Of a stretch of DNA of 64,000 bases, positions 1 through 64,000 are shown one piece after another. A program made the position numbers and the translations under genes. Position 1 is the first letter of the stretch; every line of letters starts with the position of its first letter. Origin of the DNA: Gammaproteobacteria bacterium (lineage in GTDB: Bacteria > Pseudomonadota > Gammaproteobacteria > Xanthomonadales > Rhodanobacteraceae). The stretch is taken from assembly GCA_021325195.1 (NCBI GenBank), contig JAJPHQ010000092.1, positions 1-64,000 of the forward strand, in the 5' to 3' direction. The notes under the pieces are model-generated. The model saw only the letters and a program-made list of their open reading frames with translations. It did not search any database and had not been told where the DNA came from.

Positions 1-786
1 GAATTCGTCGCCGCCGAGGCGACAGGGCAGGTCGGTGGCGTTGGCGGCGTCCTGCACTTCCGCGGCGATCGCGCGCAGCACCTCGTCGCCGACGAGGTGC
101 CCGGTGTGATCGTTGATCTGCTTGAAGCGGTCGATGTCCACCAGCAGCAGGCCGAACTGGCGGTTGCGGTCGCGCAGGTCGGTCAGGCCATCCAGATAGC
201 GGTACAGCCCGCGGCGGTTGGCAAGGCCGGTCAGGTCATCGGTGCAGACTTGGCGCTGCGCCAGTTGCAACTGGTCCTGGGTCTGGCGCAGCGAGTCCAG
301 CGTCTGCATCAGGTCTTCGTTGCGCCGCTTGTAGTTGGCGATCAACTGCTGTTCGCTGGCGACCAGGTAGGTGAACGAGCGCAGCATGAATTGCGCCATC
401 GCCAGCGGTTCGCGGCGCAGCAGGTCATCGAAGGCGTCGGGTTCGATCAGGTACAGCACGCAGGGCTCGGCCGCGAATGCGCTGCCCGAGCGCGCGTGGT
501 TGCCGACGAACAGCGCCAGTTCGCCGAAGTATTCGCGCGGGCCGATCAGCTTGTCGGGCAGGTCGCCGGCGAATTCCAGCAGGATGCGGCCGGACTCGAT
601 CACGAACATGTTGCGGCCGAACTCGCCGCGCCGGAACACCGCGCGGCCCGCGCCCAGCTCGCGGCGCTGGCCGACCTGCGCGAAAAGGCCGAGTTCGTGC
701 TCGGACAGCCGGCGCGGCAACCGCCCCGTGCCGGGCTGGCGATCGTCGAGCGGCTCGTCGACCGTTTGCGGCGATGCAATGGACAA
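1..786 (-). CDS. Diguanylate cyclase with N-terminal cyclic-nucleotide-binding domain (truncated by window edge at the GGDEF motif)
   Basis: Reverse-strand translation gives a cNMP-type domain (..VFRRGEFGRNMFVIESGRILLEFAGDLPDKLIGPREYFGELALF..) followed by ..DRNRQFGLLLVDIDRFKQINDHTGHLVGDEVLRAIA..CRLGGDEF at the window edge. Start codon (TTG at 786) is a guess. Confidence 0.85.
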   Translation of the reverse strand, partial: MSIASPQTVDEPLDDRQPGTGRLPRRLSEHELGLFAQVGQRRELGAGRAVFRRGEFGRNMFVIESGRILLEFAGDLPDKLIGPREYFGELALFVGNHARSGSAFAAEPCVLYLIEPDAFDDLLRREPLAMAQFMLRSFTYLVASEQQLIANYKRRNEDLMQTLDSLRQTQDQLQLAQRQVCTDDLTGLANRRGLYRYLDGLTDLRDRNRQFGLLLVDIDRFKQINDHTGHLVGDEVLRAIAAEVQDAANATDLPCRLGGDEF

Positions 787-888
787 CGCGGCAATCCCCC
801 CATCCGATTTGGGCAGGGATGTTACCGCAGCCGGCCGCGGCTTGCAGCGGCAGGGCGCCCGTACCGGCGGCGCGGCGCCCCGCCCCCG

Positions 889-1443
889 TCACACGCCGCG
901 ATGCTTGCCCCGAAAGGGGGCATAGAACGCCCGCAGGGCCGCGATATCGGCGTCCCTGTCGTCGCCGGGCCGGAACAGCGGCCCGACCCCGATCACCTTG
1001 CGCGGGTAGTCGAAGTAAGCCGGCAGGATCGGCACCCCGGCCTGCCGGGCGATGTACCAGAAGCCGCTCTTCCATTTCTGCACGGCCTTGCGGGTGCCTT
1101 CCGGCTCGATGCCCAGCCAGAGCCGCTCCCGCGCGCGGAAGCGTGCGACCATCTGCCCCACCACGTCGCAGCCGGCGCCGCGAACGACCGGCACGCCGCC
1201 GAGTTTCCGCAGCAGCCAGCCCAGCGGCCCCCGGAACAGTTCGCGCTTGGCCATGAACGCGATGTCCGCGCCCAGCGCGACCTTGAACAGCAGGCCCCAC
1301 ACGCCGTCCCACCACGACGAATGCGGCGCGACGGTCAGCACCAGCTTCGGCACGTCGGGCAGTTCGCCTTCCAGCCGCCAGCCGCTCGCGTGCACCGCCG
1401 CGCGGAACAGCTTGCGCCACGCACGGGCCGGATAGTGCGGCAT
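889..1443 (-). CDS. PlsC-like lysophospholipid acyltransferase family protein
   Basis: APHSSWWDG (HX4D-like) and EPEGTRK motifs; ORF extends to 1530 with an alternative TTG start overlapping the arfB stop. Confidence 0.8.
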   Translation of the reverse strand: MPHYPARAWRKLFRAAVHASGWRLEGELPDVPKLVLTVAPHSSWWDGVWGLLFKVALGADIAFMAKRELFRGPLGWLLRKLGGVPVVRGAGCDVVGQMVARFRARERLWLGIEPEGTRKAVQKWKSGFWYIARQAGVPILPAYFDYPRKVIGVGPLFRPGDDRDADIAALRAFYAPFRGKHRGV

Positions 1444-1526
1444 CCGCGACGGCAAGGCGGCCGGTAACGCGCTGCGTGATTCGCGCTGCCGGCCCCCGCT
1501 TCCCGGTGCCTGGTCCCGGGCGCTTT

Positions 1527-1946
1527 TCAATCCTCGCTCCAGCGGCGCGTGCGCCGGCGCTTGACCGCGCCGCGTTGTTTCTTGCCGGCCAGCCTGCGTT
1601 CCTTCGACGCGCGCGTGGGCCGGGTCGCGACGCGCTTCTTCGGCGGCGTCAGCGCCGTGCGCAGCAGTTCGGCCAGACGCTCGCGCGCATCCGCCCGGTT
1701 GCGCGCCTGATCCCGGAACCGCCGCGCCTGGATCACCAGCACGCCGTCATCGGTCAGGCGCCGGTCGCGCCGCGCCAGCAATCGCGCGCGCACGGCTTCC
1801 GGCAGCGACGGCGAACGCGCCACGTCGAAGCGCAGTTCCACCGCGCTCTCGGTGCGGTTGACATGCTGGCCGCCGGGACCGTCCGCGCGCAGGAAGCGCT
1901 CGGTCAATTCGGATTCGGGGATTTCGATGGAGGGCGACAGGCGCAT
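1527..1946 (-). CDS. arfB: Alternative ribosome-rescue factor ArfB / peptidyl-tRNA hydrolase
   Basis: GPGGQHVNRTESAVELRFDV GGQ motif with basic C-terminal tail. Confidence 0.9.
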   Translation of the reverse strand: MRLSPSIEIPESELTERFLRADGPGGQHVNRTESAVELRFDVARSPSLPEAVRARLLARRDRRLTDDGVLVIQARRFRDQARNRADARERLAELLRTALTPPKKRVATRPTRASKERRLAGKKQRGAVKRRRTRRWSED

Positions 1947-2058
1947 GGCATCAATCTGGCCGATTCCGGCGGCGTGTTTGTCTTGCAGATCTTCACACAC
2001 CCCGGTGTCACGATGTCCCGATGACGTCGAAAGCCTTGCTGCGGGAAGCCCGCGCGAA

Positions 2059-3711
2059 TCAATTGCGCCGCCAGGGCCACGCGGTGAGGAAGGCGATCAC
2101 GCCGATCGCGGCGGGGATGACGGGAATCCACGCGCCGCGCTGCGGGGCCAGCGCGAAGATCAGCGCGGCGCCGACCAGCAGCGCGCCGCCGAACGCGGCG
2201 GCCAGAATGCGGCGCTGGACTTCGCGTTGCAGCACGTGCAGGTGCTGGAGTTCGCGTTCGCCCAATTGCAGCGGTCCTTCGCCCTTCGCGATTTCCTCGA
2301 GTCCCCGGTGGATCAGGTCGGGAATGCGCGGGGCGATGTGTAGCCATTCCGGCACGCGCCGGCGGATTTCGCGCAGCGCGCGCAGCGGGTTGTAGCGGTC
2401 GCGCAGGATGCGCCTCAGCACCGGCTGCGCCACCGACCAGATGTCGATGTCGGGATCGAGTTGGCGTCCCAGCCCCTCGATGTTGAGCAGCGTCTTCTGC
2501 AGCAGGATCAGTTGCGGCTGCAGGGTGAGCTCGAACCTGCGCGCGGTGCTGAACAGCTTGGCCACCACTTCGGCCAGCGAGATCTGCGACAGCGGACGCG
2601 TGAAATACGGTTCGCACACCGTGCGCACCGCCGCCTCCAGCTCGTCCACCCGCACGTACGGCGGCATCCAGCCAGCGGCGATGTGCAGTTCGGCGATGCG
2701 CCGGTAGTTGCGTTCGAACAGCGCGATGAAATTCTCGGCCAGCCAGTACTGGTCCGCTTCCGGCAGCGAGCCCATGATCCCGAAATCCAGCGCGATGAAG
2801 CGCGGCTCGTGGATGCGCACCGGATCGACCCAGATGTTGCCGGGATGCGCGTCGGCGTGGAAGAAGTTGTCGCGGAACACCTGTTCGTAGAACAGGCGGA
2901 CGCCCTTCTCGGCCAGCCTGCGGCGGTCGATGCCGGCGGCATCCAGCGCCGTGATGTCGTCGGCCGGGATGCCGTACACGCGCTCCATCGTCAGCACCTG
3001 CTCGGTGGTGTGCGTCCAGCACACCTCGGGCACGTAGAGGTCGGGCGAATGTTCGAAATTGCGCCGCAGCAGGCTGGCGTTGGCGCCCTCGTGCTGCAGG
3101 TTGAGTTCCAGGTGCAGGGTCTTGGCGACCTCGTCGTAGAAATCGCGCGGCCGAATCTTGTCGGCCTGCGGATGCCAGCGCTGCACCATCCGCGCCAGCG
3201 CGTCCAGCAATTCCAGGTTGCGCGCGACATCGCGCGCGATGCCGGGCCGCACCACCTTGACCACCACTTCGTTGCCGTCGGGCAACGCGGCGGCGTGCAC
3301 CTGCGCGATCGAGGCCGAAGCCAGCGGGGTTTCGTCGAAGCGTGCGAACAGTTCCGCGATCGGCGCGCCCAGTTCGCGCTCGACGATCGCGCGCGCCTCG
3401 CTGCCGGGGAAGGGCGGCACCCGGTCCTGCAACTGCGTGAGCTCGTCGGCCACGTCCTCGGGCAGCAGGTCGCGGCGGGTGGACAGCACCTGCCCGGCCT
3501 TGACCCAGATCGGACCCAGTTCGGTCAGCGCCCGGCACAGGCGTGCGCCGCGCGGCAGCGCCGCGATCTCCCGGCGCGGGCGCGGCAGCAGCGCGCGCAT
3601 CCCGCGCAGCAGCGGGATCGCGTGCGGCTGGTCGATCAGGTCGTCGATGCGGTAGCGCACCAGCACCGCGAGGATGTGCAGCATCCGCGGCAACAGGCGC
3701 AGCGGCGTCAT
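2059..3711 (-). CDS. ubiB: UbiB family ubiquinone biosynthesis atypical kinase
   Basis: ABC1/UbiB signatures ([46 protein letters not shown]); C-terminal transmembrane helices. Confidence 0.93.
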
Positions 3712-4364
3712 GGCTTGCGTTCCCCGAGCCGGGCGATCCGCGCCGCCAGGCGGTCGGCGCGTTCGCGCAGCGCGTCCACCTCGTCGAGGAAGGTTTCCAT
3801 CTCGCCGCGCGGCACGGTCAGCCGCGCTTCGTCGCGCAGCCAGTCCACGGTGTCGTCGCGCAGATGGCGCGCGCTCTCGGCGGCCCACCGCACGGCATCG
3901 CGCAGCGCGTGCGCGATCGCGGTGCCGGCCACTTCGCCGAACACCGAGGCGAACGCGGCCTCGACGTCGGGCGTATAGCCGCGCGCCAGTTTCTGCACCT
4001 GCCGCGCCAGTTCCGCGTCGCCGGCGATCTCGACCTTGCCTGCGGGCCGCGCCCCGTCGTCGCGGCGCAGCGCCAGCGCCAGCAGCGCGCCGGGCGTGGC
4101 GCTGACCCGGAAATCGTCGTGCGCGTCCCTGGCGTCGGGATCGGGCGGCGGCTCGACCTGCAGCGTGCCGCCGCGTGCCGCGATCGAGAAGGCGACCTCC
4201 GGTCCGCGCACGTGCACGCCGATCCGGCGGCCTTCCAGCTTGCCCAGCGCGGCGCGGGTGTCGGGATCGAGGGCGATCAGCCTGTTCAGCGCCAGGGTCA
4301 GGGCGAAACCGCCCAGCTTGCGCAGCGGATGCGGGATCCAGGCGTTGGGTTCGCGGCCGGTCAT
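3708..4364 (-). CDS. ubiJ: UbiJ-like SCP2-domain ubiquinone biosynthesis accessory factor
   Basis: Directly upstream of ubiB with 4-nt ATGA overlap; SCP2-like sequence and C-terminal coiled coil ([19 protein letters not shown]). Confidence 0.75.
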
Positions 4365-4387
4365 GCCGCGATTGTAGCGAACCGCTG

Positions 4388-4852
4388 TCAGATCCCGCCG
4401 GAAAAGTCCAACTGCCGCCATGCCTCGTACAGCGCGATCGCGACGGCATTGGAAAGGTTGAGGCTGCGATTGTTCGGCCGCATCGGCAGGCGCAGCTGCC
4501 GCGCGGCGGGGATGCCTGCAAGCACGTCGTCGGGCAGGCCGCGAGTTTCGCAGCCGAACAGCAGCGCGTCGCCGTCGGTGAAACGCGTGTCGGTGTAGCG
4601 GTTCGCGGCGCGGGTGGTGAAGGCGAACACGCGTGGCCGGTTCAAGGCGGCGAGGCAGGCATCGAGATCGTCGTGCACCGTGACGCGCGCGTATTCGTGG
4701 TAATCGAGGCCGGCGCGGCGCAGCCGGGCGTGATCGAGATCGAAGCCCAGCGGGCGGATCAGGTGCAGCGAGGCGCCGGCGTTGGCGCACAGCCGGATCA
4801 CGTTGCCGGTGTTGGGCGGAATCTCGGGCTGGTGCAGGATGACGTGCAGCAC
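4388..4852 (-). CDS. trmL: tRNA (cytidine(34)-2'-O)-methyltransferase
   Basis: [55 protein letters not shown] (SPOUT/TrmL). GTG start assumed; alternative GTG at 4891. Confidence 0.92.
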
Positions 4853-4964
4853 CTTGCGATTATCGCCGCACCTGCCGTCGATTGCGGCCACAGCGCGCCG
4901 CGGGCCGGCGCCATCCGGTGCCGGCAGCGGGGTTCAGGGGATGCGTGGTGCACGGGCGGCGCGG

Positions 4965-5060
4965 TCAGTGCCAGCCGAACACCAGCGCGCACAGGCCGCA
5001 CAGGGTCGTCAGCGAGCTGGCGGCGAACAGGACGCGCAACACGGCCATTTCGAGTTTCAT
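4965..5060 (-). CDS. 31-aa putative membrane microprotein
   Basis: Not in the ORF track (too short). Strong SD (AGGAGAACATC-ATG); MKLEMAVLRVLFAASSLTTLCGLCALVFGWH*, one hydrophobic helix. Confidence 0.5.
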   Translation of the reverse strand: MKLEMAVLRVLFAASSLTTLCGLCALVFGWH

Positions 5061-5237
5061 GATGTTCTCCTGAAGAGGAACGCGAAGTTGCGCCCTCACC
5101 AGTTACAGAGCATCGGCCGTGCCAGCCGGGGCGGCCCGGAAAAAACGCTTGACCGTCAAGGGATTGCGGGCGGCGGCGCCAGGCGCGGTCCGCGCGTGGC
5201 CTGACCGCGGACAGCCGCGGTGCGGGATCGGACACCC

Positions 5238-5936
5238 TTACCAGGGCAGCGGCGCGCCGTCGTAGGCCAGGAACTTGCCGCTGTCGTCGATGCCCGCGTG
5301 CTCGATCAGGTCCAGCAGCGCGCGTGCGGAATCGGCCGGCGCCAGCGTCGCGCCCTTGCCGCCCATCGCGGTCTTGACCCAGCCCGGGTGCGCGGTCAGC
5401 ACCACGATCCCGCGCGGCGAGAGTTCCGCGGCAAGCCGCTTGACCGCCATGTTGAGCGCGGCCTTGCTCATCGCGTAGCTCAGCGTCCGGAAACTCGACG
5501 CCTGCGCGATCGACGCGAGCTGCGTGGAGATGCACAGCACGCGCGGCTTGTTGCCGCGCGCCAGCAGCGGCGCCAGCGCCTGGGTGATCAGCAGCGGCGC
5601 CGACGCGTTCACCGCGAAACTCATCGCCAGCGATTCGGCCTTGACATTGCCGAAGCGTTCGCCCGACACCAGCACGCCGGCGTTGTTGATCAGGAGATCG
5701 ATCCGCTGCAGGTGCCTGGCCGCGGCCTGCGGCAGCGCCTCGATGGCGCGGGGATCGGCCACGTCCAGCGCATGGATCACCAGACGCTCGCCGTGCGCCG
5801 ATTGCAGCGCCGCCAGCACGTCGGCATGCGCGGGATCGCGGCAGCAGGCCAGCACGTGCGCGCCGCGCTCCAGCAGTTGCGTGACGAATGCCAGACCCAG
5901 TCCGCGGTCGGCGCCGGTGACGAGGCAGCGTTGCAT
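5238..5936 (-). CDS. SDR family oxidoreductase
   Basis: TGADRGLG, NNAGV and YAMSKAALN motifs. Confidence 0.9.
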   Translation of the reverse strand: MQRCLVTGADRGLGLAFVTQLLERGAHVLACCRDPAHADVLAALQSAHGERLVIHALDVADPRAIEALPQAAARHLQRIDLLINNAGVLVSGERFGNVKAESLAMSFAVNASAPLLITQALAPLLARGNKPRVLCISTQLASIAQASSFRTLSYAMSKAALNMAVKRLAAELSPRGIVVLTAHPGWVKTAMGGKGATLAPADSARALLDLIEHAGIDDSGKFLAYDGAPLPW

Positions 5937-6044
5937 GGCGGCCCCCGTTGCGTGGTAATGCCAGTGTAATCCCGCGCGGCGTTGCGTGCCGCGGCTTGGG
6001 CGGTTACGTTAGCCCGACAATCCGTCAAGTCCGGGGAGGACTCC

Positions 6045-8885
6045 ATGCGCAGGCATCTCGTCGCGATGCTGGCGACCTTCGTCGTCGCCCTGTCCGGTGC
6101 GGCGGCCCAGGCCGCCGATCCAGGCAACCACATCGACATTCCCTACACCCGCTTCACCCTGCCCAACGGCCTGACCGTGGTGGTCAGCGAGGACCACAAG
6201 GCGCCGATCGTGGCGGTCAGCGTGTGGTACCACGTGGGATCGGCCTACGAGCCGGCAGGCAAGACCGGCTTCGCGCACCTGTTCGAGCACCTGATGTTCT
6301 CGGGTTCCGAGCACCACCGGGGCAGCTACTTCAAGCCTTTCGAACTGGCCGGTGCCACCGGCATGAACGGCACCACCTGGCTGGACCGCACCAATTACTT
6401 CGAAACCGTGCCGACCACCGCGCTGGACATGGCGCTGTGGATGGAATCCGACCGGATGGGACACCTGCTGGGCGCGATCGGACAAAAGGAGCTGGATACC
6501 CAGCGCGGCGTGGTGCAGAACGAAAAGCGCCAGGGCGAGAACCGGCCGTACGGGCGCGTGTACGAGGACCTGCAGGCGCACGCGTTCCCGGCCAATCATC
6601 CCTACCATCACGACACCATCGGATCGATGGCCGACTTGAATGCGGCTTCGTTGTCGACGGTGAAGCAGTGGTTCAAGGATTACTACGGCGCGGCCAACAC
6701 CACCCTGGTGCTGGTGGGCGACATCACGCCGGAAGTCGCGCGCGAAAAGGCGATGAAGTATTTCGGCGACATCCCGGCCGGCCCGCGCGTGCCGCGGCCG
6801 CAGGCGTGGATCGCGCCGAACACGACGTCCACGCACGGCACGATGACCGACAACGTGGCGCAGACGCGCATCTACCGCGAGTGGAACACGCCCGGTCTCG
6901 ATGCGGGGGGCAACGACCGCCTGATGCTGGATCTGGCCGCGCAGGTGCTGGGCGGCGGCAAGACCTCGCGGCTGTACCAGCGGCTGGTGTATCGGGACAA
7001 GCTGGCCGACGACGTGTCAGTCAACAACATGTCGTTCGAACTTGCCAGCATGACGCTGCTGCAGGTGGACGTGAAGAAGGGCGTCGATCCCGCGAAGGTC
7101 GACGCCGCGATCGCGGACGAATGGAACCAGTTCCTGAAGGACGGCCCGACCGCCGACGAACTCGCGCGCGCCAAGGCCACCTATCAGGCTTCGATCATTC
7201 GCGGGCTCGAACAGATCGGCGGTTTCTCCGGCAAGGCGGTGACGCTGGCCGAGGGACAGGTTTATCGCGGCGATCCGGGCGCGTGGAAGAAGGATTACGA
7301 CATCACCGTGGCCGCGACGCCGGCCGCGGTGAAGGCCGCCGCCGACCAATGGCTGTCGAAGGGCGATTACACGCTGACCGTGGTGCCGGGCAAGGTGGAT
7401 GCAAAGGATGCCGCGGAGACCGCCGGGCGCGCCGCGATTCCGGGCCGGCCCGCCGACGTGCTCTCGCCCGCGGGCAACTACAAGGTCACGAAGAGCGACG
7501 TCGACCGCAGCAAGCGCGTGCCGCAGGTGACGGCGTTCCCCGACCTCACGTTCCCCACCCTGCAGCACGGCAAGCTGAAGAACGGCATCGAAGTCGTGCT
7601 GGCCGAACGCCACGCGGTTCCGGTGGTGCAGGTCGAGGCGCTGTTCGACGCGGGCTACGCGGCGGATCAGGGCCGCAAGCTCGGCACCTCCAGCTTCACG
7701 ATGTCCATGCTCGACGAAGGCACCCGCGATCTCGATTCGGTGGAGATCGCCAAGCGCAAGCAGCGCCTCGGCGCCGAGATCGCGACCGGTTGCGATCTCG
7801 ATGCCTGCAACGCGTGGATGAGCGCGCTGGATTCCAATCTCGCCGATTCGCTCAAGCTGTACGCCGACATCGTGCGCAACCCCGCGTTCCGCGACGCCGA
7901 CGTGGCGCGCGTGCGCGGGCAATGGCTGGCCGGCATCGCGCAGGAGAAGACCGAACCGACCAGCCTCGCGCTGCGCCTGCTGCCGCCGATCCTGTACGGC
8001 AAGGGCAATGCCTACGCGATTCCGTTCACCGGCACCGGCACGGAAGCTTCGATCAAGGCGCTCACCACCGACGACATGCGCGGCTTCGTTGCCGACTACA
8101 TCCGTCCGGACAACATGAAGATCCTGGTCGCGGGCGACACCACGCTGGATGCGATCATCCCGCAACTGGAAAAGGTGTTCGGCGACTGGCAGGCGCCGGC
8201 GGTGAAGATTCCTGCCAAGAATCTCGCCAAGGTGGATTACCCGGCCAAGTCCAGCGTATATCTGGTCAACCGTCCGGGCGCGCAGCAATCGGTGATCATC
8301 GCGGGACTGGTCGCGCCTTCCACCAAGGCGCCCGACAACCTAGAGATCGGCACCATGAACGGCGCGTTCGGCGGCACCTTCACCTCGCGCCTCAACATGA
8401 ACCTGCGCGAGGACAAGCACTGGGCCTACGGCGCCTTCAGTTTCAGCCCCAACGCGGTCGGCCAGCGGCCGTTCCTGATGTACGCGCCGGTGCAGACCGA
8501 CAAGACCGGGCCGTCGGCGGAAGAGGTGCTGAAGGAAGCGCGCGCGGTGGTCGGCGACAAGCCGCTCACCGATGCCGAGATCGCCAAGATCAAGGACAAC
8601 GACGTGCGCAAGATGCCGGGCCAGTACGAAACCGCGCGCGCCGTGCTGGGGGCGATGGAATCGATCGTGAAATACGACCGCCCGGATGACTACGTGCAGA
8701 CCCTGAAGGCGCGGATCGAGGCGCAGAAGGATGCCGACGTCAACGCGGCCGCCAGGGAAGTGATCCACCCGGACAAGCTGACCTGGGTGATCGTGGGCGA
8801 TCTTTCCAAGATCGAGCAGCCGGTGCGCGCGCTGAACCTTGGCGACGTGCAGGTGATCGATGCGGATGGCAACCTCGTGAAATAG
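6045..8885 (+). CDS. M16 family (pitrilysin-like) metallopeptidase, two-domain, secreted
   Basis: Signal peptide [38 protein letters not shown] (HxxEH) and downstream M16 features; C-terminal M16 repeat. Confidence 0.93.
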
Positions 8886-9019
8886 CGAGAGTTGAATCCT
8901 TCTCCCTCCGGGAGAGCCGCCATCCATGGCCAAAAGCTCCATGGTGGTCCGAAGGGCCGGATGAGGGTTCGGGTCCGCGCAAGAATTCATCCTCACGCAA
9001 GATCGTACCCTCACCCCTA

Positions 9020-9051
9020 CCCCTCTCCCGAAGGGAGAGGGGTTCTTTTTT
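9020..9051 (+). terminator. Rho-independent-type terminator / repetitive intergenic hairpin
   Basis: CCCCTCTCCC-GAA-GGGAGAGGGG stem followed by TTCTTTTTT. Confidence 0.75.
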
Positions 9052-9082
9052 CGGTTCCCGCGACTCGGCTTACAATGCAGAC

Positions 9083-9841
9083 ATGAGCGAATCGCACCCA
9101 ACCGCCACCACCCACTTCGGCTACCGCGAGGTGCCCGTCGCCGAAAAACAGAAACTGGTCGGCGAGGTGTTCTCGTCCGTCGCCGGCAAGTACGACCTGA
9201 TGAACGACCTGATGTCGTTCGGCGTCCACAGGCTGTGGAAGCGGCATTTCGTCGCGACTTCCGGCGTGCGGCCTGGCGATCGCGTGCTGGACCTCGCCGG
9301 CGGCACCGGCGACATCGCCGCGTTGCTGCTGCCGCGCGTGGGCGAAAAGGGCGAAATCGTCGTCGCCGACATCAATCCGGAAATGCTGCGAGTCGGCCGC
9401 GACCGTCTGCTGGACCGCGGCTTGCTGCAGGGCCTGCGCTGGGCGCAGGTGAACGCCGAGGCGCTGCCGTTCCCGGACGAGTCCTTCGACGCGGTGACCA
9501 TCGCGTTCGGCCTTCGCAACGTCACCGACAAGCAGAAGGCGCTCGCCGAAATGCAGCGCGTGCTGAAACCCGGCGGCCGCGCGCTGATCCTGGAGTTCTC
9601 GCGCGTCAATCAGGATTGGCTGAAACCGCTGTACGACTTCCATTCGTTCCAGGTGCTGCCGCGCATCGGCAAGCTGGTGGCGCGCGACGCAGGCAGCTAC
9701 CGCTACCTCGCCGAATCGATCCGCAAGCATCCCGATCAGGCGACGTTGAAGGCGATGATGGAAGCGGCCGGTTTTCGCAACGTCGAGGTGCGCAATTTGT
9801 CCGCGGGTATCGTCGCGATCCACCGCGGCTACAAGGTTTGA
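9083..9841 (+). CDS. ubiE: Bifunctional demethylmenaquinone/2-methoxy-6-polyprenyl-1,4-benzoquinol methyltransferase
   Basis: [57 protein letters not shown]. Confidence 0.97.
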
Positions 9842-9848
9842 CCGCGGC

Positions 9849-10502
9849 ATGTCGCGGCAAAGGCTGTTTGCCGCCGCGTGCGCCACGCTGGGGGCGTGCG
9901 CCCTGCTGCTGCAGTTGTGGTTGAACCTTCGGGCCGCCCACACGGCTGGCGTGACGGAATGGCGTGCGCTGTGGCGTTATCTCGGCTATTTCACCATTCT
10001 GACCAATCTGCTGGCCGTGCTCGCCTTGAGCGCGTGGGCAGCCGCGCCATTCGGCACCCGGCGGCGATTTGCATCCGGGGTGGAAGCCCAGACCGCAACG
10101 GCCGTCGCGATCGTGATGGTCGCGGTCATCTACCACTTGCTGTTGAGCCACCTGTGGCGGCCCGAAGGCTGGCAATGGGTGGCCGATCAACTCCTGCACA
10201 CGGCCATGCCGGCGTTGTTCGCGTTGCATTGGTGGATTGCGGTGCCCAAGGCGGGGCTGCGCTGGTCGCACCTGCCCGCATGCCTCCCTTATCCCGTGCT
10301 GTACGCCGCGTATCTGCTGTTGCGTGGTGCGGCCGACGGCTGGTATCCGTATCCCTTCGTCGATGTGAACGTGCTCGGTGATCCGCGTGTCGCGGTGAAT
10401 GCCGTGGCGATCCTTGCCGCATTCGTCGTGCTCGCCGGCCTGCTGATCGCGCTGGGTCGCTGGCAGGCGCGGCAAACCTCGCAGGTTCAGCCGGCAAAAT
10501 AA
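9849..10502 (+). CDS. Pr6Pr-family multi-pass membrane protein
   Basis: Six hydrophobic segments; YFTILTNLLAV and WYPYPFVDVNVLGDPRVAVN resembling Pr6Pr/FAR-17a-like proteins. Confidence 0.75.
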   Translation: MSRQRLFAAACATLGACALLLQLWLNLRAAHTAGVTEWRALWRYLGYFTILTNLLAVLALSAWAAAPFGTRRRFASGVEAQTATAVAIVMVAVIYHLLLSHLWRPEGWQWVADQLLHTAMPALFALHWWIAVPKAGLRWSHLPACLPYPVLYAAYLLLRGAADGWYPYPFVDVNVLGDPRVAVNAVAILAAFVVLAGLLIALGRWQARQTSQVQPAK

Positions 10503-10512
10503 CCCCACGACC

Positions 10513-11463
10513 ATGCGCGAGTTGTATCCGGAAATCGAACCATTTCGCATCGAGCGTCTCGCCGTCAGCGCAAGGCACACGCTGCACGTCGAGGAGTGCG
10601 GCAATCCGGATGGCCTGCCGGTGGTGTTCCTGCACGGCGGCCCCGGCGCGGGGCTCTCGCGCTACCACCGCCGCTTCTTCGACCCCGCGCGCTGGCGCGT
10701 GGTGCTGTTCGACCAGCGCGGCGCGGGCCGATCGACGCCGTTCGCCGGTCTCGAGGACAACACCACGCAATCGCTGGTCGCCGACATCGAGAGGATTCGC
10801 GAACATCTCGGCATCGAACGCTGGGTGGTGTTCGGCGGCTCGTGGGGTTCCACCCTGGGTCTCGTCTACGCGCAGGCGCATCCGGAGCGGGCGCTGGCGC
10901 TGGTGCTGCGCGGCATCTTCCTCGCCCGGCCGGAGGAAATCCGCTGGTTCTACGAGGAAGGCGGCGCCTCGCGGCTGCTGCCGGAAAAATGGCAGCGCTT
11001 TGCGTCGGTGATTCCACCGGAGGAGCGCGGCGCGATGCTGGAGGCGTACTGGAAACGCCTGACCGGCGATGACGAAACGGCGCGTGTGGCCGCGGCGCAG
11101 GCGTGGGGAGCATGGGAAGGCAGCGCGCTCACGCTGGAGGAATCGCCCGAAACCGAGGCGGAATTCGCGGCGCCCGGGGTGGCGGTGAGCCTTGCGCGGA
11201 TCGAGGCGCATTATTTCCGCCACGGCGCGTTCCTCGAACCGGATCAGCTGCTGCGCGACGTCGCGAAGATCCGGCATATCCCCGCGACCATCGTGCATGG
11301 CCGTTACGACCTGATCTGCCCGGTCAAGAACGCGTTCGACCTGCACCGGGCTTGGCCGGAAGCGGAATACCACGTGGTGGTGGCGGGGCACGCGGCCACC
11401 GAACCCGCGATCGTGGACAGGCTGGTCACGGCCACCGACGCTTTCGCCGGTCGCTTCGCCTGA
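10513..11463 (+). CDS. pip: Prolyl aminopeptidase (alpha/beta hydrolase)
   Basis: HGGPGAGLSRYHRRFFDP, VVFGGSWGSTLGLVYAQAHPERALALVLRGIF, C-terminal GHAATEPAIVDRLV. Confidence 0.95.
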   Translation: MRELYPEIEPFRIERLAVSARHTLHVEECGNPDGLPVVFLHGGPGAGLSRYHRRFFDPARWRVVLFDQRGAGRSTPFAGLEDNTTQSLVADIERIREHLGIERWVVFGGSWGSTLGLVYAQAHPERALALVLRGIFLARPEEIRWFYEEGGASRLLPEKWQRFASVIPPEERGAMLEAYWKRLTGDDETARVAAAQAWGAWEGSALTLEESPETEAEFAAPGVAVSLARIEAHYFRHGAFLEPDQLLRDVAKIRHIPATIVHGRYDLICPVKNAFDLHRAWPEAEYHVVVAGHAATEPAIVDRLVTATDAFAGRFA

Positions 11464-11593
11464 AGTCGAAAGGGCCAACGCAAACCGTCCGCGGAGGGAC
11501 GCGAACGAGGCAATGACAGGGAAATCAGTCAAGCCTGTTTGGGTTCCTCGCGCTCACCGGCGGACTGCTTTTGCCCGCAAGACCGCGCAAGAC

Positions 11594-12280
11594 TTATGCG
11601 GCCGCGCGCAGATCCTGCGTCACCGTGCCCCAATGCGCGACTTCGGCCTCGTGCCCGGTGTCGCGCCAGGTTTCGGCCAGCGCGCCGCGGTACCAGTCCT
11701 GCATCGACGGCAGCGCCAGCAGGCGTTGCGCGTAGGCCAGCGCGGTGGCGTCGATCGGCGGCGAGTAGGTCTGGATCCGGAACGCGACCGGCGCGAAGAA
11801 CGCATCGGCCGCGCTGAACGCTGAGCCGGCGAGGAACGGACCGCCGAAGCGCTGCAGGCCTTCGTTCCACAGTTCGCCGATGCGGGCGAGATCGCGCGCC
11901 AGCGCGTCGTCGATCCGGTGCAGCCGCACCCGGATGCCGCAGTTCATCGTGCACTGCGTGCGCAGCACGCTGAAGCCCGAGTGCATCTCCGCGGCGGCGC
12001 AGCGCGCCCATGCGCGCGCGGCCTTGCCTGCCGGCCATACCCCGGGATGCGCCTCGGCGAGGTATTCGGTGATCGCCAGCGAATCCCACACCGTGATCGC
12101 GCCATCGACGAGGCACGGCACCTTGCCGCTGGGCGAGAACGTCCGGAAGGTTTGCCAGCTCGAACCGGTGTCGAACTTCACCAGCTTTTCCTCGAACGGA
12201 ATGCCGAGTTCGCGCAGCAGCACCCACGGGCGCAGCGACCACGAGGAATAGTTCTTGTTGGCGATGTACAGCGTCGGCAT
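11594..12280 (-). CDS. Glutathione S-transferase family protein
   Basis: MPTLYIANKNYSSWSLRPWVLLRELGIPFEE..SGKVPCLVDG..VWDSLAITEYLAE. Confidence 0.9.
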   Translation of the reverse strand: MPTLYIANKNYSSWSLRPWVLLRELGIPFEEKLVKFDTGSSWQTFRTFSPSGKVPCLVDGAITVWDSLAITEYLAEAHPGVWPAGKAARAWARCAAAEMHSGFSVLRTQCTMNCGIRVRLHRIDDALARDLARIGELWNEGLQRFGGPFLAGSAFSAADAFFAPVAFRIQTYSPPIDATALAYAQRLLALPSMQDWYRGALAETWRDTGHEAEVAHWGTVTQDLRAAA

Positions 12281-12414
12281 GGCACGGTCTCCGCGGATCG
12301 AAAGGGCGGATTCTACGCCCGCCGGCCTTCCCGCAAGCCCGGCACCTTCCGCACGGGTGAAACGGGACACGACGCTGGCATACTGCGCGTTTCCATCATC
12401 GACCAGAGTGCCGC

Positions 12415-14307
12415 ATGCGCCTGCTTTCCACCTTCGCCCTCGGCGCGTTCCTGCTGCCGATCGCCGCCCACGCCGACGACCCGCACTCGTACGCCCGGCC
12501 CGGGCAGGTGGTCGTGACGCACCTCGATCTCGACCTCAAGCTCGATTTTCCGCACCGGCAGCTCGACGGCGTCGCCACGCTGACGCTGCACTGGAAGAAT
12601 CCTTCGGTCACGCAACTGGTGCTGGACACCAGCGACCTGAAGATCGCCTCGGTCGAGGCGGTGGACGCCGATGGCAAGACCCGCACGCTGCGCTACGAAC
12701 TCGCGCCGCCCGGCAGGCAACTGGGCAGCAAGCTCACGATCGAAACGCCGAACCGTCCGCGCGCGGTGCGGATCGCCTACACGACCTCGCCCGGCGCCAG
12801 CGGCCTGCAATGGCTCGAGCCTGCGCAGACCGCGGGCGGCACGCAGCCTTTCATGTTCTCGCAGTCCGAATCGATCCACGCGCGCTCGTGGGTGCCGCTG
12901 CAGGATTCGCCCGCGATCCGCTTCACCTGGCACGCGCACGTCACCGCGCCGCAGAACGTGAGGGTGGTGATGAGCGCGCCCAACGATCCGAAGCATCCGC
13001 TGGACGGTTCGTTCGACTTCACCCAGGCGCATCCGGTGCCCTCGTACCTGCTGGCGATCGCCGCGGGCGACCTGCAGGTGCGCGAAACCGGGCCGCGTTC
13101 GGCGGTGTACGCGGAACCTTCGGTGGTGGACAAGGCCGCGCGCGAGTTTTCCGACACCGAGAAGATGATCGAGACGGCGGAATCGCTGTACGGTTCGTAC
13201 CGCTGGGGCCGTTACGACATTCTCGTTCTTCCGCCTTCGTTCCCGTTCGGCGGCATGGAAAACCCCAACATGACCTTCGCGACGCCCACCATCATCGTGG
13301 GCGACAAGAGCCTGGTCAGCGTGATCTCGCATGAGCTCGCGCACTCGTGGTCGGGCAACCTGGTGACCGCCGCGTCGTGGCGCGACATCTGGTTGAACGA
13401 GGGCATCACCACCTACGTGCAGGGCCGGATCACCGAGGCGCTGTACGGCAGGCGCCAGGCCACCGAAGAGACCCTGCTGGCGATCCGCAACCTGCAGAAG
13501 ACCATCGGCGCGATGCCGGAGAACAGCCAGCGTCTCGCGCCGGAGCCGCGCAAGGTCGATGCGGACGATGAACTGTCCGACGTCGCCTACGACAAGGGCT
13601 CGTGGTTCCTGCGCACGCTCGAACAGAGATTCGGCCGCCGGGCTTTCGATGCCTACCTGAAAGGCTATTTCGACCACTTCGCGTGGCGTTCCATCACCAC
13701 CGAGCAGATGCTGGCGTACCTCGAGCCCAACCTGATCGACAAGTATCCCGGCAGGATGAGCCGGGACGAAGTGAAGGAATGGGTGTACGGCGCCGGCATC
13801 CCGAAGGACGCACCGATTCCCGATTCGCCGCGCTTCGACGCGATCGACAAGGAACGCGCGGCGTTCCTCGCCGGGACACTCGCGGCCGACAAACTGGACG
13901 CGAAAACCTGGAACACGCAGGAGTGGATGTATTTCCTGGACGGCCTGCCCGACCAGCCGCAACCCGCGAAGATGCAGGCGCTGGACGCCGCCTGGCACCT
14001 CACCGGCACGCCCAACGCCGAGATCGGGATGCGCTGGTACGTGCACGCGATCGCCGCGGGGGACAAGGCCGTGTGGCCCGCCGCGGCCGGACACGTGACG
14101 CACATCGGACGGCTGTACCTGACGATGCCGGTGTACAAGGCCTTCGTGAAAACGCCGGAAGGTTTCGCCTACGCGCAGCAGGTGTACGCGAAAGCCGAGG
14201 GCGGTTATCACCCGCTGACCCGGATGGCGGTGGAACGGCTGTTCGCGAAGGCACGCAAGGACCTCACCGGCGACACCGGGGCGAAGCCTGCGGACAACGG
14301 GGGCTGA
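12415..14307 (+). CDS. M1 family metallopeptidase (leukotriene A4 hydrolase-like aminopeptidase)
   Basis: GGMENP, HELAHSWSGNLVTAASWRDIWLNEGITTY (HEXXH..E), signal peptide. Confidence 0.94.
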   Translation: MRLLSTFALGAFLLPIAAHADDPHSYARPGQVVVTHLDLDLKLDFPHRQLDGVATLTLHWKNPSVTQLVLDTSDLKIASVEAVDADGKTRTLRYELAPPGRQLGSKLTIETPNRPRAVRIAYTTSPGASGLQWLEPAQTAGGTQPFMFSQSESIHARSWVPLQDSPAIRFTWHAHVTAPQNVRVVMSAPNDPKHPLDGSFDFTQAHPVPSYLLAIAAGDLQVRETGPRSAVYAEPSVVDKAAREFSDTEKMIETAESLYGSYRWGRYDILVLPPSFPFGGMENPNMTFATPTIIVGDKSLVSVISHELAHSWSGNLVTAASWRDIWLNEGITTYVQGRITEALYGRRQATEETLLAIRNLQKTIGAMPENSQRLAPEPRKVDADDELSDVAYDKGSWFLRTLEQRFGRRAFDAYLKGYFDHFAWRSITTEQMLAYLEPNLIDKYPGRMSRDEVKEWVYGAGIPKDAPIPDSPRFDAIDKERAAFLAGTLAADKLDAKTWNTQEWMYFLDGLPDQPQPAKMQALDAAWHLTGTPNAEIGMRWYVHAIAAGDKAVWPAAAGHVTHIGRLYLTMPVYKAFVKTPEGFAYAQQVYAKAEGGYHPLTRMAVERLFAKARKDLTGDTGAKPADNGG

Positions 14308-14314
14308 GCGCGGC

Positions 14315-15313
14315 ATGCCGGAGCAATTCGCACGCAACGTCATCCTCGCCCGCGTCGCACTGCGCCTGAAAATCCTCGGCGCGTTGATTGCCGCGCTGGC
14401 GGTGATCGCGCTGGCGGTGTACTTCCTCGCGCCGCAGTGGGCGCTGCGCGGCGCGATGGCGTGGCAGGCGTGGCGCGACGGCCTGCACCGGCATGCGCTG
14501 CAGGTCGGCGACACCCGCTGGGTGTACTACGAGGGCGGCAAGCAGGACGGGCCGCCGCTGGTGCTGCTGCACGGCTACGGCGGTTCGCACGCGGACTGGC
14601 TGCTGGCCGCGCGCTATCTCACGCCCAACTTCCGGGTGATCGTGCCCGACCTGCCGGGCTGGGGCGATTCCACGCGCCATCCGGACGATGATTACGGCTA
14701 CGCTGCGCAGGTACGGCGTCTGCACGCCTTCCTCGAAGCCCTGCACCCGGGCAGGATCGCGTTGGCCGGGCATTCGATGGGCGGCGCGATCGCGGGGCTC
14801 TACGCCGCGGACTATCCCCGCGATGTCGGCGCGCTGATCCTGGTCGACAGCGCGGGCGTCGAGTTCAAGGAAAACGCCTTCACCCGCGAACTGAAGTCCG
14901 GCCACAACCCGTTCGACTACGACGACCGCGCGGGCTTCGAGAAGCTGGAATCGATGCTGTTCTCCAAGCCGCCCTCGCTGCCGGCGCGCATCCAGGACGT
15001 GTTCGTTGCGCGTTCGATCCACGACCGCGTGTTCGACGACAAGGTGCTGCATGCAATCACAGCGCCCGGCGAACGCTACGCGCTGCAGCCGAAACTGCCC
15101 GACATCACCGCGTCCACGCTGGCGATCTGGTGCACGAAGGACCGGATCATCGACATCTCCGCGCTGGACGCGATCCGCAAGGGGCTGACCCACGCGCCGC
15201 GGATCGGCGTCACCGAACTCACCGGTTGCGGGCACATGTCGATCATGGAACGTCCGCGCGAGGTGGCCGACTCGATCACCCGCTTCGTGCTGCTGCCTGC
15301 CGGCGTCCCCTGA
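14315..15313 (+). CDS. Alpha/beta hydrolase, N-terminal membrane anchor
   Basis: LLHGYGGSHADW, LAGHSMGGAIAGLYA, C-terminal GCGHMSIMERP. Confidence 0.88.
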   Translation: MPEQFARNVILARVALRLKILGALIAALAVIALAVYFLAPQWALRGAMAWQAWRDGLHRHALQVGDTRWVYYEGGKQDGPPLVLLHGYGGSHADWLLAARYLTPNFRVIVPDLPGWGDSTRHPDDDYGYAAQVRRLHAFLEALHPGRIALAGHSMGGAIAGLYAADYPRDVGALILVDSAGVEFKENAFTRELKSGHNPFDYDDRAGFEKLESMLFSKPPSLPARIQDVFVARSIHDRVFDDKVLHAITAPGERYALQPKLPDITASTLAIWCTKDRIIDISALDAIRKGLTHAPRIGVTELTGCGHMSIMERPREVADSITRFVLLPAGVP

Positions 15314-15452
15314 AGGCCGCCGCGCTGCCGCGGCGCGATCAGCCGACGGCCGATCCTGCGGCTGCGCAGGGCGTTCGGCCATCGCGTGATCGTCGCCGTG
15401 CGCGAGGGTCGCGGCGAGACTGATCGGCTGCGACCCGCGGCCACCCGGCGCG

Positions 15453-16211
15453 TCAATCGACCGGCGCGATCAGCCGCTCCATCTCGGCCTTGAGGATGGC
15501 GCCGTGTTCGCGCAGCCAGTCGCGCTGCGACTGGTAGCCAGGCATCACCGATTCGACGCGCGCCCAGAAGCGCGACGAATGGCTGCGCACGCGCAGGTGA
15601 CACAGTTCGTGCACCAGCACGTAGCGCAGCGCGGCGGGCGGGGCGAGTCCCAGCGCCAGGTCCAGCGTCACCCGGTCGTGCGAATCGAGGCTGCACCACA
15701 GGCTCTTCATCGGCTTGATCTTGAGGCCGGTCGGCGCGACGCCCAGTTGTGCGACCGCCTGCGCCATCCAGCGCGACAGGTCGCGGCGCATGTGGGTTTC
15801 CAGAAACGACGCGAGCAGGTTGCGTGCGGCCGGCAGCGCATGGGTGAACGGCCGCGGCACGTGGATGCGCAACTCGCCGCCGCGGTCCTCGATGTGCGGG
15901 TATTCGCTTTCGCGCCAGGTGAGTTCCACGCTCTCGCCGCGCAGCGGGATCAGCGTGGGCACGCCCGCGCGCAGCGGCGGCGGTCCGCGGCGCGGCACGC
16001 GCAGTTCGCTCAGCTTGCGTTCCAGCCAGTCGCTGTTCTCGCGCAGGAACGCATAGACCTGCGCGGGATGGGTGCCGCGCGGATACGACACGCGCGCGCC
16101 GTGCGGCGTCACCGACAGCCGCAGGCGCCGCGCGCGCGGGTGCACGGCCTTCAGCACCTTGATGGTGCCGCCCCTGCCCGCCAGTTCCACCCAGTCGCCG
16201 CTCGCCATCAT
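15453..16211 (-). CDS. YgjP/DUF45-type M48-like metal-dependent hydrolase
   Basis: VLVHELCHLRVRSHSSRFW (HExxH..H). Confidence 0.85.
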   Translation of the reverse strand: MMASGDWVELAGRGGTIKVLKAVHPRARRLRLSVTPHGARVSYPRGTHPAQVYAFLRENSDWLERKLSELRVPRRGPPPLRAGVPTLIPLRGESVELTWRESEYPHIEDRGGELRIHVPRPFTHALPAARNLLASFLETHMRRDLSRWMAQAVAQLGVAPTGLKIKPMKSLWCSLDSHDRVTLDLALGLAPPAALRYVLVHELCHLRVRSHSSRFWARVESVMPGYQSQRDWLREHGAILKAEMERLIAPVD

Positions 16212-17134
16212 GCCGCCTTCTTGCTTGCTTCGTCCGGGCGTTCGAGCCCGAACCATTTTTCGAATTCCAGCAACAGCCGTTCCAGTTCCAGCGTCATCAG
16301 CGCGAAGCGCGCGTCGAGCTCGGCTTCCGCGGAATCGCGCCCGTCGGCGTCGAGCACGTCCTGCACGACGTCGAGAAAACGCAACTTGCGGATCACCAGA
16401 TCGTCGCCGAGCAGAAAGCTCGCGCGGTCCTCGAACTGCAAGCCGAGCTGGAACACCTGCTTGCCGCGTTTGAGATGAGCCCGAACCTCGGCGCTTTCAA
16501 GTTCCTGACGGCGGCAGCGGATCACCGCTCCGCCGGCCGGATCGCGCAGCTCGCACTCGTCGCCCAACGCCAGCCCGCCGGGTAGCTTGCCATGCGCGAG
16601 CCAATCGGTCATCAGGGCGCGCGGGGTTTCGGCGGCGGTCAGGGGCTGGGCCGGGAAGCTGCCCAGCGCCTCGCGCAATGCGGCCAGGACCGCCTCGGCG
16701 GCCTTGCGGCTGGCGGTGTCCAGCACCAGCCAGCCGTTTTTCGTGTCCAGGTAGGCATTTAGCCGGGAGGGCCGGATGAAGGCCTGGGGCAGCAGGCTGT
16801 CCAGCACCTCGGCTCTGAGCGCGCGCCGCTGGCGGCCGCCGACCGGGCGGCCCCGGCGTCCGGCCTCCTTGCGCAGGCGCTTGGCGAGCTCGGCGTTGAC
16901 CACCGCCGCCGGCAGCAGTTTTTCCTCGGCGCCGAGGGTGAACAGGGTGGCCTTGCCGACGGTGTGGGCCAGCGCTTCCGAATCCGGCCCGAACGGCGAC
17001 ACGAAGCCGCGCGTCACCGTTTCCAGCGGCCCGCACGGGCGCAGGGCGTGTTCCGCCAGCGCGGCATCGAAATCCTTCAGCATCCCGGCGACCGCGGGCG
17101 AAAAGCGGAACAGGGTCAGATTGCGGAAGAACAT
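16208..17134 (-). CDS. rdgC: Recombination-associated protein RdgC
   Basis: MFFRNLTLFRF..GFVSPFG, LLPAAVVNAEL, TDWLAHGKLPGGLALGDECELRDP. Confidence 0.95.
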   Translation of the reverse strand: MFFRNLTLFRFSPAVAGMLKDFDAALAEHALRPCGPLETVTRGFVSPFGPDSEALAHTVGKATLFTLGAEEKLLPAAVVNAELAKRLRKEAGRRGRPVGGRQRRALRAEVLDSLLPQAFIRPSRLNAYLDTKNGWLVLDTASRKAAEAVLAALREALGSFPAQPLTAAETPRALMTDWLAHGKLPGGLALGDECELRDPAGGAVIRCRRQELESAEVRAHLKRGKQVFQLGLQFEDRASFLLGDDLVIRKLRFLDVVQDVLDADGRDSAEAELDARFALMTLELERLLLEFEKWFGLERPDEASKKAA

Positions 17135-17205
17135 GGGTGGGGAGACGAAGAGACGAGGAGATGAAGAGACGGAGATACGGAACTCGCTGTTACCGGAGCC
17201 GCTTT

Positions 17206-18090
17206 CTATTCGTCTGCCCGTCTCCTGGGGTCTTCGCCCCGCAACCACGCATGCGCATCGGCACGTGATGCGTTTTCGCGCGAGCCGAGCGAGGCGAAGT
17301 CGAACCATTCCGGATCGGCCAGTTGCGAAGGCGCGACGTTGCAAAGCGCGCGAAACATGATCTCGCTGCGGCCGGGATGCTCGCGTTCCCATTGATCCAG
17401 CATCTTGCGCACCTGCCTGCGCTGCAGGTTTTCCTGTGAACCGCACAGGTTGCAGGGAATCAGCGGGAACCCGCGTTGCGCGGCGTAGTCGGCAATCTCG
17501 TCCTCGCGGCAATACGCCAGCGGCCGGATCACCACGTGCCTGCCGTCGTCGGCGAGCAGCTTGGGCGGCATCGCCTTCAGCGTGCCGCCGTGGAACAGGT
17601 TCAGGAAAAACGTCGCGAGGATGTCGTCGCGGTGATGGCCCAGTGCGATCCTGGTGAACCCTTCGCGCTCGGCAAACGCATACAGCGCGCCGCGCCGCAG
17701 CCGCGAGCACAGCCCGCAGTACGTCTTGCCCTCCGGCACCACGCGCTGCACCACACTCCAGGTGTCCTGCTCGATCGCCCGGAACGGCACGCCGCGCGCG
17801 CGGCAGTAATCCGGGATCACGTGCGCCGGAAAGCCGGGCTGCTTCTGGTCCAGATTCACCGCGACCAGTTCGAACCTCACCGGCGCCTTGGCCTGCAACG
17901 ACAGCAGCAGGTCCAGCAGCGTCCACGAATCCTTGCCGCCGGACAGGCACACCATCACCCGGTCGCCGTCCTCGATCATGTGGTAATCGGCGATCGCGCG
18001 GCCGACCGCGTGGCGCAGGCGCTTGCCCAGCCGGGCGGCTTCGTGCGCCTGTCTGCGATCGGGCGGCGACTGGACGGCAGAGGTTTGCAT
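17206..18090 (-). CDS. ttcA: tRNA 2-thiocytidine(32) synthetase
   Basis: [17 protein letters not shown]-loop, [25 protein letters not shown]. Confidence 0.96.
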
Positions 18091-18169
18091 GGGCCGGTCA
18101 GTTTAGCGGGCCGCGCGGGCAAGCCCGCAAGCACGCGCCGGCGCTACACTGGCGTCCGGAGACGCGCCC

Positions 18170-18376
18170 ATGCAGCCGAACGACCCCGCCGCGCTGGCCC
18201 GGCGCCTGACCGAACTGCGCGAGGAACACCGCGACCTCGACGCCGCGATCGCCAGGCTGTCCGCCGATCCGGTCTGCGACCAGTTGCAGTTGACGCGCCT
18301 GAAGAAGCGCAAGCTGAAACTGAAGGACATGATCGCGTATTTCGAGAACAAGCTGATTCCGGATCTGGATGCCTGA
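18170..18376 (+). CDS. YdcH/DUF465 family protein
   Basis: 68 aa helical; LREEHRDLDAAIARL..LKKRKLKLKDMIAYFE. Confidence 0.85.
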   Translation: MQPNDPAALARRLTELREEHRDLDAAIARLSADPVCDQLQLTRLKKRKLKLKDMIAYFENKLIPDLDA

Positions 18377-18450
18377 AAGCAGGCAGCAGCGGACGACGCG
18401 TCGGGAGGAAACATGAGGGGCCGCGGCCGAGGACAAGCTGCGTGGTGCCA

Positions 18451-19071
18451 ATGCCGCTGATGCCGGTTGTCCTGCAGGACGAACACGTCGCGCTGGAGCC
18501 GCTGTCGCTCGCGCACGTTCCCGGCCTGGAACGTGCCGCGGCCGATGGCGAACTGTGGAAGCTGTGGTACACGGGCGTGCCCGCGCCCGGCGGCATGCGC
18601 GGCTACGTCGAACAGGCGCTGGCGATGCAGGCGGAGGGCACCGCGTTGCCGTTCGCGGTGCGCGACCAGTCCGACGGCGCGATCGCGGGCAGCACGCGCC
18701 TGTTCGGTTTCGAACCAAAACTGCCGCGCGTGGAGATCGGCTACACGTGGTACGCGGCCGGCCGCCAGCGCAGCCACGTCAATACCGCCTGCAAACGGCT
18801 GCTGCTGGGGCATGCGTTCGAAACGCTGCGCTGCGTGGCGGTGCAGTTCTGCACCGACCTCTACAACCAGGCCTCGCAGCGCGCGATCGAACGGCTGGGT
18901 GCGCGGCGTGACGGCATCCTGCGTTCGCACCGCCTGCGCGCCGACGGCAGCGTGCGCGACAGCGTGGTGTACAGCATCATTGCGGCCGAATGGCCGGACG
19001 TGCGGCGGCTGCTTGCGCTGAAGCTGTCCCGTCAGCGGTTTCCGCCACCACGTCGGGCGTCACCTTCATGA
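18451..19071 (+). CDS. GNAT family N-acetyltransferase
   Basis: RimJ-like: AIAGSTRLFGFEPKLPRVEIGYTWYAAGRQRSHVNTACKRLLLGHAFE; 3' end overlaps plsB tail-to-tail. Confidence 0.85.
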   Translation: MPLMPVVLQDEHVALEPLSLAHVPGLERAAADGELWKLWYTGVPAPGGMRGYVEQALAMQAEGTALPFAVRDQSDGAIAGSTRLFGFEPKLPRVEIGYTWYAAGRQRSHVNTACKRLLLGHAFETLRCVAVQFCTDLYNQASQRAIERLGARRDGILRSHRLRADGSVRDSVVYSIIAAEWPDVRRLLALKLSRQRFPPPRRASPS

Positions 19072-21541
19072 TCGACTGGCGCACCTCGCGCGCCAGGATC
19101 ACCCGCGCGTCGCGCGCGACGTCTTCCAGCACCGCGTCGAATTCCAGCTTGCCGCTGGCGTCGGTCCGGATGACCCTGCGCTCGCGCAGCTTGGCGATGA
19201 AGACCCGGAACAGGCTCTTGTCGAAGAATTCCGGTGCGCTCTGCTGGTAAAGCAGCGACAGCCGCTGCGCCGCGAGGTGGCACAGGTTTTCCAGTTCGCC
19301 CGCGGTCAGCGCGTGCGGGCCGTTCTTCACCAGCGCGGCGATCGCGATGTAGTAGCGCTCGAACGCCTGCAGCAGGCAATGCGCGAGCAGGCGCAACTGG
19401 AACGCGGTGTTCTCGCCCTCGGCGGCGAGGTGCAGCAGGCGGCCGTCACCGCCGGCGGCCAGCAGGCCGCGCGCGACCAGGAAATCGATCACGCCATCCA
19501 GCCGCGCCGCGAAACCGTCGTCGTCCCACGGCAGGAACAGCTCGGACTGGATGAACGGATACACCGTGCGGCCCAGCCGCTTGATGGTTTCGCGCGCGAT
19601 CCGGCGGTTGTTGATGAAGCAGCACGCCACCCACGCCGCGTCGGCGAACAGGTGCAGGACGTTGTTGCGGAAGTACGACAGCAGCACCGCCTTCTCGCCT
19701 TCGGCGGCCAGCACGTCGCCCAGCGGGTGGCGGATGCGCCGGATCCAGCCCATCTGCTCGGCGTAGGCCACGATGTCGGCGGGCGCCATCGGCGTCAGCG
19801 TGGCGCGCTCCGAATACGGCAGCGCCTCCAGCATCGCCTTCATCAATTCCAGTTGCGCCAGCAGGTCCGCTTCCGACAGCGCGTGGCGCGGCGCGCCCAG
19901 CAGGGCCAGGGCCACCAGGTTCACGGGATTCACGTCGGCCGCGCGGTTGGTGTTGACCTGGATGCGTTCGGCCAGCCGGTCCAGCATGTCGTTGAGCCAT
20001 TCCGGCTTGGCGTCGGGATCGCCGGTGTCGTCGCGCCAGCCGGGATGCGACGCATCCAGCAGCGGCGTCAGTTCGATCGGCTCGCCGAAGTTCAACGTGA
20101 CGCGGCCGTAATGCTGGCGCAGCGCCTTGCGTGCGCCGCGCAGCAGACCCCACCACGATTCCTTTTCCTTGGGTTGCCCGGACAGCTCGCCGATGTACGC
20201 GCGGCCTTCCATCAGTTTTTCGTAGCCGATGTACACCGGCTGGAACAGCACCGGCCGGCGCGGCGCGCGCAGGAAGGCACGCACGGTCATCGACAGCAGG
20301 CCGAAACGCGGCGCCAGCAGGCGGCCGGTGCGCGAGCGTCCCCCCTCGATGAAGTACTCGATCGGGACGCCGCGGTCGATCAGCTGCGACAGGTATTCCC
20401 GGAAGATCACCGAATACAGCGCGTTGCCCTTGAAGCTCCGGCGCAGGAAGAACGCGCCGCCCTTGCGCAGGAAGGTGCCCAGCACCGGCAGGTTCAGGTT
20501 CACGCCGGCGGCGATGTGCGGCACCACCACGCCGCTCGCGTAGAGCTGGTAGGACAGCAGCACGTAGTCGGCGTGGCTGCGGTGGCTGGGCACGTACACC
20601 ACCTCGCGGCCGGGCGCGAGCGTGCGCAGCGATTCGAAATGGTGCGTCGCGATGCCGTCGTACAGCTTGTTCCAGAAGTTCGACAGCAGGAACCACATCG
20701 AGCGCACGAACGGCGGCGAATAATCGGCGGCGATCTCGTGCACCAGCTTCTGCGCCTGTGCCCACGCCTTCGCGTAGGGGATGTTGTCCTTCGCCGCCTG
20801 CGCGGCGATCGCGGCGCGCACGCTCTCGGCATTCAGCACCGAATCCACCACGGTGCGGCGGTGCGAAAGGTCCGGCCCGATCACCGCGGTGCGCACGCGC
20901 CGGAAGTGCACGCGCAGCACGCGCGCCAGCTTGCGCTGCACGCGTTCGGTGCGCTGCCCGCCGGCCTCGTCCAGCAGCGCGCGCAGCGAGATCGGCGGCG
21001 AGAAGCGCACGATGGTGTCGCGACCGTTCAGCAGCAGCGCCAGCAGCCGCCTGAAGTGGCCCACCACCGCCCAGTTTTCCGAGAACAGCACGCTGAACCA
21101 GCCCGACTGCCGGTTGGGCGCACGGCCCACGTAGATCGCCACCGGCATCAGCTGCACGTTGCCGTCGGGCTGGGCTTCCAGCCTGCGCAGCAGTTGCCGC
21201 ATGGCGTCCTGCGGCTCGCGGTCGTGGCGGCGGCCGGAGAACCAGCCGCCGGTGCCGCGCATCGCGAACATCGCGCGGCGGCGCCGGCCCAGTCCCGGCA
21301 CGGTTGCCAGCGGGCTGGGCAGGCCGGCTTCGTGGCAGGCGCGTTCCAGGATCAGGCTGTCCGACAGCCCGTTGCGCTCGATCACGTAGATCACCGGCAC
21401 GCCGGCGGCCAGCAGCGACACCGGCTCGGCGGGATCGCGCTTGATCCGCACCCAGGGCGCCAGCAGCGCGCCCCACAGCGTGCGCCACCACGTGGCGTGC
21501 ACCAGGGTGTCGCGGTGCAGATGTTGGTCCATGCTGGTCAT
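18977..21541 (-). CDS. plsB: Glycerol-3-phosphate 1-O-acyltransferase
   Basis: VPSHRSHADYVLLSYQLY, FIEGGRSRTGRLLAPRFGLLSM, PVYIGYEKLMEG. Confidence 0.95.
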   Translation of the reverse strand: MTSMDQHLHRDTLVHATWWRTLWGALLAPWVRIKRDPAEPVSLLAAGVPVIYVIERNGLSDSLILERACHEAGLPSPLATVPGLGRRRRAMFAMRGTGGWFSGRRHDREPQDAMRQLLRRLEAQPDGNVQLMPVAIYVGRAPNRQSGWFSVLFSENWAVVGHFRRLLALLLNGRDTIVRFSPPISLRALLDEAGGQRTERVQRKLARVLRVHFRRVRTAVIGPDLSHRRTVVDSVLNAESVRAAIAAQAAKDNIPYAKAWAQAQKLVHEIAADYSPPFVRSMWFLLSNFWNKLYDGIATHHFESLRTLAPGREVVYVPSHRSHADYVLLSYQLYASGVVVPHIAAGVNLNLPVLGTFLRKGGAFFLRRSFKGNALYSVIFREYLSQLIDRGVPIEYFIEGGRSRTGRLLAPRFGLLSMTVRAFLRAPRRPVLFQPVYIGYEKLMEGRAYIGELSGQPKEKESWWGLLRGARKALRQHYGRVTLNFGEPIELTPLLDASHPGWRDDTGDPDAKPEWLNDMLDRLAERIQVNTNRAADVNPVNLVALALLGAPRHALSEADLLAQLELMKAMLEALPYSERATLTPMAPADIVAYAEQMGWIRRIRHPLGDVLAAEGEKAVLLSYFRNNVLHLFADAAWVACCFINNRRIARETIKRLGRTVYPFIQSELFLPWDDDGFAARLDGVIDFLVARGLLAAGGDGRLLHLAAEGENTAFQLRLLAHCLLQAFERYYIAIAALVKNGPHALTAGELENLCHLAAQRLSLLYQQSAPEFFDKSLFRVFIAKLRERRVIRTDASGKLEFDAVLEDVARDARVILAREVRQSIMKVTPDVVAETADGTASAQAAAARPAIRPQ

Positions 21542-21564
21542 GCTGTCGGACGGTCGCATCGGGA

Positions 21565-22632
21565 TCAACGCGGCGTGCCGGACGAGGCCGCAGCCGACGG
21601 CGATGCGGGTGGGTTGGCAGGCGCGCTGCTCGCGGGCGCCGGGGCGGCCGGTGTGCGCGCAGGCACGGCGGCCGTCGTGCCCGCCGGGGGCTGGGCGCCG
21701 CTCGCCGCGGACGCGGGTTGCGCCGGAGACGACGATGCCGGGGGGGCGGGATGCCGCTTGCGCCACGCCGCCAGCCGTTCGGCGTCGTACCAGGCGTTGC
21801 CCACCTTGAGCATGTGCCATTGTCCGGTGACGGGCCTGCCTGCCAGCGTCAGCGTCACCTGCACCAGCGCGTGGCTGCCGTCGTCGGACAGCGTCTCCAC
21901 GCGCGCGGCGCCCAGGCTGGCGTCGAGGTCGAGGCCGTAGAGTTTGAGCAGCGACAGCAGGCCCTTCCACGCGATGCCGTAACGCTGCATCGCCTGCGCG
22001 TAATCGAGCGCGCGCCACTGCTCCAGCGTCTGCACGTTCAGTTTCCGCGCCGTGGTGCACACCATGCCGATCGCCTGCCGCGCCTTGGCGTCGTCGCCCA
22101 GATCGGCCGACTGCAACCACGCGATCAGGGCGTTCAATGCCTGCGTCGCCATCTGCTTCTGGCCCGCGCCGAACTCGTCGGAACCGGCGATGACCTGCTG
22201 TCCGGCGGCCTGCAGGATGCCGGTCAGGATCGGCAACTGCTGTCCGCGCTGCTTGCGCAGCGTGGCCAGTTCCGGCTCGAGCAGCCGGTAGAGCTTTCCT
22301 TCCGCACCGGGCTGGGTCAGCATCTGCATGGCCTGTTCGAATTGCCGGCGTTGCGCGGGCGTGGCGGCGGGGGCCTGCGTGCGCGCGGTTTCCCACTCGC
22401 TGCGCCACACCCGGTAATCGGCCGGCGGCAGCAGGCTTTGCATCAGCCCGTCGAAGTCGCCCTGCCGGGTCAGGTCGAGGCTGGCGAACACCGCCCCGTC
22501 GGGGGTGACGTTGGCGGGCGGCGGGGGCGGCCCGCGATGACAGGCTGCGACCAGAATGACCAGCGCGCAGGACAGCAGCGCGGCGAAAACATGGCGCCGC
22601 TGTGGCGGATGCGGGCGATCGGGCGCGGGCAT
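21565..22632 (-). CDS. Predicted lipoprotein of unknown function with Pro/Ala-rich C-terminal tail
   Basis: Lipobox-like ALVILVAACHRG; about 45 aa low-complexity P/A/S tail. Confidence 0.7.
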   Translation of the reverse strand: MPAPDRPHPPQRRHVFAALLSCALVILVAACHRGPPPPPANVTPDGAVFASLDLTRQGDFDGLMQSLLPPADYRVWRSEWETARTQAPAATPAQRRQFEQAMQMLTQPGAEGKLYRLLEPELATLRKQRGQQLPILTGILQAAGQQVIAGSDEFGAGQKQMATQALNALIAWLQSADLGDDAKARQAIGMVCTTARKLNVQTLEQWRALDYAQAMQRYGIAWKGLLSLLKLYGLDLDASLGAARVETLSDDGSHALVQVTLTLAGRPVTGQWHMLKVGNAWYDAERLAAWRKRHPAPPASSSPAQPASAASGAQPPAGTTAAVPARTPAAPAPASSAPANPPASPSAAASSGTPR

Positions 22633-22681
22633 GGCGTCCGAGTGTGGCGACCGGCGCGGGTTCAGGCAAGTTCTTGCGGCA

Positions 22682-23395
22682 TCAGCCGATGGCCGATGCG
22701 ATCTGGGCCACGATGGTCTCCGCGGCCGCGCGCGGATCGTCGGCGTTCCGGATCGGCCGGCCCACCACGATGTAATCGGCGCCCCGTGCGAACGCGGTTG
22801 GCACATCGACCGTGCGCTTCTGGTCGTCGCCGGCCGGACCGGCGGGACGGATGCCCGGGCATGCCGTCAGCAGATTCTCGCCCAGCGCGGTGCGCAGATG
22901 CGGCAGGTCGGCGCCCGAACACACCACGCCGTCGATGCCGGCATCGCGCGCCAGCCGTGCGCGCTGGACCACCACCTCCGCGGGTTCGCCTTGCACGCCC
23001 AGCGCGGCCAGATCGGCCCTGTCGTTGCTGGTCAGCACCGTGACGGCCAGCAGCCGCATCGAACCCCTCGCGGCGGCCGCGGCTTCCAGCATCGCGCGGC
23101 TGTCGCAGTGCACGGTCGCGAACGTGACCGGCCGGCGCGCAAGGCCGCGTACCGCGCCCGCCACCGTGGCCGGCACGTCGTGCAGCTTGAGGTCGACGAA
23201 GATCTGCTTGCCGCGTTTCGCCAGTTCGTCCAGTACCGCGAAGTAATCGCCGCCCGCCAGCAGCTCCAGCCCGATCTTGTAGAACGCGACGGCGTCGCCC
23301 AGCCGGTCGATCCAGGCGATCGCCTCGCTGCGGTTCGGCACGTCCAGCGCGAAGATCAGGCGCTCGCGCGCGGGAATGTTCCTGTGTCGTGTCAT
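22682..23395 (-). CDS. pyrF: Orotidine-5'-phosphate decarboxylase
   Basis: [38 protein letters not shown]. Confidence 0.96.
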
Positions 23396-24282
23396 CAGTC
23401 CACCCTCAAGTGCTCGAGTTTGCGCGCGCGCTGCTGGTCCGGCGTCAGCGCGCGGTCGTTGCCGTACAGCGCGGATTCCCACGAGCCGTACATCGGATTG
23501 GGCAGTACGAACCAGCGCTCCCCGATCCAGTTCCGGTACGGCCCGATCGCGGCGCCGCGTGCGGCCAGCGAGCCGTCGCCCAGCGACACGAAATCGCCCA
23601 GCTGGTCGCCGAACTGCATCAGCACCCGGTGCGTCCGGCCGATCAGCCGGCGCCGGCAGGTCTTGTCCGCAGCGTGCACCTGCGTGCAGCCCGGCACCGG
23701 GGTGCCGGCGCCGAGAAAGGCGTTCGCGGTCGTCACCGGGAAGCCCGCATCGCGCAGGTTCTTCAGCGTCACGGCATCCAGCGAACGGTCGCGGTTGCTC
23801 AGGTAATACACGTCGATCCCGTGCGCGGCGGCGAAGCGGGTCAATGCCAGTGCGCCCGGCAGCGGTCTTGCCGCAGCTTCCTCGCACCACTTGCGCCAGC
23901 CCGCCTCGTCGAACGCGCGGTGCTCCCTGATCAGCCGCGCCTCGTAGGGCGAGTTGTCCAGCACGGTCTCGTCGATGTCCAGGATGATCGCGGGTTTGAG
24001 CTGGCGCGCCGGTCCGCTCCGGTCCTCGCGCGGCAGCGCGTCCCAGTTCCGGTCGTGCAGCGCGCGCAGCAGTTTCGACTGCGCGTCGCGGTAGATTTCC
24101 AGGTACACCAGATCGTGTTCGGCCGCGTTCTGCGCCCACAGCAGCGCGTCCAGGCGGTCGTCGGTCGGCGGATTCGCGGCGGGTGCTCGAGTCGGCGATT
24201 GCGCCGGCGGCCGGATCGCGGCGCACCCGGCCAGCGCCAGCACGGCGCACGCGACCAGCGGGATACGAAGGTGTCGGTTCAT
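23395..24282 (-). CDS. Acid phosphatase / 5'-nucleotidase lipoprotein e(P4) family (HAD)
   Basis: Lipobox [30 protein letters not shown]; start overlaps via TGATG junction with pyrF. Confidence 0.9.
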
Positions 24283-24366
24283 CACGGCCCCGGTCGTCCA
24301 GTCGCGCAAGTCTACAGGCAGGTCCCGGACTGGCGGCCGGCGAGGTGTGATGCCAGACTCCGTAGC

Positions 24367-25395
24367 ATGAACGACGCCAGCCGTCCGTCCGCCGATGTTT
24401 CACGCCGCACGCTGATCGCGAGCTACGTCGCCGCGGCCGTCGCGCTGCTGCTGGTGATGTTCCTGCACCTGCTGCCCGCGCTGATCGCGGGCCTGCTGGT
24501 GTACGCGGTGGTCGATGCGCTCGCGCCGCTGCTGGAACGCAAGCTGCCGGGACGGCTGTCCCGGCAACTGGTGGTGGGCGTGCTGGCGGTGCTGGTGGCG
24601 GGGCTGCTGGCGCTCGCGATCTTCGCTGCGGTCGCGTTCTTCCGGGCCGAGATAGGCGATCCCAACACGCTGTTCGACCGGATGATGCCGATGATCGACC
24701 GCGCACGCACGCAACTGCCCGCGTGGATCGTGGCCTACCTGCCGGTCAGCGCCGAGGACTTCCGCTACACCGCGACCGAACTGGCGCGCACGCACTCGCA
24801 GCAGTTGCAGGTGGCCGGCAAGGAAACCCTGCACGTGTTCGGACGGATCCTGGTGGGCCTCGCGCTGGGCGCGCTGGTGGCTCTCACCCACGTCCGCCCC
24901 GGCACCCAGGCCGGCCCGCTGCACCGCGACCTGGGCGAACGCTGCGCGCGCTTCGCCCGCGCCTTCCACGACATCGTGTTCGCGCAGGCGCGGATCTCGG
25001 CGCTGAACACCATCTTCACCGCGATCTTCCTGCTGATCGTGCTGCCGCTGGCCGGCGTGCACCTGCCGCTCACGAAGACACTGATCGCGATCACCTTCAT
25101 CGTGTGCCTGCTGCCGGTGGTCGGCAACCTGATTTCCAACACCCTGATCGTGATCGTGGGACTGTCCGTCTCGCTGTGGGTCGCGCTGGGCGCGCTGGTG
25201 TTCCTGATCCTGATCCACAAGCTGGAATACTTCCTCAATGCGAAGATCGTGGGCGCGCAGATCCACGCCCGCGCCTGGGAAATCCTGCTGGCGATGCTGG
25301 TGATGGAAGCCGCGTTCGGCCTGCCCGGCGTGGTCGCCGCGCCGGTCTACTATGCGTACCTCAAGGGCGAACTGGTTTCGGCAGAGCTGATTTGA
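24367..25395 (+). CDS. AI-2E family transporter (PerM-like membrane protein)
   Basis: Multiple TM segments; [21 protein letters not shown] and [19 protein letters not shown] typical of AI-2E_transport. Confidence 0.88.
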
Positions 25396-25558
25396 TCGAG
25401 CTTCCGCCCGGGCACGGCCTGCCTGGTCGCCGGCGGCCGACGAGCGATCCGGCAGGAAACGGCCGGGTCGTGCAGACGGCGTTGCGGGAACGCCGCCCGC
25501 GCGCGCTGCAACGGACACGCGGCCCGGATCGTGCTGTGTGGATCCGGGCTGCCGTGCG

Positions 25559-27535
25559 TCAGCCCAGCATGGCGGCCAGTCTGGCGAGATGCGCGCCGGC
25601 GATTTCCTGCCTGGCCTGCGCATCGGCTTCCGGATCGGCGCCGTCGCGGTGCAAATCCGCGGCGGGCAGTTCGTCGAGGAAGCGCGACGGCTTTTGCCCG
25701 AACGCCTGCCCGTAACGGCGTCCCTGCACGCTGTAACTCAGGTGCAGGAACTGCTTCGCGCGGGTGATGCCGACGTACAGCAGGCGGCGCTCCTCGTCGA
25801 GGCGGCCCTCGTCGATCGCACCCTCGTGCGGCAGGGTGCCGTCCTCGCAGCCGACGATGTGCACCGAGCGGAATTCCAGACCCTTGGCCGCATGCAGGGT
25901 CATCAACCGCACCGCATCGCCGCCGTCGTCGCGGTCGGCGTGATTGAGCAATGCCAGTTGCGCCGCCAGATCGCCCGCGCGTGCGCGGCCCGTGTCCATC
26001 GCGCGGAACCAGTCGATCAATTCGCGCACGTTGTCGAGCTTGCGCTGGTGCAGCGCCGGATCCTTCGATGCATGCGCAAGGTGTTCGGCGTAGCGGCTGC
26101 GGCGCAGCACTTCCTCGGCCAGTTCCGGCGCCCGCAGCCGCCGCGATTCCGTTTGCAGGGCGTCGATCAGCGCGGCGAAGCCTGTCAGCGCCGCCGCGGG
26201 ACGCGAGGCGAGCTGCTGCAGCAACGCATGGCTGCGCGCGGCGCGCAGCAATGACAGGTGCCGCGACTGCGCGAGTTCGCCCAGCTTTTCCAGCGTGGTC
26301 ACGCCGATCTCGCGGCGCGGCACGTTGACGATGCGCAGGAACGCCGCGTCGTCGTCGGGATTGGCGGCGAGCCGCAGGTACGCCAGCAGGTCCTTGACCT
26401 CGGCGCGATCCAGAAACGACAACGCGCCGGTCAGGTGGTACGGGATGTGCGCGATTTGCAGGGCCTTTTCCAGCGGCCGCGCCTGGTGGTTGCCGCGATA
26501 CAGCACCGCGCAATCCGACCAGGCGAGCCGGTGCTTGTCGCGCAGGTACCTCAGTTGCGAGGCCACGCGTTCGGCCTCGTGCCCGGCGTCGCGGCATTCC
26601 ATCACCCGGATGCGTTCGCCGTCGGCAAGCGCGCTCCAGAGTTTTTTCGGATGCGCATGCGGGTTGTTCGCGATCAGGGCATTGGCCGCGCGCAGCACGC
26701 GCTGCGCGCAACGGTAGTTCTGCTCCAGCTTGATCACGCGCAGCCCGGGATAATCGATCGACAGCCTGTCGAGGTTGCCGGGATCGGCGCCGCGCCAGGC
26801 GTAGATGGATTGATCGTCGTCGCCCACGCAGGTGAACGCGCCGCGCTCGCCGGCGAGCAGCCTGAGGAACGCGTACTGCGCGGCATTGGTGTCCTGGCAC
26901 TCGTCCACCAGCAGGTAACGGATGCGCTCGCGCCATGCGAGCCGCGCCTCCTCGTCGCGCTGCAGAATCGCGACCGGCAGGCGGATCAGGTCGTCGAAAT
27001 CCACCGCGTTGAAGGCGGCGAGGCGCTTCTGGTACGCGGCGTAGAGCCGCGCGGCCTCCAGCTCGCGCGGCGCGCGTGCGGTGTCCAGCGCCTGATCCGG
27101 CGTCAGGCCGTCGCTCTTGAGCCGCGACAGCAGGGCACGCAACCGGAACAGCTGGTCGGATTTCACCGACGCGCCGGCCAGTTCCCTGACCAGCCCCGCG
27201 CTGTCGTCGGCATCCAGCACCGAAAACCCGCGGCGCAGGCCCGCGCGCGCGTGTTCGATCTGCAGGAACTTCAGGCCCAGCGCGTGGAAGGTGCACACGC
27301 TCAGGGCTTCCGCCGCGTCGGCCTTGACGCGCCTCGCCACGCGCTCGCGCATCTCGCGCGCGGCCTTGTTGGTGAAGGTGATCGCGGCGATCTTGGCGGG
27401 CGCCACGAAGCCGCGCGCGATCAGGTGCGCGATCTTTTCGGCGATCACGCGGGTCTTGCCGGAACCGGCGCCGGCCAGCACCAGCAGCGGGCCGTCGCAG
27501 TATTCCACCGCGGCGCGTTGTTGGGGATTGAGCAT
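25559..27535 (-). CDS. rep: ATP-dependent DNA helicase Rep (UvrD family)
   Basis: [87 protein letters not shown]. Confidence 0.95.
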
Positions 27536-27664
27536 CAGCAGGGCGAGTATGGGGGCGCGAAGACGGGAGAACGTGCAAGAATGCATTCTGCTTGCAAACG
27601 ATGCCGATCACCACCGTTGCAACGCAACCATATTTGTGGATGCACCCTCGCCCCTGACCCCTCC

Positions 27665-28303
27665 ATGGCCAAGCTCTACTTCTACTTCTCGGCGATGAAC
27701 GCCGGCAAGACCACCACGCTGTTGCAGAGCGCGCACAACTACCATGAACGCGGCATGCGCACGCTGATCCTGACGCCGGCCCTGGACACGCGCGATGGCG
27801 AAGGCGTGGTGGCATCGCGGATAGGCTTGCAGGCGAAAGGCCGCCGTTTCACGCGCGAGGAGGACCTGCTGGCACTGGTACGTGCCGACATCGACGCGCA
27901 CGGCGCGCTGCATTGCGTGCTGGTGGACGAGGCGCAGTTCCTGACCCGCGCCCAGGTATGGCAGTTGACCGACGTGGTCGATGCGCTGCACATCCCGGTG
28001 CTCAGCTACGGCCTGCGCACCGATTTCCGGGGCGAACTGTTCGAGGGCAGCGGGTACTTGCTGGCGTGGGCCGACGAGCTGCACGAGATCAAGACCATCT
28101 GCCACAGCGGCAAGAAGGCGACCATGGTGGTGCGGGTGGACGGACGGGGGCGCGCGGTGAAGACCGGTCCGCAGGTCGAGATCGGCGGCAACGAACGCTA
28201 CGTCTCGGTCAGCCGCGCCGAGTTCAAGAAAGTGATGGCCGCTGGCGGCGCGGTCGCAATGCCGAAAGCGGCGCGGACACGGCGCAGGGGAACCCCGCGA
28301 TGA
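27665..28303 (+). CDS. tdk: Thymidine kinase
   Basis: [53 protein letters not shown]. Confidence 0.95.
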
Positions 28304-29058
28304 CGCAGCAGGACTGGTCGCGCCCGCATTGGACGCGCGACGATGCGAAGGCGATGCTGCTGTATTTCGTGTTCGGCGCGTTTCCGGAGACCCTGCAGCT
28401 GGACGTCGCCCGCCACGGCAGCGCCGGGCTGCCCGGGGGCGTCGAACTGCAGCGGATGCCCAGGACACTGATGGCGCACTGGGACGGCCATCCGCTGCGC
28501 GGTGCCCTGGGTGACCTGCTGCGCGAAGAGGATCCCGCCGCGTTCGCCGCGGCGCGCGCGGCGCCCGACTGCATCATGCTGCGCGGCGAAGTGTCCGATG
28601 CGCCCACCCTGGATTACCTGCGCGACACGCTGGGTGCGGTCGGCGCGCTGCTGGACGTCGGCGGCGTGGCGGTGGTCGATCCGCAGATTCTGGGCATCTG
28701 GTCCGCGAACGGCTGGCGCGCGCGTTACGAGGGCGAAGGCGTCACGCCGCTGCGCGATCACCTGCTGATCGTGTGTCACGACGACCAGGACGGCGGCGCG
28801 TGGATCAAGACCCGCGGCCTGCGCAAGTTCGCGCGGCCCGACGTCAGCATCCGGCGGGTGCCGGAGGACGCGATCGAACGTGCCGGCGCGGTGGCCGCGC
28901 ACGTGGCCGAACTCGAAATGCGCGGCATGCGTTTCGGCGCGGGTTCGATCCTCGACATCGAAGGCGTTCCGGGCGGCATGACCGCGCGTCCGGGCGGTTC
29001 GCTGGACGATCCGCAGTTCAACAACGTGCACGTCGAGTTCGTGTGGCCCGGATCCTGA
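28300..29058 (+). CDS. Conserved-looking hypothetical protein, translationally coupled to tdk
   Basis: ATGA overlap with tdk; 252 aa, no motif recognised. Confidence 0.7.
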
Positions 29059-29214
29059 TCCGGATTTCCGTGCCCGCGCCGGGCCGCGATCGCGATCCGT
29101 CATCGATGCGAAAGCGGAAACGTGGCGCGCTCGGCATCGCGACGTCCCCGTCTTTTCCACGCGCATGCGCACGGAAAGCGCAGGAATCCCGATTCAAGGC
29201 GGTGCCGGCACGCG

Positions 29215-30027
29215 TCAACGCTGACAGCGCGGACACCAGTACGTCATCCGTTGCCCGATCACTGCCGCGCGGATCGGCGTGCCGCAGGCCTTGCAGGGTT
29301 CGCCGGCGCGGCCATAGACGAACAATTCCTGCTCGAAATAGCCGGGTTCGCCGTCGGGCGCGAGGAAATCGCGCAGGGTGGTGCCGCCGCGGGTGATCGC
29401 GTGCCGGAGAATCCGGCGGATTTCCTCCGCGATCCGCGCGTAGCGTGCGCGTGACACCGAGCCGGCGGCGCGTTTCGGATGCACGGCCGCCGCGAACAGC
29501 GCCTCGCTGGCGTAGATGTTGCCCACGCCCACCACGATGGCCTGATCCATCAGGAAGGTCTTGACCGCGGCGCTGCGTCCGCGCGCGTGCGTCCACAGCC
29601 AGTCGCCGTCGAAATCCGGGCCCAGCGGTTCGGGACCCAGCCCGCGCAACAGCGGATGCACTTCGCCCGCTTGCTGCCACAGCAGGCAGCCGAAACGGCG
29701 CGGATCGTTGAAGCGCAGCGCCTTGCCGGAATCGAGCACCAGATCGTAGTGATCGTGCGGCCGCGGCGGCAGCGCGGGATCGAGCACCCGCAGCGAGCCC
29801 GACATCCCGAGGTGCAGCAGCGCGGAACCGGCCTGCGTGTGCAGCAGCAGATACTTGGCGCGGCGTTCGATCGACTCGATGCGCCGGCCAGGCAGGATGC
29901 GCGTGATCGCGCGCGGGATCGGCCAGCGCAGGTCCTTCCGGCGCAGCAGCACGCGTTCGACGACGCGGCCTTCGAGATGCGGCGCGATGCCGCGCCTGGT
30001 CGTCTCTACTTCCGGGAGTTCGGGCAT
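29215..30027 (-). CDS. mutM: Formamidopyrimidine-DNA glycosylase
   Basis: [15 protein letters not shown]-terminus; C-terminal zinc finger [26 protein letters not shown]. Confidence 0.97.
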
Positions 30028-30030
30028 CCG

Positions 30031-30516
30031 TCATTCACCCGGCTTCGTGAGCATCACTTGCGGCGAATATTGCCGCGGCACCAGCGCCACTTTGTCGCCC
30101 ACCCGCACGTAGCGCAGCTCGTCCAGCGCGGACAGCCCGCCGTAACGCAGCCGCACGCCGTCGAGAACGAGCGTGGCCGACGGCGGTGTCAATCCGGCCC
30201 CGGCGGCATCGACAGCGGACGCCGCAAGCCAGCGCGCGACTGGCGTCGCGGCGAGATTGGCCAGCCGTTGCAGCCGTGCGTCGCTGGCGCGCATTTCGCC
30301 CGGCTCGACGCGCCACCAGCCGTCCGCGCGTTTTTCGAACACCTGCGGCACGGCCGGCGGGATGTCCAGTTCCACGCGCGTGACCGCAGCGGGATCGAGC
30401 GCGGTCAACGCGGGCGGATCACGCACGTAGTCACGCCGGCCCAGCCACAGCACCGCCGCGACCAGCGCGGCCGCCACCACCGCGAGCAGCGACAGGTTGC
30501 GGGTCGCGCGCTTCAT
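30031..30516 (-). CDS. DUF4340-like auxiliary protein of ABC exporter
   Basis: Single N-terminal TM; gene coupled to GldG-like gene; LDPAAVTRVEL. Confidence 0.6.
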   Translation of the reverse strand: MKRATRNLSLLAVVAAALVAAVLWLGRRDYVRDPPALTALDPAAVTRVELDIPPAVPQVFEKRADGWWRVEPGEMRASDARLQRLANLAATPVARWLAASAVDAAGAGLTPPSATLVLDGVRLRYGGLSALDELRYVRVGDKVALVPRQYSPQVMLTKPGE

Positions 30517-31859
30517 CGCCGCCGCCGGCGCCAGGCGATCGTGAGGCCGGTCAGGGCCAGCAGCACGGGCAGCGCGATCAGGTAACCGAACATCAGGCCT
30601 TCCAGTTCCAGCCGCGTCGGCTTCAGCACCCGGTCCGGAGCGCCGCGCGGCGGCAGCGCGGCCAGCGCGTCGTCGTTGAGCAGCCAGTCGAACACGCGCT
30701 CACCCAGCGCGAGATTGCCGCCGTTGGCGAGGTAGGTGTTGGAAAGAAAATCGCCGTCGCCGATCACCACCACGCGCTGCTCGGTCTTGTCCGGGCTGGG
30801 CGACAGCCGGGTCAGCGCGTAACCGAAATCCAGCGGGCCGCGCAGTTCGCCGGCGTTCGCGTCGTAGGCGATCTTCGACGGATTCACCGGATCGATCGGC
30901 GCGATCTGGTTCCAGCTCTGCGCGCTGGATTGGAGGATCGGCTGCGTGCTCCATTGCGCGCCGGCCTCCGCGGCCAGCGCGACGGCCTGCGGAAACAGCA
31001 CGTTGGTCTTGAAGTCGCGGGTGATCGTCTGCGGCGGATAGCGGGTGGTGACCACCATCCGCGGATCGCCGATCCCGAATGCCGCGCCCTGCCCGTCCAC
31101 CAGTACGCCCGGCAGACGCTTGATGCCCAGGGCCTGCGCCAGCGGCGCAAGGTTCAAATCATCGTTGCCGGGTTCGGTCAGCCACAAGAGGTTGCCGCCG
31201 CCGGCGATCCAATCGACCAGCGCCTGCACCGCGCGCGGCGCCAGCGCGGCCTGCGGACTGGCCAGCACCACCAGGTCGGCGTTGCGCGGCACCTGCGCGG
31301 CCTGCGCCAGATTCAGCGGCAGCGCGCGCACGCCGCGCGAGGCGAGGTCGGCGACGAAATCGCCCAGATCGGCGTTGGCCCGACCCTCCGCGCTGCGTTC
31401 GCCGTCGCCGGTCACGAACGCCACCAGGCGTTCGCGCGCATGGGTCAGCCGCGCCAGCGCGTCGGAAAAGCTGCGCTCGTCCAGTTGCAGCACGTGCTGT
31501 TCGCGGCCGTGCCAGTGCAGCACGATCTCGCCGTCGGTCTGGATGCCGGCCTTGCGCAGCGCGCCGGGGTCGAGGTCGGGATCGACGAACGACAATTCCA
31601 GGTCCGGCTTGTAGCGCTGGTAGCGCGCGACGAACGTCGAAATCTGATTGCGCAGATTGCCGGATGGCCGCGCGTAGCTGACCGCCTCGAGCGGCTCCTT
31701 CAGTTGAGCCAGGATCGCCCGGCTCTGCGGTGACAGGCTCGCGCGCGCGCCGGCACTCCAGTCCGTGATGAAACCGAAACGCGTCGAGAGCACGGCCACG
31801 CACGCCGCGATCACCAGCACCAGCAGTGTGTACAGCAACGCGTCGAGTCGCAGGCGCAT
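30513..31859 (-). CDS. GldG-like ABC-type auxiliary substrate-binding/permease protein
   Basis: N- and C-terminal TM; SLSPQSRAILAQLKEPLEAVSYARP; VVIGDGDFLSNTYLANGGN. Confidence 0.8.
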   Translation of the reverse strand: MRLRLDALLYTLLVLVIAACVAVLSTRFGFITDWSAGARASLSPQSRAILAQLKEPLEAVSYARPSGNLRNQISTFVARYQRYKPDLELSFVDPDLDPGALRKAGIQTDGEIVLHWHGREQHVLQLDERSFSDALARLTHARERLVAFVTGDGERSAEGRANADLGDFVADLASRGVRALPLNLAQAAQVPRNADLVVLASPQAALAPRAVQALVDWIAGGGNLLWLTEPGNDDLNLAPLAQALGIKRLPGVLVDGQGAAFGIGDPRMVVTTRYPPQTITRDFKTNVLFPQAVALAAEAGAQWSTQPILQSSAQSWNQIAPIDPVNPSKIAYDANAGELRGPLDFGYALTRLSPSPDKTEQRVVVIGDGDFLSNTYLANGGNLALGERVFDWLLNDDALAALPPRGAPDRVLKPTRLELEGLMFGYLIALPVLLALTGLTIAWRRRRR

Positions 31860-32617
31860 CAGCCGCGCGCCTTTTCGTTGGCCACGCGCCGGATCGCGAA
31901 CACCAGCGCCAGTGCGGTCAGCAGCAGAAAATACACGATGTCGGCGCTGCCCACCAGTCCACGCAGGAACGGCGTCAGGTGCGTCTGCAGGGCGAGATAG
32001 CTCAGCCAGCCGGTGCCGGCGAGGCCGGTCGCGCGCACGCCGCTGTCGACGAACGACAGCGCCAGCCCGATCGCCAGCGCGGCTGCCGCGGCCAGGGCCG
32101 GATGCGAAGCGAACGCGGAACACGCGACGCCGATTGCGGTCAGCGCCGCGATGCACAACGCGCAGCCCAGCAGCGCCGCCGCGAACTGTCCGGCATCGGG
32201 CGTGGTGGCGTGCGCCAGTACCACCGGCATGGTGGCAGCCAGCAGCAGCAGCAGCCACAGAAAGGCCAGCACCGCGAAAAACTTGCCCAGCACGATCTGC
32301 ACGGCGGACACGCCCGAGGCGGCGAGCAGCGCCAGCCGTTGCGAACGCCGCTCGCCGGCCAGTGCCTGCATCGTGAGCAGCGGCGCCAGCAGCAGACACA
32401 ATTGCACCACGTTCAGCAGGTGCGGCACCGCGACCAGATCGGTGTAACCGGAACCCTCCGGGTCGCCCGCGAGCACGGGCTGCGCGCGCATGAATGCGTC
32501 CAGCGACAACAGGAACCACCAGGCCAGGATCGCCAGCGCGACGCCGGCCAGCGTCCACGCGAACGGCCGTACCGCGAGGCGCTTCAAATCCAGCCGCGCG
32601 ATCGTGAACGCGCTCAT
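31859..32617 (-). CDS. ABC transporter permease (GldF/Nos-type)
   Basis: Six hydrophobic segments; ALAGERRSQRLALLAASGVSAVQIVLGKFFA. Confidence 0.85.
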   Translation of the reverse strand: MSAFTIARLDLKRLAVRPFAWTLAGVALAILAWWFLLSLDAFMRAQPVLAGDPEGSGYTDLVAVPHLLNVVQLCLLLAPLLTMQALAGERRSQRLALLAASGVSAVQIVLGKFFAVLAFLWLLLLLAATMPVVLAHATTPDAGQFAAALLGCALCIAALTAIGVACSAFASHPALAAAAALAIGLALSFVDSGVRATGLAGTGWLSYLALQTHLTPFLRGLVGSADIVYFLLLTALALVFAIRRVANEKARG

Positions 32618-33354
32618 GCCGGCGCCTCCGCATGCCCGCGCACGATCGCGAGGAACAACCGGTCCAGCATGCCGTGGTCGCCCGAGAGGCTCGCATCGTG
32701 GCGCACCGCGCCCTCGTGCAGGATCACCACGCGATCGCACATCGCTTCCACCTCGGCCAGCACGTGCGTGGAAAGGATCGTGCCGCGCTGCCGCGACAGC
32801 GTGCCGATCAGCTCGCGCAGTTGCGCGGCCTGCACCGGGTCGAGGCCGTTGTTCGGTTCATCCAGCACCAGAAGCTCGGGATCGTGCAGCAGCGCCATCG
32901 CCAGCCCCACGCGACGCTTCTGGCCCAGCGAGAGCTGGCCGCACAGGCGTTTCGCCATCGGCGCGAGATCGAGGCGCAGCAATTCGCGTTCGATCGCGAT
33001 GTTCCGGGACGCGCGGGTCATGCCGTGCAGGCGGCCGCAGGCATCCAGCGTTTCGGTCACCGTCAGTTCCGGCCACAGCGGCACGGTTTCCGGCAGCCAG
33101 CCGATCTTCGTGCGCGCCAGTTCCGGCGCCTCGGCGAGATCGCGGCCGTCGATCCGGACGCTGCCGGAATCGGGCGCCAGCGCACCCGCGATCATCGCGA
33201 GGGTGGTGGATTTGCCGGCGCCGTTGACGCCCAGCAGGCCCATCACCTCGCCGCGTTCCAGCCTGAACGACACCCCGCGCACCACCTCGCGGCCGGCCAG
33301 GCGGCGGCCGACGCGATCGAGCTGGAGCAGCGGCGTGGTCGGAATCATGCGCAC
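32614..33354 (-). CDS. ABC transporter ATP-binding protein
   Basis: GVNGAGKSTT, LSLGQKRRVGLAMAL, LLVLDEPNNGLDP. Confidence 0.93.
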   Translation of the reverse strand: MRMIPTTPLLQLDRVGRRLAGREVVRGVSFRLERGEVMGLLGVNGAGKSTTLAMIAGALAPDSGSVRIDGRDLAEAPELARTKIGWLPETVPLWPELTVTETLDACGRLHGMTRASRNIAIERELLRLDLAPMAKRLCGQLSLGQKRRVGLAMALLHDPELLVLDEPNNGLDPVQAAQLRELIGTLSRQRGTILSTHVLAEVEAMCDRVVILHEGAVRHDASLSGDHGMLDRLFLAIVRGHAEAPA

Positions 33355-33493
33355 AACGGGAAATTAAGGTTGCAAGGGATTGTCGCGGCCTTCACATTCT
33401 GCATGCAACGGGCTGGTGCTGCCGGTCTTTCTCCCCTAGACTGCAGGCACGGGCCTTGCTTCAGGCCTTCTCTCCGCACACGTTTCCCTCCGC

Positions 33494-34687
33494 ATGATCG
33501 ACTCGCTGCTCAACTTCGCCGCCCACGGCCTGGCGAACGCCGGCTGGCTCACCATTGCCATCTATCTGCTGCTGGCGACCCAACTGACCATTTTCGCGGT
33601 TACCCTCTATCTGCATCGCAGCCAGGCGCACCGGGGCGTGGATTTTCATCCCGTCGTCGCGCACGTGCTGCGCTTCTGGAACTGGCTGTCCACCGGCATG
33701 GTGACCAGGGAATGGGTGGCCGTGCACCGCAAGCATCACGCCCACACCGAGACCGCCGAGGATCCGCACAGCCCGCAGATCGCCGGCATCCGCAAGGTGT
33801 TCTTCGAAGGCGCCGAACTCTATCGCACGGCGGCCGCCAACAAGGATGACCTGGAAAAGTACGGCCGCGGCACGCCGGACGACTGGATCGAGCGGCACCT
33901 GTACGCCGCGCATCCGTATCTCGGCGTCAGCCTGCTGATGGTGATCGACATCGCGCTGTTCGGCGTGCTGGGCGTCGCGATCTGGGCGGTGCAGATGGCG
34001 TGGATCCCGTTCTGGGCCGCCGGCGTGGTCAACGGCCTCGGCCACTGGTGGGGTTACCGCAATTTCGAGACCGCCGACAAGGCCACCAACCTCACGCCGT
34101 GGGGCGTGTGGGTCGGCGGCGAGGAACTGCACAACAACCATCACGCATTTCCAAGCTCCGCCAAGTTCGCGCTGCGCAAGTTCGAAGTCGATATCGGCTG
34201 GCTGGTGATCCGCGGTCTCGAAAAGATGCATCTGGCGAAAGTGCTGCGCGTCGCGCCGTCGCTGGACGAGCGGCCCAACGTCACACTGCCCGACATGGAA
34301 ACCCTGAAGGCCTTGTTGACCCATCGCTTCGCGGCGATGACCGATTACTACCGGATGGTGATCAAGCCGACCGTGCGTGAGGAACGCACCGCCGCGGATC
34401 GGAATTCCAGCGCGCTGCCGCGCCGGTTGCGCCGCGCGCTGGCCAACGGCGGCCGCTGGCTGGACAAGCAGGGCAAGGCACGGCTCGCGGCGGCGGTCGA
34501 GAACCATCCGCGTCTGCAACAGATCTGCGAGTACCGCGCCCGTCTGGCCGCGCTGCTGGAACAGCGCAAGCCCGAATCCGCACTGGCCGCGCTGCAGCAG
34601 TGGTGCCGCGAGGCCGAGGAAAGCGGCAACCGCAAGCTGGCCGAATTCGCCGCGCGGCTGAAACGGTATGCGGTGGCGAGGGCGTAA
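33494..34687 (+). CDS. Fatty acid / acyl-CoA desaturase
   Basis: Histidine boxes HRSQAHR, HRKHHAH, HNNHHAF. Confidence 0.95.
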   Translation: MIDSLLNFAAHGLANAGWLTIAIYLLLATQLTIFAVTLYLHRSQAHRGVDFHPVVAHVLRFWNWLSTGMVTREWVAVHRKHHAHTETAEDPHSPQIAGIRKVFFEGAELYRTAAANKDDLEKYGRGTPDDWIERHLYAAHPYLGVSLLMVIDIALFGVLGVAIWAVQMAWIPFWAAGVVNGLGHWWGYRNFETADKATNLTPWGVWVGGEELHNNHHAFPSSAKFALRKFEVDIGWLVIRGLEKMHLAKVLRVAPSLDERPNVTLPDMETLKALLTHRFAAMTDYYRMVIKPTVREERTAADRNSSALPRRLRRALANGGRWLDKQGKARLAAAVENHPRLQQICEYRARLAALLEQRKPESALAALQQWCREAEESGNRKLAEFAARLKRYAVARA

Positions 34688-34756
34688 CGTACGTCTCCGC
34701 GCGTTGCCGCAAACGGCATTCTGCAAGAACTGAAAAAACCCGCCGTAAGGCGGGTT
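34604..34756 (+). repeat. Copy A of desaturase-3'-end/terminator direct repeat
   Basis: Aligns by eye with 35552-35703 (TGCCGCGAGGCCGAG..GCGGGTTTT) with scattered substitutions and small indels. Confidence 0.9.
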
Positions 34757-34757
34757 T
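34735..34757 (+). terminator. Rho-independent terminator of desaturase gene
   Basis: AAAACCCGCC-GTAA-GGCGGGTTTT followed by T-rich sequence. Confidence 0.85.
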
Positions 34758-34877
34758 TGTTTATGTATTTCGAAATTTCGTATTTCCGCGAAAAACAGAG
34801 CGCCCGTGTTCGATCGCCATCCACGAATTTGTTTTCTGACCCGATATTCGATTTGTTGCCTACGAGCCTCTTGCGGC

Positions 34878-34899
34878 AGTGTACTAAAATAGGTACACT
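34878..34899. promoter_or_regulatory. Putative TA autoregulatory operator (inverted repeat)
   Basis: AGTGTAC-TAAAATAG-GTACACT immediately upstream of the toxin reading frame. Confidence 0.5.
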
Positions 34900-34906
34900 A
34901 GCGATC

Positions 34907-35256
34907 GTGGCGCCACTTCCGCTTGTCCTCGAATCCGGTTCTACGCCACGGCTCAAGGTCGCGAGCCCGTTCGGGATTGGCTGAAGTCGCTATCTCCCGA
35001 TGCGCGCAAGTCCATCGGCGAGGATCTCAAAACGGTTCAGTTCGGCTGGCCGCTGGGCATGCCGTTGGTACGGAAAATGGGCCCGGGATTGTGGGAAGTG
35101 CGCAGCACGATCGACGCAGGTATTGCTCGCGTCCTCTTCACCACAATCGGGTCGGTCATGGTGCTTCTGCATGGCTTCGTCAAGAAAGCTGCCAAGACCC
35201 CCGCGGACGATCTGAAACTGGCCCTGCGCCGCATGAAGGAGGTACACCATGGCTAA
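34907..35256 (+). pseudogene. HigB/RelE-like (phage Gp49-type) toxin, apparently frameshifted near its N-terminus
   Basis: Frame 1 reads ..RFYATAQGREPVRDWLKSLSPDARKSIGEDLKTVQFGWPLGMPLVRKMGPGLWEVRSTIDAGIARVLFTTIGSVMVLLHGFVKKAAKTPADD.. with no ATG/GTG/TTG between the upstream stop (TAA at 34885) and 35059. A GTG start (34907) lies in frame 2. Confidence 0.6.
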
Positions 35257-35542
35257 ACGTACCACCCACATCGGAACCACCCTCGATGATTTTCTGTCCC
35301 GGGAAGGGGTACTTGAAGAAGTATCCGCGCGGGCAATCAAGCGTGTCATCGCCTGGCAGCTTGCCGAAGCGATGAAAACCCAGGGACTGACCAAGAGTGC
35401 GATGGCCGAGCGCATGCACACCAGCCGCTCGATGCTCGATCGTCTGCTCGATGAAACAGATACTGGCTTGACCATCGAAACGCTAAGTCGGGCAGCACAA
35501 GCACTTGGCTATCGGGTGAAGATTGAACTGGCGGTGGCCTAG
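35249..35542 (+). CDS. XRE/HigA-like antitoxin
   Basis: HTH: AEAMKTQGLTKSAMAERMHTSRSMLDRLLDETDTGLTIETLSRAAQALGYRV; overlaps toxin 3' end by 8 bp. Confidence 0.88.
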   Translation: MAKRTTHIGTTLDDFLSREGVLEEVSARAIKRVIAWQLAEAMKTQGLTKSAMAERMHTSRSMLDRLLDETDTGLTIETLSRAAQALGYRVKIELAVA

Positions 35543-35551
35543 CTGGAATGT

Positions 35552-35703
35552 TGCCGCGAGGCCGAGGCCAGCGGCAACCGCAAGCTGGCCGAGCTCGCCG
35601 CGCGGTTGAAACGGTATGCAGTGGCGAGGGCGTAACGTACGTCTCCGCGCTGCCGCAAACGGCATTTGCATGAACTGAAAAACCCGCCGCGAGGCGGGTT
35701 TTT
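35552..35703 (+). repeat. Copy B: diverged remnant of desaturase 3' end plus terminator
   Basis: Encodes ..CREAEASGNRKLAELAARLKRYAVARA* as at the desaturase C-terminus, followed by the same ACGTACGTCTCCGCG..terminator sequence. Confidence 0.9.
35678..35703 (+). terminator. Rho-independent terminator in copy B
   Basis: AAAAACCCGCC-GCGA-GGCGGGTTTTT. Confidence 0.85.
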
Positions 35704-35943
35704 GCGAGTGAAAGATTTCACTGGCTCGGCAGTGCGAGCCTGCAAACCGAGATGAGTAGACAATGCCAATTGGGCTTTCGGGATGCTTGCTGGCTTTCGC
35801 TTCACGCGCCGTTGACGTTGATGAGATTAAAGAAGTGTGGGGGTTAGGCCGTATCGGCCGTTTGGGTTCTGAAGCGCGATGTGCTGCTTGTGACAAGCGC
35901 GTAGGCCGCATGCGGGAAATACCGTGCACAGGAGGACGGAATC

Positions 35944-37741
35944 ATGGGTATCAATCGGTTCGGAATTCGCTTTGTGCAGTTCGCCGCCATGGGACTGTCC
36001 GCGGCAGTCGCGGGCCCATTCCAAAGTGCGGGGGGGGGGGGGGGGAGGAACCCGCCCGTGCCCTTTGTTCCACAAGGGGGGGGGGGCGGGGGGGGCGGGG
36101 CGCCGTGCGGGGGGGGGGGGGGGGGGGGGGATAGTAACGCACGCCGTCATCTTGTCACCACATGACGTGGTCGCGGGTCCGCTGGAGTTGACTCAACAGC
36201 TGCGCGTCGTAATTGCACTGAAGCTGCGCAATCAGGCACAACTGCAGGCGCTCATTTCTACACCGGGAGGATTCACGCCACTGACATCGGCGCAATTTGA
36301 GGCGCAATTCTCTCCAACTGAAACGCAAGCGCAGGAAGTTGCGAACTTCCTGATGGGCGCAGGTTTCCGGAACGTTGCCATCGCCCCGAATCGGCTGTTG
36401 GTTTCCGGTGACGCAACCGTCGCCATCGTACAGGCAGCGTTCAAGACTTCGATGGTGCGAGTGTATACGCATGACGGCCGCATGGCCTATGCGAACAGCA
36501 CGGATGTAGAGATCCCAACTGCGCTGCAAAGCAGCGTCCAAGCAGTGCTGGGACTGCAAGACGTCGATATCATGCACACGTTCTCCGAACCCGTACAGCA
36601 AAACGTCGTTCCGGCGAACCTGTGCAATCCAAATCAGAATATCGCTCAGCATTCGGATAGCGCGTCTCCCGCGATCATTTCATGCAAGGTGGGCCACTAT
36701 CCCACTGACTTTCCGTCAATCTACGCAGCCACTGATCTGCCAACCGCTAATTCGGTCCCTGTCGGTATCTTCACTTGGGGTGACTTGACCCAAGTCATTC
36801 AAGATCTCAATCAATTCACGTCAGTACATGGCCTTCCAACGGTTTCCGTTCAAGTGGTTGGGCCCGGCAGCAGCGATACTTCTGGCACCGGCGAGTGGGA
36901 CTTGGACAGCCAAACCATCGTCGGCATGAGCGGGGGCGTCCAAAAAATCGTGTTCTACGATGCTGCTGGTTATTCCCACGCGGATTTGTACAGCATTTTC
37001 AATACAGCAGTTGCTGCGGACGCGGTGAAAGTGATCAATGGTTCCTTCGGAGATTGCGAAACGCTTTCAAGGCAGGACGGATACGCGGCGGCCGATGACA
37101 ACGTTTTTGCAGAAGCGGTAGCGCAGGGGCAGACCTTGTCGTTCTCGTCCGGTGACTCGGGCGCTACGGGTTATGAATGCCCAGCAGGAAGTCTGATACC
37201 GAATTGGCCGGCCAGTTCGCAATACGTCGTTTCAGTCGGTGGAACGAGCTTGGGTACGGATCCAGATAACCCAGACCAGTGGGTCAGGGAGAATGTGTGG
37301 AACGGCTATTCGGATGGCTGCGGCGGTGCAACGGGAGGTAGCCCAAGTACTTTCGAGCCAATGCCAGCATGGCAGAAAAATCTAGGACAAAATGCTGGCC
37401 ACAATACTCGCGGCGTGCCTGACATCGCGTTCGACGCCGACCCGTGCTCCGGCTCCTTCATCATCGTCGATGGGAATACCTTACAGTACGGCGGCACCAG
37501 CTTGGCGTCGCCGCTGTTTGTCGGCGCCTGGGCACGGATCTTGGCGTTCAAGGCCGGGCCGATCGGTTTTGCCGCACCGTTGTTGTATGGGCTCCAGGCA
37601 CGGGATCTCCACGACGTCACGATCGGCAACAACAACGGTGAAACGGCGGCGCCGGGTTGGGACTACACCACTGGCTTTGGAAGCCTGATAGTCACCCAAT
37701 CAGCCTACGATCTCCCCATCCACTCCGTCCCACCCGGCTAA
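35944..37741 (+). CDS. S53 family peptidase (sedolisin/kumamolisin-like) with pro-kumamolisin propeptide; reading frame interrupted at G-homopolymers
   Basis: SD AGGAGGACGGAATC-ATG and signal peptide MGINRFGIRFVQFAAMGLSAAVAGPFQSA in frame 1. Propeptide and catalytic domain (IVTHAVILSPHDVVAGPLEL.., GEWDLDSQ, SGDSGATGYECP, YGGTSLASP) in frame 2. Confidence 0.85.
36030..36130. repeat. Cluster of G homopolymers (16, 11, 8, 4 and 22 G)
   Basis: Direct count: G16 36030-36045; G11 36076-36086; G8 36088-36095; G4 36097-36100; G22 36109-36130. Confidence 0.95.
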
Positions 37742-37831
37742 ACCGTAGGGGAAGTTCCCCCGGCTCTGTCGAAGGTTACTCGATCCTTGAAGCCTAGTCC
37801 TCGGTCTTCTGCAAAGTTTAAGGAGAGGCGC

Positions 37832-38566
37832 ATGAGCACCTTCAAAAGCTACGGGCTTTATGTACTTCTCTCAGCAGTCTTGCCCGGGACTGCATTGGCT
37901 AGTCAGTCGCATTGGTACATTGCAGTCGACGGAGGACAGGTGCGCTACAGCGGCATTTCGGGCATTGCCCAGCAATGGATATCTATTACGCCATTGCCGC
38001 CGCAGGGCATGTTGATCATAAGCTCTCAATCTTCGCTTCAGCAGAGCGAATCGAACAATATCGGTTACCGGCTGACCGCTGGCTACCAGTTCAACCGCTA
38101 CTTCGGCATCGAAGGCGGATTCGCGAACTTTGGCCAGGTACAAGCGGATGGGAACGGGTCGGTAGTTATGTCACCAACCAATGGAATCCTGCCCCTGGAG
38201 CAAATCGCCACTTTTACCAGTTCGGCGAAGTTGCGGGTACGGGGCTGGGAATTGGCGGGTATTGCGAGTTGGCCGTTGAGCCAGAGTTGGTCATTGTTCG
38301 GGCGAGCGGGCATATTTGATTCGCACACCAAACTGGAAGTGGCCAGTACACCGGCTCCGCCCACGCCGGGAGAACTGGTCCCGAAATTCATCAACGTGTC
38401 GAGTAGCAAATGGGTGCCGGCATACGGCGCCGGCGTGAACTTCTCGCCAATCGACCATTGGGTGCTGCGGCTGGAGTGGAATCGGTATGCACATCTAGGC
38501 GATCACGGCACCACAGGAAGGTTGAATGTGAACCTACTGTCGCTCGGGGTGCTGTATGCGTTCTGA
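37832..38566 (+). CDS. Outer-membrane beta-barrel (OmpA/OmpW-like) protein
   Basis: SD AAGGAGAGGCGC; signal peptide; alternating beta pattern (NIGYRLTAGYQFNRYFGIEGGFANFG) ending LLSLGVLYAF with C-terminal Phe. Confidence 0.85.
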   Translation: MSTFKSYGLYVLLSAVLPGTALASQSHWYIAVDGGQVRYSGISGIAQQWISITPLPPQGMLIISSQSSLQQSESNNIGYRLTAGYQFNRYFGIEGGFANFGQVQADGNGSVVMSPTNGILPLEQIATFTSSAKLRVRGWELAGIASWPLSQSWSLFGRAGIFDSHTKLEVASTPAPPTPGELVPKFINVSSSKWVPAYGAGVNFSPIDHWVLRLEWNRYAHLGDHGTTGRLNVNLLSLGVLYAF

Positions 38567-38680
38567 GATGATCAAGCTGTACAGCGCCTGCATATATGTG
38601 CATCAACGCGCTGGTCAGGTTGGGGGATCTGCTGGAAAGTAAAACCCCACCTTGCGGTGTGTTTAATTGTTCAAAGTCGC

Positions 38681-38832
38681 TGGATCCCGGATCACGGCTG
38701 CGCCGTGTCCGGGGTGACGCGATGGCAGAGACACTGGATCCCGTGTCAACGCACGTCCGTGTGCTGCACGGGATGAAGTCATCCCATAAAACTGGATCCC
38801 GGATCCCGGCTGCGCCGTGTTCGGGATGACGC
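38681..38832. repeat. Array of three palindromic intergenic repeat units
   Basis: TGGATCCCGGATCACGGCTGCGCCGTGTCCGGGGTGACGC; TGGATCCCGTG..CACGGGATGA; TGGATCCCGGATCCCGGCTGCGCCGTGTTCGGGATGACGC. Confidence 0.85.
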
Positions 38833-38869
38833 AACGGTTGACCACGCGCTGCGCGCGTGGACCGTTGCG

Positions 38870-39034
38870 TCACTTGATCTTGCCTTCCTTGTAGATCACG
38901 TGTTTGCGGACGACGGGGTCGTATTTCCTGACCTCCATCTTGTCCGGGGTGTTCTTCTTGTTCTTGTCGGTGGTGTAGAAGCGGCCGGTGCCGGCCGAGG
39001 AAACCAGGCGGATCTTGTCGCGTTTGCTTGCCAT
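38870..39034 (-). CDS. rpmG: 50S ribosomal protein L33 (cysteine-free form)
   Basis: [54 protein letters not shown] (54 aa; missing from the ORF track because short). Confidence 0.96.
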
Positions 39035-39046
39035 GGGGAGTTCTCC

Positions 39047-39283
39047 TTACACCTTCTCGCCGCGTGCGCGCAGGTCCGCGAGCACGGCTTCGATGCCGTT
39101 CTTGTCGATGGTGCGCAGCGCCTTGCCGGACACGCGCAGTTTCACCCAGCGCTTCTCGCTGGGCACCCAGAACCGGCGTTCGTGCAGGTTGGGCAGCCAG
39201 CGTCGCTTGGTCTTGTTGTTGGCGTGCGACACGTTGTGGCCGCTCTGCACGCCCTTTCCGGTAACCTGGCAGATTCGTGCCAT
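39047..39283 (-). CDS. rpmB: 50S ribosomal protein L28
   Basis: [40 protein letters not shown]. Confidence 0.97.
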
Positions 39284-39583
39284 GGCATTCTCCTCTCAGA
39301 TCCCGCATGGCCCGCGGGACATCGGCCCGGCGATGGATACTCGCGCGACGAGCCGGATGGGCCGCTTCGCTCCCGCGTCGCGCTGCGGGATGCCCCCGCC
39401 ACCTGGATCGGCGGGATCGCCGATCGATGCGGCCGCTTGCGCGGATCCGGGTGGTGGACCGGCCATGGATGAGCCGCACAGGATAACAGGCCTCGCGCCG
39501 GCCGGGCAATTGCCGCGTGCAGTCCGGCCGCGGGTGTGGGAGAATTCCGCTTCTTTGACCCGTACCCCAGTGGAGCCTCGACC

Positions 39584-40078
39584 ATGGCTGAAGAAACCCC
39601 GGCGCCCGGCAATGGCCAGGCAGCCCCGCAGATGCAGCTGGCGCTGCAGAAGATCTATGCCCGCGACGTGTCGTTCGAGGTGCCCAACGCGCCGCAGGTG
39701 TTCCAGGCCGAGGGTCAGCCGCAGGTGCAGTTGAACCTGAGCCACAAGGCGACTCCGATCGGCGACAACAACTACGAGGTGGTGCTGACGCTGACCGTCA
39801 CCTGCACCCTCAACGAGCGCACCGCCTATCTGGCCGAGGTGCATCAGGCCGGTGTGTTTTCGCTGGTCGGCTTCGGCCAGAACGACCTGAACGCGGTGCT
39901 GGGCAGCTACTGCCCGAACGTGCTGTTCCCGTACGCCCGGCAGATCATTTCCGATCTGGTCCAGAACGGCGGTTTCCCGCCGCTGCTCCTGCAGCCGATC
40001 AACTTCGACGCGCTGTATGCCCAGCAACTGCAGCAACAGGCGTCGCAGGGTGACGCAAAGCCGGCGTTGAACGCCTGA
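39584..40078 (+). CDS. secB: Protein-export chaperone SecB
   Basis: LQKIYARDVSFEVPNAP, CPNVLFPYARQIISDLVQNGGFPPLLLQPINFDALY. Confidence 0.97.
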   Translation: MAEETPAPGNGQAAPQMQLALQKIYARDVSFEVPNAPQVFQAEGQPQVQLNLSHKATPIGDNNYEVVLTLTVTCTLNERTAYLAEVHQAGVFSLVGFGQNDLNAVLGSYCPNVLFPYARQIISDLVQNGGFPPLLLQPINFDALYAQQLQQQASQGDAKPALNA

Positions 40079-40081
40079 ATC

Positions 40082-41101
40082 ATGACCGCGCGCGCGACGG
40101 TCGCCGTTCTCGGCGCCGGATCGTGGGGGACCGCGCTGGCCGCCCTGCTCTGCGGGAACGGCGTGTCCGTGCGCCTGTGGGGCCGCGATCCGGCGGCGCT
40201 GGCGGAACTCGCGCGCACGCGGCGCAACGCCCGCTATCTGCCCGATACGGAACTGCCGCGCGCGCTGGCCTTCGAGCCTGATCTCGCCGGGGCCGTGCGG
40301 GACGCGGACGTGGCGTTGATCGCGGTGCCCAGCCACGCGTTCCGGGAAGTGCTGGACGACGTGTCGCCGCGGCTGCCGCACCGCGCCGGCGTGGCCTGGG
40401 CCACCAAGGGCTTCGAGCCCGGCACGGGCCGCTTCCTGCACGAACTGGTGGCCGAACGTCTCCCCGGCACCCCCCCCGCGGTCATCACCGGCCCGTCGTT
40501 CGCGCGCGAAGTCGCGGCCGGCATGCCCACCGCCGTCACGGTGCACGCCGGTGACGACGCCTTCGCGCACCGGGTCGCCGAACTGCTGCACACGCGCACG
40601 TTCCGGGCCTACACCGGCAACGACATGCTGGGCGCCGAGCTGGGCGGTGCAATGAAGAACGTGCTGGCGGTCGCCACCGGCGTGGCCGACGGCATGGGCC
40701 TCGGGTTGAACGCGCGCGCCGGGCTGATCACCCGCGGCATGAACGAGATGCTGCGGCTGGGCGCGGCGCTGGGCGCGAAGGCGCAGACCCTGATGGGGCT
40801 GGCGGGGCTGGGCGATCTGGTGCTGACCTGCACCGGAGAACTTTCGCGCAATCATCGCTTCGGCGTGGCGCTGGGCCGCGGCGTGCCGCTCGGGCAGGCG
40901 CTGGCGGAAATCGGGCAGGTGGTCGAGGGTACGGTCGCGGCCGACGAGGTCATGCGGCTGGCGCAACGCCACGGCCTCGATCTTCCGATCTCGCAGCACG
41001 TGCAGGCGGTGCTGCACGGCGAGATGACCCCCTCCGATGCGCTGCATTCGCTGCTTGCGCGTGAGCGCAAGCCGGAATACCCCGAGCATCTTTTCCGCTG
41101 A
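40082..41101 (+). CDS. gpsA: NAD(P)H-dependent glycerol-3-phosphate dehydrogenase
   Basis: [65 protein letters not shown]. Confidence 0.97.
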
Positions 41102-41273
41102 TCCCGGCTGCGGCCTTTCCCGTTGACCCCGGCCTTCCCGAGCATGGACGGCAGCCTCGGCCGCTGTGACACGCGGGGATTGCGTCCTGGAAAAGCGCGG
41201 CGGTGACCAGCCTCCGCCTTGCGCAGGGAGAGCGCAATGACGCTATGCTTGACCTCTTTGACCGCCGGAAGCC

Positions 41274-44200
41274 GTGCGGATGCAGCCCCGCAACAGTCCG
41301 CCCGCAACGCCCGTCGTGAGCGCGCCCACCGGCAAGCCTGCCGGCAGGGCGGCCGAACCTCCGTTGCCGCTCGCCTGGCGGCAATTGCTCGGCGATGCCG
41401 TCGAAAAACGGCAGGCGGGACCGGTTCCGACCCTGGGCTTCCTGCTGGAATTGATCCAGGAGGAGCCGCCGCTGGCGCGCATCGAGGCCGCGCCGGTGCT
41501 GCTGGAGACCCTGGCGCAGGGCCGGCTGGGCCGTGCCGTGCCGCTGGATTCCAGGCAGTTGCTGCATGCCGATCTGCCGGGGGCCGTCTGGCGGCTGGCC
41601 TTCACCGTGCTGGGTCTGCCGCAGACCCCGCGCAAGGGCCGCAGCTATGCACACCTTTCCGGTCCGATCGGCGACGCGCTGCTGGCCGACATGCTGGACG
41701 CCGTGCCGTGCTTTCTGGGCGGGGTCGCCGGCCTGCGCCTGGTCCGTGGAAAACCCCGGCCGCTGGAATGGGGCTGGCAGCTCGAACGCGACGGCCGCCA
41801 GCGCCTGCTGCCCAACCTGCCGCCCCACGAGCGTCTGCTGCGCGTGGGCGGCCTGTGGTACCTCGACCCCGAGCGCGCCGAACTCGGCCCGCTGGACGGC
41901 AGCGCCGACGAGGTCGCGCTGGTCGATGCCCCGCCGCTGGCACCCGAATACGGCGAGGCCTTGGCCAGGGCGCTGGCCGCTTCACCGCTGGCGGCGCGCG
42001 TGCCGTTGCCGCAGGCGTTCGCGTCGGTGCAGCGCGCGGAGCTCGCGCCCAAGCCGGTGCTGACCCTGAACGCCCTGACCCGCCACGCCCGGATCGGCGC
42101 GGGCACGCCGCCGCTGGCCTACGCGCGGCTCGCGTTCGATTACGGCGGCGAGCGCCTGCCGGGACGCGGCGGCGAGGCGCTGGTGCGGCGCGTGCGCAAC
42201 GGCAAACTGGTCGAGATCGTGCGCAAGCGTGCCGACGAACTGGCGACGATGGAACGGATGGAGGGATTCGGCCTTGCACCCGCGGTCGATTGCGAGGGCC
42301 TGCCCTGGGACATGACCGACGCGCTGCCGGAAGACGCTTGGCTGTTCCCCGGCAAGGGCTACGCGGGCGCGCTGGAAGTCAACACGCCCGCGCGCTGGCT
42401 GGGCCTGCGCGAAAGGCTGGAAGGCGACGGCTTCACCGTCGAGTACGCCGCCAGTTTTCCGTTCGAGGTGCTGGAAGGACCGCCGCGCTGGTACGGCGTC
42501 GCGAAGACGGACGAAAGCGGTGAAACCTTCGAGTTCGAGGCGGGCATCGAGGTCGAAGGCAGGCGCATCAACCTGCTGCCCAAGGTGGCCCAGGCGCTGG
42601 CCGACCGCACGCTCTCGCTGACGCCGCCCGAAAACGAAACCGAAGACGCGGTGTGGTATGCGCCGGTGGACGAACGCCGCCGGGTGGCGGTGCGGCTGTC
42701 GGTGCTGCGCAAGCTGCTCGCGCCGCTGGCTGAATACCTGCAGCGTCCGCGCGAAAAGCTGCGCCTGCCGCGCGTGCAGGCGGGCCGGCTGGAGGAATTC
42801 GCTTCCGCGCTGCCGAAGAACGGCAAGCTGGACGCGCCCCGGGAACTGACCGATTTCACCACGCGCCTGCGCGAGGCTGCGATGCACGCCTCGGACGCGG
42901 TGCCGGAAGGACTGGTCGGCGAGCTGCGCCCTTACCAGCGCGAAGGTCTGCGCTGGTTGAATGCGCTGGCGGAGGCGGGACTGGGCGGCGTGCTCGCCGA
43001 CGACATGGGCCTCGGCAAGACCGTGCAACTGCTCGCGCATCTCCTTGCGTTGAAACAGAACTCCGCGCTGACGCAGCCCGCGCTGATCGTCGCGCCCACC
43101 AGCCTGATCCCGAACTGGCAGGCGGAAGCCGAGCGCTTCGCGCCATCGCTGAAGCTGCTGACGCTGCACGGTCCCGAACGCATCAAGAGCTTCGACCGCC
43201 TCGCGGGCCACGACGCGATCCTGACCAGCTACGCGCTGCTGCCGCGCGACCTGTCGGTGCTGCGCGAGCAGCCGTTCGAGCTGGTGGTGCTGGACGAGGC
43301 GCAGCAGGTCAAGAATCCGCGCACGCAGGCGCGCCGGGCGTTGCTCTCGCTGGCGGCCAGACGGCGCGTGTGCATGACCGGCACGCCGCTGGAGAATCAC
43401 CTGGGCGAACTGTGGTCGCAGGTCGATCTCGCGGTGCCGGGTCTGCTGGGCGACGAGGGTTCGTTCCGCCGGCATTACCGGATTCCGATCGAACGCCAGG
43501 CCGATGCGGATTGCCAGGCGCGGCTCAATCACCGGATCGCGCCGTTCATCCTGCGTCGGACCAAGGCGCAGGTCGCCGCCGACTTGCCGGAGAAAACCGA
43601 GATCGCGCGGCGGGTGGTGCTGTGCGGACGCCAGCGCGAACTGTACGACGCCTTGCGCGTGAGTCTCGCGGAAGAAGTGCGCGAGGTGATCCGCCAGCGC
43701 GGCCTAGAGCACAGCGGCATCATCGTGCTGGATGCGCTGCTCAAACTGCGGCAGGCCTGCTGCGATCCGCGCCTGGTGAAACTGGAAGCCGCGCGCGGCG
43801 TGCGTGAATCGGCCAAGATGGAGCTCTTGATGGAAATGCTGCCGGACCTGGTGTCGGAAGGCCGGCGCATCCTGCTGTTCAGCCAGTTCACCGAGATGCT
43901 GGGGCTGATCGCGCGCGAGCTGAACCGCCGGCACCTGCAATACGTCACGCTGACCGGCGACACCCGCGACCGCGCCGAACCGGTGCGCAAGTTCCAGGAC
44001 GGCGAGGTGCCGCTGTTCCTGCTGTCGCTCAAGGCCGGCGGCGTGGGGCTCAACCTCACCGCCGCCGATACCGTGATCCACTACGACCCGTGGTGGAATC
44101 CCGCCGCCGAAACGCAGGCGGCCGACCGCGCGCACCGTATCGGCCAGGACAAGCCGGTGTTCGTGTATCGCTTGATTTGCGCCGACACCGTCGAGGAACG

Positions 44201-44321
44201 CATCGAGGATCTGAAGGTGCGCAAGGCCGAACTCGCGCGGGCGGTGCTGGAAGGCGGCGGCACCCGCGACAAGCTGGCGTTCGACGAAGAAGACCTCGAC
44301 GCGCTGTTCGCTGCGGAGTAG
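41274..44321 (+). CDS. SNF2-family DEAD/DEAH box helicase
   Basis: LRPYQREGLRWLNALAEAGLGGVLADDMGLGKTVQLLAHLLAL, VVLDEAQQVKN, MTGTPLENHLGELWS, LLSLKAGGVGLNLTAADTVIHYDPWWNPAAETQAADRAHRIGQ. Confidence 0.95.
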   Translation: MRMQPRNSPPATPVVSAPTGKPAGRAAEPPLPLAWRQLLGDAVEKRQAGPVPTLGFLLELIQEEPPLARIEAAPVLLETLAQGRLGRAVPLDSRQLLHADLPGAVWRLAFTVLGLPQTPRKGRSYAHLSGPIGDALLADMLDAVPCFLGGVAGLRLVRGKPRPLEWGWQLERDGRQRLLPNLPPHERLLRVGGLWYLDPERAELGPLDGSADEVALVDAPPLAPEYGEALARALAASPLAARVPLPQAFASVQRAELAPKPVLTLNALTRHARIGAGTPPLAYARLAFDYGGERLPGRGGEALVRRVRNGKLVEIVRKRADELATMERMEGFGLAPAVDCEGLPWDMTDALPEDAWLFPGKGYAGALEVNTPARWLGLRERLEGDGFTVEYAASFPFEVLEGPPRWYGVAKTDESGETFEFEAGIEVEGRRINLLPKVAQALADRTLSLTPPENETEDAVWYAPVDERRRVAVRLSVLRKLLAPLAEYLQRPREKLRLPRVQAGRLEEFASALPKNGKLDAPRELTDFTTRLREAAMHASDAVPEGLVGELRPYQREGLRWLNALAEAGLGGVLADDMGLGKTVQLLAHLLALKQNSALTQPALIVAPTSLIPNWQAEAERFAPSLKLLTLHGPERIKSFDRLAGHDAILTSYALLPRDLSVLREQPFELVVLDEAQQVKNPRTQARRALLSLAARRRVCMTGTPLENHLGELWSQVDLAVPGLLGDEGSFRRHYRIPIERQADADCQARLNHRIAPFILRRTKAQVAADLPEKTEIARRVVLCGRQRELYDALRVSLAEEVREVIRQRGLEHSGIIVLDALLKLRQACCDPRLVKLEAARGVRESAKMELLMEMLPDLVSEGRRILLFSQFTEMLGLIARELNRRHLQYVTLTGDTRDRAEPVRKFQDGEVPLFLLSLKAGGVGLNLTAADTVIHYDPWWNPAAETQAADRAHRIGQDKPVFVYRLICADTVEERIEDLKVRKAELARAVLEGGGTRDKLAFDEEDLDALFAAE

Positions 44322-44466
44322 GTGCCTGCCTGCTGGCGATCAGATAACCATGTCGTCATTCCGGGGCCGGCCGAAGCCGACGCGGAGAGCGCTCATGGAT
44401 GACCGCGCTTTGAGGAGCGAGGAAACCCGGAATCCATTTTCACGTTGCATGTGAACGAAGCAAAGT

Positions 44467-44526
44467 GGATTCCGGATCGCCGCGCTGTCTGCCCCGGACT
44501 GATCCGGGGCGGCGTCCGGAATGACG
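44467..44526. repeat. Palindromic REP-like element, copy 1
   Basis: GATTCCGGATCGCCGCGCTGTCTGCCCCGGACTGATCCGGGGCGGCGTCCGGAATGACG. Confidence 0.85.
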
Positions 44527-44618
44527 GCAATGGATGTCCGTCTCGCTTCGGAAGGAGTCTTCGATGACCGAAGCCTTCGACAGCAGCTGCGACTGCGCTT
44601 CGAATGCTCGGAGTTTCG

Positions 44619-45056
44619 TCAACGCTCAGGGTCGTTCGCTGGTTTCGGTTTCGGCCGCGGCCCGCGCATCGGAACGGGATGGCCGTAAGGCGACGGTGTC
44701 GGTTCGCGCGAGAGGCCGTGTTTTTCCAGCGCGTCGAGATACGACTGCCAGTTGCGTTGCTGATTGACGCCCAGATCGTGCAACGTGTCCCACGAGAAGA
44801 TGCCTGTGGCGTGGCCATCGGAGAAGCGCAGCAGCACGGCGTAGTTGCCGACCGGCTCGATCGCGTCGATGTTGACGTCGCGCTTGCCTGCCACCAGTAC
44901 CTGCTGGCCGGGACCATGCCCCTGCACCTCGGCGGAGGGTGAATGCACGCGCAGGTATTCGCACGGCATCACGAAGCGTTCGCCGTTGTCGAACGCGACT
45001 TCCAGCGTATGGGAAGCGCGATGGAGGATGATGTCGGTAGGTTTGGGTGTGGGCAT
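44619..45056 (-). CDS. DUF971 (gamma-butyrobetaine hydroxylase-like N-terminal) domain protein
   Basis: ILHRASHTLEVAFDNGERFVMPCEYLRVHSPSAEVQGHG..VGNYAVLLRFSDGHATGIFSWDTLHDLG. Confidence 0.9.
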   Translation of the reverse strand: MPTPKPTDIILHRASHTLEVAFDNGERFVMPCEYLRVHSPSAEVQGHGPGQQVLVAGKRDVNIDAIEPVGNYAVLLRFSDGHATGIFSWDTLHDLGVNQQRNWQSYLDALEKHGLSREPTPSPYGHPVPMRGPRPKPKPANDPER

Positions 45057-45135
45057 GACGTTGATCTTATCGGCGGGATCCCGCACGCCCATCGATGCCG
45101 GTCAACCCGTGGCAGCCATCGGAACGAAAGCTCAG

Positions 45136-45194
45136 GTTCCGGATCGCCGCGCAGCCTGCCCCGGACTTGATCCGGGGCGGCGTCCGGAATGACG
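45136..45194. repeat. Palindromic REP-like element, copy 2
   Basis: GTTCCGGATCGCCGCGCAGCCTGCCCCGGACTTGATCCGGGGCGGCGTCCGGAATGACG, same orientation as copy 1. Confidence 0.85.
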
Positions 45195-45248
45195 AGGTTG
45201 TGAAGCACTATGCTATTCCCGAGTCCCGAGTCCCGAGTCCCGGGGGAC

Positions 45249-45863
45249 TCAATGCGGGCTGCCGAATCCCGATCCGGTGAAATCGATCCGGGGCGGCTGG
45301 CCCGCGACGTCCAGCAGCACCTGCGCGTAGGGTTCGTCGAAGCTGACGGTCGAGACCTCGTCCCAGCCGAAGAACGAGGGCTCGCGCAGCCATTCCGCGT
45401 CGGGCGTGATTTCCTGCAGGGTGAAGCCATCGTCCTCGATGCTCAGCAGCCGGCCGATGTAGCAAACCTCGTTCTCGTCCTCGGTATCGACGTGCACGCC
45501 CATCACCGCGGCATGGTCGGCGGTGGCACGCACGACCTGCGTGATGTCGTCCAGCGGAAACCCGCGTGGCAGGCGCGGATGGATGTTGCGCAGCGCCAGC
45601 GCCTTTTCCATGAACACGTGGTGGCTGTCGGGCGCTTCGACCTCGGTGATGTCGGCCAGCCGCATCGCGTACAGGCCGTCGAAGCTGATCTGGTCACCGA
45701 CCACCCACAGCAGCAGCCATTCCTTGCCGATGCCGGCCAGGTAACCGCAGAAACTGCCGTCTTCCAGATTGCCGCGCCATACGCGCACCAGTTCGCCGCG
45801 TTGCTGCGCCCCGCGCAACTGGACGCGCGGGCTGGTGGTTTCGAGTTTGATCACGTTGCTCAT
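45249..45863 (-). CDS. Conserved-looking hypothetical protein
   Basis: 204 aa, good coding character, no motif recognised. Confidence 0.7.
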   Translation of the reverse strand: MSNVIKLETTSPRVQLRGAQQRGELVRVWRGNLEDGSFCGYLAGIGKEWLLLWVVGDQISFDGLYAMRLADITEVEAPDSHHVFMEKALALRNIHPRLPRGFPLDDITQVVRATADHAAVMGVHVDTEDENEVCYIGRLLSIEDDGFTLQEITPDAEWLREPSFFGWDEVSTVSFDEPYAQVLLDVAGQPPRIDFTGSGFGSPH

Positions 45864-46030
45864 GGGGTCATTTTAGCCCAGCGGCGCCGGGGCCCGCTCA
45901 ACCTTCGGGCGGCAAGCCCGTGCCGCAAGAAGGCAGACAAATCCTTGCCGTACAAAGGCTTGCCTGGGTCGGGCGGCATGGTCCCGCCAACCGGAGTGGC
46001 GCGCCCGCGGTTCTTGGCCCAGGCGCCGCC

Positions 46031-47371
46031 CTACAAAATGTAGCGGGAGAGATCCTCGTTGGATGCCAGATCCTTGAGATTTTTGTCCACATAATCGGCG
46101 TCGATCACGTATTTTTCGCCGTTTTTGTCCGCCGCCTCGAACGAAATCGATTCCAGCAGCCGCTCCATCACGGTCTGCAGGCGGCGGGCGCCGATGTTCT
46201 CGGTGCTCTCGTTGACCTTGAACGCCACCGCGGCCAGCCGGGCGACGCCGTCGTCGGTGAATTCCAGCTTGACGCCCTCGGTATCCAGCATCGCGGCGTA
46301 CTGCTTGGTCAGCGCATTGTGGGGTTCCTTCAGGATGCGCTTGAAGTCATCCACCGACAGCGCCGACAGCTCGACCCGGATCGGCAGGCGGCCCTGCAGT
46401 TCCGGGATCAGGTCGGATGGCTTGGCCATCGAGAAGGCGCCGGACGCGATGAACAGCACGTGGTCGGTCTTGACCGGCCCGTACTTGGTCGAGACGGTCG
46501 AGCCTTCCACTAGCGGCAACAGGTCCCGCTGCACGCCCTCGCGCGAGACGCCCGCACCGCCCCAGTCGCCGCGCTGGGCGACCTTGTCGATCTCGTCGAT
46601 GAACACGATGCCGTTCTGCTCGGCGTTTTCGATCGCCTGCGCGCGCAGTTCGTCGTCGTTGAGCAGCTTGCCGGCCTCCTCGTCGATCAGCAGCGGCCGC
46701 GCGGCCTTGATCTTCAGCTTCCGCTTCTGGGTACGGCTGCCGCCGAGATTCTGGAACATCGAGCGCAACTGCTGGCTCATTTCCTCCATGCCGGGCGGGG
46801 CCATGATCTCGACGCCCACGTTCATCGCGAACTCCAGTTCGATCTCGCGCTCGTCCAGTTCGCCCGCGCGCAGCGCCTTGCGCAGTTTCTGGCGGGTCGC
46901 AGATTCGTGTTCGAGCTGCTGCGCATCGCCCTGCTGGTTCCAGCCGCCGCTTTCGCGGCGCGGCAGCAGCGCCTCGAGGATGCGTTCGTCGGCGTGTTCC
47001 TCGGCCTGCGACTTCACGCGCTCCTTGGCCTGGTCGCGGGTGAGTTTGTAGGCCACGTCGGCGAGGTCGCGCACGATCGAATCGACGTCTTTTCCGACGT
47101 AGCCGACCTCGGTGAACTTGGTGGCTTCCACCTTGACGAACGGCGCCTTGGCCAGCGTGGCCAGGCGCCGCGCGATCTCGGTCTTGCCGACGCCGGTGGG
47201 CCCGATCATCAGGATGTTCTTGGGCGTCACCTCGTTGCGGAACGAAGGATCGAGCTGCATCCGCCGCCAGCGGTCGCGCAGCGCGATGGCCACCGCGCGC
47301 TTGGCGTTGTGCTGGCCGATGATGAAGCGATCGAGTTCGTTGACGATTTCGCGAGGGGTGAGTTCGGACAT
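46031..47371 (-). CDS. hslU: HslUV protease ATPase subunit HslU
   Basis: [53 protein letters not shown]-terminal DLSRYIL. Confidence 0.98.
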
Positions 47372-47428
47372 GATGTTCGGGAACGAGGGAAGCGAAGAGG
47401 GAGACGCAAGCAAAAGCGGGCCGTGCTT

Positions 47429-47995
47429 CTACGTCTCCCGTCTTCCGTCTCCCGCCTCACCCAGCTCCTCGATCGTGACGTTGTGGTTGGTGTAGATGCA
47501 GATGTCGCCGGCGATGCCCAGTGCCTTTTCCACGATCTGTCGCGCGTCGAGGTCGGAGTTGTCCAGCAGCGCCTTGGCCGCGGCCTGCGCGTAGGGGCCG
47601 CCGGAACCGATCGCAATCAGGCCGTGCTCGGGCTCCAGCACGTCGCCATTGCCGGAAATCAGCAGCGAGGTGTCCTTGTCCGCGACCGCCAGCATGGCCT
47701 CGAGGCGGCCGAGGCGGCGGTCGGTGCGCCATTCCTTGGCCAGTTCCACCGCGGCGCGGGTCAACTGGCCGTTGTGCTTGACCAGCTTGTCCTCGAACAG
47801 CTCGAACAGGGTGAACGCATCGGCGGTCGCGCCCGCGAAACCCGCCAGCACGTCGGCGTTCTTGCCGAGCCGGCGGATCTTCCTCGCGTTGGCCTTGACC
47901 ACGGTGTTGCCCAGCGTGACCTGACCGTCGCCGCCCAGGACGACCTTGCCGTTCTTGCGCACGGACAGGATGGTGGTGGCGTGGAAGGGCTCCAT
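47429..47995 (-). CDS. hslV: HslUV protease catalytic subunit HslV, with repeat-encoded C-terminal tail
   Basis: [38 protein letters not shown] (the N-terminal Thr preceded by MEPFHA); tail [10 protein letters not shown]. Confidence 0.97.
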
Positions 47996-48181
47996 GGCGA
48001 CCTCGCGGCAAAGGGGATGCCGCCAAGGTGGGGGCAGCCGGCGTGGATGCCAAGTTCCGATTCCTTTTCCGGGAGGAGAGCGGGTTCCGGGAGGAGAGCG
48101 GGGGTGAGGGCACGGAACTTGCGCGAGATCCCGAACCCTCAGCCGTCTCCGCGAAGCACCATCTTCCAGCGGCTGAGGGTT

Positions 48182-49078
48182 CTACTTCCGTTTGGCCCGC
48201 GGATGCGCGGCGTCGTACACCCTGGCGAGGTGCTGGAAGTCCAGATGCGTGTAGATCTGGGTGGTGCCGGTGTCGGCATGACCCAGCAGCTCCTGCACCG
48301 CGCGCAGGTTGCCCGAAGACTCCAGCAGGTGCGAAGCGCAGGAATGCCTGAGCAGGTGCGGATACACGCGCTTCCACACGCCCTGTGAGCGCGCGCGGCG
48401 CTTGATCGCGGCGCGCACTGCGCCGGGCGTGAGCGCGTGGGCGCCGCGGCCGCGCAGGATGGGCGCATCCGCATCGGCGGGCTGCGCATCACGCAGCGCC
48501 GCCAGTGCCTGCAACGCCAGGCGCCCCACCGGCACGATCCGGGTCTTGTTGCCCTTGCCGGTGACGCGCAGCAGGCCCTGGTCGGTGTCCAGGTCGCGCC
48601 AGCACACCGAGCACAGTTCGGAGACCCGCAATCCACTGGAATAGAGCAGCTCCAGCATCGCGCGGTCGCGCAGTGCCAGCGGATCGCGGGCGGTCACCTC
48701 GACCAGCGCGGCGGCTTCATCGACGTCCAGCACTTCCGGCAGCTTGCGCCGCACTTTCGGCGAACGCACGATCGCCGCGGGATTGTGCTGCGCCGCGCCG
48801 TTGCGCGCGAGGAAGCGGAAGAAGCTGCGGAACGCCGACAGCATCGCGCGCAGCGAAGCCGGTTCGAGGCCGCGCCGGTGTTCGTCCGCAACCAGCGTCT
48901 GCAACTGCTCGCCGCGCAGCTCGCCCCACCGCGACAGGGCCAGCGGTTCAACGAAGCGCAGCAGCGCATCGAGGGCGCGCCGGTAATTGCGCAGCGTGCC
49001 GGGTGAATAACGCCGCTCGACCTTCAGGTATTCGAGAAAGCGCTCGACGTCGGCGGCGAGCGTCGCGGCCATCGTCAA
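48182..49078 (-). CDS. xerC: Site-specific tyrosine recombinase XerC
   Basis: ELLYSSGLRVSELCSVCWRDLD, HLLRHSCASHLLESSGNLRAVQELLGHADTGTTQIYTHLDF. Confidence 0.95.
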   Translation of the reverse strand: MTMAATLAADVERFLEYLKVERRYSPGTLRNYRRALDALLRFVEPLALSRWGELRGEQLQTLVADEHRRGLEPASLRAMLSAFRSFFRFLARNGAAQHNPAAIVRSPKVRRKLPEVLDVDEAAALVEVTARDPLALRDRAMLELLYSSGLRVSELCSVCWRDLDTDQGLLRVTGKGNKTRIVPVGRLALQALAALRDAQPADADAPILRGRGAHALTPGAVRAAIKRRARSQGVWKRVYPHLLRHSCASHLLESSGNLRAVQELLGHADTGTTQIYTHLDFQHLARVYDAAHPRAKRK

Positions 49079-49758
49079 TCCGGCGGGTAGCGCGAAATCG
49101 CTGCATCCAGCGCCTGCGCGATCAGCTTCAGGAACACCGTGCCGATGCCGGGGTGGAAGCGGTTGGGATCATCGCTGCCGATCGCGAGCATGCCCTGCTC
49201 GCCGATCTTCAGCAGTGCGGTGGACATCACCTCGCCCGCGCGCGGGCCGAACAGGCGGTCCAGTTTCTCCTGCGCCAGCCGTCCGCAGGCGGGTTCGCCG
49301 CGCGCCAGGAATTCGGCGAATTCGGGCAATCCCGCCCTGCCTTGCGGCAGCGCCAGCATCCAGTCCGCCTGCGGCAGATCCGCGCCGCCGCGGAACAGCA
49401 CCAGCCGGACCAGATCGGTGTGGAAATCCTCGTTCAGGGCGCCGATGAAACTGCGGCAGGTGTCCGTCAGCGTGTTGTCGCGCAGCAGCCCCACCGTCAG
49501 CGTGTGCACGCGGACCATCAACTGCTCGTTGTCGGTGGCGATCGAGATCAGTTCGGCGAGCCGTCGGGTCAGTTCCTGGTTGCGCGCGCGCAGGGCTTCG
49601 AGCTGATACGCGATCAACGAAGCGGCCGGCCCGCGTTCGCGCGGCATCACCAGTTCCGCGGCGATGTCCGGGAAGTTCTCGAGGAAACGCGGATGGCGGC
49701 GCAGGTAATCGGCGACGTCCATCGCTTCGAGGCCCTGCTTCAAGGTCATTTCGGGCAT
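49075..49758 (-). CDS. DUF484 family protein
   Basis: VADYLRRHPRFLENFPDIAAELVMPRERGPAASLIAYQLEALRARNQEL; between xerC and dapF. Confidence 0.9.
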   Translation of the reverse strand: MPEMTLKQGLEAMDVADYLRRHPRFLENFPDIAAELVMPRERGPAASLIAYQLEALRARNQELTRRLAELISIATDNEQLMVRVHTLTVGLLRDNTLTDTCRSFIGALNEDFHTDLVRLVLFRGGADLPQADWMLALPQGRAGLPEFAEFLARGEPACGRLAQEKLDRLFGPRAGEVMSTALLKIGEQGMLAIGSDDPNRFHPGIGTVFLKLIAQALDAAISRYPPD

Positions 49759-49857
49759 GCCGGCTGTCCGTGGGATGGGCGCAGTGTGGAGATTCGCTGC
49801 TCGATATGCAACACGATGCGCCCTGAAAGCAGGCGTCGCTGTCCGCCCCGCCGTGCG

Positions 49858-50739
49858 CTATCCCTGCGCCGGGGAGCGGGCATCCCTGTCCACGCTCGCG
49901 TGGAAAGCGTCGGACAAGTCGCCGTCGTACACAAACACCGCCGGGCCGGTCATCCACAGCGCGTGACCGGGGCCCTGCCAGTCGATCTCCAGCGTGCCGC
50001 CGGGCAGTTCGACCCGCACGTGCGCGCCCACCCGGCCCAGCCGCTGCAGCGCCGCGGCCGCCGCGCACGCGCCGCTGCCGCAGGCGCGCGTCCAGCCGGC
50101 GCCGCGCTCGTGCACCCGCAGCCGGACCGTGTGCGCGTCGACGACCTGCGCAAAGCCGGCGTTGGCGCCTTCGGGAAAACGCGGATGCGCGGTGAGCAAC
50201 GGCCCCAGTCTTTCCACGCGCGGCCCGTTCACGTCGTCCACCTCGACCACCGCGTGCGGGTTGCCCATCGACAGCGCGACGATCTCGACGGTTTCGCCAG
50301 CGACGGTGAGCGTGTAGCGGTCGGATTCGGCGGGCGCGTCGAACGGGATGCGCGCGGGCACGAATTCGGGCTCGCCCATGTCCGCCGCGACCGTGCCGGC
50401 GTCCAGCATCCGCACCGCGACGCGACCGGCGGGCCCCTGCAGTCGCGCCACGCCGTCCTCGGCCAGCGCACCGTCGCGGTGCAGCCATGCGGCGAGGCAG
50501 CGCACGCCGTTGCCGCATTGCCGTGCCGGCGTACCGTCGGCATTGCGGATCGAATACGCAGCCACGCAAGCCGGATCGTCCGCGCGTTCGAGGATCAGCA
50601 TCTGGTCGAAGCCGATGCCGGTGTGACGATCCGCCATCGCCCGAACCAGCATGGGATCATCCGGCACGGCGGAGGCGCGCGCATCCAGCACGACGAAGTC
50701 GTTGCCCAGCCCGTGCATCTTGCTGAATCGCAGGCCCAC
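49858..50739 (-). CDS. dapF: Diaminopimelate epimerase
   Basis: FSKMHGLGNDFVVLDA, NADGTPARQCGNGVRCLA, ERGAGWTRACGSGACAAAAA. Confidence 0.97.
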   Translation of the reverse strand: MGLRFSKMHGLGNDFVVLDARASAVPDDPMLVRAMADRHTGIGFDQMLILERADDPACVAAYSIRNADGTPARQCGNGVRCLAAWLHRDGALAEDGVARLQGPAGRVAVRMLDAGTVAADMGEPEFVPARIPFDAPAESDRYTLTVAGETVEIVALSMGNPHAVVEVDDVNGPRVERLGPLLTAHPRFPEGANAGFAQVVDAHTVRLRVHERGAGWTRACGSGACAAAAALQRLGRVGAHVRVELPGGTLEIDWQGPGHALWMTGPAVFVYDGDLSDAFHASVDRDARSPAQG

Positions 50740-50755
50740 GCACGCCGCCGCGGGA

Positions 50756-50938
50756 TCAGCCGCTGCGTGAAGACGCCGGCGCGGCGGTCGCGGCGGGCGC
50801 CGGAGGATGCGCCGCGGCCGGTGCCGCCGGCGGCGTGTTCGGCCTGGGCGGCGGCAGCGTCAGCGGGCCCTTCTGGCCGCAACCGGCCAGCGTGCCGAGG
50901 ACCGCCAGCACGAACAGCATTCCGGTTACCCGTCGCAT
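50756..50938 (-). CDS. lptM: LPS translocon maturation chaperone LptM-like small lipoprotein
   Basis: LAGCGQKGPLTLPPP signature upstream of dapF. Confidence 0.85.
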   Translation of the reverse strand: MRRVTGMLFVLAVLGTLAGCGQKGPLTLPPPRPNTPPAAPAAAHPPAPAATAAPASSRSG

Positions 50939-51032
50939 CTCGATCCACCCGCGGAACCTGTGGCGAGTATATACGTGGATGCGATGCCTTCAGGGGCTCG
51001 AACCGGAACGGGCTGCCGGAAGTGCCCCGGGG

Positions 51033-51521
51033 TCATGACGGCTTCGGCGTGACCGCGCCGAGGTCCTTGTCGTAGCGCCAGGCGTCGGAGCCGTTCTCGT
51101 AGAAGCCGGCCAGCCGTTCGCGGCGGCGGTAGCCCCGGCGTTCGTACAGCGCGATCGCGGCGCGGTTGTCCGTGCGCACTTCGAGCCGCATCCCGGTGCA
51201 GCCGCGCTTGCGCGCGAGCCGTTCGGCAGCGTCCAGCAACGCCGCGCCGTATCCGCGGCCGCGTGCGGCGGCGTCCACGGCGATGGAATACAGCCGCGCG
51301 GTGCGCGCGCCGCGCCGGAAAAGCACCACCGCGGCGGCGTGCACCGCGCCCGCCTGCGTGACGACCAACACCAGCGCGCTGCCGCTGCCCAGGTGGCGCA
51401 GGAATTGGGCGCGGCTGATCCGGTCGTGGTCGAAGCTGCCGTGTTCCAGCGCCAGCAATGCGTCCAGATCGGCGCGCGTGGCGCGGCGGATGTGCGGCGC
51501 AGGCGCATGGGCGGTGGACAT
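51033..51521 (-). CDS. GNAT family N-acetyltransferase (RimI-like)
   Basis: IRRATRADLDALLALEHGSFDHDRIS..RLYSIAVDAAARGRGYGAALLDAAE..NRAAIALYERRGYRRRERLAGFYENGSDAWRYDKDL. Confidence 0.88.
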   Translation of the reverse strand: MSTAHAPAPHIRRATRADLDALLALEHGSFDHDRISRAQFLRHLGSGSALVLVVTQAGAVHAAAVVLFRRGARTARLYSIAVDAAARGRGYGAALLDAAERLARKRGCTGMRLEVRTDNRAAIALYERRGYRRRERLAGFYENGSDAWRYDKDLGAVTPKPS

Positions 51522-51725
51522 GCGGCCAGCCTAACAGGGTCTCGGGAAACCCCCGGCGCCGCGGACCGCGCACGATCCGCCGTCCGCGCGGCAAGCCTGA
51601 ATGACCGCCAGCGCCAGCCCCTCCGGCGCTTGCGTCCCGGCGCCGGCGTGCGAAACTGCGCGGATCGCCCGTGCCGTGCGACGGGCCCGACCATCACCGT
51701 CTCGCGCAAATCCCGGAAAACAACG

Positions 51726-53207
51726 ATGAGCCGGTTGGTGATCGTGGTGGAGAAGGCGGCGGACTGGGGTTCGTACTATCCCTCCGACAACGTGGTCAGC
51801 GCGATGCAGTACCTGCGCGAACCGGTCGGCGGCGACGAGCGCACCCACGTGATCAATCTGTGCCGCAGCTACAAGTATCTGGGCACGGGTCACTACGTGT
51901 CGCTGCTGGGCGAGGCGCGCGGGCATCGCGTGATTCCGTCGGTGCGCACCATCAACGACCTGCGCAAGCGCGCATTGTACGGCCTCGACGTCGAGGATCT
52001 GAACCAGAAACTCGCGCACTTCCTGCCCGCCGGCGGCCGCGACACCACCGACCTCGGCATCTTGGTGTATTTCGGTGAAACCTCCTATCCGGCACTGCGC
52101 GATCTCGCGCGGCAGGTCTTCGAGCTGTTCCCGTGCCCGCTGCTGCGGATCGAGTTCGAACGCGACCGCCTTTGGCAGATCAGCGCGATCAAGCCGGTCG
52201 GCCTGCACACGCTGGACGACGATCAGGAAGACGCCTTCGCGCAGGCACTGGATGCGTTCTCGCGCCGCCTGTGGCGCAAGCCGCGTGCGCGCAGGCAGTT
52301 CCGCTACGACCTCGCGATGCTGGTCGATCCCCGCGAATCGATGCCGCCGTCCAATGCGCGCGCGCTGAAGCAGTTCGCCGCGGCAGGACGCGAGCTGGGC
52401 ATCGAGGTGGACACGATCGGCAAGCACGACTACACCCGGCTGGCCGAATACGACGGCCTGTTCATCCGTGAAACCACCGCGCCGGACAATCACACCTACC
52501 GCTTCGCGCACAAGGCCGAGCGCGAGGGCATGGTGGTGATCGACGACCCGACCTCGATCCTGCGTTGCACCAACAAGATCTTCCTGCACGACCTGTTGTG
52601 CTCGAAAAAGCTGACCGTGCCCCGCACCGAGGTGCTGTACCGCGAGGACGCGAAGCAGCTGCGCGAGCTGCCGGATCGGCTGGGCTTTCCGCTGGTGCTG
52701 AAGATTCCCGACGGATCGTTCTCGCGCGGCGTGGTCAAGGTGGACAACCTGCAGCAGCTGCAGAACGCCGCCACGGAACTGTTCCAGAGCACCGCGCTGC
52801 TGATCGCGCAGGAATTCCTGTATACCGATTTCGACTGGCGGATCGGCGTGCTGGACCGCCAGCCGCTGTACGCCTGCAAGTACTACATGTCGCGCGGGCA
52901 CTGGCAGATCTACAACCACGCCGCGCGCGGCAACGCGCGTTCGGGCGGTTTCGAGACGCTGGCGGTCGAGGACGTGCCCCCCGAGGTGATCAGGCTGGCG
53001 CTGCGCTCGACTGCGCCGATCGGCAAGGGCCTGTACGGCGTGGACATCAAGCAGACCCGCGACCGCACGCTGGTGATCGAGGTCAACGACAATCCCTCGA
53101 TCGACGCCGGCATCGAGGACGCCAGGGCCGGCGAGGAACTCTACCTGCGCATCATGCGCGAGCTGCTGCGGCGGATGGAGGCGAAGCGCAACGGCGTCAA
53201 TGCGTAG
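51726..53207 (+). CDS. RimK family ATP-grasp protein with RimK-associated N-terminal domain
   Basis: ATP-grasp region KTPDGSF-like LKIPDGSFSRGVVKV, FDWRIGVLDRQPLYACKYYM, VIEVNDNPSIDAGIED. Confidence 0.9.
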   Translation: MSRLVIVVEKAADWGSYYPSDNVVSAMQYLREPVGGDERTHVINLCRSYKYLGTGHYVSLLGEARGHRVIPSVRTINDLRKRALYGLDVEDLNQKLAHFLPAGGRDTTDLGILVYFGETSYPALRDLARQVFELFPCPLLRIEFERDRLWQISAIKPVGLHTLDDDQEDAFAQALDAFSRRLWRKPRARRQFRYDLAMLVDPRESMPPSNARALKQFAAAGRELGIEVDTIGKHDYTRLAEYDGLFIRETTAPDNHTYRFAHKAEREGMVVIDDPTSILRCTNKIFLHDLLCSKKLTVPRTEVLYREDAKQLRELPDRLGFPLVLKIPDGSFSRGVVKVDNLQQLQNAATELFQSTALLIAQEFLYTDFDWRIGVLDRQPLYACKYYMSRGHWQIYNHAARGNARSGGFETLAVEDVPPEVIRLALRSTAPIGKGLYGVDIKQTRDRTLVIEVNDNPSIDAGIEDARAGEELYLRIMRELLRRMEAKRNGVNA

Positions 53208-53446
53208 GACGGGCGCGGGGAACCATCGGACCTGCACTCGCGCCCTTTCACGCGCAGCGACACGCACAGGATCGAAAGCGGTGCGATCAGCAGCCAGAAC
53301 AGCGGCGACCAGCCCCAGCCGGCGTCATGGGCCGGCAGCGGGGTCAGGCCCAGCAGCACGATGCCGCAGGCCAGCCAAGTGCCGGCGGCGAGGGTGATCG
53401 CGTCGGGTTCGGGGAAACGGGCCGATGGCGATGGCTGCCGCCGCAT
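53141..53446 (-). CDS. Small membrane protein of unknown function
   Basis: Two hydrophobic stretches (ITLAAGTWLACGIVLLGLTPLP, WSPLFWLLIAPLSILCVSL); overlaps RimK-like gene 3' end. Confidence 0.5.
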   Translation of the reverse strand: MRRQPSPSARFPEPDAITLAAGTWLACGIVLLGLTPLPAHDAGWGWSPLFWLLIAPLSILCVSLRVKGRECRSDGSPRPSYALTPLRFASIRRSSSRMMRR

Positions 53447-53584
53447 GACGGACTCCTGAAGTCGGGGTGGGCGGGAGCCTGCGCCACGGTCGTCTCACGG
53501 ATTGCGATGGCGGGGACCGGCCGGGGGCGAACGGTCGCACGGTGCGGTTTTATGCTTTCCCGAGTCCCGAGTCCCGCTCGAAGC

Positions 53585-54436
53585 ATGTCCGCCCCCCTTC
53601 CCCGTTACGCCGTGTTCGGCCATCCCGTGGCGCATTCGCTGTCGCCGCGCCTGCATGCGCTGTTCTCGGCGCAGACCGGCATTGCGCTGGAATATGTCGC
53701 GATCGACGCCGCACCGGCGGATTTCCTGCACACCGCGCACGCGTTCTTTGCCGCCGGCGGCCGCGGCGCCAACGTGACCCTGCCGCACAAGCGCGCGGCA
53801 TTCGCGCTGGCGGACGTGCATTCGGCGACCGCGCAGCGTCTGGGCGTCGCGAACGTGTTGACGCGCCTCGACGACGGGCGGGTCGCAGCCGACAGCAACG
53901 ACGGCGCCGCGATGCTGGCCGATCTGCGTGCGCGCTGCGGCGGCGATCCGCATGGCCGCAACGTGCTGCTGCTGGGCGCCGGCGGTGCCGCGCGTGCGGC
54001 GGCGTTCGCATTGCTGGACGCCCGCGCGAAGACCCTGGTGATCGCCAACCGCACGTTCGAGCGCGCGCAAGCCCTCGCGGAGGCATTGGCTCGGCCCGAC
54101 CGCGTATGCCTCTCGCGCTGGGACGCCCTGGACCGTTGCGCGCCGTTCGACCTGATCGTCAACGCGACCTCGGCCGGCGTGCAGCGCGCGGCACTCGCAT
54201 TGCCGCATTCGCTGGCGCACGCCGGAACGATCGCCTACGACCTGAGTTACGCCGGGGCCGCGCGGCCGTTTCTGGAATGGGCGCGCGCGGCCCGCTGCGC
54301 GTACGCGTTCGACGGGCTGGGCATGCTGGTCGAGACCGCCGCGGATTCTTTCCTGCACTGGCACGGCGTGCGGCCGGATGCCGATGCGGCGCTGCGGGTG
54401 CTGGCACCACACCGCGCTTATGGAAACCCTGATTGA
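53585..54436 (+). CDS. aroE: Shikimate dehydrogenase
   Basis: YAVFGHPVAHSLSPRLHALF, NVTLPHK, LLLGAGGAARAAAFAL, DGLGMLVETAADSF. Confidence 0.96.
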   Translation: MSAPLPRYAVFGHPVAHSLSPRLHALFSAQTGIALEYVAIDAAPADFLHTAHAFFAAGGRGANVTLPHKRAAFALADVHSATAQRLGVANVLTRLDDGRVAADSNDGAAMLADLRARCGGDPHGRNVLLLGAGGAARAAAFALLDARAKTLVIANRTFERAQALAEALARPDRVCLSRWDALDRCAPFDLIVNATSAGVQRAALALPHSLAHAGTIAYDLSYAGAARPFLEWARAARCAYAFDGLGMLVETAADSFLHWHGVRPDADAALRVLAPHRAYGNPD

Positions 54437-54527
54437 TCAGGGTTTCCATAGCGGCACAGGGATGTGCCGGCCGCCCATCAAGCACGCATGGGTTGTACGT
54501 GCTTGATGGGCGAAGCCGAATTCGGCG
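54419..54527 (-). repeat. Multi-hairpin intergenic repeat element, copy 1 (minus orientation)
   Basis: Reverse complement matches 63193-63303: ..CGGCTTCGCCCATCAAGCACGTACAACCCATGCGTGCTTGATGGGCGGCCGGCACATCCCTGTGCCGCTATGGAAACCCTGATCAATCAGGGTTTCCAT. Confidence 0.88.
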
Positions 54528-54607
54528 TGCTCTGACAAATCCCGAATGGACTTGTTCAAGCTTCCTTGGGAGCCGCCTGCCGGCGAGAAGCGCGCGCGGG
54601 CGCGCTG

Positions 54608-55144
54608 CTACAGCGCGGCGAGGTAGTCGTTTTTCAAGGCGACGTAGTGCCGCGCCGAGTAGTACAGCGCCTCGATTTCGCGCTCGCCGAGCCTGCGCGA
54701 AAAGCGCGCCGGATTGCCGACCCACAGCTCGCCCTCGCCCACGGTCCTGCCCGGCGTGACCAGCGCGCCCGCGCCCACGAAGGCGTGGCGTTTCACGACC
54801 GCGCCGTCCAGCACGGTCGCGTGCATCCCGATCAGGCAGCCGTCCTCGATGGTGCAGGCGTGCACCACCGCGCCGTGGCCGATGGTGACGTCCGCACCCA
54901 CGATGCAGGGAAAGCCGCCGGGGGTGTAGGGCCCGTCGTGGGTGACGTGCAGCACCGCGCCGTCCTGCACGTTGCTGCGCGCGCCGATCCGGATGCGTTC
55001 GACGTCACCGCGCACCACCGCGCCGGGCCAGATCGACACGTCGTCGCCCAGTTCCACGTCGCCGATCACCGTGGCGGCGGGATCGACGTACACGCGTGCG
55101 CCGAGTTTCGGCATCACGCCGCGATACGGACGGATGGCGGGCAT
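54608..55144 (-). CDS. Gamma carbonic anhydrase family / left-handed beta-helix protein
   Basis: Hexapeptide repeats; VVRGDVERIRIGARSNVQDGAVLHVTHD..VTIGHGAVVHACTIEDGCLIGMHATVLDGAVV. Confidence 0.93.
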   Translation of the reverse strand: MPAIRPYRGVMPKLGARVYVDPAATVIGDVELGDDVSIWPGAVVRGDVERIRIGARSNVQDGAVLHVTHDGPYTPGGFPCIVGADVTIGHGAVVHACTIEDGCLIGMHATVLDGAVVKRHAFVGAGALVTPGRTVGEGELWVGNPARFSRRLGEREIEALYYSARHYVALKNDYLAAL

Positions 55145-55201
55145 TGCGTTTCACCTCAGCGGGGATCACGATCCTTGCATCCTAACGCCCGTCCCCGCGC
55201 G

Positions 55202-56608
55202 ATGGACACCTCGGCCGCTTCGCTGCACGACCTGCTGGAACGCCAGCGCCTCGCGTGGCGCGCGCGGGTGCCGGACCGCGCGCAGCGCCTGGATGACCTC
55301 GGGCGTCTGCGTTCGGCGCTCGCGGCGAGGCTGGAGGATTTCGCTGCGGCGGTCAGCGCGGATTTCGGCAAGCGCCCGCGCGCGGAAACCCTGCTGGCCG
55401 ACGGCCTGCCGGTGCTGCGCGAGATCGATCACGTGCGCCGGCACCTCGGGGGCTGGATGCGGCCGCGCCGCGTCGGCGCCGACGCGATGTTCCTGCCCGC
55501 ACGCTGCGAGATCATGGCCAGGCCGCTGGGCGTGGTCGGCATCGTCAGTCCGTGGAATTACCCGCTGAACCTAGCGCTGGTGCCGCTGGTGGACGCGCTG
55601 GCCGCGGGCAACCACGCGATGCTGAAACCCTCCGAACACGCGCCGCGCACCGCCTCGTTGCTGGCCGGGCTGGTCGCGGAAGTGTTTCCGCCCGAGCGGG
55701 TCACGGTGGTGCAGGGCGACGCCGCGGTTGCAGCCGCCTTCACGGCGCTGCCGTTCGATCACCTGCTGTTCACCGGTTCGGCGGCGGTCGGCGCCAGGGT
55801 GCTGGCCGCGGCGGCGGCCAACCTCACGCCGGTCACGCTGGAACTGGGCGGCAAATCGCCCGCGATCGTGGCGCCCGGCTGCGGGAACGCGCGCAACACA
55901 GGCCGGATCGCGGCGGGCAAGTGGCTGAACGCAGGCCAGACTTGCATCTCGCCCGACTACGTGCTGCTGCACGAACACGATCGCGATGCATTCGTTTCGC
56001 TGATGCGCGGGTACGTGGCAAGGCACTACCCGCCGTCGCGCCGGTGGTCCGATTACGCCAGCATCGTCAACGACGCGCAGCACGCGCGCCTCGTCGCCTG
56101 GCTGGACGGCGCGCGCAAGGCGGGCGCGCAGGTGATCGCGCTTGCCGGCGAAGCCGGCGACGATCCCGCGCGGCGCATCCTCGCACCTGCCCTGGTGCTG
56201 GATGCACCGGAAACCGCCGCGTTGATGCGCGAGGAAATCTTCGGGCCGGTGCTGCCTCTGGTGACGTACCGCGATTTCGACGAGGCGGTCGATTACGTCA
56301 ACGCCCGTCCGCGGCCGCTGGCCCTGTACCTGTTCGACGATGATCCGGCCCGGATCCGGCACGTGCTCGCTGCCTGCACCGCCGGCGGCGTCGCGGTCAA
56401 TGACACGCTGCTGCAGTTCGCGCAGTCGCGCCTGCCGTTCGGCGGTGTCGGAGCGTCCGGCATGGGTGCCTATCACGGCCACGCCGGGTTTCTGGCCTTC
56501 TCCAAGGCCATGCCCGTGTTCCGGCAGTCGCGCTGGTCGGCGTCTGCGTGGTTGCGGCCGCCCTACGGTGCGCGTGCGGAACGGCTGCTGCGCTGGCTCA
56601 TGCGCTGA
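55202..56608 (+). CDS. Aldehyde dehydrogenase family protein (coniferyl-aldehyde dehydrogenase-like)
   Basis: SPWNYPLNLALVPLVDALAAGNHAMLKPSE, VTLELGGKSPAIV, NAGQTCISPDYVL, EIFGPVLPLVTY. Confidence 0.92.
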   Translation: MDTSAASLHDLLERQRLAWRARVPDRAQRLDDLGRLRSALAARLEDFAAAVSADFGKRPRAETLLADGLPVLREIDHVRRHLGGWMRPRRVGADAMFLPARCEIMARPLGVVGIVSPWNYPLNLALVPLVDALAAGNHAMLKPSEHAPRTASLLAGLVAEVFPPERVTVVQGDAAVAAAFTALPFDHLLFTGSAAVGARVLAAAAANLTPVTLELGGKSPAIVAPGCGNARNTGRIAAGKWLNAGQTCISPDYVLLHEHDRDAFVSLMRGYVARHYPPSRRWSDYASIVNDAQHARLVAWLDGARKAGAQVIALAGEAGDDPARRILAPALVLDAPETAALMREEIFGPVLPLVTYRDFDEAVDYVNARPRPLALYLFDDDPARIRHVLAACTAGGVAVNDTLLQFAQSRLPFGGVGASGMGAYHGHAGFLAFSKAMPVFRQSRWSASAWLRPPYGARAERLLRWLMR

Positions 56609-58328
56609 GCCGTTCGCGTGCGTAGCGGTAACCGGCCGCGACCGCGCGGTCGAATTCGTGCCAGTCGAGCAGGCCGATCCGGCCCAGATCCGGCGCCAGC
56701 AGCAGGTCGGCGAGCTGGCGCCGCCGGACGCTGCCGGCCTCGGCGTTGAGCATGCCCGTGCGCACCAGCGTCGCGAACGCGCTGGGCCGGCGGCCGCTGC
56801 GGCGTTCGCGCCACAGTTCGGGGAACGGCGGCGAGGCGGCTTCCTCCACCTGCGCGGTCAGCATGTCGTCGGCGCCGATGTCCACCGCGATGATCCGGCC
56901 CGGACCTTCCCCGCGCAGCACGTCGGTGGGCAGGTTGTTGATCACCGCGCCGTCCACGTAAACGTGGCGGTGATGGAACAACGGCGGCAGGATGCCGGGG
57001 ATGGCGCTGGACGCGCGCAGCCACCGCCACAGCAGCCCGGAACGGTGCACAGCGGCGGTGCCGCGGGTCAGGTCGGCCGACACGCAGGCGAAGCGGATGG
57101 GCAGATCCTCGATGTCGATTTCACCGAACGCCTCGCGCAGCAGCATGGTGGTGCGCCCGCCGCGGGTCAGGGCGACCAGCGGCAGCGTCCAGTCGGCCAG
57201 CGGCCGGCCATCGACCAGCGCGCGGCGGCAGGCCTCGCGCATCTTGCCGTCGTCCCATTCGTAGGCGACCCCGGCGCCGATGATCGCGCCGATGCTGGTG
57301 CCGATCACCGTGTCGACCAGGATGCCGGCCTCGCGCAACGCCTGCACCACGCCGATCTGCGCAAAGCCGCGCGCGCCGCCGCCGGACAGCACCAGACCGG
57401 TGCCATGACCGGAGAGCAGGCGCGCCAGCCGTTCTACGTCGCCGCGATGGCGCAGATGGTGATGATGCACGTCGCCGCCCAGCGCCGCGCACCACGCGTG
57501 CGCGGCGCCGTAGATGAACTCGCAGGGCGGATGGCACAGCAGCAGGTGCCGCGGCCGGTGCCGGGCGCGTTCGGCGCTGGCAGCCGCGGCGTCCGGCCAC
57601 GCTTCCGCCTTGCGCCGCGCATCCACGCGCAGCAGCAACGCATCGGCCTGCCGGCGGCACAGGCGGCTCCAGTGCTCGTCGCCGTCATCCAGATACAGCA
57701 CGAAGCGCACTTCGCTCTCGCGTTCCGAGAACCATCCGGTGTCGCGCCCGCTTCCCAGCCTGGCGTCGATCACCGTGCAGTCGCCCCACGGCAGCAGTGC
57801 ATGGCGCAGGCTTTCCGCGAAGGCACGCAGGTCGGCGAAGACGTCCGGGTTGCGCGCGAAGGGCAGGATCGCGAACGTGCGCGGCGCACCCGCTTCCTCG
57901 TCGGCACCGAGCTGCAGCAGACGTCCGACCGCGATCCGCGCGGCGCCCAGCATCGCCTGCGGCTGCGTGCGCACCAGCGCATCGAAGCCCGTGCGCGACA
58001 GACGCAGCAACTCGGAATCGCGCAACGCCCGCACGCTGGCGCCGCGCCGGCGGCCCGTGATCATCCCGATCTCGCCGACCGTCCTGCCCGCGGCGACCAC
58101 GCCGGCCAGACGCATGGGGGTTCCGCGCCGCGCTGCCACGAACACGCCGAGACTGCCGGTCTTCAGCACGTACAGGGCGTCGGAGGTTTCGCCGGCCTCG
58201 TACAGCGTCTGGCCGCCCGGCAGCGAAAACCAGGCCAGCTCGCGTTGCAGTGCCTCGAGTCCGCGCCCGTCGAGCTGGCCGAAAACCTCGGTGCCTCGCA
58301 ACAACGCGGCGACATCGGGTGAATCCAT
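56598..58328 (-). CDS. Patatin-like phospholipase with N-terminal cyclic-nucleotide-binding domain (NTE-like)
   Basis: cNMP domain (LARTVGEIGMITGRRRGASVRALRDSELLRL) plus LVLSGGGARGFAQIGVVQAL, GTSIGAIIGA and DGAVINNLP. Confidence 0.93.
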   Translation of the reverse strand: MDSPDVAALLRGTEVFGQLDGRGLEALQRELAWFSLPGGQTLYEAGETSDALYVLKTGSLGVFVAARRGTPMRLAGVVAAGRTVGEIGMITGRRRGASVRALRDSELLRLSRTGFDALVRTQPQAMLGAARIAVGRLLQLGADEEAGAPRTFAILPFARNPDVFADLRAFAESLRHALLPWGDCTVIDARLGSGRDTGWFSERESEVRFVLYLDDGDEHWSRLCRRQADALLLRVDARRKAEAWPDAAAASAERARHRPRHLLLCHPPCEFIYGAAHAWCAALGGDVHHHHLRHRGDVERLARLLSGHGTGLVLSGGGARGFAQIGVVQALREAGILVDTVIGTSIGAIIGAGVAYEWDDGKMREACRRALVDGRPLADWTLPLVALTRGGRTTMLLREAFGEIDIEDLPIRFACVSADLTRGTAAVHRSGLLWRWLRASSAIPGILPPLFHHRHVYVDGAVINNLPTDVLRGEGPGRIIAVDIGADDMLTAQVEEAASPPFPELWRERRSGRRPSAFATLVRTGMLNAEAGSVRRRQLADLLLAPDLGRIGLLDWHEFDRAVAAGYRYARERLSA

Positions 58329-58404
58329 GCATCCAGCATAGCGCCGGACCGGCGCTTGATTTCATCGCCCGGGATCGCCACGCTGGCGTGCCACGGAGAA
58401 CCGC

Positions 58405-60465
58405 ATGACCGAAAGCAATCCCCTGCTCGCCGACGGCGCCCTGCCCGCCTTCGCGCAGATCCGCGCCGAACACGTCGTCCCGGCCATCGACGCGATCCTG
58501 GCCGGTTACCGTGCCGGCATCGACGCGCTGACCGCGCCCGCCGCGCCGCGCGACTTCGAGCACGTGATGCTGGCCTGCGAACGCCTCGGCCAGCGCCTCG
58601 CGCGCGCGTGGGCACCGGTGTCGCACCTGCACGCGGTGGCCGATTCGCCCGAACTCCGCGCGGCTCACGAACAGGCGCTGGAAAAGATCACCGCGTTCGA
58701 AAGCGAGCTGGGCCAGAACCGTGCGCTGTATGCCGCGGTTCTGGCGGTGGCGGATGCGCCGGGGTTCGCGCAACGGCCGCGCCCCGAGCGCGCGCTGGTC
58801 GAGCATGCGCTGCGTGACTTCAGACTGGCCGGTGTCGCGCTGGAAGAACCCGCGCGCACGCGCTTCCGCGAGATCGCCAGCGAGCTGGCGATACTCGCCA
58901 CCGATTTTTCCAACGCGGTGCTGGATGCCACCGAAGCCTGGCATCTGCACGTCACCGACGAGCGCGACCTCGCCGGCATTCCCGAGTCCGGTCGCGCGGT
59001 GCTGCGCGAATATGCGCGCGAGCGCGATCTGGACGGTTACCTGGTGACGCTGCGCCAGCCTTCGGTGCAGGCGGTGCTGACCCACGCCGATGACCGCTCG
59101 TTGCGCGAACGCGTGTACTGGGCGTACCAGACGCGTGCCTCGGACCAGGGCCCGGACGCCGGCAGGTTCGACAATTCCGGACGCATCGAGAAGATACTTG
59201 CGCTGCGCCACGAGGCCGCGCAGCTGCTCGGCTTCGCCAATGCCGCCGAAGAATCGCTTGCCACCAAGATGGCGGGGACGCCGGACGAGGTGCTCGGATT
59301 TCTCCGCGACCTGACCGCGCGCGCCAAGCCGGTGGCGCAACGCGAAGTGGAGGAGCTTCGTGCCTTCGCGCGCGCGGAACTCGGTCTCGACGTGCTGGAA
59401 GCCTGGGACGTCGCCTACGCTTCGGAAAGACTGCGCAAGGCGCGCTACGACCTGGACGACGAGGCATTGAAGCCGTATTTCCCGTTGCCGGCGGTGCTGG
59501 ACGGCGCCTTCGCGCTGGCCAACCGCTTGTACGGCATTGCACTGACGCCGCGCGCGGACGTCGAGGTGTGGCATCCCGACGTGCGTTACTTCGACGTGCG
59601 CGACGCGGCCGGCGAGACCATCGCGGGCGTGTATCTGGATCTCTACGCGCGTGGCGGCAAGCGCGGCGGCGCGTGGATGGACGTGTGCCGGGCGCGCTTC
59701 CGGGACGGCGGCGACGTGCAGCGGCCGGTCGCATTCCTGACCTGCAACTTCGCGCCGCCCACGCCCGAGCGCCCGGCCCTGCTTACCCACGACGACGTGC
59801 TCACCGTGTTCCACGAATTCGGGCATGGCCTGCACCACCTGTTGACCAGGATCGACCTGCCCTCGATCGGCGGCATCGACGGTGTGGAGTGGGACGCGGT
59901 GGAATTGCCCAGCCAGTTCATGGAGAACTTCGGCTGGAACCGGCAGGCGCTGGACCTGTTCGCGAGGCACTGGCAGACCGGCGAACGGCTGCCGGACGGA
60001 TTGTTCGAACGGATGCTGGCCGCGCGCCACTTCCAGGCCGGGATGTTCCTGTGCCGGCAACTGGAATTCGCACTGTTCGATTTCCTGCTGCACAAGGATT
60101 ACGACTCCGCGCACGGAGCGCGGGTGATGGAAACGCTGGAAGCCGCGCGGCGCGAGGCCGCGGTGTTGCATCCGCCGGCGTGGCAGCGTTTCCCGCACGC
60201 GTTCACGCACGTTTTTTCCGGCGGTTACGCGGCGGGCTATTACAGTTATCTCTGGGCCGAGGTGCTGTCGGCCGACGCGTTCGAGGCCTTCGAGGAAGGC
60301 GGCGGTGCAAGACAGGGTGTCATCGACGCCGTTGCCGGCGCTTCCTTCCGTGAAGAGATCCTCGCGGTCGGCGCCAGCCGTCCCGCGCTGGAGAGCTTCA
60401 TCGCCTTCCGCGGCCGTGCGCCGCGTCCGGATGCGCTGCTGAAATCCTACGGACTGGCGGCGTGA
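58405..60465 (+). CDS. prlC: M3 family oligopeptidase A
   Basis: TVFHEFGHGLHHLLTR zinc motif; VEWDAVELPSQFMENF; SGGYAAGYYSYLWAEVLSADAF. Confidence 0.95.
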   Translation: MTESNPLLADGALPAFAQIRAEHVVPAIDAILAGYRAGIDALTAPAAPRDFEHVMLACERLGQRLARAWAPVSHLHAVADSPELRAAHEQALEKITAFESELGQNRALYAAVLAVADAPGFAQRPRPERALVEHALRDFRLAGVALEEPARTRFREIASELAILATDFSNAVLDATEAWHLHVTDERDLAGIPESGRAVLREYARERDLDGYLVTLRQPSVQAVLTHADDRSLRERVYWAYQTRASDQGPDAGRFDNSGRIEKILALRHEAAQLLGFANAAEESLATKMAGTPDEVLGFLRDLTARAKPVAQREVEELRAFARAELGLDVLEAWDVAYASERLRKARYDLDDEALKPYFPLPAVLDGAFALANRLYGIALTPRADVEVWHPDVRYFDVRDAAGETIAGVYLDLYARGGKRGGAWMDVCRARFRDGGDVQRPVAFLTCNFAPPTPERPALLTHDDVLTVFHEFGHGLHHLLTRIDLPSIGGIDGVEWDAVELPSQFMENFGWNRQALDLFARHWQTGERLPDGLFERMLAARHFQAGMFLCRQLEFALFDFLLHKDYDSAHGARVMETLEAARREAAVLHPPAWQRFPHAFTHVFSGGYAAGYYSYLWAEVLSADAFEAFEEGGGARQGVIDAVAGASFREEILAVGASRPALESFIAFRGRAPRPDALLKSYGLAA

Positions 60466-60472
60466 AGCACCC

Positions 60473-61240
60473 ATGAAAATCGCCTCGTGGAACGTCAATT
60501 CTCTGAAGGTGCGCCTGCCGCACGTCGAGCGGTGGTGTCGCGAGGCGCAGCCCGACGTGCTGGCCCTGCAGGAAACCAAGCTGGAAGACGACAGGTTTCC
60601 GCGCGCGGCGATCGAGGCACTGGGTTACCGGGTGGCGTATTCGGGACAGAAGACCTACAACGGCGTCGCGATCCTGTCGCGCGAGCCGCTGGAAGACGTG
60701 GTCGCGGGCGTGCCGGGCTTCGACGATCCGCACCGGCGCGTGCTGGCCGCGACCGTGGGCGGCGTGCGCATCGTCGATCTGTACGTGGTCAACGGCCAGA
60801 GCGTGGGCAGCGAAAAGTACGAGTGGAAGCTCAAGTGGCTGCGTGCCGTCACGGATTACCTGCGCGATGAATTGAAGCGTCATCGCAAGCTGGTCGTGCT
60901 GGGCGATTTCAACATCGCGCCGGAGGACCGCGACGTGCACGATCCCGAACTGTGGCGCGATCAGGTGCTGTGTTCGGAACCCGAGCGTGCGGCGCTGCGC
61001 GGCATGCTCGATCTGGGTTTCGTCGATACCTTCCGCGTCTTCGTCGAGGACGGCGGCCACTACACTTGGTGGGATTACCGGCAGGGTGCGTTCCGGCGCG
61101 GCCTGGGACTGCGCATCGACCTGATCCTGGCGGCCAGCTCGCTGCACCCGCGGCTGAAATCCGCCGCGATCGACCGCGCGCCGCGCAGCTGGGAGCGGCC
61201 GTCCGACCACGTGCCGGTCTCGGTCGAACTTGAACCTTGA
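60473..61240 (+). CDS. xthA: Exodeoxyribonuclease III
   Basis: MKIASWNVNSLKVRLPHV, LALQETKLED, GDFNIAPEDRDVHDP, LRIDLILAS, SDHVPV. Confidence 0.96.
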   Translation: MKIASWNVNSLKVRLPHVERWCREAQPDVLALQETKLEDDRFPRAAIEALGYRVAYSGQKTYNGVAILSREPLEDVVAGVPGFDDPHRRVLAATVGGVRIVDLYVVNGQSVGSEKYEWKLKWLRAVTDYLRDELKRHRKLVVLGDFNIAPEDRDVHDPELWRDQVLCSEPERAALRGMLDLGFVDTFRVFVEDGGHYTWWDYRQGAFRRGLGLRIDLILAASSLHPRLKSAAIDRAPRSWERPSDHVPVSVELEP

Positions 61241-61264
61241 GCCGGCCGCCACGATCATGCGGGC

Positions 61265-61948
61265 ATGGGCGTACCGGTCTTCACCAACGACATCATCGCC
61301 GACAGCGAACTGGAACTGCTCGACCGCTTCCTGCGGGTGCAGGCGCGCGCCAGCGGCGACGAAACGCTGCTGCTGGACGGCGTGCACGGCCTGTTGACCG
61401 AGCTGGCGATCGGGCCCGATCCGGCGCTGCCGGAGGAGTGGCTGCCGGAGGTGCTGCACGCGCCGTTCGAGAACCCCGAGCAGGGCGAGGCGGTGCTGTC
61501 GCTGCTGGCCAAGCTCAACGATTCGATTCCGTCGGAGCTGGAAAGCGAGATCTACGAGCCGGTGCTGGGTGAAGTGGTGCCCGAGCAGCGCGTGCACGGC
61601 GAGCTTTCCGCGGCCGGCTGGTGCGAGGGTTTCAGCCGCGGCATCGACCTGCGCGCGCCGATCTGGGAATCACGGCTGGCCGAGGACAGCGAGCTGATGG
61701 AGGTGCTGGGTCCGATCATGGCGCTGGCGGTGGACGACGGCATCCTGGCGGCCGACGTGCCGATCGCCAAGCTCGACGATGCCGAGTACGAAGCCTGCCT
61801 CGCGCAGATTCCGCAGGCGGTCGAGGCCGTGGCGCATTACTGGCGCGTGCATCCGCCCACCGAACGCGAACGCACCGCGGGCGGCGGCGCTTCGTCCGCT
61901 GCGTTTCCGAACGCCCCGTCCCGCCGCGGCGGGCGTTCGGTGCACTAG
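61265..61948 (+). CDS. UPF0149/YecA family protein
   Basis: LDRFLRVQARASGDETLLLDGVHGLLTELAIGP..AGWCEGFSRGIDL; acidic. Confidence 0.8.
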   Translation: MGVPVFTNDIIADSELELLDRFLRVQARASGDETLLLDGVHGLLTELAIGPDPALPEEWLPEVLHAPFENPEQGEAVLSLLAKLNDSIPSELESEIYEPVLGEVVPEQRVHGELSAAGWCEGFSRGIDLRAPIWESRLAEDSELMEVLGPIMALAVDDGILAADVPIAKLDDAEYEACLAQIPQAVEAVAHYWRVHPPTERERTAGGGASSAAFPNAPSRRGGRSVH

Positions 61949-62166
61949 CTGGCGTGCCTCCCCGGGCGCTGCTGCGCCGGATGCGCCTGCAGGCAAAAAC
62001 GCATCCAGTCCAGCCACGCTGGAACAGGACGTCCCCGTCCTGACCTGTCCCGGCAGCCGCTTCGATCGGGGACGTCATTCGTGAACGCTGCGTTCTCGCC
62101 ACGGGCATTGGCTTTCGCTCGACGCGGGCGCATCTTGGGATGCACCCGAGGACCCGGAGGCGAGCC

Positions 62167-63006
62167 ATGTCTTCCCGCACCATCACCCGCCGCGTGCGCG
62201 GCATCCCGACGTCGGACGGCGCCGGCGTCAAGCTGACCCGCGTGATCGGCCAGCCCGGGCTGGATTCGCTGGACCCGTTCCTGCTGCTGGACGAATTTGG
62301 TTCCGATTCGGCCACCGATTACATCGCCGGCTTTCCCGATCATCCGCATCGCGGCTTCGAGACCGTCACCTACATGCTTGACGGGCGCATGCGCCACCGC
62401 GACAACCATGGCCATTCGGGGCTGCTGGAATCGGGCAGCGTGCAGTGGATGACCGCGGGCCGCGGCATCGTGCATTCGGAGATGCCCGAGCAGGAGCACG
62501 GCCTGATGCGCGGGTTCCAGTTGTGGGTGAACCTGGCCGCCAAGGACAAGATGACCCAACCGCGCTACCAGGACATCGCGCCGGAGCGGATTCCCGCCGT
62601 CGAGCCCGCGCCGGGTGCAAAGGTGCGCGTGATCGCGGGCGAGGTGTTCGGCGTGCGCGGTCCGGTGGACGGCATCGCGATCGCGCCGGTGTATCTGGAC
62701 ATCGCCCTGCAATCGGGTGCGAAGCTGTCGGTACCGCTGCCCGAGGCGCACAACGCCTTCGCATACGTTTTCGAAGGCGATGCCGTGCGGGTCGGCACGG
62801 AAACGCTGGGCCTGCGCGAGCTGGGCGTGTTGTCGAATGGCGAGACGATCGAACTGTCGGTGTCCGCCGACGCGCCCGCCGCACGTGTGCTGCTGGTCGC
62901 CGGAAGACCGCTCAACGAGCCGGTCGCACGCTACGGCCCGTTCGTGATGAACACCCCGCAGCAGATCGTGCAGGCGATGCAGGACTATCAGGCCGGAAAA
63001 TTCTGA
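62167..63006 (+). CDS. Pirin family protein
   Basis: LDPFLLLDEFGSD, GFPDHPHRGFETVTYMLDGRMRHRDNHGHSGLLESGSVQWMTAGRGIVHSEMPE. Confidence 0.96.
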   Translation: MSSRTITRRVRGIPTSDGAGVKLTRVIGQPGLDSLDPFLLLDEFGSDSATDYIAGFPDHPHRGFETVTYMLDGRMRHRDNHGHSGLLESGSVQWMTAGRGIVHSEMPEQEHGLMRGFQLWVNLAAKDKMTQPRYQDIAPERIPAVEPAPGAKVRVIAGEVFGVRGPVDGIAIAPVYLDIALQSGAKLSVPLPEAHNAFAYVFEGDAVRVGTETLGLRELGVLSNGETIELSVSADAPAARVLLVAGRPLNEPVARYGPFVMNTPQQIVQAMQDYQAGKF

Positions 63007-63192
63007 TGCGATCATCCCTGATCGCTGCGCTGCCAATCGTGCGAGTGGTTGCAAGTCTCTCGCGACGCTCTGGACAAATCCGTCCAGGATTTGCCCGAGC
63101 CCGCCGACCAGCCGCGCTTGGAGCGCGGCGGAACGCCAAGGGCGGCCTTCGCGAAGCGAAGGTGAGGTACAAGGATGTACCGAATAATTCGG

Positions 63193-63303
63193 TACACGCC
63201 CGAAATCGGCTTCGCAAATCAAGCACCTCCAACCCATGCGTGCTTGATGGGCGGGTGGCACCTCCCTGTGCCGGATGGAAACTCTGATCAATCAGAGTTT
63301 CCC
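63193..63303 (+). repeat. Multi-hairpin intergenic repeat element, copy 2
   Basis: CACGCCCGAAATCGGCTTCGCAAATCAAGCACCTCCAACCCATGCGTGCTTGATGGGCGGGTGGCACCTCCCTGTGCCGGATGGAAACTCTGATCAATCAGAGTTTCC. Confidence 0.88.
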
Positions 63304-63534
63304 TAAGAGGTTGTTGAGAAAGTGCAGTCCTGCACTTGACTCGCGCCATCCATGGCGCTCGCCCTGCGGGCCAGCTTCGCTGTTCGCATCCGCTCCTGCG
63401 GATACAGTCTCAACGTCGCGAGTCCGGCGCATGTCCGGACTCGCTCCCGACGGATCAAGCGCTTGCGCGTTTGATCCGCGGCGGGCCATCCGCGGCCCGC
63501 GCTTAGCAGGGTGTTTCTCAACACCCTGCTTAAG
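63304..63534. mobile_element. Putative MITE-like non-coding element with imperfect terminal inverted repeats
   Basis: Left TAAGAGGTTGTTGAGAAA; right end reverse complement CTTAAGCAGGGTGTTGAGAAA; interior made of several short inverted repeats; no transposase. Confidence 0.45.
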
Positions 63535-63554
63535 ACGATCGCGTGGAGAAACGG

Positions 63555-63587
63555 ATAAAAAAACCGGACGGCGATGCCGTCCGGTTC
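63555..63587 (-). terminator. Rho-independent terminator (minus strand, downstream of phasin-like gene)
   Basis: Minus strand: AACCGGACGGC-ATC-GCCGTCCGGTT followed by a T-run (TTTTTT). Confidence 0.85.
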
Positions 63588-63805
63588 GAGTCGCGCTGCA
63601 GGAGGGAGGGGGATCTCCGCGGCGCGTACTTTTCTTGTCGGCCCGGGGGAAGGCGGCCGTTCCTGTCCGTGGAACCAGCCCGTGCCCCCGCCATCTCCGT
63701 CAAACCCTGGTGGTGCGCGGGTTTGGCCGCCCCCTGACTCAAGGTGGGCAAGTCGGGGACGTGGCCGGGTCCGTTGAAACCGGACCTTCTAACTTCTAAG
63801 TGGTG

Positions 63806-64000
63806 TCAGCGCGCCTTCTTGGCGGGCGCGGCGGCGGCGTCATTGGCCGCCTTGAGGCCGGTGCGGGTCAACTCGCCGATCTGCTCGGCCGTCTTCTGCG
63901 CGATGCCGATGACCTGCTGGCCGGTGGCATAGGCCGACTCGACGGCGTCACGCGCGAAGTCGAGACCCTTTGGCCACAACGCGGTGAGGTCCTGGACTTC
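63806..64000 (-). CDS. Phasin family protein (5' part beyond window)
   Basis: Minus-strand translation ..EVQDLTALWPKGLDFARDAVESAYATGQQVIGIAQKTAEQIGELTRTGLKAANDAAAAPAKKAR*. Confidence 0.75.
   Translation of the reverse strand, partial: EVQDLTALWPKGLDFARDAVESAYATGQQVIGIAQKTAEQIGELTRTGLKAANDAAAAPAKKAR

Follow-up and report, generated by a model that had tools for sequence, protein, structure and literature searches.

A toxin-antitoxin cassette between two copies of a desaturase gene tail, and the recurrence of this layout behind unrelated genes

The movement of chromosomal toxin-antitoxin (TA) pairs that have no transposon, integron or phage attached to them is an open question, and the closest described precedent comes from other addiction-type units. 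For some restriction-modification systems, reviews describe insertion accompanied by long target duplications, which vary in length and are on the order of 100 bp (PMC3874152; PMC1643837, summarizing Nobusato et al. 2000; PMC3031569). In a search of the open-access literature, no report of such duplications was found for ordinary type II TA modules (this is a weak negative, because subscription papers were mostly outside its scope). Phage 21 and e14 provide a related example, in which integration at icd brings a replacement gene tail.

Here we describe a HigBA/Gp49-type TA pair that lies between two copies of the 3' end of a fatty-acid desaturase gene in a 64-kb stretch of DNA (the window, meaning the whole of the stretch analysed). 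As with phage 21 and e14 in icd, the 3' end of a gene is present twice, with silent differences between the copies, and the host gene is intact; unlike that system, there is no integrase and no single attachment site, the unit is less than 1 kb, and the target genes vary. The locus also resembles the restriction-modification insertions (PMC3874152; PMC1643837) in that an addiction-type unit is accompanied by a variable direct duplication of about 100 bp, with no transposase or integrase at the site. It differs from them in its cargo, which is a type II TA pair, and in the nature of the duplicate, which is a gene 3' end in all of the cases found; in addition, the copies here can differ in the manner of alleles, pointing to imported homologous DNA. 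A third process, homology-facilitated illegitimate recombination, has been described for linear DNA, both in competent bacteria and during conjugation of E. coli (PMC3240628). Its combination of one homologous and one non-homologous junction would yield the product seen in the window, although here such an event is read from sequence. The pattern extends to ordinary TA modules what was described mainly for restriction-modification genes. As a recurring scar, consisting of an intact gene, a TA pair and a spare tail, it makes TA movement testable, since scars of this kind can be tallied, their age can be estimated from how far the tails have diverged, and donors can be traced.

The desaturase locus and its TA pair

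The features of the locus are collected in Table 1. Copies A and B of the desaturase tail form a direct repeat of 155-159 bp around the TA pair, and local alignment and a repeat search agree on their identity. The frame and the stop are kept, and the three indels, all small, fall in the spacer/terminator part. Copy B has the same orientation as the gene and its own terminator; it starts 6 bp past the antitoxin stop (35542), leaving about 789 bp between the copies. An earlier note on this DNA had located the two copies correctly to within a few bases, and had given copy B a start within about 10 bp of the antitoxin stop, which agrees with the measured distance. The pair is the sole direct repeat of at least 50 bp within the window, and A and B are the only two copies of the desaturase tail in the 2.9-Mb assembly (copy B, E 5e-56), which rules out copy B as a dispersed repeat. 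No RNA family was found at the locus at the gathering threshold. Desaturase residues 295-393, the C-terminal part that contains the duplicated tail, match the ISL3 transposase family DDE_Tnp_ISL3 at 27 bits, above the cut-off, an odd shared domain.

Table 1. Positions of features in the desaturase-rpmG region of the window
Feature	Position	Strand	Evidence or remark
Fatty-acid desaturase gene, intact, 397 aa	33494..34687	+	Pfam FA_desaturase 5.6e-13
Tail copy A (last 28 codons, stop, spacer, terminator), codons inside the intact desaturase gene	34601..34759	+	91% identity to copy B
Intrinsic terminator of copy A	34735..34758	+	Conserved hairpin 3' of desaturase in congeners
Spacer, terminator A to TA operator	34760..34878	.	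Homology with other TA loci begins at about 34863
Palindrome GTGTACTAAAATAGGTACAC, probable TA operator	34879..34898	.	GTAC...GTAC pair conserved in homologs
Gp49/HigB-type toxin gene, frameshifted by 1-bp deletion at 34933/34934	34907..35256	+	PF05973 2.1e-21 in downstream frame
HigA-like XRE antitoxin, 97 aa, intact	35249..35542	+	HTH_37 2e-07, HTH_3
Tail copy B (28 desaturase codons, stop, spacer, terminator), without the 5' part of the gene	35549..35703	+	
Downstream long ORF, sedolisin-like by reading, includes poly-G stretch	35924..37741	+	Not found in congener intervals fetched
OmpA-like beta-barrel protein	37787..38566	+	PF01389/PF13505 ~1e-15
rpmG and rpmB (named by reading), far flank of variable interval	38870..39283	-	Syntenic in congeners

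The unit between the tails has the organization of HigBA/Gp49 type II modules (PF05973 toxin plus XRE antitoxin): a toxin-first operon, an HTH antitoxin directly downstream with its ORF overlapping that of the toxin, and an upstream palindrome, its function being predicted from sequence. It differs from those modules in being bracketed by gene-tail copies and in having a frameshifted toxin. Past the deletion the toxin still matches PF05973 with 76 bits against a cut-off of 23.9. At about the tenth codon its frame is one base short relative to five homologs (G007, G009, G136, G180 and G176), where a sequencing error is possible; as sequenced, the antitoxin alone is intact. Because of this frameshift, the TA unit of the window seems older or damaged. 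The antitoxin has relatives in other genomes that are 74-91% identical. The TA relatives in these genomes can be aligned over about 34863-35543, a span that runs from operator to antitoxin stop, and the homology does not continue past it; thus the TA unit ends where the desaturase tail starts. No recombinase was found among the ORFs of 34760-35548. The same genome contains a second Gp49-type toxin gene (G000:C35:1837-2100), with an intact frame and no tail bracket found around it.

Uninserted sites are known from twelve congeners, which are other species whose desaturase orthologs, full or partial, are 77-86% identical at the protein level. The earlier note had suggested looking in related strains for alleles with a single desaturase tail and no TA pair, and such alleles exist: all of the congeners with a readable locus (12/12) have this arrangement. 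Their desaturase-rpmG stretch can be as short as tens of bases or as long as about 3.3 kb, and it differs in gene content. Window positions 34687-38870 together with the congener loci (L024-L035) represent a hotspot of variable gene content, with genes that, by reading, encode an ABC exporter, a class A beta-lactamase-like protein, a PEP-CTERM-like protein and others. Within the downstream ORF of the window, positions 36020-36130 contain long G runs, a suspected read or assembly artefact of two-colour sequencing; a glycine-rich ORF in G005 was considered as a counterpart of this ORF, and the comparison gave no homology. Two congeners, G007 and G009, have a close relative of the window TA pair at other locations.

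The nearest relative of each copy is the other one, as A and B have in common a spacer that is absent in the congeners. Because this fast-evolving spacer is shared, any donor would belong to the same or a very close species; the analysis turned up neither a donor molecule nor an empty site in the same species. In their coding part the two copies are equally far from the congeners, so that either A or B may be the imported one. The proposal that copy B was imported is consistent with the single-tailed, TA-less congeners, but, given this equal distance, copy A is a candidate too.

The same layout at other TA loci

Insight into the generality of this arrangement came from a screen of about 100 related TA loci of the Gp49 type, pooled from overlapping searches, which looked for direct repeats whose two copies flank the TA pair. 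Seven loci, which represent six independent cases if the window is counted, have an intact gene next to the TA pair and a repeat of the end of that gene beyond the pair. The search for other genes followed by cargo and a duplicate tail, which the earlier note had suggested, was thus productive: outside the window there are five loci or locus pairs, involving five unrelated genes, with the order intact gene, TA pair, second 3' end. In G176 the gene is phosphatase-like, and the repeat consists of 120 bp at 98% and 83 bp at 95% identity; the spare copy carries an internal deletion. In G750 and G638 it is metZ, repeated over about 103 bp at 86% and 82%, respectively, apparently reflecting one shared junction. 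A gene for a membrane protein (PuuD-like by reading, its C-terminus resembling a cytochrome) is bracketed with a TA pair of a different subfamily in G215 (60 bp at 85%), gloB is the gene in G528 (36 bp at 92%), and an MBL-fold hydrolase gene (by reading) provides the longest repeat, in G596 (333 bp at 92%). The TA pair may be oriented either way relative to the bracketing gene. Most of the spare tails keep the frame and the stop, the exceptions being G176, with its internal deletion, and metZ of G638, where the stop is lost. Because the layout recurs behind five unrelated genes, it suggests that TA pairs can settle behind a gene and leave that gene unbroken. The survival of the host gene and its terminator further suggests that positions behind genes are chosen or kept for this reason.

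Other collections were without such brackets. Among 30 loci with ParE-type TA pairs there was no clean gene-tail bracket, and none was present at one viral contig with a TA relative or at eight plasmid or chromid carriers of the TA pair; a phage collection searched for the window TA pair gave no match. Several repeats were rejected as gene tails: those of L304 and L129 are repeat-rich intergenic elements, that of L184 is a 26-bp tRNA-like end, that of L131 reflects homologous regulator genes, that of L277 is complex and concerns ParE, and that of L263 spans 21 bp. The repeat of L183 (G683:C71) was also rejected as a gene tail, since it looks like group II intron copies; here a related TA pair lies between two intron-like copies of 386 bp that are 94.6% identical.

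The frequency of the layout was compared with that in 1851 pseudo-intervals of the same size, of which 1218 were placed around conserved desaturase loci of many species and 633 within the 20-kb neighbourhoods of TA loci. These controls gave 8/1218 and 7/633 matches, respectively, nearly all of them short or weak. Strong direct repeats (E of about 1e-10 or better) were present at 10 of the roughly 100 TA loci versus 6 of the 1851 controls (Fisher p ~1e-9). Gene-tail brackets were present at 7 of the roughly 100 versus 1 of the 1851 (Fisher p ~1e-8; this class was set after the matches were seen, so its p-value is descriptive). The layout is therefore commoner around TA pairs, yet it occurs beyond them too, because the one bracketed control has a non-TA cargo. 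In this control (L301, G456:C33, 2790-3149 and 3831-4190), the 3'-terminal 360 bp of a gene for a dnaE2-like error-prone DNA polymerase are repeated at 95.6% identity, and the cargo is about 680 bp of other sequence with no evident TA pair.

Origin of the second tail

The differences between the tails bear on whether the spare copy is an allele or a decayed duplicate. For a dead copy beside a selected one, the expected synonymous share is about 40% (our own estimate), and it is 27% under pure drift. The tails of G596 differ by 24 synonymous and 3 nonsynonymous changes (24:3), and the metZ tails of G750 by 11:2; when the spare metZ tails of G750 and G638 are compared with each other, the ratio is 8.5:2.5. 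In G528 it is 3:1 and in G215 it is 4:5. Pooled over five cases, with the window included, the ratio is 45.5:13.5 (p ~4e-9 versus 40%), an excess whose source is G596 and metZ. (It should be noted that G176 was left out of this pool, because the few differences it shows (0:2 and 2:2) are located at the edge of the deletion or close to the stop.) Furthermore, the spare tail of G596 has the congener residues in FGHWV and EMWQ, at sites occupied by D and R in the intact gene; among five congeners compared at these sites, H is present in all and Q in four. Because the tails of G596 and metZ differ mostly synonymously, their spare copies would appear to be functional alleles, and so were probably part of a working gene until recently rather than decayed. 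As judged by these substitutions, recombination with another strain's DNA is a better fit for them than an in-place duplication of the target.

At the window locus the coding differences stand at 3.5:2.5, a ratio that is uninformative, in our reading, as evidence for allelic tails. The substitutions that the earlier note called coding-style are real, and at this locus alone they lend weak support to its view of copy B as the tail of a related allele; for metZ and the MBL-fold hydrolase that view is borne out by synonymous divergence.

We judge it somewhat probable that the HigBA/Gp49-type cassette was added behind the desaturase by recombination anchored in a homologous gene 3' end. The incoming DNA would have carried the TA pair joined to a second, allelic desaturase tail, and would have entered either by integration of a circle or through a homologous junction on one side and an illegitimate one on the other. 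The product would then be intact gene, tail, terminator, TA pair, spare tail and terminator, in that order. Homologous recombination in the tail as the cause, as well as the identity of the imported tail, is something we infer. Allele-like tails would support arrival by such tail-anchored recombination without proving it; the copies in G176, 95-98% identical with one internal deletion, look like an ordinary recent duplication and count against it. The distal copy may be either the imported tail or, as in icd, the displaced original. Thus, of the idea that the cassette arrived carrying its own tail and spared the host gene, the intactness of the gene holds, and the cassette may either have carried the tail or have displaced the original one. 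The wider idea of TA movement by homologous recombination at gene tails gains from the independent recurrence and from allele-like tails in two cases, with direction, donor and mechanism being what we infer. A still more general scheme is conceivable, although we regard it as doubtful: small TA cassettes would travel without a recombinase of their own by means of homologous gene tails, carried or acquired, in a repeatable process that leaves the gene intact, and gene ends would be generic docking sites for addiction genes.

Insertion with duplication of the target in place, after which two identical copies drifted apart, would give the anatomy and scale reported for restriction-modification genes ('in the order of 100 bp', of variable length; PMC3874152; PMC1643837), and it accommodates both the near-identity of the G176 copies and the non-coding spacer shared by A and B. 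However, drift of a dead copy predicts mostly nonsynonymous change, the opposite of the ratios in G596, in metZ and in the pool, and it sits poorly with spare tails that keep frame and stop, as all but those of G176 and G638 do; we consider this explanation rather unlikely. Site-specific integration at gene 3' ends, in which an element brought a replacement tail, displaced the original distally, and lost its integrase or used one in trans, is less likely again. Every case does lie at a gene 3' end, and the distal tail of G596 retains congener-like residues, as do those of G215 and the window in part; two TA relatives (G007 and G009) adjoin a small tyrosine recombinase, and the stretch around one TA pair (G156) is bounded on both sides by a 49-bp repeat similar to a tRNA end. 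An integrase, however, implies one site, whereas the bracketing repeats range from 36 to 333 bp in six unrelated genes with no common core noticed, and no integrase of the G009 type is near any bracketed TA pair.

Two further histories concern the window more directly. Copy B might be the remnant of a tandem desaturase gene that lost its 5' part when the TA pair replaced it, a topology compatible with its orientation and its own terminator. A second desaturase is absent from the locus in every congener, the gap between the copies is filled by TA homology and the spacer with no further desaturase piece in it, and the five other genes would require five such tandem losses, which makes this history very improbable. 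Least probable of all is the prior presence of the TA pair, followed by the arrival of a segment comprising tail B, the long ORF and the OMP gene, anchored on tail B. The long ORF and the OMP gene are also missing from the congener intervals fetched, and the region is variable; but in the other cases the TA pair is always between the tails, whatever comes after. Recombination anchored in the gene tail remains the reading we prefer.

An integrase adjacent to a TA locus was found only in G007 and G009. In these two genomes the TA relatives lie head to head with a XerC/D-type tyrosine recombinase (L149, 2813-3604, minus strand; L148, 6132-6779, plus strand), possibly representing another mobile form of the TA pair. 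In L155 (G156:C1), a related TA pair lies between identical 49-bp pieces resembling a tRNA 3' end (3228-3276 and 7103-7151), as in an integrative element.
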